Of a stretch of 41,759 nt of DNA, positions 1-41,759 are shown piece by piece. Numbering within the stretch: position 1 is the stretch's first letter; every line of letters starts with the position of its first letter. A program made the position numbers and the translations under genes. Under the pieces are notes generated by a model that saw only the letters and a list, made by a program, of their open reading frames with translations, had not been told where the DNA came from and ran no database searches. Where the stretch lies: the NCBI GenBank assembly GCA_030535455.1, contig JAUNJY010000036.1, positions 1-41,759 on the forward strand. Reading direction: 5' to 3'. The stretch comes from a bacterium. GTDB taxonomy: Bacteria; Bacillota; Clostridia; Lachnospirales; Lachnospiraceae.

Positions 1-51
1 GCATGGCAACATGTGCAGCTGATTGTTACTAATAGGTCGAGGGCTTAATCA
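1..51 (+). rRNA. 23S ribosomal RNA, 3' end only
   Basis: The first ~50 bases match the conserved 3' terminus of bacterial 23S rRNA, with the run TACTAATAGGTCGAGGGCTT near the end. The gene starts before the window. The exact mature end is uncertain by a few bases. No 5S rRNA fits in the 82 bases between this end and the first tRNA. Confidence 0.85.
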
Positions 52-132
52 AATAAGATCTGATAATAATTCGAAGCAATGTGTAGTTTTTAGGGTATAA
101 AAACCTTAATGTTTAAAAGAAATTTTAAATAT

Positions 133-205
133 TCCTCAATAGCTCAGTTGGTAGAGCACACGGCTGTTAACCGTGTTGTCGTTGGTTCGAGTCCAACTTG
201 GGGAG
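133..205 (+). tRNA. tRNA-Asn (GTT)
   Basis: A full cloverleaf can be drawn. The acceptor stem 133-139 pairs with 198-204 (one G-U), the D loop contains AGCTCAGTTGGTAGAGC, the anticodon GTT lies at 166-168 and the T arm is GGTTCGAGTCC. The discriminator is G205 and CCA is not encoded. It follows the 23S end by 81 bases and is probably co-transcribed with the rRNA operon. Confidence 0.97.
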
Positions 206-233
206 TTTACTTTCAAAAGAAAGTAGTTTGTAT

Positions 234-305
234 GGCTCTATGGTCAAGCGGTTAAGACACCGCCCTTTCACGGCGGTAACAGGGGTTCAAATCCCCTTAG
301 AGTCA
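234..305 (+). tRNA. tRNA-Glu (TTC)
   Basis: The acceptor stem 234-240 pairs with 298-304, the anticodon TTC lies at 267-269 in a seven-base loop closed by CCGCC/GGCGG, and the T arm is GGGGTTCAAATCCCC. CCA is not encoded. It lies 28 bases after tRNA-Asn. Confidence 0.97.
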
Positions 306-322
306 TTGACAATTAATTCTTA

Positions 323-351
323 TTGACATATATGATTAGTTGTTGTAATAT
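323..351 (+). promoter_or_regulatory. Promoter upstream of tRNA-Cys
   Basis: TTGACA at 323-328 and TAATAT at 346-351 are separated by 17 bases. The predicted start falls a few bases before tRNA-Cys, so this tRNA can be transcribed independently of the rRNA operon. A second TTGACA at 306-311 with TATATG at 329-334 is an overlapping alternative. Confidence 0.6.
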
Positions 352-362
352 ATATATTGTAT

Positions 363-433
363 GGCGACATAGCCAAGTGGTAAGGCAGAGGTCTGCAACA
401 CCTTCATCACCAGTTCAAATCTGGTTGTCGCCT
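363..433 (+). tRNA. tRNA-Cys (GCA)
   Basis: The acceptor stem 363-369 (GGCGACA) pairs with 426-432, the anticodon GCA lies at 395-397, and the T arm CCAGTTCAAATCTGG is intact. U is the discriminator, as is usual for tRNA-Cys, and CCA is not encoded. A strong terminator follows. Confidence 0.97.
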
Positions 434-443
434 TTTTAAATCG

Positions 444-490
444 AAAGATGTTTCGAATTTTTATTACAAGAATTCGAAACATCTTTTTGC
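444..490 (+). terminator. Rho-independent terminator after the rRNA/tRNA cluster
   Basis: A 16-bp perfect stem (444-459 with 471-486), built on AAAGATGTTTCGAATT and its complement, is followed by a T run. It closes the rRNA-tRNA transcription unit. Confidence 0.85.
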
Positions 491-582
491 GTTATACGGA
501 TTTATTTAAGGATTTGTATGACCATAAGCGAGCATATAGGGAATGCTTATGATTTAGTATTATATATAGGGAGAATATAGGA

Positions 583-981
583 ATGGAATTAAAGACATGT
601 AGAAACTGTAAACGTTTGTATAATTATTTTGTAGGACAAAATTTATGTCCTAGCTGTATGACCGAGCTTGATAATATATTCAGAGATGTAAAAGAATATA
701 TTTATGATCATCCAGAAGCAACGATGCAACAAGTTGCAGATGAGTTTCAAATTGCAATTAGGGTTATTCAAGGATGGGTCAGAGAAGAGAGATTGGAATT
801 CTCAAGCAGCTCAGCAGTAGGTCTTCCATGTGAGACATGCGGTACTATGATCAAAAGTGGCCGCTACTGTCCAGCTTGTAAGAAGAATATGGTAGAGCAG
901 CTATCCAGCGCATATAAGCCAAAGGGGGCAGATACAGCTGGAAACTCTAAACAAAATTCAAATAAAATGAGATTTTTATAA
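583..981 (+). CDS. YvyF-like zinc-ribbon protein (flagellar-operon-associated family)
   Basis: This small 132-residue protein has two probable zinc-binding knuckles: C6xxC9 with C22xxC25 at the N terminus, and C83xxC86 with C96xxC99 near the C terminus. Between them, residues about 45-72 (ATMQQVADEFQI...IQGWVREERL) look like a helix-turn-helix. This layout is the one I know from the YvyF family of flagellar-operon proteins, whose biochemical role is poorly defined. No flagellar gene is beside it here. It sits alone between a tRNA cluster and a convergent signalling gene. AGGGAG at 568-573 is the ribosome site. The Lys/Asn-rich tail after residue 105 looks disordered. The family assignment is moderately sure and the function is unknown. 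Confidence 0.65.
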   Translation: MELKTCRNCKRLYNYFVGQNLCPSCMTELDNIFRDVKEYIYDHPEATMQQVADEFQIAIRVIQGWVREERLEFSSSSAVGLPCETCGTMIKSGRYCPACKKNMVEQLSSAYKPKGADTAGNSKQNSNKMRFL

Positions 982-986
982 TAAAT

Positions 987-1024
987 AAAAAAGCAGATAT
1001 CCATATAAGGAAATCTGCTTTTTT
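987..1024. terminator. Bidirectional terminator between convergent genes
   Basis: AAAAAAGCAGAT (987-998) pairs perfectly with 1013-1024. The A and T tracts on both sides make it functional for the gene ending at 981 and for the minus-strand gene ending at 1065. Confidence 0.85.
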
Positions 1025-1064
1025 ACATTACGAGAAACATGGTAGTTCATACTTATTAAGATAC

Positions 1065-3035
1065 CTAGACCTTATAGTAGTGTGCCTCATATTCTGCTTC
1101 TATAATAGGCTTGGAATAGAGATACCCTTGAGCCAGGTCACATTGTATGGACTTTAGGAATTCAGCCTGTTCTTCAGTCTCCACTCCTTCGGAAATAATG
1201 ACCATATTGAGCCCCTTTGCCATTTGCACAATCATCTTAATTACGATTTGTTCACGTTCTGTTGAGGCTCCTTGTTGGAAAAAATCTTTATCTAATTTAA
1301 GAATGTCACATGGAAGGGTGCGAAGGAGATTTAGGGAAGATAAGCCAGATCCAAAGTCATCCATGCTGATTTTTAATCCCATATTATGTAGCTGGATTAG
1401 TGTTGTAAACATATTATTGTTATCAAGCTGAAATGCTGTTTCAGTAAGTTCTATTTCTAAATAGTCAGATGGGACATCATACTGCTCAATAATATGTTTT
1501 AATTTATCCACCATATCCTTGTTATTTAAATGCAGCCTTGAGAAGTTTACACTTACTGGTTTTACTTCTTTGCCCAGATCTAGCAGCTTATGCAGGTGTT
1601 TACATACTGTTTCAAATACAAAGAAATCTAATTTTAAAATAAACTGATTTTCTTCAAAGATAGGAATGAATTTATCCGGTGGAATAATGCCTTTTGTACC
1701 ATGATGCCAGCGGACCAAAGCCTCTGCACCTGCAAACTGGTTAGTCTGTAAATTAAATTTTGGCTGATAATATACATGAAATTCTTTATTTTCAAGAGCA
1801 AGCTCCATCTGCTCTTCAATTTCATTTTGATTGATTAACTCCTGCTTCATCGCTTCATTAAAGAATGCATAACGAGATTTATGTCGATTAGTAATTGATT
1901 TCCGTGCCATATTAGCACAGTCAATATTAAGAGGAATGCTTAAACTAGGATCTACGATAGATAAGCCAATAATGATAGAAATTCGATAAGGAGTATTTTT
2001 GGGGGACATAATCGTATTCATATAATCATTTAGTGCCTTAATCTTGCCTAAAAAATATTTTGGATCATTATAGTTAAATAATGCTACGAACTTATCGCAA
2101 GTAATACGTCCAAATGTTTCTTCTTCTTCAATAATAGAGCGCAAGGCATTGGTAAACTCAATTATGATTCGATCCCCTTCAGAATAGCCATACTGTTCAT
2201 TAAAAAGTTTAAACTTATTAATATCACTATAGAAAAGAATGAAAGTATCCTTCGTATTAGCTAACAGAATTTTATGAGCTTCTTCTGTAAAAGTTATCAG
2301 ATTGTTACAACCGGTTAAGGTATCTGTATTTTCCAGCAATTTAGCTTTCTTTTGAGCATAGATATTCGACAAATGAATGTTTAATATTCTGGTTAACAGC
2401 AATAGGGTATCTATTTCGTGCTGTTTCCATTTTCGGTCTATAGTTTTATAAGAGAAGATCAGGTAGTGATTAGAAGTACCAGCATCCTTAAGTTCACATT
2501 CTAAAAGACCAGTAATCTTATGCAGCTTAGCCATGTTATACATAGTTTCACTTAGTGGGCGTATTTCTTCCAGAGAGTTAGCTTTAAAATAACTATGGTG
2601 TTTTTTATTATGCTGAGAAATATTGCTCATATCTAATTCGGAGAAAAGCAGACGGCTATCCCAAGGAGCTGATGAATCAGAATACCATTCACTTGTAATA
2701 TGACCGGCATTTGAGGAAGGAAGGGTTTCCAGGATGCAAATATAATTTAAACTATAGTAATGTCCAAGAACATCTAGGATTGTATGGAGAGAAGAGTTAT
2801 TATCTTTTGCATTAGACAGAAGCTCTACGATATATGTAATGATTTGTAGATCTAGTCCAAGAGGATCTGTTTTACTGGAGTTGCATCGTTTAGCCTTATG
2901 TAAGTAGTTTGCTCGTAAAAGAAATATAATCTGTATGGATAAGACAAGGGCAAGCAGTACAATCAGTACGATAAACAGTCTGTCTGTAAAGGATATTGGA
3001 AACGGTGATATTTGTAATAAAGAGAAATAGTTCAA
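1065..3035 (-). CDS. Membrane-anchored GGDEF/EAL protein with degenerate GGDEF, likely c-di-GMP phosphodiesterase
   Basis: I place the start at the TTG codon at 3035-3033, seven bases after a perfect AAAGGAGGT, which gives 656 residues. An ORF extension to 3146 would overlap the divergent clpB promoter. One hydrophobic segment at residues about 15-40 anchors the protein. A GAF-like region (about 60-225), a GGDEF domain (about 238-395) and an EAL domain (about 403-650) follow. The GGDEF signature is replaced by T312-C-D-K-F316, so diguanylate cyclase activity is unlikely. The EAL domain keeps E438-A-L-V-R, the ELTE motif, MDDFGSG and EGVET, the usual metal and catalytic set. It is therefore predicted to hydrolyse c-di-GMP at the membrane, with the degenerate GGDEF perhaps acting as a GTP or c-di-GMP sensor. 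It is transcribed divergently from clpB. Confidence 0.88.
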   Translation of the reverse strand: MNYFSLLQISPFPISFTDRLFIVLIVLLALVLSIQIIFLLRANYLHKAKRCNSSKTDPLGLDLQIITYIVELLSNAKDNNSSLHTILDVLGHYYSLNYICILETLPSSNAGHITSEWYSDSSAPWDSRLLFSELDMSNISQHNKKHHSYFKANSLEEIRPLSETMYNMAKLHKITGLLECELKDAGTSNHYLIFSYKTIDRKWKQHEIDTLLLLTRILNIHLSNIYAQKKAKLLENTDTLTGCNNLITFTEEAHKILLANTKDTFILFYSDINKFKLFNEQYGYSEGDRIIIEFTNALRSIIEEEETFGRITCDKFVALFNYNDPKYFLGKIKALNDYMNTIMSPKNTPYRISIIIGLSIVDPSLSIPLNIDCANMARKSITNRHKSRYAFFNEAMKQELINQNEIEEQMELALENKEFHVYYQPKFNLQTNQFAGAEALVRWHHGTKGIIPPDKFIPIFEENQFILKLDFFVFETVCKHLHKLLDLGKEVKPVSVNFSRLHLNNKDMVDKLKHIIEQYDVPSDYLEIELTETAFQLDNNNMFTTLIQLHNMGLKISMDDFGSGLSSLNLLRTLPCDILKLDKDFFQQGASTEREQIVIKMIVQMAKGLNMVIISEGVETEEQAEFLKSIQCDLAQGYLYSKPIIEAEYEAHYYKV

Positions 3036-3104
3036 TGGTGTACCTCCTTTATTGTCTATATAATTTGTATCGACATAATAGTTGTTGTACATAATATTTA
3101 GGTA

Positions 3105-3133
3105 TTGCATAACGATAAATTTAGTGTTATAGT
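3105..3133 (+). promoter_or_regulatory. Candidate clpB promoter
   Basis: TTGCAT (3105-3110) and TATAGT (3128-3133) are 17 bases apart and end 33 bases before the clpB start. I found no CIRCE inverted repeat or CtsR-type heptamer repeat nearby, so the heat-shock control used is not evident. Confidence 0.45.
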
Positions 3134-3166
3134 AGTTATAGAACAAACAAAAAAGGAGGTTACAAT

Positions 3167-5752
3167 ATGAACATCAGTAAATTTACTCAAAAGTCCTTAG
3201 AAGCCGTGAACCAATGCGAGAAAATTGCATATGACAATGGAAATCAGGAAATTGATCAAGAGCATTTATTATATAGTTTACTAACTATTGAAGATAGCTT
3301 AATTCAAAAGTTAATTGCTAAAATGGAAATTGAACCATCCGCCTTACTTTTTAAGGTTCAAGAGTTATTAAATAAAAAACCAAAAGTAACTGGTGGCCAG
3401 GTTTACATCAGTAACGATTTAAATAAAGTATTAATTTATGCTGAGGATGAAGCAAAGAGAATGGGCGATGCTTATGTGAGTGTGGAACATTTATTCTTAA
3501 GCCTGATTAAACAGCCAAATAGGGAAATAAAACAGCTCTTTAAGGAGTTTAAAATAACAAGAGAAGGTTTCTTACAAGTATTATCAACGGTTCGTGGTAA
3601 TCAAAAGATTACAAGCGATAATCCAGAGGAAACCTATGATACCTTAAATAAATATGGATATGACTTAGTGGAACGTGCAAAAAATCAGAAGTTAGATCCA
3701 GTCATCGGAAGGGATTCTGAGATTCGTAATGTAATTCGTATTCTCTCTCGTAAGACGAAAAATAATCCAGTATTAATCGGTGAGCCAGGTGTTGGTAAGA
3801 CAGCAGTTGTAGAAGGCCTTGCACAGCGTATTGTCAGAGGAGATGTTCCAGAGGGATTAAAGGATAAACGAGTATTCGCACTTGATATGGGTTCCTTAGT
3901 GGCCGGTGCAAAATATCGTGGTGAGTTTGAAGAACGTTTAAAGGCAGTACTAGAAGAGGTTAAGAAAAGTGAAGGACAGATCATCTTATTTATTGATGAA
4001 CTTCATACCATTGTAGGTGCCGGAAAGACAGATGGAGCAATGGATGCCGGAAACATGTTAAAGCCAATGCTTGCACGTGGCGAGCTTCACTGTATTGGAG
4101 CAACTACATTAAATGAGTACCGTATGTATATTGAAAAAGATGCAGCATTAGAGCGTCGTTTCCAACCGGTTCATGTAGAGGAACCTACGGTAGAAGATAC
4201 CATTTCTATTTTAAGAGGATTAAAGGATCGTTATGAAGTATTCCATGGTGTTAAGATTACCGATGGTGCGTTAGTATCTGCAGCTACGTTATCCAATCGT
4301 TATATTACCGACCGTTTCCTTCCTGATAAGGCAATTGACTTGGTAGATGAAGCGTGTGCATTAATTAAGACAGAATTAGACTCTATGCCTATGGAGCTTG
4401 ATGATATCAGAAGACATATTATGTTACTTGAAATCGAGGAAGCAGCACTTAAGAAAGAGACAGACCGTCTTAGCAAAGAGAGACTAGAAAACCTTCAAAA
4501 AGAACTAGCAGAACTTCGTGATGAGTTTAATGCAGGCAAGGCAAAATGGGATCAGGAAAAGGCTGCAGTAGAAAAGGTTCAGAAATTGAAAGAAGAGCTA
4601 GAGGCATGTCATAATGAAATTCAAGTGGCACAGCGTGACTATGATTTAAATAGAGCGGCTGAACTTCAATATGGTAAGTTACCAGAACTTCAGAAACAGT
4701 TAGAAGCAGAAGAAGAGAAAGTGAAGAAACAAGAGCATACCTTAGTCCATGAAAATGTAAGTGAAGAAGAGATTGCTAAAATTATTTCCAGATGGACAGG
4801 AATTCCGGTAGCCAAACTAACGGAGAGCGAACGTAATAAGACATTACATCTAGCAGATATTCTCCATACACGTGTCATTGGACAAGAAGAAGGGGTTGAG
4901 AAAGTAAGCGATGCAATCCTCCGTTCCAAAGCAGGAATTAAAGATCCGGCTAAGCCAATTGGTTCTTTCTTATTCCTTGGACCTACCGGTGTTGGTAAGA
5001 CAGAACTTGCAAAGTCTTTAGCAGCAAATCTATTTGATGATGAGACAAATATCGTACGTATCGATATGAGTGAGTATATGGAGAAACACTCTGTGGCAAG
5101 ATTAATTGGAGCACCTCCAGGATATGTAGGATACGAAGAAGGCGGGCAATTAACAGAAGCAGTTCGAAGAAAACCATATTCTGTTGTCTTATTTGATGAA
5201 GTTGAGAAAGCCCATCCAGATGTATTTAACGTGTTACTTCAGGTACTTGATGACGGACGTATCACAGACTCACAAGGCAGAACCGTAGACTTTAAGAATA
5301 CTATCATTATCTTAACTAGTAACCTAGGATCCAATTATCTGCTTGAAGGCATTGATGAAAATGGAAACATTAAAGAGGAAGCAGAAGAGCAGGTAATGAA
5401 CGAGTTAAGAATGAACTTTAGACCAGAATTCTTAAACCGTCTAGATGAAATCATCCTATTTAAGCCATTAACAAAAGATAATATTACAGGAATTATCGAT
5501 TTATTGATTAAAGGATTAAATAAGAGACTTGTAGATCGTGAACTCACAATTGAGCTAACAGATAGTGCTAAGCATTACATTATAGAGAATGCTTATGACC
5601 CAGTGTATGGTGCAAGACCATTAAAGAGATTTTTAACAAAGAATGTGGAGACCATTACTGCAAAATTAATCTTAAGTAATGAGGTAAGTATCGGAGATAC
5701 CATATTGATTGATTATGTAGATGGAAAATTACAGGCAAGGGTAAAAAGATAA
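3167..5752 (+). CDS. clpB: ATP-dependent chaperone ClpB (Hsp100 disaggregase)
   Basis: At 861 residues this is full length for ClpB. It has an N-terminal Clp repeat domain (about 1-145), a first AAA+ domain with Walker A GEPGVGKT at 205-212 and a DELHT Walker B, a long middle coiled coil (about 400-530) rich in Lys/Glu, and a second AAA+ domain with GPTGVGKT at 605-612 followed by GYVGYEEGG, then the C-terminal D2-small domain. The long coiled coil and the lack of an IGF-type ClpP-binding loop favour ClpB over ClpA/ClpC. ClpB hexamers thread aggregated proteins in cooperation with DnaK. The ribosome site AAAGGAGGT sits six to seven bases before the ATG. The gene is monocistronic, with its own promoter and terminator. 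Confidence 0.96.
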
Positions 5753-5761
5753 ATAAGAGGA

Positions 5762-5790
5762 AAGGGGCTGACTTGGTATCAGCCCCTTGC
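5762..5790 (+). terminator. clpB terminator
   Basis: AAGGGGCTGA (5762-5771) pairs with TCAGCCCCTT (5779-5788) around a seven-base loop. The following T run is weak (GCTTCTTG). The -35 box of the next promoter starts only six bases later. Confidence 0.7.
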
Positions 5791-5793
5791 TTC

Positions 5794-5822
5794 TTGACAA
5801 ATCTATACAAATTGTGTATACT
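5794..5822 (+). promoter_or_regulatory. Strong sigma-A promoter upstream of the helicase leader
   Basis: Consensus TTGACA (5794-5799), a 17-base spacer and TATACT (5817-5822). The predicted start is near 5829, some 275 bases before the helicase ATG. Confidence 0.75.
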
Positions 5823-5828
5823 AAAATA

Positions 5829-5935
5829 TAAGTGGCTATTTTAAGAATTATTTGATATGAAAAATTTTTGTTTATACAAATAATATATATATGATGAGAG
5901 ATTGACTCTTGGTCCCTATGACTGAGAGTTTTTTT
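5829..5935 (+). ncRNA. Terminated leader or small RNA upstream of the DEAD-box helicase
   Basis: The segment between the promoter at 5794-5822 and the terminator at 5905-5935 holds no reading frame with a ribosome site. It would give a ~105-base RNA, either an independent small RNA or the attenuated 5' leader of the helicase mRNA. I recognise no Rfam family in it. Confidence 0.45.
5905..5935 (+). terminator. Intrinsic terminator inside the helicase leader (possible attenuator)
   Basis: ACTCTTGGTC (5905-5914) pairs with GACTGAGAGT (5920-5929) through ten pairs including two wobbles. The loop is five bases and the stem is followed by TTTTTTT. It lies between the strong promoter and the helicase gene, so full-length mRNA needs read-through or a second promoter. 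An extended -10 (TGGTAATAC, 5974-5982) further down is a candidate for the latter. Confidence 0.7.
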
Positions 5936-6015
5936 GTGACTATCTATACAATACTTATTCTTTTAAATTATTGTGGTAATACTAGTAAAGATGGAGTAAA
6001 CGATAGAATTACAGT

Positions 6016-6060
6016 AGATACATTGTATCTAGATGATGGCTGCTAATGTGTAAGTTAGCA
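6016..6060 (+). repeat. Two small inverted repeats in the helicase leader
   Basis: AGATACATTGTATCT (6016-6030) is a perfect palindrome with seven-base arms. TGCTAA (6041-6046) pairs with TTAGCA (6055-6060). They lie 45-90 bases before the ATG and could be an operator or leader hairpins. No protein is assigned. Confidence 0.4.
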
Positions 6061-6104
6061 CAAAAAAATACTAGTGTTAACTTGATAGTAGAAAGGATAG
6101 TTAT

Positions 6105-7730
6105 ATGGAAACAGTTAAATTTGAAGAGTTACAGATAGATGCGCCTATTTTACGTGCGATCGTGGATATGGGGTTTGAACAGGCAAGTCCAATTCAAGCA
6201 AAGGCAATCCCAGCAGTACTTGGTGGAGGAGACATTATTGGTCAGGCTCAAACAGGTACAGGTAAAACAGCAGCATTTGGTATCCCTTTATTACAAAAAA
6301 TAGATCCAAAGAGCAAGCATTTACAAGCAGTTGTATTATGTCCAACTCGTGAGTTAGCAATTCAGGTATCGGAAGAGCTTAGAAACTTATCTAAATATCT
6401 TCACGGACTTAAAGTGTTACCAGTATACGGCGGACAAGATATTACAAAACAAATTCGTTCTTTAAAAGCGGGAGCACAAGTTGTTGTTGGTACTCCAGGT
6501 CGTGTAATGGATCATATGAGAAGAAAGACAGTTAAATTTGATACTATCAAAATGATCGTATTAGATGAAGCGGATGAAATGTTAAACATGGGCTTCAGAG
6601 AAGATATCGAAACAATTCTTAGCGATATCCCAGAAGAAAGACAAACAATTCTTTTCTCTGCAACAATGCCAAAACCAATTCTTGATATTGCATCCAAATT
6701 CCAAAAGGACACTGAAATTATCAAAGTAGTGAAAAAAGAACTTACAGTTCCTAAGATCGAACAATACTACTATGAAGTTCGTCCAAAAAATAAGATGGAA
6801 GTATTATCTCGTTTATTAGACTTATACGCTCCAAAACTTTCCGTTGTATTCTGTAATACAAAACGTCAAGTTGAAGAGACTGTAGAAGGGTTAAAAGGCA
6901 GAGGTTACTTTGCAGAAGCACTTCATGGTGATATGAAACAGCTTCACAGAGACCGTGTTATGAACGGATTCCGTAATGGTAAAGTAGATATCTTAGTTGC
7001 TACAGATATCGCTGCAAGAGGTATTGACGTTGATGATGTAGAAGCAGTATTCAACTATGATGTTCCTCAAGATGATGAATTCTATGTTCACCGTATCGGT
7101 CGTACAGGTCGTGCAGGTAGAACAGGTCGTGCCTTCACTTTCGTTGTAGGTAAAGAAGTTTACAAATTAAAAGATATCCAAAGATATTGCAAAACTAAGA
7201 TCGTTGCTCAGCCAATTCCATCTTTACATGATGTTGCAAATATCAAAGCGGAAAAAGTTCTTGATCAAGTAAACGGAATTATCGAAAGCGTTGACTTAAC
7301 TAAGATGATCGAATTAATCGAAAAGAAAGTTAACGAAGAAGATTACACTTCTCTTGAAGTTGCTGCAGCATTCTTAAAAATGACAATGGGCGACAACAAC
7401 GAAGAAATCGAAGAGTACAAAAAGACTACTAGAGAATATAATAAATCTAGAGAATACAACAACCGTAATAGCAACAATGGTCCAAGCAAAGGCATGGTTC
7501 GTTTATTTATCAACATTGGTAAAAAACAAAACATCCGTCCAGGCGACATCCTTGGTGCAATTGCTGGCGAAACAGGTATGGCTGGTAAATTAATCGGAAC
7601 AATCGATTTATATGATAAATATACTTTCGTTGAAATTCCTAAAGAATATGCAGATGAAGTTATCGACGTAATGAAAGATGCAAAAATCAAAGGTAAAACA
7701 ATCAACGTAGAAGTTGCAAATAAAAGATAG
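6105..7730 (+). CDS. deaD: DEAD-box ATP-dependent RNA helicase with DbpA-type RNA-binding tail
   Basis: 541 residues with all helicase motifs: Q motif (MGFEQASPIQ), motif I AQTGTGKT at 48-55, PTRELA, D154-E-A-D157, SAT, VATDIAARGIDVD and HRIGRTGRAGR. The last ~80 residues (from KGMVRLFINIG) look like the DbpA/CsdA RNA-binding fold, which in DbpA/YxiN recognises a 23S rRNA hairpin. A short Asn/Arg/Tyr-rich linker separates the two parts. The likely role is ribosome assembly or mRNA unwinding in the cytoplasm, often at low temperature. DbpA/YxiN is an alternative name, and the symbol deaD is a family label. AAAGGA lies seven to eight bases before the ATG. Codon choice looks like that of a highly expressed gene. 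A terminated leader (5829-5935) suggests RNA-level control. Confidence 0.9.
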   Translation: METVKFEELQIDAPILRAIVDMGFEQASPIQAKAIPAVLGGGDIIGQAQTGTGKTAAFGIPLLQKIDPKSKHLQAVVLCPTRELAIQVSEELRNLSKYLHGLKVLPVYGGQDITKQIRSLKAGAQVVVGTPGRVMDHMRRKTVKFDTIKMIVLDEADEMLNMGFREDIETILSDIPEERQTILFSATMPKPILDIASKFQKDTEIIKVVKKELTVPKIEQYYYEVRPKNKMEVLSRLLDLYAPKLSVVFCNTKRQVEETVEGLKGRGYFAEALHGDMKQLHRDRVMNGFRNGKVDILVATDIAARGIDVDDVEAVFNYDVPQDDEFYVHRIGRTGRAGRTGRAFTFVVGKEVYKLKDIQRYCKTKIVAQPIPSLHDVANIKAEKVLDQVNGIIESVDLTKMIELIEKKVNEEDYTSLEVAAAFLKMTMGDNNEEIEEYKKTTREYNKSREYNNRNSNNGPSKGMVRLFINIGKKQNIRPGDILGAIAGETGMAGKLIGTIDLYDKYTFVEIPKEYADEVIDVMKDAKIKGKTINVEVANKR

Positions 7731-7744
7731 CAAATGGTCGTAAG

Positions 7745-7776
7745 AAAAGAGACGGATGAAAATCCGTCTCTTTTTT
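7745..7776 (+). terminator. Helicase terminator
   Basis: AAAAGAGACGGAT (7745-7757), a GAAA tetraloop and the exact complement (7762-7774) are followed by a T run. Confidence 0.9.
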
Positions 7777-7799
7777 AATACATAGGAAACTAAAAACCA

Positions 7800-7990
7800 G
7801 AAAGCCAGGATGCGCACTTACGCGGAAGGAGTTTATCACTTCGTGATCGCATTCGGCGCGGCAAAGTGTGTGTTCTTTGCAGTGATTTTAAGCGCGAGAG
7901 TGTGTGGAACACACACTTTGTTCATGACTAGAAAACCTCTCTTCCAGCAGTAGCCGAGTCACAATAAAGCATTGTCGATGTGGATAGGTT
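7800..7990. repeat. GC-rich intergenic island with long inverted repeat
   Basis: This non-coding stretch is distinctly richer in G and C than its surroundings. A perfect 14-base inverted repeat, CAAAGTGTGTGTTC (7862-7875) and its complement (7907-7920), encloses 31 bases. ATCACTTCGTGAT just upstream is another palindrome. The two halves share an imperfect direct repeat (GTGAT...GCGCG...GTGTGTG). No ribosome site or credible reading frame is present. It looks like a member of a dispersed intergenic repeat family, which cannot be confirmed from one copy. Confidence 0.5.
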
Positions 7991-8032
7991 GGCCGCAAAT
8001 AAAGAAAAATGATAAAATACCAGTAAGATAAA

Positions 8033-8075
8033 TTGACAAAAATGCATATCTATGATAAATTGATAATAATTACTA
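8033..8075 (+). promoter_or_regulatory. perR promoter with overlapping PerR-like box
   Basis: TTGACA (8033-8038) and TAAATT (8056-8061) are 17 bases apart. Directly over the predicted start, TGATAATAATTACTA (8061-8075) matches the known PerR box TTATAATnATTATAA at 11 of 14 fixed positions by my reading. This placement predicts autorepression. Confidence 0.55.
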
Positions 8076-8094
8076 TTTTCAGGAGGTGAAATAT

Positions 8095-8490
8095 ATGAGT
8101 ACTCCATTAAAATTCAGTAGACAAAGAGAGTCTATCAAAGAGTATTTAAAGAGCACAAAAGAACATCCTACTGCAGATATGGTTTATCAACATGTTCGTC
8201 AAATTTATCCGAAGGTAAGTTTGGGAACGGTATATCGTAATCTTAATCTATTAACCGAATTAGGCGAGATAACTAAGGTTGATTGTGGAGACGGTTATGA
8301 TCACTTTGATGGGAACATTGGCCCTCACTATCATGTTGTTTGTAATGAATGTGGTTCAGTTTATGATTTAGAGATGGAATCTATTGATCATATTAATGTA
8401 ATTGCTGAAGCCCACTTTAAAGGTAAGATTACAGGTCACATGGTTATGTTCCGTGGAATATGTGAAAAGTGTCTAGAAGAGGAAAATTAA
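8095..8490 (+). CDS. perR: Fur-family peroxide-responsive repressor PerR
   Basis: 131 residues starting at the ATG at 8095, eight bases after AGGAGG. A GTG at 8086 lies inside that ribosome site and is rejected. The N-terminal winged helix (about 1-80) has the family motif SLGTVYRNLNLL. The C-terminal part carries a regulatory metal site around HFDGNIGPHYH and two CxxC pairs (CNEC and CEKC) for structural zinc. The Asp in HFD, where Fur proteins usually have Glu, favours PerR, which senses peroxide by metal-catalysed histidine oxidation and then leaves DNA. The two genes downstream are rubrerythrins, classical PerR targets in clostridia, each with a palindromic operator. It has its own promoter and terminator. 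Confidence 0.9.
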   Translation: MSTPLKFSRQRESIKEYLKSTKEHPTADMVYQHVRQIYPKVSLGTVYRNLNLLTELGEITKVDCGDGYDHFDGNIGPHYHVVCNECGSVYDLEMESIDHINVIAEAHFKGKITGHMVMFRGICEKCLEEEN

Positions 8491-8514
8491 AATAGTTGTT
8501 TATAAATATAGTAT

Positions 8515-8555
8515 AAAGATACGTTAGAATGATAGTTCTTAACGTATCTTTTTTG
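8515..8555 (+). terminator. perR terminator
   Basis: AAAGATACGTTAGAA (8515-8529) pairs with TTCTTAACGTATCTTT with one bulged base, followed by TTTTTT. Confidence 0.8.
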
Positions 8556-8615
8556 ATTCCTGCATGTTTGCATAGAACCCCTACAAAAAAGCAGAAAAAA
8601 AATTAAAAAAGATTA

Positions 8616-8669
8616 TTGACAATTAATTCTCTATAAGGTATTATATCAATAACAGTAATGATTACTGTT
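8616..8669 (+). promoter_or_regulatory. Promoter and palindromic operator of the first reverse rubrerythrin
   Basis: TTGACA (8616-8621), 17 bases, TATTAT (8639-8644), then the perfect 19-base palindrome AACAGTAATGATTACTGTT (8651-8669) over the predicted start. Its core TAATGATTA is the centre of a PerR box. The same arrangement is repeated before the second gene. Confidence 0.75.
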
Positions 8670-8729
8670 TTGAAAATGAACTTAAATAAATAACATAAAT
8701 AAAAATTGATTTTAAAGGAGATTAAAACT

Positions 8730-9275
8730 ATGAAAAAATATGTATGTACAGTATGTGGTTATGTTTATGAAGGCGAATTCGCTCCAGAAAAATGTCCAGT
8801 ATGTAATGTTGGCGCTGAAAAATTTGCAATTCAAGCAGGTGAAAGAACTTGGGCTTGTGAACACGTTGTAGGTGTTGCTCAAGGTGCAAGCGAAGATATC
8901 ATGGAAGACTTAAGAGCAAACTTCATGGGCGAATGCCAAGAAGTTGGTATGTACCTTGCAATGGCAAGAGTAGCTCATAGAGAAGGTTTCCCTGAAATCG
9001 GTTTATACTGGGAAAAAGCTGCTTACGAAGAAGCAGAACATGCAAGCAAATTTGCTGAATTATTAGGTGAAGTAGTAACAGATTCTACAAAGAAAAACCT
9101 TGAAATGCGTGTAGAAGCAGAAAACGGAGCAACAGCTGGTAAATTTGATTTAGCTAAACGTGCAAAAGAAGCTAATTTAGATGCAATCCATGACACAGTT
9201 CATGAAATGGCAAAAGATGAAGCTCGTCACGGAAGAGCTTTCGAAGGTTTATTAAACAGATATTTCGGTAAATAA
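8730..9275 (+). CDS. Reverse rubrerythrin (rubredoxin domain first), copy 1
   Basis: 181 residues. The start is the ATG at 8730 after AAAGGAG, and an upstream TTG at 8706 has no ribosome site. Residues 1-35 form a rubredoxin-like iron site (C6, C9, C22, C25). Residues about 50-181 form a ferritin-like four-helix bundle with di-iron ligands in EEAEH and DEARH motifs. This order is the reverse of classical rubrerythrin and matches the clostridial reverse rubrerythrins (Rbr3A/B, rubperoxin), which reduce H2O2 and O2 with electrons from NADH via rubredoxin. It differs from copy 2 at only residues 24 (V/T) and 26 (N/G). The palindromic operator implies peroxide control by the adjacent PerR. Confidence 0.94.
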
Positions 9276-9292
9276 TAAATTATTTTATATAG

Positions 9293-9323
9293 AGGCATTA
9301 GGCCTAAAATTAGACTAATGCCC
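9293..9323 (+). other. Hairpin between the two rubrerythrin genes
   Basis: GGCATTAG (9294-9301) pairs with CTAATGCC (9315-9322). No T run follows, so it is a weak terminator at best and may instead stabilise the first mRNA. Confidence 0.4.
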
Positions 9324-9359
9324 CTAAATACATAGAGAAATAAAACATTAAAAATGTTA

Positions 9360-9413
9360 TTGACAATTAATTCTCTATAATGTATTATATTAATAACAGT
9401 AATGATTACTGTT
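9360..9413 (+). promoter_or_regulatory. Promoter and palindromic operator of the second reverse rubrerythrin
   Basis: TTGACA (9360-9365), a 17-base spacer and TATTAT (9383-9388), then the identical 19-base palindrome at 9395-9413. The sequence is almost the same as the first copy from -35 through the operator. Confidence 0.75.
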
Positions 9414-9466
9414 TTGAAAAAGATTAAAATTAATTATATAAATATAAATAAAAGGAGATTAAAACT

Positions 9467-10012
9467 ATGAAAAAATATGTATGTACAGTATGCGGTTATG
9501 TTTATGAAGGCGAATTCGCTCCAGAAAAATGTCCAACTTGTGGTGTAGGCGCTGAAAAATTCGCTATCCAAGCAGGTGAAAGAACTTGGGCTTGTGAACA
9601 CGTTGTAGGTGTTGCTCAAGGCGCTAGCGAAGATATCATGGAAGACTTAAGAGCAAACTTCATGGGCGAATGTCAAGAAGTTGGTATGTACCTTGCAATG
9701 GCAAGAGTAGCTCATAGAGAAGGTTTCCCTGAAATCGGTTTATACTGGGAAAAAGCTGCTTACGAAGAAGCAGAACATGCAAGCAAATTTGCTGAATTAT
9801 TAGGTGAAGTAGTAACAGATTCTACAAAGAAAAACCTTGAAATGCGTGTAGAAGCAGAAAACGGAGCAACAGCTGGTAAATTTGATTTAGCTAAACGTGC
9901 AAAAGAAGCTAATTTAGATGCAATCCATGACACAGTTCATGAAATGGCAAAAGATGAAGCTCGTCACGGAAGAGCTTTCGAAGGTTTATTAAACAGATAC
10001 TTCGGTAAATAA
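9467..10012 (+). CDS. Reverse rubrerythrin (rubredoxin domain first), copy 2
   Basis: 181 residues with AAAGGAG before the ATG. The domain order and iron ligands are the same as in copy 1: rubredoxin cysteines C6, C9, C22 and C25, then the ferritin-like bundle with EEAEH and DEARH. About a dozen silent or replacement differences from copy 1 lie in the first ~215 bases of the gene, while most of the remainder is identical, a pattern expected from recent duplication followed by gene conversion. Its own promoter and operator suggest a gene-dosage effect for rapid peroxide or oxygen removal. Clostridium acetobutylicum is known to carry a comparable tandem pair, repressed by PerR. Confidence 0.94.
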
Positions 10013-10142
10013 TTCGTACAGTTCAAATACGATAAGATACAAAAACTCCAAACAAATAATATAAAAACCCTATAAAACAAACTATTCAATAACGGAAGCG
10101 TATACCGTTCTCAAGATTAAGACGCGGCCGTTAACTATTCTC

Positions 10143-10183
10143 AAAAAAAGGCATCAGATTATTATAATCTGGTGCCTTTTTTG
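10143..10183. terminator. Bidirectional terminator between rubrerythrin 2 and hydA
   Basis: AAAAAAAGGCATCAGATT (10143-10160) pairs with 10166-10182 around a five-base loop (one G-U) and is flanked by A and T runs. It serves the plus-strand gene and the converging hydrogenase operon. The 130 bases before it show no other feature. Confidence 0.85.
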
Positions 10184-10248
10184 GCAATAAAGTTCGTAGA
10201 CGGCTAAGTATAGTACGAAACATGTGATAAATAATTTACCGATGTTGA

Positions 10249-11994
10249 CTAGTTCACATGTCGTTTTACATAAGTAGTATGTAAAATCTGGTGTGCCTTT
10301 TGGCTTCCAGGAGCCCCTAAGTATTCTGCATAAACTGTTTTTATATAAGGATTTTCATGTGAACGACGAATTGGATTGTGAGCGTCCTGTTCATATAATA
10401 CTTTTGCCCGCAATTCACGTATATCTTCGAAGTTACGTATGCTTGCTGGCACATGAGGTTGCCCGCCACCATTGATACATCCGCCTGGACATCCCATAAT
10501 TTCAATAAAATGATATGTTTTTTCACCGCTCTTTACTCTTAATAGCAGTTCTTTTGCATTTTTTAGACCGGAGGCCACTGCAACATTAATCGTTGTACCA
10601 TTTAAAAGCAGACTGGCTTCCTTAATTCCGTCCATGCCACGTACGCTGGTAAACTCAATTGGTGCATCGTTGTTCTCGCCTGTAAGTTTCCATATAGCAG
10701 TACGAAGTGCAGCTTCCATAACGCCACCTGTTGCACCAAAGATGACAGCAGCACCTGAGGACATGCCTAATGGATCGTCGAATGTTTCATCAGGGAGCGA
10801 TCTAAAATTAATTCCCTGCTGATCAATCATTTGTGCCAGTTCTCTTGTAGTAATTGCTATATCGACATCAGGAACACCTGCGGCGCTCTGATTATCTCTA
10901 CCGATTTCATATTTTTTAGCTGTACAAGGCATAATGCTAACCATTACGATTTTTTTAGGATCAATATTCATTTTTTCGGCATAATAGGTCTTGCTAATTG
11001 CCCCAAACATTTGTTGTGGCGACTTACAGCTTGAAAGATTTTCTGTCATCTCAGGGAAGTAATGCTCACAGTAGTTAATCCATCCCGGAGAACAGGAGGT
11101 GATAAGTGGAAGTGTACCATTGTTTTGAATTCGATCAAGTAACTCATGGGCTTCCTCCATAATAGTCAGATCTGCTGAAAAATTAGTATCAAAGACCTTG
11201 TCAAACCCAAGCAGACGTAATGCAGCAACCATTTTACCTTGTACATTTGTTCCTATTGGATAATCAAAACATTCTCCCAGTGCAGCACGTACAGCAGGAG
11301 CAGTTTGCACCAGAACAATCTTATCAGGATCCGCAAAAGCCTCAAAGACTTGCTTTGTATAATTTTTTTCTGCTAATGCACCAGTTGGACAGACAGCAAT
11401 ACATTGGCCACAAGAGACACAACTGGTGTCTCCTAATCCCATTTCAAAGGCACAGCCAATCTGCGTTTTAAATCCTCGTTCATTGGCACCAATTACGCCT
11501 ACACTTTGAACCTGTTCACAAACAGCGGAACATCGTCTGCATAAGATACATTTTGAATTATCGCGATACATATGAGCGGCACTGGTATCAGGTTCAGACT
11601 GGGTCTGTTCGCCACTATAATAATCTTCATCATCTACTTTTAAATCCTTACAGAGCTTTTGCAGTTCGCAGTCTCTGTTTCGTATACAGGATAGACAGGA
11701 TTTATTGTGATTGGATAGTAAAAGCTGTAATGTCTTTTTTCTGGAGTCCAATACTTTAGGTGTATTTGTAAAAACCTCCATATTTTCAGCGATAGGGTAG
11801 ACACAGGAAGCAACCAGACTTCTTGCACCTTTGACTTCAACGACACAGATCCTGCAGGCACCAATCTCATTGATATCCTTTAGATAGCAGAGAGTAGGTA
11901 TATCGATATGGGCCAAATGTGCTGCTTCTAGAATGGTGGAACCCTTAGGAGCTTCTACGGTCTGCCCATTTATTTTTAAAGTTACAGTCTCCAT
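10249..11994 (-). CDS. hydA: [FeFe] hydrogenase catalytic subunit HydA of the electron-bifurcating complex
   Basis: 581 residues. The N terminus is a plant-type [2Fe-2S] ferredoxin domain ([15 protein letters not shown]), followed by a His-Cys3 type cluster ([14 protein letters not shown]) and two [4Fe-4S] motifs ([22 protein letters not shown]). The H-cluster domain has L1 TSCSPGW at 299-305, L2 MPCTAKK with C357, and L3 with C502 and C506 ([13 protein letters not shown]). L1 has Ser where many enzymes have the second Cys. This is the M3-like architecture of HydABC hydrogenases, which couple NADH and reduced ferredoxin oxidation to H2 formation in the cytoplasm. It is the last gene of the minus-strand operon, ten bases after hydB. 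Confidence 0.95.
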
Positions 11995-12004
11995 AATAAC
12001 CTCC

Positions 12005-13795
12005 TTATTTCTTTATGATGGCCCCAAATTTACATTTTTCCATACAAGCACCGCATTTTAGACATTTTAAAGGATCAATTACATGAGGATGTTTCACAGT
12101 ACCGGTAATAGCGCCAGCAGGGCAAACCCTAGCACACATTGTGCAGCCCTTGCATTTATCTGGCTGAATTTCATAATGGAGTAATGCCTTACAAACACCA
12201 GCAGGACATTTCTTATCAACCACATGTGCAAGATACTCATCTTTGAAATAACGAAGGGTAGATAACACTGGATTTGGAGCAGTCTGGCCCAATCCACAAA
12301 GAGAATTTTCTTTAATATAATAGCAAAGCTCTTCTAGTTTATCTAAGTCTTCCAATGTACCATTTCCTTTTGTGATCTTATCTAGCAGTTCAAGTAGACG
12401 TTTGGTACCGATACGGCAAGGTGTACATTTTCCACAGGATTCATCTACCGTAAACTGTAAGAAGAACTTTGCGATATCTACCATGCAGTTATCTTCATCC
12501 ATGACGATTAGTCCGCCAGATCCCATCATAGATCCGATACGGATCAGATTGTCATAATCAATTGGAATATCAAAGTGCTCTGCGGGGATACATCCACCGG
12601 AAGGACCACCAGTCTGTGCCGCTTTGAACTTTTTACCATGAGGGATGCCGCCGCCGATTTCTTCAATGACTTCTCGAAGTGTGGTACCCATTGGAATTTC
12701 AACTAGTCCTGTGTTATTGATCTTTCCACCAAGGGCAAATACTTTGGTGCCTTTGGATTTTTCTGTTCCCATTGAAGCAAACCATTTTGGACCATTTAAA
12801 ATGATTTGAGGGATATTGGCATAAGTCTCTACATTATTTAAAATCGTTGGTTTTTCAAATAATCCTTTTTGTGCTGGGAATGGAGGTCTTGGCCTAGGTT
12901 CGCCACGTTTTCCTTCAATAGAAGTCATAAGGGCAGTTTCCTCACCGCATACAAATGCGCCTGCACCAAGGCGTAAGCCAATATCAAAATTAAAGCCAGA
13001 ACTGAAAATATCATTTCCCAGTAGTCCATATTCTCTTGCCTGATTGATGGCAATCTTCAGCCTTTTTACGGCAATAGGATACTCTGCACGAACATAAATG
13101 TATCCTTGGTTGGCGCCTATGGCATATCCTGCAATGGCCATTGCCTCTAATATCACATGTGGATCACCTTCCAGGACAGAACGGTCCATAAATGCTCCAG
13201 GGTCTCCTTCATCGGCATTACAACAGACATACTTCTGGTCAGCATCATTGCCTTTTGCCAGTTTCCATTTGATACCCGTTGGAAATCCGCCGCCTCCACG
13301 GCCACGGAGCCCGCTGTCAATCAATGTCTGGATTACTTCATCAGGCGTCATGGAAGTAACGACCTTGCCTAAGGCCTCATATCCGCCTGTTCCTATGTAT
13401 TCTTCTATATTTTCAGGATTTATGACACCACAGTTACGTAAAGCGATACGATGCTGGTTTTTATAAAATTTGGTATCAGCAAGAGATTTGATATCTCCAG
13501 TGTCAGTAACTGTTTCGTTATATAAAAGGCGTTTTACGACACGGCCTTTTAACAGATGTTCTTCAACAATTTCAGGAATGTCTTCCACTTTAACCATGGA
13601 GTAAAACGATGCTTCCGGATAAACAATCATAATAGGACCTAATGCGCATAATCCGTGACAACCAGTTTGAACGACACATACCTCTTTGCTTAATCCCTGC
13701 TTTTCAATCTCCGCCTGTAAAGCCTGTATGATTTCACCACTTCCAGAAGAAGTACATCCGGTTCCACCACAAACTAAGACATGTGAACGATACAT
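12005..13795 (-). CDS. hydB: NADH-binding flavoprotein subunit HydB (NuoF-like)
   Basis: 596 residues with three parts. An N-terminal thioredoxin-fold [2Fe-2S] domain (about 1-110) has CGGTGC and CHGLC cysteines. A NuoF-like core carries GRGGGGFPTGIKW for NADH, GAGAFVCGEETAL for FMN and CGKCTPCRIG for a [4Fe-4S] cluster. A C-terminal two-cluster ferredoxin module has CKGCTMCARVC and CLKCGACMEKC. In bifurcating hydrogenases this subunit oxidises NADH at FMN and is the likely bifurcation site. It lies 13 bases after the small [2Fe-2S] gene and ten before hydA, so it is translated from the same mRNA. Confidence 0.95.
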   Translation of the reverse strand: MYRSHVLVCGGTGCTSSGSGEIIQALQAEIEKQGLSKEVCVVQTGCHGLCALGPIMIVYPEASFYSMVKVEDIPEIVEEHLLKGRVVKRLLYNETVTDTGDIKSLADTKFYKNQHRIALRNCGVINPENIEEYIGTGGYEALGKVVTSMTPDEVIQTLIDSGLRGRGGGGFPTGIKWKLAKGNDADQKYVCCNADEGDPGAFMDRSVLEGDPHVILEAMAIAGYAIGANQGYIYVRAEYPIAVKRLKIAINQAREYGLLGNDIFSSGFNFDIGLRLGAGAFVCGEETALMTSIEGKRGEPRPRPPFPAQKGLFEKPTILNNVETYANIPQIILNGPKWFASMGTEKSKGTKVFALGGKINNTGLVEIPMGTTLREVIEEIGGGIPHGKKFKAAQTGGPSGGCIPAEHFDIPIDYDNLIRIGSMMGSGGLIVMDEDNCMVDIAKFFLQFTVDESCGKCTPCRIGTKRLLELLDKITKGNGTLEDLDKLEELCYYIKENSLCGLGQTAPNPVLSTLRYFKDEYLAHVVDKKCPAGVCKALLHYEIQPDKCKGCTMCARVCPAGAITGTVKHPHVIDPLKCLKCGACMEKCKFGAIIKK

Positions 13796-13808
13796 GGAAA
13801 CTCCCCCT

Positions 13809-14183
13809 TTATGATCCGATTACCTCGGAAATGGTGTATTCTTTTACAACCTGTCCACGAATTAGGTGCTGGTCTATTACGACCATTGCTTTTTCAGGAG
13901 TCATCTTTACGTAAGTAACTTTTTCTTTACCGGGTTCCATAACTTCAACAATTGGTTCATACTGACACAAGCCAATGCATCCGGTCTGGGTCACCGTTAC
14001 ATGATCAAGCCCTTTTTCCAAAACTGCGTCAGAAAGGGCAGTGAGTACAGGTCTGGCGCCGCTTGCAATACCACACGTAGCCATGCCGACGACGACACGA
14101 GTGTCTGTATCATCTTCTGACCTAAGACCAACCTGCCCCTGCATCTTTTCACGAATGGCCCTTAGTTCTTCTAGTGACTTCAT
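13809..14183 (-). CDS. Small thioredoxin-like [2Fe-2S] ferredoxin of the hydrogenase operon (HydD-like)
   Basis: 124 residues. The start has a good ribosome site (AGGAGGT on the minus strand near 14192). The protein keeps four cysteines in a thioredoxin-like [2Fe-2S] fold (ATCGIASGA near residue 37 and QTGCIGLCQYEP near residue 90), similar to the N-terminal domain of HydB next door. It is probably an electron-transfer or assembly accessory of the hydrogenase. The operon order hydC, HATPase, this gene, hydB, hydA resembles the hydCEDBA order I recall from Acetobacterium woodii, where the equivalent is called hydD. That correspondence is inferred from order and size. Confidence 0.8.
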   Translation of the reverse strand: MKSLEELRAIREKMQGQVGLRSEDDTDTRVVVGMATCGIASGARPVLTALSDAVLEKGLDHVTVTQTGCIGLCQYEPIVEVMEPGKEKVTYVKMTPEKAMVVIDQHLIRGQVVKEYTISEVIGS

Positions 14184-14208
14184 AGAAAATACCTCCTATA
14201 ATAATGTG

Positions 14209-14763
14209 TTATAGAATTGCTCCACCATCTACAGCTATTTTATTTTCAGTTAAATATTCTTTAATATATGTAGAAACTTCCTTAGTATTTAATGGGATAT
14301 CGTTAAGAATTGTTCGAAATGTCCTTGTATCTAACTCAAAGGATTGATCGTCATATGTATAGATATAATCAAAATCAACCGCCAGATTACAAGTGATTAG
14401 AGAGTGAATTGTAGAGGTAATATCTCCTAAAGGCATTCTATCAATATGAGATAGAACAAAGGAGGCATCCACAGTAGTCCCTTCCCCTACGGTAGAGCTG
14501 ATATGAAAGGTTCCTCCAGCAGCTTCAGCCTGGAATTTGAAGAAAGGAACACCAAGACCAACTTTTCGTGTGGTTCGAGTTGTAAAGAAAGGATCGACCA
14601 CAGCTTTAAGTTGTTCATTTGTCATACCATTACCATTATCTTTGATCTGTATCGTCAATAAATCCATTGCTGTGTTAATTGTTATATGTATTATAACGAG
14701 CGACGCGCCTGCAACAATGGAATTGTTTGTTATGTCTAATACGTTGAGAGACAGCTCAGTCAT
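14209..14763 (-). CDS. Histidine-kinase-like ATPase protein in the hydrogenase operon
   Basis: About 184 residues. The start is taken at the ATG at 14763. ATG at 14766 is equally possible, and a longer frame to 14799 would overlap hydC. The first ~110 residues form a GHKL ATP-binding domain: an N box (NVLDITNNSIVAGA), a DNGNGM G1 box and a KVGLGVPFF G2 box, like the ATPase half of histidine kinases or MutL. There is no phospho-acceptor histidine domain and no membrane segment. The C-terminal ~75 residues are unassigned. It begins just after the hydC stop, so it is translationally linked to a structural hydrogenase subunit. It may phosphorylate a partner or assist assembly. Its function is unknown. 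Confidence 0.75.
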   Translation of the reverse strand: MTELSLNVLDITNNSIVAGASLVIIHITINTAMDLLTIQIKDNGNGMTNEQLKAVVDPFFTTRTTRKVGLGVPFFKFQAEAAGGTFHISSTVGEGTTVDASFVLSHIDRMPLGDITSTIHSLITCNLAVDFDYIYTYDDQSFELDTRTFRTILNDIPLNTKEVSTYIKEYLTENKIAVDGGAIL

Positions 14764-14770
14764 CATAGCC

Positions 14771-15265
14771 TTAAGCGTATTTCGCAAGTATTTCATCAAT
14801 GTCGTCTACTGTAAGTCGGCCATATACATCGTCATTCACAGTAAGAACAGGTGCGAGACCACAAGCACCAATACAACGGCATGCATCAAGAGAAAACTTA
14901 CCATCTGGTGTACATTCTCCACCTTGAATGCCAAGTTTTTCAGTGAGTTGGTTGTAAATATCACCGGAGCCCTTAACATAACAAGCAGTACCTAAGCACA
15001 CAGATATTTGATATTTTCCTTTTGGATTAAGGGAAAATTGAGAATAAAAAGTGACAACGCCATAAATTTTCTCTAATGGAATATCCATTTCATTAGAAAT
15101 GATTGTCTGTACTTCAATAGGAAGATATCCGTAGATGTCTTGGGCTTGTTGAAGAACTGGCATAAGCGCACCTTTGTCATCCTTATAAGCTTCGATAATC
15201 TGCATTAATTCGGCTTCTTGTTCTTTTGTTCCGCTAAATGGAACTGTGGATGTTTTAGAACCCAT
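14771..15265 (-). CDS. hydC: [2Fe-2S] subunit HydC (NuoE-like) of the bifurcating hydrogenase
   Basis: 164 residues, typical of NuoE/HydC. A helical N-terminal part is followed by a thioredoxin-like domain with the [2Fe-2S] cysteines in CLGTACYVKG and CRCIGACGLAP. The YGVVTFYSQF motif is characteristic of the family. It passes electrons within the HydABC complex. It is the first gene of the minus-strand operon and has a strong AAGGAGGT six bases before the ATG. The leader contains a perfect 20-base palindrome (15301-15320), and a second inverted repeat lies just upstream of the -10 box. Confidence 0.94.
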   Translation of the reverse strand: MGSKTSTVPFSGTKEQEAELMQIIEAYKDDKGALMPVLQQAQDIYGYLPIEVQTIISNEMDIPLEKIYGVVTFYSQFSLNPKGKYQISVCLGTACYVKGSGDIYNQLTEKLGIQGGECTPDGKFSLDACRCIGACGLAPVLTVNDDVYGRLTVDDIDEILAKYA

Positions 15266-15300
15266 TCATTTACCTCCTTGATTTACTAATTTATAAACAC

Positions 15301-15320
15301 ATGAAAGAAAATTCTTTCAT
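15301..15320. repeat. Perfect 20-base palindrome in the hydC leader
   Basis: ATGAAAGAA (15301-15309), two bases, TTCTTTCAT (15312-15320). It lies about 35-55 bases into the predicted hydC transcript, ahead of the ribosome site, and could be an operator or an mRNA hairpin. Confidence 0.55.
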
Positions 15321-15359
15321 AGTATTTCATGTTTGTTTGTCCTTGAATTAACATAAAGT

Positions 15360-15393
15360 ATTATAGCATACGAACTTGTAAAAATCTACAAGT
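15360..15393 (-). promoter_or_regulatory. Candidate hyd operon promoter with inverted repeat in the -35 region
   Basis: On the minus strand an extended -10, TGCTATAAT (15368-15360), is present, while no good -35 box is visible. ACTTGTA (15374-15380) and TACAAGT (15387-15393) form a seven-base inverted repeat exactly where the -35 would be, which suggests activator or repressor control. Confidence 0.5.
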
Positions 15394-15403
15394 ATATGCA
15401 CAT

Positions 15404-15431
15404 TTGACAATAAAAGGAAAAGTAATAATAT
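15404..15431 (+). promoter_or_regulatory. Distal promoter of the sensory operon
   Basis: TTGACA (15404-15409) and TAATAT (15426-15431) with a 16-base spacer. The Rex-like box begins about 23 bases downstream of the predicted start. Confidence 0.5.
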
Positions 15432-15460
15432 ATAAATTTAACGGCTTTAGCTTTGAGAAT

Positions 15461-15478
15461 TTGTTAATTATTTAACTA
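15461..15478. promoter_or_regulatory. Rex-type redox operator
   Basis: TTGTTAATTATTTAACTA matches the Rex consensus TTGTTAAnnnnTTAACAA at 13 of 14 fixed bases. It lies between the divergent hydrogenase and sensory operons. Rex proteins bind such sites when NADH is low. No rex gene is in the window. Confidence 0.6.
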
Positions 15479-15512
15479 AATATTAACAGTAGTTACAAAT
15501 AATTGGAATGTA

Positions 15513-15541
15513 TTGAAAAAAATAGGGTGTAATGTTATACT
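15513..15541 (+). promoter_or_regulatory. Proximal promoter of the sensory operon
   Basis: TTGAAA (15513-15518), 17 bases, TATACT (15536-15541), with TG one base before the -10. The leader of ~90 bases contains a TGTAAA/TTTACA inverted repeat. Confidence 0.6.
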
Positions 15542-15637
15542 TTTTGCATAATGTAAAGGTTTTACAAATACATAATAATTCAATATATATGAATAAAAAT
15601 GCAATCCGTTGTTTTTGAAAGATGAGGAGGAGCTGTA

Positions 15638-15988
15638 GTGACTGTTTATCAAGTTTGTAAAACATTAGATGCAAAGGTTGTATGTGGTAAAAACAGTATG
15701 GACAAGGATGTTCACAATGCATGTGGTTCAGATATGTTAAGTGATGTACTTGCATTTGTGAAAGACCAATCTGTATTGTTAACAGGACTTTGTAACCCCC
15801 AGGTAATTCGTACTGCTGAAATGATGGACATTATTTGTATTGTATTTGTACGTGGAAAAGAGCCTGATAAAGCAATGGTAGAACTGGCAGACACACTTGG
15901 GATTACATTGTTAACAACTAGTCATAGAATGTTTAGTGCATGTGGACTCCTTTATGAGAAGGGTCTAAGGGGAGGTGCATCATATTGA
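15638..15988 (+). CDS. DRTGG-domain-like protein, first of the sensory operon
   Basis: 116 residues from a GTG start seven bases after GAGGAGG. The protein resembles the small free-standing DRTGG-domain proteins found next to clostridial sensory hydrogenases: an alternating beta/alpha pattern with TLDAKVVCG at the start, SVLLTGLCNPQVIRTAEMMDIICIVFVRGK in the middle and GITLLTTSHRMFSACGLLY at the end. DRTGG domains are thought to be regulatory and ligand-binding (they occur with CBS domains and in phosphotransacetylases), but the ligand is not known. A paralogue lies at 17729. Its stop codon overlaps the next gene's TTG start, implying translational coupling. Confidence 0.7.
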   Translation: MTVYQVCKTLDAKVVCGKNSMDKDVHNACGSDMLSDVLAFVKDQSVLLTGLCNPQVIRTAEMMDIICIVFVRGKEPDKAMVELADTLGITLLTTSHRMFSACGLLYEKGLRGGASY

Positions 15989-16410
15989 GTGCCTCTATGC
16001 AGCTGCATTATGTAGTTTCTTCTGAGGACTTTACGCGGGCTGGCGAAGCATCAAGTGATGTTAAGAGTAAGTTGAAGAAGCTTGGATTTTCGCCCGATGT
16101 TGTGCGTAGAGTTGCCATTATCATGTATGAAGGTGAGATTAACATGGTAATTCATGCGAATGGTGGCGAAATATCAGTTGTAATATCAGAAGAAGAAGTA
16201 GTTATGAAATTAGAGGATCATGGTCCGGGAATACCAGATGTGGAGCAGGCAATGCAGGAGGGATTTTCAACTGCACCTGACAATATACGCACATTAGGGT
16301 TTGGAGCCGGTATGGGACTTCCTAATATGAAAAAGTATGCGGACTTTATGGAGATACAGACTGAGATGAATGTGGGGACAACAGTACTTATGAAAGTAGT
16401 TGTGAGCTAG
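15985..16410 (+). CDS. RsbW/SpoIIAB-like ATP-binding protein (anti-sigma-type kinase fold)
   Basis: 141 residues, TTG start overlapping the preceding TGA, with GGGGAGG upstream. It is a compact GHKL ATPase: an N-box region (IIMYEGEINMVIHANGG), LEDHGPGIPD as the G1 box and FGAGMGLPNMKKYAD as the G2 box, ending in GTTVLMKVVV. This size and arrangement are those of the serine kinases RsbW and SpoIIAB. In such systems the kinase phosphorylates an STAS-domain antagonist and a PP2C phosphatase reverses it. A SpoIIE-like phosphatase is encoded in this operon at 20828, but no STAS protein or sigma factor is, so the substrate is unknown. Confidence 0.85.
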   Translation: MSASMQLHYVVSSEDFTRAGEASSDVKSKLKKLGFSPDVVRRVAIIMYEGEINMVIHANGGEISVVISEEEVVMKLEDHGPGIPDVEQAMQEGFSTAPDNIRTLGFGAGMGLPNMKKYADFMEIQTEMNVGTTVLMKVVVS

Positions 16411-16436
16411 AGCATTTTGGTTTGAAAGGAGAGCAA

Positions 16437-17717
16437 ATGGATAAGTTCTATAATTCAGTTCGCCTAGATGCTGATAAGTGTATGGGATGCATTAACTGCA
16501 TTAAGCGATGTCCAACACAGGCAATCCGCGTACGTAATGGGAAGGCAGTAATTACAAGGGAGTTTTGTATTGATTGTGGAGAATGTATTCGGATCTGTCC
16601 GCATCATGCAAAGCTTGCTACCTATGATAGCATGGATATCTTAAACCAATATAAGTATACAGTCGCATTGCCGGCACCAAGCCTGTATGCACAATTTAAC
16701 AATCTTGATGACATTAATATCATATTAACAGCTCTTTTAAAGCTTGGATTTGATGAAGTTTATGAAGTAAGCGGGGCAGCGGAAATTGTCTCGGAACTAT
16801 CGCGTAAATATGTTGCAGACCATAAGGAGTTATGGCCGATTATCAGTACAGCATGTCCATCAGTGGTACGCCTGATACGGGTACGGTTTCCAAATCTGAT
16901 TGAACATCTGCTTCCAATCAGTGCACCCGTAGACCTGGCAGCTTCTATCGTTAAGAAAAAGGTAATGGAAAAGACAAAGCTTCCTAGAAGTGATATTGGA
17001 ATTATCTTTATTTCACCATGTCCTGCAAAAGTGACTGCCAAGTATTCTCCGTTAGGAATTGATAAGAGCAATATTGATGCTGTACTTGCAATTAAGGAGG
17101 TGTACCCTAAGTTGCTTCCTCTTATGAAGGAGGTAAGAAATGATGTTGAGGAGCTTGCCATTGCTGGAAAAATCGGTATTTCATGGGGAAGCACCGGTGG
17201 CGAGGCAGCAGGACTCTTAACCGATAATTATCTGGCAGCGGATGGAATTGAAAATGTAATTCGTGTATTAGAGGACATTGAGGATCAAAAGTTTACCAAC
17301 TTGGAATTTATTGAATTAAATGCCTGCAATGGAGGATGTGTTGGCGGGGTACTTACAGTTGAAAACCCCTTTGTGGCAAAGGTTAAGCTTAAGCGCTTAA
17401 GAAAGTATATGCCAGTAGCATGTGTAAGGCTTAATTCTAAACCCCCTGAGAATGCATATTGGAATACCAGCGTCCAATATGAGCCGGTATTTAAGCTGGG
17501 AGAGAATTTAAAAGAAGGAATAATGCTAGGAGCCGAGGTAGAGGAAATCTTAAGCAGACTGCCAGGATTAGATTGTGGGTCCTGTGGGGCACCAACTTGT
17601 CGGGCACTTGCAGAAGATGTGGTTCGTGGTGTGGCAAAGGAAAAAGACTGCATTCATATCTTACGAGAATATATCCATAAGATATCCAATGAAATCAACA
17701 GGCTTGATCAAGAATAG
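16437..17717 (+). CDS. H-cluster protein related to sensory [FeFe] hydrogenases (no PAS domain)
   Basis: 426 residues from the ATG at 16437, after AAAGGAG. A TTG at 16422 precedes that ribosome site and is rejected. It starts with two [4Fe-4S] motifs (CMGCINCIKRC, CIDCGECIRIC). The H-cluster domain keeps all four cluster cysteines, C140, C195, C297 and C301, but L1 reads STACPS with A139 in place of the proton-donating Cys, L2 is SPCPAK and L3 is ACNGGCVGG. A further Fe-S motif, CGSCGAPTC, lies near residue 385, ahead of a short helical tail. Ala at that L1 place is known from the Thermotoga maritima sensory enzyme HydS. Slow or signalling turnover is therefore more likely than bulk H2 production. 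Confidence 0.85.
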   Translation: MDKFYNSVRLDADKCMGCINCIKRCPTQAIRVRNGKAVITREFCIDCGECIRICPHHAKLATYDSMDILNQYKYTVALPAPSLYAQFNNLDDINIILTALLKLGFDEVYEVSGAAEIVSELSRKYVADHKELWPIISTACPSVVRLIRVRFPNLIEHLLPISAPVDLAASIVKKKVMEKTKLPRSDIGIIFISPCPAKVTAKYSPLGIDKSNIDAVLAIKEVYPKLLPLMKEVRNDVEELAIAGKIGISWGSTGGEAAGLLTDNYLAADGIENVIRVLEDIEDQKFTNLEFIELNACNGGCVGGVLTVENPFVAKVKLKRLRKYMPVACVRLNSKPPENAYWNTSVQYEPVFKLGENLKEGIMLGAEVEEILSRLPGLDCGSCGAPTCRALAEDVVRGVAKEKDCIHILREYIHKISNEINRLDQE

Positions 17718-17728
17718 GAGGATATAGG

Positions 17729-18064
17729 TTGACAGTTAAGGAGTTAATTGAGAGTGGCAAATTTCATGTGATTAATGACCAAGGGGATTGTACCAAGGAA
17801 ATCACAGTACCATTTTGCTGCGACTTATTAAGCATCGCTATGAGCAAAGCACCTGCCGGAGCAGCTTGGGTTACCGTTATGGGAAATGTGAATACGATTG
17901 CTGTTGCATCACTTACTGAAGTCTCTGTATTAATACTTGCGCAAGGTATGAAGCTGGATGAATTTGCATTGAAGAAGGCAAGGAGTCAGAACATCATAGT
18001 GCTGGCGTCTTCTATGCCGATCTTTGAAGCGGCGTACTGGATTTATAAACAGATGCATGACTAG
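17729..18064 (+). CDS. DRTGG-domain-like protein, second copy
   Basis: 111 residues. The TTG start is supported by AGGAGG seven bases upstream and an 11-base gap after the H-cluster gene. It is similar in length and pattern to the protein at 15638 (TVKELIESGKFHVIN, then WVTVMGNVNTIAVASLTEVSVLILAQG and NIIVLASSMPIFEAAYWIY), so the two look like paralogues. They might form a heterodimer or bind two related ligands. The last eight bases overlap the start of the PHP gene (ATGACTAG). Confidence 0.7.
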   Translation: MTVKELIESGKFHVINDQGDCTKEITVPFCCDLLSIAMSKAPAGAAWVTVMGNVNTIAVASLTEVSVLILAQGMKLDEFALKKARSQNIIVLASSMPIFEAAYWIYKQMHD

Positions 18065-18779
18065 ATTGGCATATGACCTACATATCCATTCCTGCCTGTC
18101 ACCTTGCGCAGATGATGACATGACACCAGCAAACATAGTAGGAATGGCATCAATTAAGGAACTAGATGTAATTGCGCTTACGGACCATAACAGCTGTAAA
18201 AACTGTAAGGCACTTATGGAGTGGTCAAAACAGTATGGTATTTTAGCACTGCCTGGAATGGAACTGACAACACAGGAAGAGGTGCACGTATTATGCCTGT
18301 TCTCATCATTGGAAAGTGCAGTTCAGTTTGACTCTTATGTCTACTCCAGGCTAGGCATGATAAAAAATGACAGCGAGATTTTTGGAAATCAGTTTTTGTA
18401 TAATGAAAAGGATGAAAAAGCGGGAGAAGAGGGGCGCTTGTTAATTCAAAGCACGTCCATCCGCTTTGATGAAGTATATCATCTTATGCAGCAGTATGAT
18501 GGGGTTATGATACCGGCACATATTGATAAGAATGCCAACAGCCTGCTATATAATCTGGGGTTTATTCCAGAGAAAAGCAAGTTTAGGTGTGTGGAAATAT
18601 CCAATTTACAGAACAAAAAGCAGTTATGCGAGGAACAGGAGTATTTAAGGGCCATAAGAGTTATATCAAACTCAGACGCTCATTATCTGACTGATATAAA
18701 CGAGCCAAAGAACTGGATGGAAGTCGAGGAGCCCACCATTGATGGGGTAATGGATTGGTTGAGAAATACTAGGAATTGA
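18057..18779 (+). CDS. PHP-domain metal-dependent phosphoesterase-like protein
   Basis: 240 residues from the ATG at 18057 that overlaps the previous stop. The earlier frame start at 18024 lies inside the preceding gene. The PHP motifs are present in order: DLHIHSCLSPCADDD, LTDHNS, PGMELTT, VHVLCLF, PAHIDK and SNSDAHYL, giving the histidine and aspartate ligands of a multi-metal site. PHP enzymes hydrolyse phosphoesters or nucleotides (histidinol phosphate, 3'-5' nucleotides, DNA ends). The substrate here cannot be read from sequence. Its conserved company with sensory hydrogenases suggests turnover of a signal nucleotide or a phosphate on a partner, which is inference only. Confidence 0.85.
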   Translation: MTRLAYDLHIHSCLSPCADDDMTPANIVGMASIKELDVIALTDHNSCKNCKALMEWSKQYGILALPGMELTTQEEVHVLCLFSSLESAVQFDSYVYSRLGMIKNDSEIFGNQFLYNEKDEKAGEEGRLLIQSTSIRFDEVYHLMQQYDGVMIPAHIDKNANSLLYNLGFIPEKSKFRCVEISNLQNKKQLCEEQEYLRAIRVISNSDAHYLTDINEPKNWMEVEEPTIDGVMDWLRNTRN

Positions 18780-18823
18780 CATTTATTAGGAATGGTAAAA
18801 ATGGTAGAATAGGGGGGATTAGA

Positions 18824-19069
18824 TTGGATATTACAATATGCATCGGAAGTTCCTGTCATTTAAAAGGTTCACGAGAAATTGTCAGTGAGCTGCAACGGCT
18901 CTTAAAGGAGCATGGCCTTCAGGATCAGGTTGAGCTTAATGGATCATTTTGCATGGGGCAATGTGTAAAGGGAGTCTGTACAAAGATTGATGGAAAGCTA
19001 TTTTCTTTGTCACCAGAGGATACGGATTCATTTTTTGAGAATGAAGTGCTTAGGAGGCTGAATGGATGA
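18824..19069 (+). CDS. Small NuoE/HydC-like [2Fe-2S] protein
   Basis: 81 residues from the TTG at 18824, six bases after a run GGGGGG. A longer frame from a TTG at 18776 has a poorly spaced site. The protein is a stand-alone thioredoxin-fold [2Fe-2S] domain with CIGSSCHLKG and CMGQCVKGVC, equivalent to the C-terminal half of HydC. It overlaps the HydS start by four bases (ATGA), so it probably supplies or takes electrons directly from HydS. Confidence 0.85.
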   Translation: MDITICIGSSCHLKGSREIVSELQRLLKEHGLQDQVELNGSFCMGQCVKGVCTKIDGKLFSLSPEDTDSFFENEVLRRLNG

Positions 19070-20799
19070 ATGTAATTGGCTTCAGAGAGGCTCGCTGTAA
19101 GAATTGTTATAAATGTGTTCGTATTTGTGAGGTTAAAGCAATTGTAGTAAAAGATCAGCAGGCACAAATTCGTGATGACCTTTGTATTCTTTGCGGGCAT
19201 TGTCTTGATGCCTGTCCTCAAAATGCCAAGACATTAATCAGTGATCTTGATCGGGTAAAGGAATTTATCCGAAGTAAAAAGACAACGATCATATCTTTGG
19301 CACCCTCCTATCTTGGAATTATGAAGTATAAGAAAGTCGGGCAGGTAGTGACGGCCTTAAAGAGACTGGGATTTACAGAGGTAAGGGAGACTTCAGAGGG
19401 AGCAGCATATGTGACAAGAGAGTATGTAAGGCTTCTTGAAGAGGGGAAAATGAAGAATATCATTACTACATGTTGTCCCAGTGCCAATGACTTGATTGAA
19501 ATATATTATCCAAGCCTGACAAATGATATGGCACCAGTAGTCTCTCCTATGATTGCCCATGGAAGACTGATAAAGGAACAGCTTGGAGAAGAGGTTAAGG
19601 TAGTATTCTTAGGTCCATGCATTGCAAAGAAGCGGGAAGCACTGGGGGATGGCCGAACGGCAGGTGCCGTGGATGCAGTCATAAATTTTACGGAGGTTGA
19701 GGAATGGCTTAAGGAGGAGAAAATTGAGATTTCTAGCTTAAGCGAGACGGAGTTTGACAATAAAAATCCGGAAGTAAATAGGTTGTATCCAATTACAAGC
19801 GGAGTGCTGTCTTCGGTCGTAGCTTCCTCAACAAGAGATCATTATCGCAAGTTTTATGTCCATGGGTTAAGAAACTGTATTGAGCTTCTTAAGAGTATGG
19901 AGAAGGGTGAGGTAGAGGATTGTTTTATTGAACTGAATGTATGTAATGGCGGATGTATCAAGGGGCCTGCAGTGGATACTTCTTATATCTCCAGATTTAA
20001 GGTGAAGCTGGACATGGAAGAATCAATACCAAAAACTCCTGCAGGAGATGGATTTTTTAATTCAGATACAGAGCTTTCATTTAAGAAGACATTTACACCT
20101 CGTAAAAGTAAGGATCCAATTCCTACGGATGAACAAATTCGTGCCATCCTGAAGAAGATTGGGAAAAATGATCCAAGCCATGAGTTAAATTGTGGAGCGT
20201 GTGGCTATTCTTCCTGCAGAGAAAAGGCAATTGCCGTATTCCAAGGAAAGGCAGAGCTTAGCATGTGCATCCCTTATATGCATGATAAGGCAAGTTCCAT
20301 GGCAAATGTGGTGATGGATACCACGCCCAATATCATTATCATGGTAGATTCGGATATGAAGATTGTGGAGTATAATGCAGCAGCAGAGGTATATTTCCAT
20401 TATTCAAAGGAGCAGGCATTGTCCATGTATCTGTATGAAATTGTTGACCACAGTGATTTTCAGTATGTACTGGATACCAGGTCTAGAATTTTAGGCAAAA
20501 AGGTGACTTATAAGGAGTTTGGAGTGACCACGCTGCAGAATATCGTTTATGTTCCAGATCAAAACAACGTACTTGGAATTATGGTAGATATCACGGCAGA
20601 AGAAGAGAAAGAATTAAAGGCATATGAAGTTAAGATGGATACCATTGAGATGGCCCAGAAGGTCATTGACAAGCAGATGATGGTGGCTCAGGAGATCGCA
20701 GGATTACTTGGAGAGACCACAGCAGAGACCAAGGTAACATTAACCAAGCTACGTGATACCATTTTATATGATGGAGAGGAACATCACGTAGATCAGTAA
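19066..20799 (+). CDS. hydS: Sensory [FeFe] hydrogenase HydS with PAS domain (group C type)
   Basis: 577 residues, ATG overlapping the previous stop. It starts with two [4Fe-4S] motifs (CKNCYKCVRIC, CILCGHCLDAC). The H-cluster domain has L1 TTCCPS (C136, C137), L2 GPCIAKK (C185) and L3 VCNGGCIKGPA (C293, C297). An extra Fe-S motif, CGACGYSSC, lies around residue 380, then a PAS domain (about 415-515, MDTTPNIIIMVDSDMKIVEYN) and a C-terminal helix. The PAS domain in place of electron-transfer modules is the hallmark of HydS, thought to sense H2 or redox state and signal to a downstream partner. The phosphatase gene follows immediately, which fits the phosphatase-linked subgroup. Confidence 0.93.
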   Translation: MNVIGFREARCKNCYKCVRICEVKAIVVKDQQAQIRDDLCILCGHCLDACPQNAKTLISDLDRVKEFIRSKKTTIISLAPSYLGIMKYKKVGQVVTALKRLGFTEVRETSEGAAYVTREYVRLLEEGKMKNIITTCCPSANDLIEIYYPSLTNDMAPVVSPMIAHGRLIKEQLGEEVKVVFLGPCIAKKREALGDGRTAGAVDAVINFTEVEEWLKEEKIEISSLSETEFDNKNPEVNRLYPITSGVLSSVVASSTRDHYRKFYVHGLRNCIELLKSMEKGEVEDCFIELNVCNGGCIKGPAVDTSYISRFKVKLDMEESIPKTPAGDGFFNSDTELSFKKTFTPRKSKDPIPTDEQIRAILKKIGKNDPSHELNCGACGYSSCREKAIAVFQGKAELSMCIPYMHDKASSMANVVMDTTPNIIIMVDSDMKIVEYNAAAEVYFHYSKEQALSMYLYEIVDHSDFQYVLDTRSRILGKKVTYKEFGVTTLQNIVYVPDQNNVLGIMVDITAEEEKELKAYEVKMDTIEMAQKVIDKQMMVAQEIAGLLGETTAETKVTLTKLRDTILYDGEEHHVDQ

Positions 20800-20827
20800 A
20801 CTACAGTTGAGAGAGGAACAAGTCAGA

Positions 20828-22000
20828 ATGGGTGTAAATGTTGATATCTCTTATAAAAGCTTAAATAAGCATGAGGAAGAGTTATGTGGGGATAAGGTTG
20901 AATTATTGAAGACAAATGATTCAGATATTATTATTCTTGCAGACGGAATGGGAAGTGGGGTAAAAGCAAATATATTGGCAACCCTGACTTCAAAAATCCT
21001 TGGAACTATGCTGATTAACGGAGCATCCTTGGAGGATTGTGTGGAGACGATTATTTTAACGCTTCCGGTATGTAAAATACGTCAGGTGGCATATTCTACA
21101 TTTAGCATCTTACAGATTTATCATTCTGGAGAAGCCTATCTTGTGGAGTTTGATAATCCAAGCTGTATCTTTATCCGAGAAGGAAAGCTGGTGCAGATAC
21201 CATTTAAGGAACGCCTTATCCATGATAAGAAGATTAGAGAGTATCGTTGCAATGTTAGTTTAGGAGATTATTTTGTGCTGATGAGTGATGGAGTCGTACA
21301 TGCAGGAGTGGGAAAACTATTAAATTTCGGTTGGTCCTGGGAGAATGTTGCTGAGTATGCAGTAAATGCAGTTAAGACATGTGCGACGGCAGACCGATTG
21401 GTTACCGCTCTTTCAGATGCCTGTGATGAGCTTTATATGCAGTCACCGGGAGACGACACGACGGTAGCAGTTGCAAAGGTGACGGACAAGAAAGTGGTAG
21501 GACTACTTACAGGACCTCCTGTAAATCCAGAGGATGATCAAAGGATGATACAGGACTTTATGGAACAGGAAGGCAAGAAGGTAGTCTGTGGAGGAACGAC
21601 TGCAAATATTATTTCAAGAGAATTACAACGTGGGATTACAACTTCCCTTGAGTATCTAGATCCAAATGTTCCGCCAATTGCACATATTGTTGGAATTGAT
21701 CTGGTAACAGAAGGAGTGCTAACGCTGACAAAGACGCTGCACCTATTAAAAAAATATGCCAATAATGAAGTGGATGAGGATTTTTTCATCCAGCTGGATC
21801 AGAAAAATGGTGCTGCCATGGTTGCCAAAATCATTATTGAAGAGTGCAGTGATTTATATCTTTATGTTGGACGTGCCATCAATGTTGCACATCAAAATCC
21901 AGAGTTGCCATTTGACCTTAGTATTCGAATGAATTTGGTACATCAGATTGAGACGGTAGTAAAGGAAATGGGGAAACAAATTACAATTAAGTATTACTAA
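20828..22000 (+). CDS. SpoIIE/PP2C-family serine phosphatase
   Basis: 390 residues from the ATG at 20828 with GAGAGG upstream. A TTG at 20807 precedes that site and is less likely. The N-terminal ~220 residues hold the PP2C signature: ILADGMGSG, then LMSDGVVHAG and GDDTTVAVAKV, whose aspartates bind two metal ions. The C-terminal ~165 residues (from about KKVVGLLTGPPVNPEDDQ) form a conserved extension of unknown role. PP2C phosphatases of this type dephosphorylate phosphoserine antagonists in partner-switching modules. Here its activity is probably set by HydS, encoded 28 bases upstream. No membrane segments are present, so it is cytosolic. Confidence 0.87.
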   Translation: MGVNVDISYKSLNKHEEELCGDKVELLKTNDSDIIILADGMGSGVKANILATLTSKILGTMLINGASLEDCVETIILTLPVCKIRQVAYSTFSILQIYHSGEAYLVEFDNPSCIFIREGKLVQIPFKERLIHDKKIREYRCNVSLGDYFVLMSDGVVHAGVGKLLNFGWSWENVAEYAVNAVKTCATADRLVTALSDACDELYMQSPGDDTTVAVAKVTDKKVVGLLTGPPVNPEDDQRMIQDFMEQEGKKVVCGGTTANIISRELQRGITTSLEYLDPNVPPIAHIVGIDLVTEGVLTLTKTLHLLKKYANNEVDEDFFIQLDQKNGAAMVAKIIIEECSDLYLYVGRAINVAHQNPELPFDLSIRMNLVHQIETVVKEMGKQITIKYY

Positions 22001-22013
22001 TGGAGGAAGAAAC

Positions 22014-23471
22014 ATGTTAGGAGAAAATGCAAAGTTAGGGAATATTAAACATGAGGTACTTTTTCAAGTTGCAAAGGCAGCATTCGCAGGGAAGTTAGAA
22101 GAAGTAAGAGATCGAATTCCATTTGATATGATTGAAGGACCTCAGGCAAATTTTAGATGCTGTATCTACAGAGAACGAGAAATTATCAGGCAGAGAGTAC
22201 GTTTGGCAGAAGGAAAGCCAACTAACGAAAGTATGGATGATCAGAACATCATTCAAGTAATCAACTCTGCCTGCGAGGGTTGTCCAATTACAAGATTTAC
22301 AGTAACGGATAACTGCCAGAAATGTATTAGTAAGAAGTGCCAGCAAGCCTGTAAGTTTGGTGCCATTTCCATGACAAAGGATAGGGCTTATATTGACCCT
22401 TCGAAATGCAAAGAGTGTGGAAAGTGTTCCGAGGCTTGTCCTTACAATGCCATTGCTGATTTGCAGAGACCATGTAAAAAGGCATGTCCTGTAGACGCCA
22501 TTTCATGGGATAAATATAAGATTATACATATTGATGAAGAAAAGTGCATAACCTGCGGCCAGTGTATTATCAGCTGTCCATTTGGTGCAATTGGAGATCG
22601 ATCTTTTATTGTAGATGTAATTAATTTAATTAATTCAGGAAGGCCAGTATATGCTTGCGTTGCACCGGCAATTGAGGGTCAATTTGGTAAAGACGTAACC
22701 ATCGGAGTACTTCATGAAGCAATTAAGGAATTAGGTTTTAAGGACATGTATGAGGTTGCCCTAGGTGCAGACTTAGTTGCAGAGTCGGAGGCAAAAGAGT
22801 GGATGGAAGGATATGAACAGGGAAAGAAGATGACAACATCCTGTTGTCCTGCTTTTGTAAATATGATTAAAAAGCATTATCCACAGCTAATTGAAAATGT
22901 GTCTACCACCGTTTCTCCAATGGCAGCAACAGCTCGCTTTATTAAGAATATCGACCCGGAAGCAGTGGTAGTATTTATTGGACCTTGCATTGCGAAAAAA
23001 GGAGAAGTATTAGATAGCGTAGCAGACACTAACTCAGATTATGCATTGACATTTGAAGAGCTAAATGCCATGTTCCGTGCAAAGGAGATTGACCTTAAGA
23101 AGTTCCATGGAGAGATGCAGCAAGGAAGCATTTATGGAAAACGTTTTTCACAGTCTGGAGGCGTAACAGCAGCAGTAATAGAAGCATTAAAGGAAATGAA
23201 TGAGAGTACCAATGTGAAGGTAAAACAATGTAACGGTGCAGCAGAATGTAAGAAAGGTCTGTTATTGCTGAAGATTGGAAGGCTTCCAGAAGACTTTATC
23301 GAGGGAATGGCTTGTGAAGGCGGATGTATGAAGGGCCCAGGTAATTTGTCAAGTGACCTGATGACGGCTAAGAATAGGGAAACATTACTTGCCGAGGCAG
23401 ATTCTCGGAGCATTCAGGAGAATATTGAGCAGCAAAATGCAGGGGGAGTTGAGCTGCATCGACATAAATAG
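22014..23471 (+). CDS. Group B-type monomeric [FeFe] hydrogenase
   Basis: 485 residues, ATG after GGAGGAAG, 13 bases after the phosphatase gene. The N-terminal ~85 residues are unassigned. Then come a set of Fe-S motifs (CEGCPITRF, CQKCISKKCQQAC, CKECGKCSEAC, CKKAC, CITCGQCIISC) and an H-cluster domain with L1 TSCCPA (C277, C278), L2 GPCIAKK (C325) and L3 ACEGGCMKGPG (C434, C438). This fits group B, common in clostridia and presumed ferredoxin-linked but biochemically little studied. All catalytic cysteines are present, so it may be the active output of the sensory operon. No clear terminator separates it from glpK. Confidence 0.9.
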   Translation: MLGENAKLGNIKHEVLFQVAKAAFAGKLEEVRDRIPFDMIEGPQANFRCCIYREREIIRQRVRLAEGKPTNESMDDQNIIQVINSACEGCPITRFTVTDNCQKCISKKCQQACKFGAISMTKDRAYIDPSKCKECGKCSEACPYNAIADLQRPCKKACPVDAISWDKYKIIHIDEEKCITCGQCIISCPFGAIGDRSFIVDVINLINSGRPVYACVAPAIEGQFGKDVTIGVLHEAIKELGFKDMYEVALGADLVAESEAKEWMEGYEQGKKMTTSCCPAFVNMIKKHYPQLIENVSTTVSPMAATARFIKNIDPEAVVVFIGPCIAKKGEVLDSVADTNSDYALTFEELNAMFRAKEIDLKKFHGEMQQGSIYGKRFSQSGGVTAAVIEALKEMNESTNVKVKQCNGAAECKKGLLLLKIGRLPEDFIEGMACEGGCMKGPGNLSSDLMTAKNRETLLAEADSRSIQENIEQQNAGGVELHRHK

Positions 23472-23557
23472 TGTAATCTGCATTAGACGTATGTTTTTCA
23501 GCCTAATTATGGTACACTAGGAGTAAACCGTATCATTCAGGTAAAGGAGATGTATGA

Positions 23558-25060
<1,503 letters not shown>

Positions 25061-25064
25061 AAAC

Positions 25065-25118
25065 AACTAAGAAAAGACCGTTTGCGCTAGTATCAGTGCA
25101 GCCGGTCTTTTCTTAGTT
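25065..25118. terminator. glpK terminator with nested hairpin
   Basis: AACTAAGAAAAGACCG (25065-25080) pairs perfectly with 25103-25118. The 22-base loop itself contains GCGCT/AGTGC. A and T tracts are within the stem. It may also serve the minus-strand gene ending at 25158. Confidence 0.75.
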
Positions 25119-25157
25119 TATAAAAATCCTGATCCCGATGACGGGACAGGAAACATA

Positions 25158-26126
25158 TTACTCGTTTTCTTTTGTGATGCCCCAGATAATTGTTGAGGAT
25201 ACACCGCACAAAATGCCTGCAACCGGATAAATAATAGCGGCACTTTCCCATCTGTCATAGCACATGCCAAGGATTAAAAAGACTACCGTGGCAATCAATA
25301 TAATTACACTATTGACGATGCCATAAATTCGCTCAGTCCTTTTCTGTAATGCCGTTTTTTCATTTTGTTTTAACAGTGTTTCATAGGGAGCCTTTTGGCA
25401 CCCGGTATGTACAAGCAGAAAGACAGCAAGGGTGATAATAAGTAGAAATGGGATACATGTTAGAGAGCTGTCTTTTTTTAAAATGGTATCTGTTATAAAG
25501 ATTGAGATTGGAGAAAGGATACATAAGACAACACCAAGAATGGTCATAGCAGTGTGCCGGCCTTGCTGTTGTTTTTGTGCCGTAATCAAATATTGCTTGG
25601 TGGCATCATCAAGATGTATTCCTTTTTCAATAAATTCATACTCTTTGGTCAAACTTCCAGAGTAGATAAACAGGGAAACAGCACAAGCAACCAAAACAAA
25701 TAAGGTAATAAGGGAAAGCATACTGTCTCCGTCGGCATCCAAAAGTATGGTCACTAGTTTTTCTTCGGCAAGACCTTGGAAAAGGCATACCATGGTAGCC
25801 CCTAAAATACATAAGGCGACACCAATTGATATGAGGACTCCAGTTTTTTTCTTTAGTGTCAGGTAAGATTGTACTTGTTCAAAACTCATGCTAGGGTTGG
25901 AACTGGCCCTTGAAGGAGATACGTCGAGTCCCTGTAAAAGTTCATCCACATTTCCAAATTCAGCAATAGTCTTTCCTACAGCTTCATTTTCAGAGTATCC
26001 TTGAGCTTTAAACTCCTGGTATTTGGAGAGCATGTTCTTGGTGATCGTTTCCTTTGTATGTAATACATCCATTGTCTTTGGCAGGTTGTAAAAGAGATTT
26101 TCAATATAGGCTTTAATTGCCTCCAT
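25158..26126 (-). CDS. Multi-pass membrane protein with N-terminal permease-prefix/HAAS-like domain
   Basis: 322 residues from the ATG at 26126. A GTG twelve bases upstream lies inside the AAAGGAG ribosome site. The first ~75 residues form a helical domain (EAIKAYIENLFYNLPKT...FGNVDELLQGL) of the type seen at the N terminus of many Firmicutes permeases and DUF1700/HAAS proteins. Five or six hydrophobic segments follow (about 98-118, 138-160, 195-215, 222-243, 272-292, 297-317). Such proteins are usually paired with a PadR regulator, but none is here. Its function is unknown, and transport or signalling at the membrane is possible. Confidence 0.65.
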   Translation of the reverse strand: MEAIKAYIENLFYNLPKTMDVLHTKETITKNMLSKYQEFKAQGYSENEAVGKTIAEFGNVDELLQGLDVSPSRASSNPSMSFEQVQSYLTLKKKTGVLISIGVALCILGATMVCLFQGLAEEKLVTILLDADGDSMLSLITLFVLVACAVSLFIYSGSLTKEYEFIEKGIHLDDATKQYLITAQKQQQGRHTAMTILGVVLCILSPISIFITDTILKKDSSLTCIPFLLIITLAVFLLVHTGCQKAPYETLLKQNEKTALQKRTERIYGIVNSVIILIATVVFLILGMCYDRWESAAIIYPVAGILCGVSSTIIWGITKENE

Positions 26127-26178
26127 TCTAATACACACTCCTTTTGATCATGATGAATAAGCCATCTGTTTCATGTAT

Positions 26179-26245
26179 AGTATACAACAAAAAAAGAGGG
26201 TTGTAATTAGCTAATGGGCTACTTGTAATTGTATTCAAATTACAA
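26179..26245. promoter_or_regulatory. Minus-strand promoter and TTGTAATT inverted repeats
   Basis: For the membrane protein gene, TATACT (26184-26179, minus) lies 17 bases from ATTACA (26207-26202). TTGTAATT occurs at 26201-26208 and again at 26223-26230, the latter forming a perfect eight-base inverted repeat with AATTACAA (26238-26245). Repeated half-sites around a promoter suggest a dimeric regulator. The remainder of the 26127-26437 gap holds only the asnS promoter and leader. Confidence 0.4.
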
Positions 26246-26335
26246 TCAATAAAGTACTAGACAGGAAAAAGATGGTTATATTAATAAAAATGGGCTAAGA
26301 AATTAATTTCCTTAAGTGAAAAACGGTCATAAGCC

Positions 26336-26363
26336 TTGTAATAACAAAGTTTTATGGTAAAAT
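26336..26363 (+). promoter_or_regulatory. asnS promoter
   Basis: TTGTAA (26336-26341), a 16-base spacer ending in TGG, and TAAAAT (26358-26363). Confidence 0.55.
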
Positions 26364-26378
26364 GGAAATATTCATTAA

Positions 26379-26411
26379 CAAGTAATAGATCGAATATTCG
26401 TAGATTACTTG
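26379..26411 (+). other. Leader hairpin before asnS
   Basis: CAAGTAAT (26379-26386) pairs with ATTACTTG (26404-26411), with an inner palindrome CGAATATTCG. It ends 26 bases before the asnS start codon. It is too short for a T-box leader and has no terminator T run. Confidence 0.4.
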
Positions 26412-26437
26412 AAATTAGATAGGTAAGGAGATTTATC

Positions 26438-27832
26438 ATGGAATTAGTAACAATACGCGACCTGTATCGTAATAAAGAAACTTATGTTGGAAAAACGATT
26501 TCCATCGGAGGTTGGGTAAGAAGTAATAGAGATCAAAAAGCATTTGGCTTTATCGTAGTAAACGATGGTAGCTTTTTTGAAACATTACAAGTGGTTTATA
26601 GCGCTGATAAACTTGAAAACTTCGCTGAAATTGCAAAATTAAACATTGGATCTGCAGTAGTTGTAAAAGGACAATTAGTTGCAACTCCTAATGCGAAACA
26701 ACCATTTGAAATTCAAGCTGAAGAAGTATTAGTAGAAGGTATGTCTACAAGTGATTACCCACTACAAAAGAAACGTCATACATTAGAATACTTACGTACG
26801 ATCACTCATTTACGTCCTAGAACAAATACGTTCCAAGCTGTATTCAGAGTACGTTCTTTAATCGCTTATGCAATTCACCAATACTTCCAAGAAAGAAACT
26901 TTGTATATGTGCACACTCCATTAATCACAGGCAGTGACTGTGAAGGTGCTGGTGAAATGTTCAGAGTAACTACTCTTGATCTTAACAATGTTCCAAAGAC
27001 AGAAGAAGGTGCTGTTGATACAAAACAAGATTTCTTCGGTAAAGAAACAAACCTTACTGTAAGTGGTCAGTTAAATGGTGAAACATATGCTTGTGCATTC
27101 CGTAACATCTATACATTTGGACCTACTTTTAGAGCAGAAAACTCCAATACGACTCGTCATGCAGCTGAATTCTGGATGATTGAGCCTGAAATCGCATTTG
27201 CTGATTTACAAGATGACATGATTTTAGCAGAGGGAATGCTTAAGTATGTAATCAATTACGTATTAGAAAATGCTCCTGAAGAAATGAACTTCTTCAATCA
27301 ATTCGTTGACAAAGGATTACTTGAACGTCTTAACAACGTAGCTCAAGCTGATTTCGGACGTGTAACTTACACTGAAGCAATTGAAATCCTTGAAAAAGTT
27401 AACGATCGTTTCGAATACAAAGTAAGCTGGGGATGTGACCTTCAAACGGAACATGAACGTTACTTAACAGAAGAAGTATTCAAGAAACCTGTTTTCGTAA
27501 CAGATTATCCTAAAGATATTAAAGCATTCTACATGAAGATGAATGATGATAATAAAACAGTTGCTGCTATGGATTTATTAGTTCCTGGAATTGGTGAAAT
27601 CATCGGTGGTAGCCAAAGAGAAGATGATTACGACAAGTTAGTTGCTCGTATGAACGAAATGGGATTAAAAGAAGAAGATTATGATTTTTATCTTGATCTT
27701 CGTAAATATGGTTCCGTTCGCCATGCTGGATTTGGTCTTGGTTTCGAACGTTGTGTAATGTACCTTACTGGTATGGGTAACATCAGAGACGTTATTCCAT
27801 TCCCTCGTACAGTAAACAACTGCGAATTATAA
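26438..27832 (+). CDS. asnS: Asparaginyl-tRNA synthetase
   Basis: 464 residues, class II synthetase of the AspRS/AsnRS group. Residues about 1-110 form the OB-fold anticodon-binding domain ([22 protein letters not shown]). The catalytic domain has motif 2 around [25 protein letters not shown] and motif 3 [15 protein letters not shown]. Residues following the catalytic motifs ([10 protein letters not shown]) match AsnRS. It charges tRNA-Asn in the cytoplasm, so the organism does not depend solely on the Gln/Asn amidotransferase route. AAGGAG stands before the ATG. Codon choice indicates high expression. Confidence 0.96.
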
Positions 27833-27833
27833 G

Positions 27834-28080
27834 CGGCACCGAGGACGGTGCCTTCAGATGAAATCAGGATTTCATCTGGTGCTGAAGGTAATGAAAGAGG
27901 TAGTATCACGCGTTGCGTGATACTACCTCTTTCCGTTTTTCATGAAGTGAATTCCCGAAAAACGATTCCAAAGGGGGACGAAGTCCCCCATACCTTTCCC
28001 CGAGTGTGCGCTGTGAGTAAGATGAGTTCCCTCTGGGTAAGGAGAACGGAGCACCGAAAGGTTCTCTGGACCACTCCATG
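27834..28080. repeat. Array of hairpins downstream of asnS
   Basis: At least five inverted repeats are packed in ~250 bases: GGCACC/GGTGCC directly after the stop, AGATGAAATC/GATTTCATCT, a 19-bp perfect stem (27893-27911 with 27915-27933), CGTTTTTC/GAAAAACG and GGGGGAC/GTCCCCC, plus GAGAAC/GTTCTC. The stretch is GC-rich for this genome and has no credible gene. The 19-bp stem could terminate asnS, while the others look like a repetitive intergenic element. Confidence 0.6.
27893..27941 (+). terminator. asnS terminator (19-bp perfect stem)
   Basis: The stem 27893-27911/27915-27933 has a GTT loop and is followed by CCGTTTTTC. The T run starts two bases late, but the stem is very stable. Confidence 0.65.
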
Positions 28081-28114
28081 TTGATTGACAAAAGTGTGGC
28101 GAAAATTAGTACAT

Positions 28115-28142
28115 AAAAAAGGCTGCCACAGTTGTGACAGCC
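28115..28142 (-). terminator. queT terminator
   Basis: Read on the minus strand, GGCTGTCACA and TGTGGCAGCC form a ten-base stem with one mismatch and a two-base loop, followed by TTTTTT (28120-28115). Confidence 0.75.
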
Positions 28143-28155
28143 GAATAATTAGTTT

Positions 28156-28650
28156 TTATTTTGCTTTAAAAATAATATTTCTAAGTGGTAATAATGCCGT
28201 TAATAGGATGGTTCCTATTATACCTATTGAGATTATTTCTCCGATACCTATTGTTAACATTAGATATGGTATAGCATCTGTTACATCAACGTATGCTGCT
28301 TTTAGTACGAAAGGTATGATAATCGTATTAGCTATGATTGGTGGCAGTACTACTAAGTATTTATAGCGACGTAAATAGTAGCTTCCTAGGGCTCCAAGTA
28401 GAGTTGCAAGTGTTCCAAAGATAATGTCTAAGGCTGGACAGCCAGTTAAGAGATTACTTAAGAAACAGCCAACAGCAAGGCCTGGAATAGCCGCAGGCGT
28501 AAAGAATGGCAGGATTGTAAGTGCCTCTGATATTCTTACCTGGATCGCACCATTTGCCAATCCAAAAGAACTGATAAACAGCGTAAGTACTACGTAAAGT
28601 GCTGCAATCATGGCAGCTTGTGTTAAGTATAAAACACGTTTGTTAGTCAT
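28156..28650 (-). CDS. queT: QueT family queuosine-precursor transporter (ECF S component)
   Basis: 164 residues, almost entirely hydrophobic, with five or six membrane helices. The signature ISEALTILPFFTPAAIPGLAVGCFLSNLL followed by DIIFGTLATLLGALGSYYLRR is that of QueT, the substrate-binding membrane component of an energy-coupling-factor transporter for queuosine precursors such as preQ1. It would need the shared ECF ATPases and EcfT encoded elsewhere. GGAG lies nine bases before the ATG. The short leader upstream looks like a preQ1-type riboswitch, consistent with the function. Confidence 0.87.
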   Translation of the reverse strand: MTNKRVLYLTQAAMIAALYVVLTLFISSFGLANGAIQVRISEALTILPFFTPAAIPGLAVGCFLSNLLTGCPALDIIFGTLATLLGALGSYYLRRYKYLVVLPPIIANTIIIPFVLKAAYVDVTDAIPYLMLTIGIGEIISIGIIGTILLTALLPLRNIIFKAK

Positions 28651-28654
28651 ATAA

Positions 28655-28705
28655 AATTCACTCCTATAGTTTTGTTTTACGAGTGGAAGGTTTCGAACAC
28701 TCGAA
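28655..28705 (-). promoter_or_regulatory. Candidate preQ1-type riboswitch in the queT leader
   Basis: On the minus strand a six-base stem CGAGTG/CACTCG closes a 12-base loop beginning UUC (UUCGAAACCUUC). The A-rich tail GUAAAACAAAACUAUAGGAG then runs into the ribosome site. Stem length, loop size and A-rich tail match class I preQ1 riboswitches, and the loop CCU can pair with AGG of the Shine-Dalgarno sequence. The usual UAG/CUA pseudoknot bases are not present, so this is a variant or a look-alike. Confidence 0.45.
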
Positions 28706-28712
28706 CTTAATG

Positions 28713-28740
28713 ATTATATCACAGATATGAGATTTGTAAA
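28713..28740 (-). promoter_or_regulatory. queT promoter
   Basis: Minus strand TTTACA (28740-28735), 16-base spacer, TATAAT (28718-28713). The predicted start is close to 28706, directly before the candidate riboswitch stem. Confidence 0.6.
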
Positions 28741-28808
28741 GAGCCCAAATAGTGGGGCAAGGTGTAATAAATCAGCTAGCATTCGGAAAAACTACACTTG
28801 TACGGAGA

Positions 28809-28838
28809 TTGAGATTTCATTAAAAAATAGTATATAAT
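28809..28838 (+). promoter_or_regulatory. Orphan promoter in the queT-GH18 gap
   Basis: TTGAGA (28809-28814), an 18-base spacer and perfect TATAAT (28833-28838). No gene follows for 470 bases. Confidence 0.55.
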
Positions 28839-28844
28839 TAAGAC

Positions 28845-29131
28845 AGATCGAAGATGTATTTTCATTTGGAAAATATATGAGTGTCTACGAAACAGCGCGG
28901 GAAGGAATGTTAACATATCACAAATGCAACAGCCTTCTTAAATCCTTATGTTTATGTATGCTTCGTCAGGAAAGTAATACATAATACGGTAAAGAAAAAG
29001 TGACTACTATGTCAAAGGGTACCTCCAATAAGTATTGTTCCGTTGTCTGTTTTATTGTAATTTTTTGAAAATAGTCAGAAAACTACATTAGAAACACAGT
29101 CAAATATCATGAAATTTGACTGTGTTTCTTC
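28845..29131 (+). ncRNA. Candidate structured non-coding RNA
   Basis: A ~285-base unit lies between the promoter at 28809-28838 and the hairpin at 29090-29129, with no reading frame that has a ribosome site. Hairpins visible by eye are TATTTTC/GAAAATA around 28858-28881, GAAGG/CCTTC around 28905-28940, TTATGTAT/ATACATAA around 28950-28985 and TGAC/GTCA around 29000-29015. I do not recognise a known RNA family. It could be an independent small RNA. Confidence 0.45.
29090..29131 (+). terminator. Terminator-like hairpin of the orphan unit
   Basis: A 16-bp perfect stem (29090-29105 with 29114-29129) has an eight-base loop. The T run is weak (TTTCTTCCT), but the stem is strong. Confidence 0.6.
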
Positions 29132-29236
29132 CTATTATAATAGGACTTTATTTTGTCGAATTTTAAGAGTACTTCTTCTTATATCATATTACGATAAAAA
29201 ACGTCATATTTCTGCCTAGTGTTAAAGCCCTCTTTA

Positions 29237-29245
29237 TGATATACT
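29237..29245 (+). promoter_or_regulatory. Extended -10 of the GH18 gene
   Basis: TGATATACT (29237-29245) is an extended -10 box. No good -35 box is present. It lies 73 bases before the ATG. Confidence 0.4.
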
Positions 29246-29317
29246 TTAAAATAATAATAGCTTGTAAACAGGTTGCGATGGTAATCGGAGATAGAAACGT
29301 GTAGGAGGGTACACAGG

Positions 29318-31033
29318 ATGGAAAAGAAACAGAAACAAATGATAGCTTCCATACTTGCCATTTTGTTAGTTGTGATTATAGCAGCAATTGCAATTTTTCA
29401 AAAGATAACACCAAGTAAGGAAACAAAGGAATTAAGTGAATATTATGAAGTAAAGGATGATGAAATCCTTATCTTTATGGAAAACAGTTTGTATGAGGAA
29501 AAAGGGCTTTATATAAACAATAAAATATATCTTGAATATGATACAGTAATCAATGAGATTAATAAACGTTTCTATTGGGATAGTGTTGAGAAGATTCTGT
29601 CCGTAACGACGCCAAAGGAAATTATCAAAGTGCAGGAAGGAGCTAGCTCCTATTTAGTAAATAAGAGTACAGAAAAGACAGAGTATCCAATTGTTAAGCT
29701 GGTAGATGACAAAGTCTATGTTGCAATTGATTTTGTAAAGATGTATTCAAATGTAGAGTATGAGACATTCTTAAATCCTAATCGTGTAGTGATTAACTGT
29801 CACTGGGGAGAACAATTCCAATATGCACAGGCAGACAAGGATGTAAGTGTTCGAACATCTCCAAGTATTAAGAGTCCAATCTTAACGGATGTGAAAGCAG
29901 GCGGATTGTTTATCTATGCTGTCTCAGAACGTGAAGAGGTTGGTAATGGATTTGTTAAGGTGATGACTGAAGATGGCATTATCGGATATGTAAGAAGCAA
30001 ATACTTAATGGACTCATATTATGTTACTCTTGAGAATGATTATAAGGCTCCGGAGTACACTAGCATAACCAAAGACAAAAAGATTAATATGGTATGGCAT
30101 CAGGTATTTAGTAACTCTGGTCAGGATAAGTTAGACAGTCTGTTAAGTAAGACAAAAGGAGTTAATGTAATCAGTCCAACATGGTTCAATCTTAAAAATA
30201 ATAATGGTGAGATTACAAGTCTTGCAAGTGAGGCATACATTGAGAAGGCACATAAAAAGGGAATTGAAGTATGGGCCCTGATCAATGATATTGATAATAA
30301 AGGCGAGATAGATTTAAGCAAATTATTAGGACGTACTTCTAGCAGAGAAAAGCTAAGCAATGAGTTAATTGCAGAAGCAATCAGCAAGAATATCGATGGT
30401 ATTAATTTAGATTTTGAAAAGATTACTGCAGACACAGCCAAGGCATATTTGCAATTTGTTCGTGAATTGTCTGTAAAATGTCGTAATAATGGAATTGTGT
30501 TATCAATCGATAACTATACACCGGAAGCATATAACACTTTTTATGATATTAAAGAGCAAGGAATTGTTGCAGATTATGTAATAATTATGGCATATGACGA
30601 ACATTATGCTGGGTCTGAGGAGAGTGGTTCTGTTTCTTCGGTAGGATTTGTACAGAATGCATTAACAAATACAGTCCAACAAGTTTCTGCAAACAAAGTA
30701 ATTATGGCACTTCCATTCTATACAAGACTTTGGAAAGAAGTTAATAATGGAGATGGTGTTAAGATTACTTCAGAAGCATATTCAATGGTAAATGCAGCAA
30801 CGCTTATGCAAGACAAAGGCGTAACTCTTGAATGGAATGAAGAAGTAGGTCAGTATTATGGCCAGTACAAAGAAGGCAGTGCAACGTATAAGATGTGGTT
30901 AGAAGATGAGAAGTCTTATGAATTGAAATTAAAGACAGCATTTTCTCAGGATATTGCAGGTGTAAGTGCTTGGAAGTTAGGGCTTGAGAGTAGTGATATC
31001 TGGAATGCGATCAATAACTACGTGAAAAAATAA
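29318..31033 (+). CDS. Membrane-anchored GH18-family cell-wall hydrolase with SH3 domain
   Basis: 571 residues. A single N-terminal hydrophobic segment (about 9-28) after KKQK is an uncleaved anchor or signal. Residues about 45-160 resemble a copper-amine-oxidase-N-like stalk. Residues about 170-230 are a bacterial SH3 domain (DVSVRTSPSIKSPILTDVKAGG). Residues about 255-565 are a glycoside hydrolase 18 barrel with the active-site signature D360-G-I-N-L-D-F-E367, E367 being the acid/base. Related clostridial and Bacillus proteins (YaaH/YdhD-like) act on peptidoglycan, often in spores. AGGAGG lies 11 bases before the ATG. The next gene is also a wall hydrolase. Confidence 0.85.
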   Translation: MEKKQKQMIASILAILLVVIIAAIAIFQKITPSKETKELSEYYEVKDDEILIFMENSLYEEKGLYINNKIYLEYDTVINEINKRFYWDSVEKILSVTTPKEIIKVQEGASSYLVNKSTEKTEYPIVKLVDDKVYVAIDFVKMYSNVEYETFLNPNRVVINCHWGEQFQYAQADKDVSVRTSPSIKSPILTDVKAGGLFIYAVSEREEVGNGFVKVMTEDGIIGYVRSKYLMDSYYVTLENDYKAPEYTSITKDKKINMVWHQVFSNSGQDKLDSLLSKTKGVNVISPTWFNLKNNNGEITSLASEAYIEKAHKKGIEVWALINDIDNKGEIDLSKLLGRTSSREKLSNELIAEAISKNIDGINLDFEKITADTAKAYLQFVRELSVKCRNNGIVLSIDNYTPEAYNTFYDIKEQGIVADYVIIMAYDEHYAGSEESGSVSSVGFVQNALTNTVQQVSANKVIMALPFYTRLWKEVNNGDGVKITSEAYSMVNAATLMQDKGVTLEWNEEVGQYYGQYKEGSATYKMWLEDEKSYELKLKTAFSQDIAGVSAWKLGLESSDIWNAINNYVKK

Positions 31034-31041
31034 ATAGAAAT

Positions 31042-31090
31042 AAAAAAGAGCTGATACGGTAACAAGACAGACCGTTCGGCTCTTTTTTTT
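31042..31090 (+). terminator. GH18 gene terminator
   Basis: AAAAAAGAGC and GGCTCTTTTTTTT form the outer stem and ACGGT/ACCGT the inner one, with a small internal loop. Eight T residues end it at 31090. Confidence 0.85.
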
Positions 31091-31197
31091 ATGGATATGA
31101 AATTCCTCTTCCAGTATACTCTCACTTTGTTCTTCGTGAATGAATAAGTCCATTATAAAAATCATAAAATATAAAAATACTTAGAAGGATTTTATGT

Positions 31198-31896
31198 ATG
31201 AAAAGGTATAGTAGGATATTTTTTGTTCTAATGGCTGTTATCTGTATGGGACTAATGTTTCCGGTAGGCTCCAATGTAGTAACTTCAATCGCTACGTCTA
31301 ATCAAAAAAATAGTAAGTTAATCGTAATTGATCCAGGACATGGCGGTTTTGATCCGGGAAAGGTTGGAGTAAATGATGCACTTGAAAAGGATATTAACTT
31401 AAGTATTTCTTTTAAGTTAAAGACAGAACTAGAGAAGGAAGGCTACCAGGTGGAATTAACAAGGACCACAGATACAGGTTTATATTCTGAAGGCGATAAA
31501 AGTAAGAAGAGTGCTGATATGAGAAACCGAGTTAAGATTATTAATGATGCAGAACCATTTGTAGCAATCAGTATTCATCAGAATAGCTATCCTTCAGAAT
31601 CGGTAAAGGGCGCGCAGGTCTTTTATCATAAACTATCTGAAGATGGAAAGATGTTTGCAGATATTGTACAGGAACGGTTGAAAGAGGAATTAAATGATGG
31701 CAACAAACGAATTGCCAAAGCTAATGATAATTATTATATGCTTAAGAAATCTGAGTGTCCGCTGGTAATAGTGGAATGTGGATTTTTATCGAATAATGCG
31801 GAAGCTAAATTATTGGTGGATGAAGCATATCAGCAAAAGCTTGCGGTTGCCATTAAAAATGGGGTGCTAGCCTATGCCCAGAAGAAGAACGGCTGA
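31198..31896 (+). CDS. cwlD: N-acetylmuramoyl-L-alanine amidase, CwlD-like
   Basis: 232 residues. Residues about 7-27 form a signal peptide or anchor. The rest is an Amidase_3 zinc domain: DPGHGGFDPG (zinc His), LEKDIN (zinc Glu), SIHQNS (zinc His) and VECGFLSN (catalytic Glu). Length and layout match CwlD, the amidase that together with PdaA makes muramic-lactam in the spore cortex, so the organism is probably a spore former. Other Amidase_3 proteins are similar, so the exact role is inferred from size. AGAAGGA lies before the ATG. Confidence 0.8.
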   Translation: MKRYSRIFFVLMAVICMGLMFPVGSNVVTSIATSNQKNSKLIVIDPGHGGFDPGKVGVNDALEKDINLSISFKLKTELEKEGYQVELTRTTDTGLYSEGDKSKKSADMRNRVKIINDAEPFVAISIHQNSYPSESVKGAQVFYHKLSEDGKMFADIVQERLKEELNDGNKRIAKANDNYYMLKKSECPLVIVECGFLSNNAEAKLLVDEAYQQKLAVAIKNGVLAYAQKKNG

Positions 31897-31907
31897 CAGT
31901 CCTTTCC

Positions 31908-31936
31908 TTGCTATTAGCTGCTTATAGTGGTATAAT
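31908..31936 (+). promoter_or_regulatory. Promoter of the tsaC-ywlE-rpiB operon
   Basis: TTGCTA (31908-31913), a 17-base spacer ending in TGG and perfect TATAAT (31931-31936), 30 bases before the start codon. Confidence 0.7.
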
Positions 31937-31966
31937 GCAAACGAATAACGAAAGTAGGGATATGAG

Positions 31967-33025
31967 TTGGTTACAAGACTACAATTTATTGATAAAAATC
32001 AGTTTGATATAAAGGAACTAAAGGAAGCAGCTGACATCATTAAAGATGGAGGATTAGTTGCATTTCCAACGGAGACTGTATATGGGTTAGGCGCAGACGG
32101 TCTAAAGGAAGAAGCGGCAAAGAAAATTTACGCAGCCAAAGGCCGTCCAAGCGATAATCCATTAATTTTGCATATTGCAGAGGTAAGTGCATTAGAAGAA
32201 TTATCAGCAAAGGTACCTAAGAGTGCTTATGACTTAGCGAAGAAGTTTTGGCCAGGGCCATTAACAATGATTCTTAACAAAAGTGAGAAAGTACCTTATG
32301 GAACAACAGGAGGACTAGAGACAGTAGCAATCCGTATGCCAAATGACGAAGTAGCGCTAGCACTGATTAAAATGTCGGGAGCATATATTGCGGCACCAAG
32401 TGCCAATACGTCAGGAAGACCAAGTCCAACAACTGCAAAACATGTAATGGATGATTTGTCAGGAAAGATTGATATGGTATTAGATGGAGGGCAAGTTGGT
32501 ATCGGAATCGAGTCAACGATTGTCGATCTGACTGGGGAGTACCCAACCATTTTAAGACCTGGCTATATTACAAAGTCCATGTTAGAAGAAGTAGTGGGAG
32601 AAGTCCGTTTTGATGCGGCTATTTTAAAAGAAAATAAAGATAAAAACCTGAAGCCGAAGGCACCTGGAATGAAGTATAAGCATTATGCTCCAAAAGGTGA
32701 TCTTACGATCTTTGAAGGGAATATGGAACATATCATTGCGAGAATTAATGAATTAGCTGCAGAAAAAATTGCAAGCGGTCAAAAGGTAGGAATTATCGCA
32801 ACGACAGAAACAAGTGAACAATATAAACACGGAATAGTAAAGACAGTTGGAACAAGAGCAGATGAGCTTACGGTTGCCCATGGTCTTTACGCAGTACTTC
32901 GAGAATTCGACGACTTAGGTGTTAACGTTATCTATGCAGAGAGTTTTGAGGAATATGAATTAGGTCAAGCAATTATGAATCGACTCTTAAAAGCTGCAGG
33001 ATATGATATGGTGCATATTAATTAG
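31967..33025 (+). CDS. tsaC: L-threonylcarbamoyladenylate synthase (Sua5 type)
   Basis: 352 residues, TTG start six bases after AGGGA. The N-terminal ~205 residues are the YrdC/TsaC domain (IIKDGGLVAFPTETVYGLGADG, KGRPSDNPLILH, SANTSGRPSPTTAKHV). The remaining ~145 residues are the Sua5 C-terminal domain, linked by the PGMKYKHYAPKG motif. The enzyme makes threonylcarbamoyl-AMP from threonine, bicarbonate and ATP for the t6A37 modification of ANN-decoding tRNAs. The neighbours ywlE and rpiB are in the same order in many Firmicutes (B. subtilis YwlC-YwlE-YwlF). An ATG at 31962 is out of frame and stops after 16 codons. Confidence 0.94.
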   Translation: MVTRLQFIDKNQFDIKELKEAADIIKDGGLVAFPTETVYGLGADGLKEEAAKKIYAAKGRPSDNPLILHIAEVSALEELSAKVPKSAYDLAKKFWPGPLTMILNKSEKVPYGTTGGLETVAIRMPNDEVALALIKMSGAYIAAPSANTSGRPSPTTAKHVMDDLSGKIDMVLDGGQVGIGIESTIVDLTGEYPTILRPGYITKSMLEEVVGEVRFDAAILKENKDKNLKPKAPGMKYKHYAPKGDLTIFEGNMEHIIARINELAAEKIASGQKVGIIATTETSEQYKHGIVKTVGTRADELTVAHGLYAVLREFDDLGVNVIYAESFEEYELGQAIMNRLLKAAGYDMVHIN

Positions 33026-33082
33026 GGGTATAGGATAGTTGAGTAATAAGGCTAATGTTTCGTATAGTAAGGAGAATAATAT

Positions 33083-33532
33083 ATGAACTATAGTAGACTT
33101 ATCTTTGTTTGTACGGGAAACACGAGTCGAAGTCCAATGGCAAAAGCGATTTATGAACGAATGGATAAAGAAAACCATATTCGAGTTTTTTCTAGAGGAC
33201 TAGTCGTGTTATTTCCTGAGCCTGCCAATCCTAAGGCATGTGCAGTTTTAAAGAATAATGATCTGGATATTGAAGGTCATGTTTCGACAGCACTTGTAGA
33301 TACAGACATAACTGAGAATACATTAATATTGACCATGACGGAAAAGCAAAAGCAGACGGTCATGGAGGAATTTGAAAATGCCACAGATGTATATACGATA
33401 AAAGAGTTTGTTGGCATGGATGGAGACGTAATGGATCCATATGGCGGAACGTTGCTTGAATATGAGGAATGTTTTGCTGAATTATCAACGCTAGTTAAAA
33501 AAACAGTATATAGATTAAACGAGGAGGATTAA
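33083..33532 (+). CDS. ywlE: Low-molecular-weight phosphatase, probable protein-arginine phosphatase YwlE
   Basis: 149 residues. The phosphate-binding loop C10-T-G-N-T-S-R16-S lies at the N terminus and the acid DPYGG near residue 116, the LMW-PTP fold. Thr14, at the position occupied by Thr11 in B. subtilis YwlE, is the residue known to select phosphoarginine over phosphotyrosine. A role in removing McsB-type arginine phosphates is therefore likely. TAAGGAG precedes the ATG. It lies between tsaC and rpiB (two-base gap to rpiB), as in Bacillus. Confidence 0.87.
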   Translation: MNYSRLIFVCTGNTSRSPMAKAIYERMDKENHIRVFSRGLVVLFPEPANPKACAVLKNNDLDIEGHVSTALVDTDITENTLILTMTEKQKQTVMEEFENATDVYTIKEFVGMDGDVMDPYGGTLLEYEECFAELSTLVKKTVYRLNEED

Positions 33533-33534
33533 CA

Positions 33535-33963
33535 ATGATAGCATTAGGCTGTGATCATGGTGGATACGATTTAAAAGTGGAGGTAATCAAATACCTAGAG
33601 GAGAAGAATATCCCTTATAAAGATTTCGGATGTGAAGGACATGAATCCGTAGACTATCCGGAGTATGCAAGAAAGGTAGCCAATGCAATTGTAGATGGAC
33701 AATGCGATAAAGGTATCTTAATCTGTGGAACTGGAATTGGTATTTCAATTGCAGCAAACAAGGTAAAAGGAATTCGTTGTGCACTTTGCAGTGACTGCTT
33801 TAGTGCAGAGGCAACTAGAGAACACAATAATGCTAATATTCTAGCATTAGGTGGACGAGTAGTTGGACCAGGACTTGCAATTAAGATTGTTGATACATTC
33901 TTAAATACAGAGTTCTCAAATGATGAAAGACATATTCGCCGAATTAATCTGATTGAAGAATAG
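33535..33963 (+). CDS. rpiB: Ribose-5-phosphate isomerase B
   Basis: 142 residues, normal for RpiB. It begins MIALGCDHGGYDLK, with the phosphate-binding D7-H8 pair. The catalytic Cys is C64 in ILICGTGIGISIAANK, and the ring-opening His is in REHNNANILALGGR. It interconverts ribose 5-phosphate and ribulose 5-phosphate in the pentose phosphate pathway. GGAGG stands five bases before the ATG, and the gene starts two bases after ywlE. A sugar isomerase of the LacAB/AlsB type is the main alternative, but the tsaC-ywlE-rpiB order favours RpiB. Confidence 0.92.
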   Translation: MIALGCDHGGYDLKVEVIKYLEEKNIPYKDFGCEGHESVDYPEYARKVANAIVDGQCDKGILICGTGIGISIAANKVKGIRCALCSDCFSAEATREHNNANILALGGRVVGPGLAIKIVDTFLNTEFSNDERHIRRINLIEE

Positions 33964-34011
33964 TATTCAAGGTGGTGTGACGTTTTCGTTGACAAAGTAT
34001 TGAATAAAAAA

Positions 34012-34061
34012 GATCCCTGCAGGAGAAAGGAACTAGACTTTCTATTGCAGGGATTTTTTTA
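34012..34061. terminator. Bidirectional terminator between rpiB and the DUF402 gene
   Basis: ATCCCTGCA...AGAAAG pairs with CTTTCT...TGCAGGGAT with a short internal loop. It is flanked by AAAAAA and TTTTTTT. Confidence 0.85.
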
Positions 34062-34544
34062 TTTTTGCTCATAGGAGGAAAGCAGGTTCTGGTAACTGAT
34101 CAGTGTTCCATTATATATTTCCGAAAGAAAGGCATTTGCCTGTCGCAGTGCTTTACAGCCAAGTGACAATGGAATTAGATTTTGTTCCAGGCTATCTGCT
34201 AATTCATCTAAATCTAAAACTTTGCTAGAGCCATCTTCATAAACGATGATATCCGCAAGAAGATCAATGATGGTAAGTTCATTGGCCTCTTCCTGGTAGT
34301 CGTACGTAACGATATCGCAGTACCAATAGACAAGCTCATGCTTATAGTTAAATACTTTACTTATTTTGTAACCGTTATTCAGACAATATAAAGAGTATCC
34401 ATATGCTATATCATTGCGTGGCCTTAGACAGTTCCACTTTGTTATGATATAAGAGTCATCGGTGTATAAGATAAGATCATCCTTTAAGTAGATGGTCTCA
34501 TTTGGGATAAAACGTTTTCTGTAGAGCTTAGTATCTAGATTCAT
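34059..34544 (-). CDS. DUF402-family protein (possible nucleotide phosphatase)
   Basis: 161 residues with a strong GGAGGGG before the ATG. The motif VYWYCDIVTYDY followed by DLLADIIVYEDGSSKVLDLDELADSLE is typical of DUF402, a beta-barrel domain whose Gram-positive members include nucleoside tri/diphosphate phosphatases (YgaC/Ntdp type). The central acidic residues could bind Mg2+. Substrate and pathway are not evident. It stands alone on the minus strand between rpiB and the ATP synthase operon. Confidence 0.75.
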   Translation of the reverse strand: MNLDTKLYRKRFIPNETIYLKDDLILYTDDSYIITKWNCLRPRNDIAYGYSLYCLNNGYKISKVFNYKHELVYWYCDIVTYDYQEEANELTIIDLLADIIVYEDGSSKVLDLDELADSLEQNLIPLSLGCKALRQANAFLSEIYNGTLISYQNLLSSYEQK

Positions 34545-34785
34545 AAAACCCCTCCTCAGATGAGACTATTATTTATTATGTAATTATACCATTTTATAGT
34601 TATTTTATATATATAAAATTTGTAAATTACAAAAAAGCTAAAGTAAATGAGAGGATTATCCGATAAAAAAATATGTTAACGTAGCTTAACAACTTTGCAT
34701 AATGGGAATGTTGATGTGGAATGCTAGAAAACATAGGAAACCGCAAAAGTCAATATATGACAATTTATTCCAATTTTATTTTTAA

Positions 34786-34814
34786 TTGGACAAAAAAAAG
34801 TATGGTGCTATAAT
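34786..34814 (+). promoter_or_regulatory. ATP synthase operon promoter
   Basis: TTGGAC (34786-34791), a 17-base spacer ending in TGC and perfect TATAAT (34809-34814). The start would be ~19 bases before the first ATG. The rest of the 34545-34839 gap is very AT-rich with no other feature. Confidence 0.65.
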
Positions 34815-34839
34815 GAGATATGTATCTAAGAGGTGATTT

Positions 34840-35148
34840 ATGAAAAATAGCAAAGAAATATCAAAAGGAATCGTAATGATATCACAGATTGGTATTACAA
34901 TGATAACACCAGTCCTATTGTGTATTTTTATCGGCTACCAATTAGATAAAAAGTTTTCTACAGAATACTGGTTTATTATATTTCTGATATTAGGTTTTAT
35001 CACGTCAATTCGTAATGTCTATTTTTTAACAAAGCAGTTTTATGCGAAAGACAAGGAAAAAGAAGATAAGGAACTAGAGTATATCGAAGACTTAAAACGA
35101 CAGGCTCGCCTAAAGAAGAAAGAGGACTCTGTCAAAGGTGGTAAATAG
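34840..35148 (+). CDS. atpZ: AtpZ-like ATP synthase accessory protein
   Basis: 102 residues. Two hydrophobic helices (about 12-35 and 43-64) are followed by a highly charged Lys/Glu tail. The motif GYQLDKKF between the helices is typical of the ATPase_gene1/AtpZ family that opens many F-ATPase operons, together with AtpI, and is linked to assembly or Mg2+ supply. AtpI is the alternative name, but a classical AtpI follows. AAGAGGTG stands before the ATG. Confidence 0.75.
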   Translation: MKNSKEISKGIVMISQIGITMITPVLLCIFIGYQLDKKFSTEYWFIIFLILGFITSIRNVYFLTKQFYAKDKEKEDKELEYIEDLKRQARLKKKEDSVKGGK

Positions 35149-35229
35149 GAGAATTTATTACCGGTTTTATGTATGTTTTGGTTCAAACGACATAATATAA
35201 GATATAGTGAAAAAGTGTGAGGTTAGTTT

Positions 35230-35631
35230 ATGAGAGAGGAAAAACAAACTTTTGTAGAAATGTTAATTGGTATAGTTTTAAGCACCATCGTAATAACGGT
35301 GCTGGGAACATTTGTTGTTTCCAACATACTAAGTTATGTGTTAGGTACGTTATTAGGCGGTTGTTTTGCAGCACTCGTATTAGTCATGCTATATCGTTCT
35401 ATCGAAAAGGCATTGATGCTTGATGAAGAGAATGCATCAAAATATACGACAAAGACAGCAATCTTCCGTTTGATTATAATGTGTATTGCACTTATGGCAG
35501 GAATACTATTCCCTGGCATACTAAATGTAGTAGGCGTCTTCTTAGGACTTATGTCCCTTAAGTTTTGCGCATTTCTACAACCTTCGGTGCATAAGGTATT
35601 GGCTTTAAAAAATATAGACAAAGGAAGGTGA
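35230..35631 (+). CDS. atpI: ATP synthase subunit I (AtpI)
   Basis: 133 residues with four predicted membrane helices (about 11-30, 36-55, 75-95, 99-117). Size, hydrophobicity and position directly upstream of atpB match AtpI, a chaperone for c-ring assembly that is not part of the mature enzyme. The start follows GTGAGG. Its stop is four bases before the atpB GTG. Confidence 0.8.
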   Translation: MREEKQTFVEMLIGIVLSTIVITVLGTFVVSNILSYVLGTLLGGCFAALVLVMLYRSIEKALMLDEENASKYTTKTAIFRLIIMCIALMAGILFPGILNVVGVFLGLMSLKFCAFLQPSVHKVLALKNIDKGR

Positions 35632-35635
35632 GAAT

Positions 35636-36418
35636 GTGGGAAATCAGTTAGCCTTGTTATTGACACAAGGTGCAGCTACTGCTATGGACACCGCTCCAGC
35701 GCCAAATGCGACTTCGGATGGTCTTGATATTGGTATTAATGGGTATTTTCAATACTCCTTCTTCGGTCACGATGTATGGATTACAAATACTCATATAGCT
35801 ATCGTATTAGTAATGTTGACACTGATGGTATTTGCAGTTGTTGCAAATAGAGCCATTAAGAAAGCAGATCCAACGAAAGCACCCGGTGCATTTTTAAATG
35901 TAATCGAGCTTATGGTTGAAAAGATTGATGGATTGGTTAAGACCAACATGGGTGAAACTCATGGTTTGAAATTTGCAAACTACATCGGTACATTATTCGC
36001 ATACTTGATCTTAGCAAACCTTGCAGGTTTATTAGGATTACGTCCACCAACAGCCGATTATGGTACAACGTTAGCATTAGCGTTAATCACATTTGTCTTA
36101 ATCCACTATAATGGGTTCAAATATCAAAAATTTGGCCATATTACAGGATTATTTCAACCAATCCCGCTATTATTCCCAATTAACTTAATTGGTGAAATAG
36201 CAACTCCGTTATCATTATCATTACGTTTATTTGGTAACGTTATGTCTGGTACAGTTATGTTAGGTCTTATCTATGGTTTAGTGCCATGGTTCTTAACTCT
36301 TATCTGGCCGGCAGCGCTTCACGGGTACTTTGATATGTTCTCTGGCGCAATTCAAACTTATGTATTCTGTATGTTAACAATGGTATTTATCTCTCAAACC
36401 TTTGAAACAGAAGAATAA
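35636..36418 (+). CDS. atpB: ATP synthase F0 subunit a
   Basis: 260 residues from a GTG start after AAGGTGAG. There are five or six membrane helices, and the essential arginine lies in LSLSLRLFGNVMSG. The FPINLIGEIATP motif ahead of it is typical. The long N-terminal stretch (about 1-50) is polar. Subunit a forms the ion half-channels against the c ring in the cytoplasmic membrane. Confidence 0.96.
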   Translation: MGNQLALLLTQGAATAMDTAPAPNATSDGLDIGINGYFQYSFFGHDVWITNTHIAIVLVMLTLMVFAVVANRAIKKADPTKAPGAFLNVIELMVEKIDGLVKTNMGETHGLKFANYIGTLFAYLILANLAGLLGLRPPTADYGTTLALALITFVLIHYNGFKYQKFGHITGLFQPIPLLFPINLIGEIATPLSLSLRLFGNVMSGTVMLGLIYGLVPWFLTLIWPAALHGYFDMFSGAIQTYVFCMLTMVFISQTFETEE

Positions 36419-36440
36419 ATAGAACTTATCAAAATGGTAA

Positions 36441-36764
<324 letters not shown>

Positions 36765-36821
36765 TCTGATTAGCTTTACAATCCGCATGGAAACATGCAA
36801 AAAGCGAAAGGAGGCTAGAAA

Positions 36822-37394
36822 GTGAGTAATATTATGATGGGACTTAATACTTCTGTATTCTTAGCAGCAGACAGAATGGAAAATAGAATTTTCGGTTTAG
36901 ACTGGCAGTTAGTATCAGATATCTGTGTTTCTGCAATTGCAATCTTCGTATTATTCGTTTTCTTATCCTATGTGTTATTTAATCCTGCTCGTAACTTGCT
37001 AAGAAAGAGACAAGAATTCGTAGCAAACGAGCTTGCACAAGCAACGAAGGATAAAGAACAAGCGAATGAATACAAAGCAGAATATGATGCTAAGTTAAGA
37101 GACGTAAGCAAAGAATCTGAAGCAATCTTAAGTGAAACACGAAAGAAAGCTTTAAAACGTGAAAATGATATTATTGCAGAAGCGAAAGTGGAAGCACACC
37201 GTATCGTGGAACACGCTGGTAAAGAAGCCGAACTTGAAAAGAGTAAGGTAGTAAATGAAGTGAAACAAGAAATGATCGCTGTAGCATCTGTTATGGCAAG
37301 CAAGATTGTTGCTTCTTCATTAGATGACAAAAAACAAAATGAATTATTAGATCAAGCTCTTGAAGAAATGGGTGATGATACATGGCAAAATTAG
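36822..37394 (+). CDS. atpF: ATP synthase F0 subunit b
   Basis: 190 residues, GTG start seven bases after AAAGGAGG. The N-terminal ~30 residues precede one membrane helix (about 31-52, SDICVSAIAIFVLFVFLSYVLF, followed by NP). The rest is a long charged coiled coil (about 60-165) that forms the peripheral stalk. The last 13 bases overlap atpH. Confidence 0.94.
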   Translation: MSNIMMGLNTSVFLAADRMENRIFGLDWQLVSDICVSAIAIFVLFVFLSYVLFNPARNLLRKRQEFVANELAQATKDKEQANEYKAEYDAKLRDVSKESEAILSETRKKALKRENDIIAEAKVEAHRIVEHAGKEAELEKSKVVNEVKQEMIAVASVMASKIVASSLDDKKQNELLDQALEEMGDDTWQN

Positions 37395-37915
37395 TTTCCA
37401 AAACATATGGAGATGCATTATTTGATCTTGCCTTAGAACAAAACTCAGTTGATGCTTTAACAAAAGAAGTTGAGGCATTAAAGGAAGTGCTTGCTAGTAA
37501 TGATGAGTTAACAAAATTCATCAATCATCCAAAGGTTTCTAAGGAAGAAAAAATAGATGTAATTGAAAAGTCCTTAAAAGGCAGTTTTTCAGATACAGTG
37601 GTTGGCTTCCTTGTAATCGTATTACAAAAAGGAAGATTCGACGAAATCAATGCAATTTTAAATCATTATATGGACCGCTATCTTGATTACAAGAACATCG
37701 GTGTTGCTACTGTAACAAGTGCAATTACATTAAATGACGAACAAAAAGCAAAGATCGAGAAGAAATTATTAGCCACAACAAAGTATGAGGAATTCCAAAT
37801 GACTTATACAGTGGATAAATCTCTAATTGGTGGAATTATGATCCGAATTGGAGACCGCATTGTGGATAACAGTATAAAAAATCAAATTCGTTCTATGACG
37901 AAAGCGTTAGTATAA
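37382..37915 (+). CDS. atpH: ATP synthase F1 subunit delta
   Basis: 177 residues, the normal length. It begins AKLVSKTYGDALFDLALEQ, the usual delta N terminus, and ends with LIGGIMIRIGDRIVDNSIKNQI, the family's C-terminal motif. It links the peripheral stalk to F1. It overlaps atpF by 13 bases and has no good separate ribosome site, so it is probably translationally coupled. Confidence 0.94.
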   Translation: MAKLVSKTYGDALFDLALEQNSVDALTKEVEALKEVLASNDELTKFINHPKVSKEEKIDVIEKSLKGSFSDTVVGFLVIVLQKGRFDEINAILNHYMDRYLDYKNIGVATVTSAITLNDEQKAKIEKKLLATTKYEEFQMTYTVDKSLIGGIMIRIGDRIVDNSIKNQIRSMTKALV

Positions 37916-39457
<1,542 letters not shown>

Positions 39458-39471
39458 AGAGGTGACTTAGT

Positions 39472-40350
39472 ATGGCCTCTATGATAGATATTAAGAGAAG
39501 AAAAGATTCGATTACCAGCACTAGTCAGATTACAAAAGCAATGAAGCTTGTATCTACAGTTAAATTGCAAAAATCTAAGACAGCTGCTGAAAATTGTAAG
39601 CCTTACTTCAATTATATGTATAATACAGTAACTTCAATTCTTGAAAAAGCAGGCGACATTAATCACCCTTACCTTAAAGGCGGCAAAGAGGGAAAAACAG
39701 CAATTATCGTTGTTTCTTCCAACCGTGGTCTTGCAGGCGGCTACAATTCCAATGTTGTAAAATTAGTGACAAAGGGAGACTTCAAAAAAGAAGACGTAGT
39801 CATTTATTCTGTAGGTAGAAAAGGTCGTGATACACTTGCTAGAAGTGGTTACGAAATTAAGGCAGATTATTCAGATGTAATGAATCAGCCTTTATATAGT
39901 GATGCAGCAGCGATTGGTAATGATGTATTAGAAGCATTTGAAAAAGGTGAGATTGGAGAAATCTATCTTGCTTATACTGTGTTCAAAAATACAGTAACTC
40001 AAATTCCTACTCTAATTAAATTATTACCAGTAAGCGATGATGTAAAAGCGGAAACTAAGAAAGAAGAGTCTGAAGATCCAATCGATGCATTAACATTAAT
40101 GAACTTCGAACCAGAAGCAGAAGAAGCTTTAGATCTTATCATTCCAAAATACATTAAGAGCTTATTGTACGGTGCGTTGATGGAAGGTATGGCCAGTGAA
40201 AACGGTGCCCGTATGCAGGCGATGGATTCTGCAACTAACAACGCAACTGACTTAATCGATAGCTTATCCTTAAGTTACAACCGTGCTCGTCAAGCAGCAA
40301 TCACACAAGAAATTACTGAAATCATTGCTGGTGCATCTGCAATTTCCTAA
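39472..40350 (+). CDS. atpG: ATP synthase F1 subunit gamma
   Basis: 292 residues, as expected. The N-terminal helix (MIDIKRRKDSITSTSQITKAMKLVS) and C-terminal helix (SYNRARQAAITQEITEIIAGA) form the rotor coiled coil. The central domain contains SSNRGLAGGYN. A short acidic insert (KKEESEDPID) near residue 200 is not unusual. AGAGGTGA precedes the ATG. Confidence 0.96.
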   Translation: MASMIDIKRRKDSITSTSQITKAMKLVSTVKLQKSKTAAENCKPYFNYMYNTVTSILEKAGDINHPYLKGGKEGKTAIIVVSSNRGLAGGYNSNVVKLVTKGDFKKEDVVIYSVGRKGRDTLARSGYEIKADYSDVMNQPLYSDAAAIGNDVLEAFEKGEIGEIYLAYTVFKNTVTQIPTLIKLLPVSDDVKAETKKEESEDPIDALTLMNFEPEAEEALDLIIPKYIKSLLYGALMEGMASENGARMQAMDSATNNATDLIDSLSLSYNRARQAAITQEITEIIAGASAIS

Positions 40351-40407
40351 TTGTAGCACCGCAGTGCTTTCCTAAATTACGAAATAACAAATTCAGATAA
40401 AAAATAA

Positions 40408-41759
<1,352 letters not shown>

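Follow-up and report, generated by a model that had tools for sequence, protein, structure and literature searches.

To which partners do sensory [FeFe]-hydrogenases pass their signal? In the literature covered, no downstream partner of these proteins has been proven. Ethanol yield rises when hfsB is deleted, and in Ruminococcus albus, a bacterium of the rumen, HydS is presumed to track H2. The question is relevant to the H2 and ethanol yields of biofuel strains and to H2 cycling in gut and rumen.

It is raised here by nine open reading frames (ORFs) of a Lachnospiraceae bacterium, carried by a contig of 41,759 nucleotides (GCA_030535455.1, JAUNJY010000036.1) that is called the window. A first, sequence-only reading took these genes for one sensory operon, in which an RsbW-like ATPase and a SpoIIE-like phosphatase would oppose each other to turn an H2 signal into serine phosphorylation of a target that was missing. 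We describe the locus as two hydrogen-sensor gene sets, module D and module C, placed end to end and joined in this lineage. Very probably, two H2/redox-sensing modules have been fused into one unit, module D going with hydABC and module C with the phosphatase. A survey of 196 genomes, this one included, splits two easily confused signaling branches and assigns each enzyme to its own sensor. The partner candidates are DRTGG proteins for the group D hydrogenase, and an adhE-linked kinase and AdhE for the group C hydrogenase.

Organization of the locus

The nine ORFs all lie on the + strand between 15638 and 23471, where the sequence-only reading had placed them. Protein families were assigned with Pfam and NCBIfam profiles, which confirmed the three H-cluster proteins, HydS with its PAS domain, the SpoIIE-like phosphatase, the PHP enzyme and DRTGG. 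The features are:

10249..15265, - strand: operon of the bifurcating hydrogenase hydABC, divergent from module D, which also encodes a second ATPase (14209-14799) and a small 2Fe-2S protein
15461..15478, + strand: Rex-like operator, one base off TTGTTAA-N4-TTAACAA, within the divergent promoter region
15638..15988, + strand: DRTGG protein 1, module D (DRTGG 32.4 bits, cut-off 25.2)
15985..16410, + strand: SpoIIAB-like ATPase/kinase-fold protein, module D (HATPase_c 43.5 bits)
16422..17717, + strand: group D-type (M2e) sensory [FeFe]-hydrogenase, module D (Fe_hyd_lg_C and FeS, without PAS)
17729..18064, + strand: DRTGG-like protein 2, module D (DRTGG 17.0 bits, under the cut-off)
18024..18779, + strand: PHP phosphoesterase, module D (PHP 30.9 bits)
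18776..19069, + strand: 2Fe-2S thioredoxin-like protein (HfsA-like), module C (2Fe-2S thioredoxin-like 29.4 bits)
19066..20799, + strand: HydS (HfsB-like), group C-type [FeFe]-hydrogenase, module C (Fe_hyd_lg_C, FeS, PAS, C-terminal helix)
20807..22000, + strand: SpoIIE-type PP2C phosphatase (HfsC-like), module C (SpoIIE 50.5 bits)
22014..23471, + strand: group B [FeFe]-hydrogenase (HfsD-like), module C (TIGR04105 617.5 bits, cut-off 450)

HfsA is presumably the 2Fe-2S protein of hfsABCD. Gaps between the listed ORFs are -4, 11, 11, -41, -4, -4, 7, and 13 bases, and the single tight transcription unit proposed earlier agrees with this spacing, which suggests that the nine genes are transcribed together. 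The next gene, glpK, lies 86 bases past the ninth ORF. A consensus terminator scan returned 4 matches for 4.5 expected, no excess over chance, and its single + strand match falls within the group B gene. Judging from ribosome-binding sequences and alignments, later starts are likelier for the group D hydrogenase (ATG 16437), the PHP protein (ATG 18057) and the phosphatase (ATG 20828), and probable for the 2Fe-2S protein (TTG 18824, which has a better ribosome-binding site).

The active sites are intact. In homologues above set score floors, catalytic residues are kept in 98/98 ATPases (N and G boxes), 55/55 phosphatases and 92/92 PHP proteins, the latter with nine identical His/Asp/Glu positions. 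The ATPase has the kinase fold that the sequence-only reading gave it, but is closer to SpoIIAB (anti-sigma F) than to RsbW. Indeed, SpoIIAB accounts for four of its five solved-structure matches, even if the SpoIIAB equivalog TIGR01925 scores 58.3 bits for a cut-off of 135. DRTGG1 belongs to the DRTGG domain by Pfam cut-off and fold; its fold list also holds MurE, HPr kinase, and NIF3 at lower Z. D32, S35, and T49 are conserved in DRTGG2 as in DRTGG1.

Both sensors fit their classes. The group D hydrogenase has the H-cluster and the C-terminal FeS region and lacks PAS. Its proton-transfer Cys is replaced by Ala (A144), and both Glu residues typical of group D are present (E261 and E298); A144, E261, and E298 occur in 77/101, 81/101, and 101/101 homologues, respectively. 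From numbering offsets, these would correspond to TamHydS A137, E252, and E289, whose roles are described in PMC10407848.

HydS fits group C (C3), with the H-cluster cysteines, the FeS motif with PAS, and a linked phosphatase. Its C137, C185, C293, and C297, which we take to be the H-cluster ligands, are kept in the window and in 58/58 homologues; the second active-site cysteine, C136, is a cysteine in 41/58. The C-terminal FeS motif Cx2Cx4Cx16C comprises C376, C379, C384, and C401, and the PAS domain scores 31.6 bits. Of the regions compared, none is as well conserved as the C-terminal helix 526-567 (0.90 vs. 0.71 for the H-domain). The C-terminal domain of the phosphatase has no Pfam match.

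Each enzyme goes with its own sensor

Co-occurrence was counted in 196 genomes, as both / first only / second only / neither. The ATPase and the group D hydrogenase give 101/2/2/91, with the ATPase gene immediately upstream of group D at 99/105 ATPase places. HydS and the phosphatase give 58/0/1/137, and they are neighbors at 57/59 HydS places. In named relatives, the phosphatase follows HydS directly in 77/80 cases; two of the exceptions (L018, L059) are stretches showing only Trx and HydS, and in the third (L017) the phosphatase is next but past the distance limit. HydB comes next in 60/74 testable named relatives, and the window has this hfsABCD gene order. Neither pairing is a matter of chance, and the linkage of HydS and phosphatase is near-absolute.

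The ATPase and the phosphatase give 39/64/20/73. Of the two enzymes expected to co-occur with HydS, only the phosphatase does so, in all 58 HydS genomes. Since the phosphatase goes with HydS and the ATPase with group D, the two are probably not a matched pair. This bears on the idea of a single partner-switching circuit, in which a common antagonist would be phosphorylated by the ATPase and dephosphorylated by the phosphatase. Both enzymes have intact catalytic residues and share one operon here, they co-occur weakly yet more often than chance predicts (odds ratio 2.2, p 0.013), and in genome G084 a PP2C of the same family, placed ahead of module D, is separated from the ATPase by 403 bases. 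However, the ATPase occurs without the phosphatase in 64 genomes and the phosphatase without the ATPase in 20, and they are at most 10 kb apart in only 2 of the 12 genomes having both on one contig (this genome, G000, and G084). In addition, no STAS protein was found among the ten locus proteins scanned, so a STAS target inside the operon was rejected. We consider a single circuit very unlikely and rejected the matched pair. Of the H2 signal passed on as serine phosphorylation by both enzymes, the phosphatase route is supported and the pairing with the ATPase is not.

Module D and the bifurcating hydrogenase

Module D is near-invariant in 100 stretches of the GTDB class of the window. At places with room, DRTGG1 is present in 93/94, the ATPase in 97/98, DRTGG2 in 93/98, and PHP in 87/95. 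A de novo search for further conserved genes beside it (top 16 clusters) gave a largest cluster in only 11/100 stretches; hence, no further widespread partner is seen.

The usual neighbor is the bifurcating hydABC operon, with hydB in 62/100 module D stretches. Across the 100 stretches, hydC is directly behind PHP at 47 places, the second ATPase directly behind PHP at 18, and a co-directional hydC directly ahead of module D at 10. For more than 4 kb behind PHP, 20 places show no profiled gene at all, and with the hydB count this indicates that hydABC is not an obligate neighbor. The Rex-like operator (1 match vs. 0.01 expected in shuffles) is also found in a close relative (L007), but L016 and L020 show no evident copy.

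What has been observed for module D is the linkage of its genes and the integrity of their active sites. In the proposed mechanism, the group D hydrogenase would be the H2 sensor, the SpoIIAB-like ATPase would phosphorylate a DRTGG protein with Ser35 as acceptor, the PHP phosphoesterase would be the reverse enzyme, and the neighboring hydABC operon would be the thing controlled. Module D may also act on HydABC through a nucleotide or small molecule, bound by DRTGG and hydrolysed by PHP, with the ATPases as chaperones or assembly factors. The closest structures of PHP, though weakly so, are nucleases such as an exoribonuclease, and other PHP hydrolases or non-protein phosphoesterases, and not a known protein phosphatase, which also counts against PHP as the reverse enzyme of the proposed mechanism; DRTGG folds are found in a pyrophosphatase regulatory region (3l2b), and the second ATPase travels with module D. 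The SpoIIAB matches of the ATPase speak against this route, as does the conservation of Ser35 and Thr49 in both DRTGG families, even if these residues are possibly structural. Overall, we regard the nucleotide route as a possibility, albeit a doubtful one. Among the open-access matches listed, DRTGG with hydrogenase led only to D. vulgaris genetics, and any three of DRTGG, PHP domain, phosphatase, and hydrogenase led to matches without DRTGG.

Module C and a possible control of AdhE

In module C, HydS may pass its redox state, via the FeS and PAS domains and the C-terminal helix, in trans to the adjoining SpoIIE-type phosphatase. The phosphatase would then dephosphorylate a Ser/Thr protein and so set the balance between ethanol and H2 formation. 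The linkage of HydS and phosphatase is observed, and the signal would run from the former to the latter. No assay in the literature covered shows a group C or D protein sensing H2 and thereby controlling a phosphatase.

HydS and HfsA could instead be electron-transfer partners of catalytic hydrogenases, with only indirect effects of the phosphatase. HydS retains all H-cluster ligands and C136 is often kept, and HfsABC was raised as a possible working hydrogenase in PMC13277313. Against this stand the PAS domain and the location of the most conserved region, a helix beyond the catalytic part. Moreover, the ethanol gain of hfsA and hfsB deletions required wild-type hfsC and hfsD, according to PMC5707799. 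Electron transfer is, in our view, distinctly improbable, and signaling through the phosphatase is preferred.

For the missing phosphorylated target, a candidate has emerged. An APH-fold kinase is encoded beside adhE at 31/35 places examined, including this genome (G000:C122). This gene linkage and published hfs genetics point to AdhE or its regulator as the most likely substrate, opposed by this kinase, a proposal that we make tentatively and with less than even expectation. The kinase is in 14/57 HydS stretches and is weakly tied to HydS (22/58 genomes with HydS vs. 24/138 without), and none of the 80 named HydS stretches from relatives of the window contains it. In PMC5707799, adhE is named as a possible target, with regulation possibly also post-transcriptional, and adhE transcript changes are found, so control may be transcriptional. 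A search of open-access literature for adhE with kinase and HydS gave nothing new among the matches listed.

Taken jointly, module D would be an undescribed, self-contained phosphorylation switch responding to H2: the substrates of its SpoIIAB-like kinase would be the two DRTGG proteins (Asp32/Ser35/Thr49 conserved in both) instead of STAS proteins, PHP would reverse the reaction, and the bifurcating hydrogenase would be controlled. Module C would be a second branch, the HydS-controlled phosphatase and the adhE-linked APH-fold kinase setting AdhE phosphorylation. As a whole this scheme is speculative and rather unlikely; if true, a single operon would adjust the formation of both H2 and ethanol to the pressure of H2.

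Other HydS operons show a further feature. In 11/58 HydS genomes, this one not among them, the operon contains a TnpB-like protein without RuvC acids and a conserved pseudoknotted RNA. Guide targets sought in two or three stretches per genome gave short matches only, none convincing, and Rfam returned only tRNA on 5 of the 11 TnpB-carrying stretches.

Relationships with known systems

The SpoIIAB/SpoIIAA/SpoIIE and RsbW/RsbV/RsbU systems use the same folds, a kinase-fold ATPase and a PP2C phosphatase. In contrast to them, neither a STAS antagonist nor a sigma factor is found among the scanned locus proteins, and the two enzymes belong to separate modules.

Module D resembles TamHydS, a group D (M2e) protein without PAS and with a C-terminal Cx2Cx4Cx16C, adjoined by a histidine-kinase-like ATPase and a bifurcating hydrogenase (PMC8163306), as ATPase and bifurcating hydrogenase adjoin in the window. 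The same arrangement is described in Thermoanaerobacter (PMC3608648). TamHydS also has an adjoining AraC-family gene, and the passages of PMC8163306 consulted mention no DRTGG or PHP partners.

Module C resembles HydDB group C3, "phosphatase-linked (putative)", a group C hydrogenase with a Ser/Thr phosphatase, as here; the table entry (PMC5037454) names neither target nor opposing kinase. With hfsABCD of Thermoanaerobacterium and the HydS/HydA2 cluster of Ruminococcus albus, it shares the common set of 2Fe-2S protein, PAS-bearing hydrogenase, serine phosphatase, and hydrogenase (PMC11837493, PMC5707799). The likeness to hfsABCD is one of gene content and order. Unlike in the hfsABCD type, the set is here joined behind module D, and adhE and its kinase are found elsewhere in the genome.

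The nine-gene locus and its relatives

The nine open reading frames that the sequence-only reading had placed at 15638-23471 (+) are all there, in one direction and tightly packed, even if for several of them the true start probably lies further downstream than listed. Its domain assignments agree with ours for all genes except the ATPase, which is SpoIIAB-like and not RsbW-like. Six Fe_hyd_lg_C matches occur in the window's genome, of which four are located in the window: three in the nine-gene operon and one in HydA of the divergent bifurcating operon (10249-15265). The two operons share an intergenic region carrying a match to what we take to be the Rex consensus.

15461-15478: Rex-like box/operator, between the divergent hydABC and nine-gene operons

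Of 267 relatives, the best 80 were taken as named HydS loci to follow conservation of the locus, a choice that favors close relatives. L016 and the 93% relative L007 also carry the complete set in the window's order, and L020 and L084 have partial versions.

HydS and its phosphatase

In module C (Trx, HydS, phosphatase, and group B hydrogenase), the SpoIIE-type phosphatase lies directly behind HydS in 77 of the 80 named loci. L018 and L059 have Trx and HydS alone within the stretch; in L017 the phosphatase is the next gene in order, beyond the distance limit used. Across 196 genomes of the GTDB class, HydS is immediately followed by the phosphatase at 57 of 59 places, the exceptions being G084 and the first of a tandem HydS pair in G034. 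The phosphatase profile is spanned almost entirely by 55 of the 60 rows of the class search, including the part without a Pfam match.

21494-21997, plus strand: phosphatase C-terminal region (residues 230-397 approximately), without Pfam match

Mean conservation among 22 HydS sequences, over region limits that we set, is 0.90 for residues 526-567, called a C-terminal helix from sequence, 0.85 for the FeS region (371-405), 0.78 for the N-terminal ferredoxin part, 0.71 for the H-domain, and 0.62 for PAS. Because it is more conserved than the catalytic domain, the putative helix may be where a partner binds, the simplest candidate being the phosphatase encoded next to HydS.

The window's HydS retains the proton-path cysteine, C136 (19471-19473); of 58 homologues, 41 have C, 11 have A, and 5 have S. 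In contrast, PMC10407848 describes group C and D enzymes as mostly having Ala at this position.

Distribution of modules D and C in the class

The same 196 genomes were searched with group D, phosphatase, ATPase, and HydS profiles, and the places were compared. Not counted were 14 of 118 group D rows that scored below 160 bits and represent other hydrogenases, and 10 of 69 HydS rows that were fragments or stopped no later than position 445, without a full PAS region. G036, whose phosphatase gene is split across contig ends, has two phosphatase rows, one of which was left out. All 105 ATPase rows were retained, as were partial or weak phosphatase rows of G054, G142, and G055.

Table. Genomes (n = 196) with both, one, or neither of two genes
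Pair; both; first alone; second alone; neither
HydS, phosphatase; 58; 0; 1 (G106); 137
ATPase, group D; 101; 2; 2; 91
ATPase, phosphatase; 39; 64; 20; 73 (odds ratio 2.2, p 0.013)
HydS, group D; 40; 18; 63; 75 (odds ratio 2.6)

At 99 of its 105 places, the ATPase gene immediately precedes group D. ATPase and phosphatase share a contig in 12 genomes, less than 10 kb apart in two (the window's genome, G000, and G084), and are otherwise on different contigs. Only in these same two genomes do HydS and group D lie less than 20 kb apart. Among the 80 named HydS stretches, 13 contain the ATPase, always beside divergent hydABC genes; with flanks of at most 10 kb, it may still lie elsewhere in the other 67 genomes.

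G084 is a second, different joining of modules D and C: a phosphatase of the SpoIIE-type family stands directly in front of module D (L246), and HydS is about 13 kb off.

Composition of module D

The 100 stretches fetched cover all 104 group D places but four: that of the window's genome, the second G083 copy, and G042 and G009, where the match starts at the contig start. At places with room, DRTGG1 is found at 93 of 94, the ATPase at 97 of 98, DRTGG2 at 93 of 98, and PHP at 87 of 95; the misses for both DRTGG2 and PHP include L158 and L159, in which the gene is present about 4 kb further along. hydC comes immediately after PHP at 47 places and a second ATPase at 18; at 20, over 4 kb beyond PHP contain no profiled gene. 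At 10 places, module D is part of the hyd operon, immediately downstream of a co-directional hydC. Of the 100 stretches, 62 contain hydB and 72 the second ATPase, both counts being limited by stretch or contig ends.

14209-14799, minus strand: second ATPase, in the window's hydABC operon

Since it can directly follow PHP in stretches from which hydABC is absent (L230, L239, L243), the second ATPase is suggested to be a member of module D.

A TnpB-like protein and its RNA

In 11 of 58 HydS genomes and 0 of 138 others (p 7e-7), a gene for a TnpB/Cas12f-like protein lies downstream of the phosphatase gene and shares its strand; the protein was not found in the window's genome. adhE intervenes in G072, G048, and G095.

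L253, L254, L255, L256, L258, L261-L266: TnpB-like loci (e.g., L254:6895-8508, plus strand)
L307:5867-5973, minus strand; L310:1669-1785, plus strand; nine equivalents: conserved 3' RNA

The ten aligned members lack RuvC acids at what we take to be the TnpB motif positions and keep the zinc-ribbon cysteines. Pfam Cas12f1-like_TNB is above cut-off in two of four proteins scanned. The conserved RNA directly follows the gene in 11/11 loci. All sequences preserve pairing in its pseudoknot helix, which covaries: two of the five pairs show double-sided changes (GCTGC/GCAGC, GCTAC/GTAGC, GCTGT/ACAGC). For the two remaining helices, 86% and 83% of cells are paired, failures being mainly in G063 and G131. 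Judged by eye, a terminator-like hairpin follows after about 4-14 bases in most loci. No clear guide targets were found within the fetched stretches. The protein is a candidate exapted RNA-guided regulator of the H2-sensor operon.

An adhE-linked kinase and a possible phosphorylated target

A co-directional APH-fold kinase (Pfam APH, 49.8-54.3 bits in three scanned) occurs in the HydS gene cluster in 14 of 57 HydS stretches fetched class-wide, directly beside adhE in 11 of them. The family is present in 46 of the 196 genomes, 22 of 58 with HydS and 24 of 138 without. Twenty further places were fetched, 18 from the 24 HydS-less genomes and two from HydS genomes; adhE is beside the kinase at 18/18 and 1/2, respectively.

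G000:C122:28354-29088: APH-fold kinase of the window's genome, convergent with adhE
L318:5554-9116 (G000:C122), likewise among L319-L337: adhE and kinase as neighbors

Overall, the two are neighbors at 31 of 35 places examined; this is a conserved adhE-linked kinase. AdhE, or a regulator of AdhE, might be the substrate of the phosphatase, a candidate that we regard as tentative. Bearing on it, PMC5707799 reports that deletion of hfsA or hfsB raises the adhE transcript two- and threefold and that NADH-ADH activity rises with NADH-ALDH unchanged, and suggests that regulation may be post-transcriptional as well; it also cites Zheng 2014 as proposing that R. albus HydS signals to an adjacent Ser/Thr kinase. 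Against it, the kinase is absent from all 80 named HydS stretches, and adhE-like genes are near in only four of these.

Comparison with known systems

Our searches of an open-access library turned up no account of the five-gene composition of module D, in which DRTGG and PHP take part. PMC8163306 and PMC3608648 already describe group D adjoining an ATPase and a bifurcating hydrogenase. Module C is covered by the hfsABCD operon (PMC5707799; PMC11837493), by HydDB C3 (PMC5037454), and by the R. albus cluster (PMC6776011; PMC10838669).
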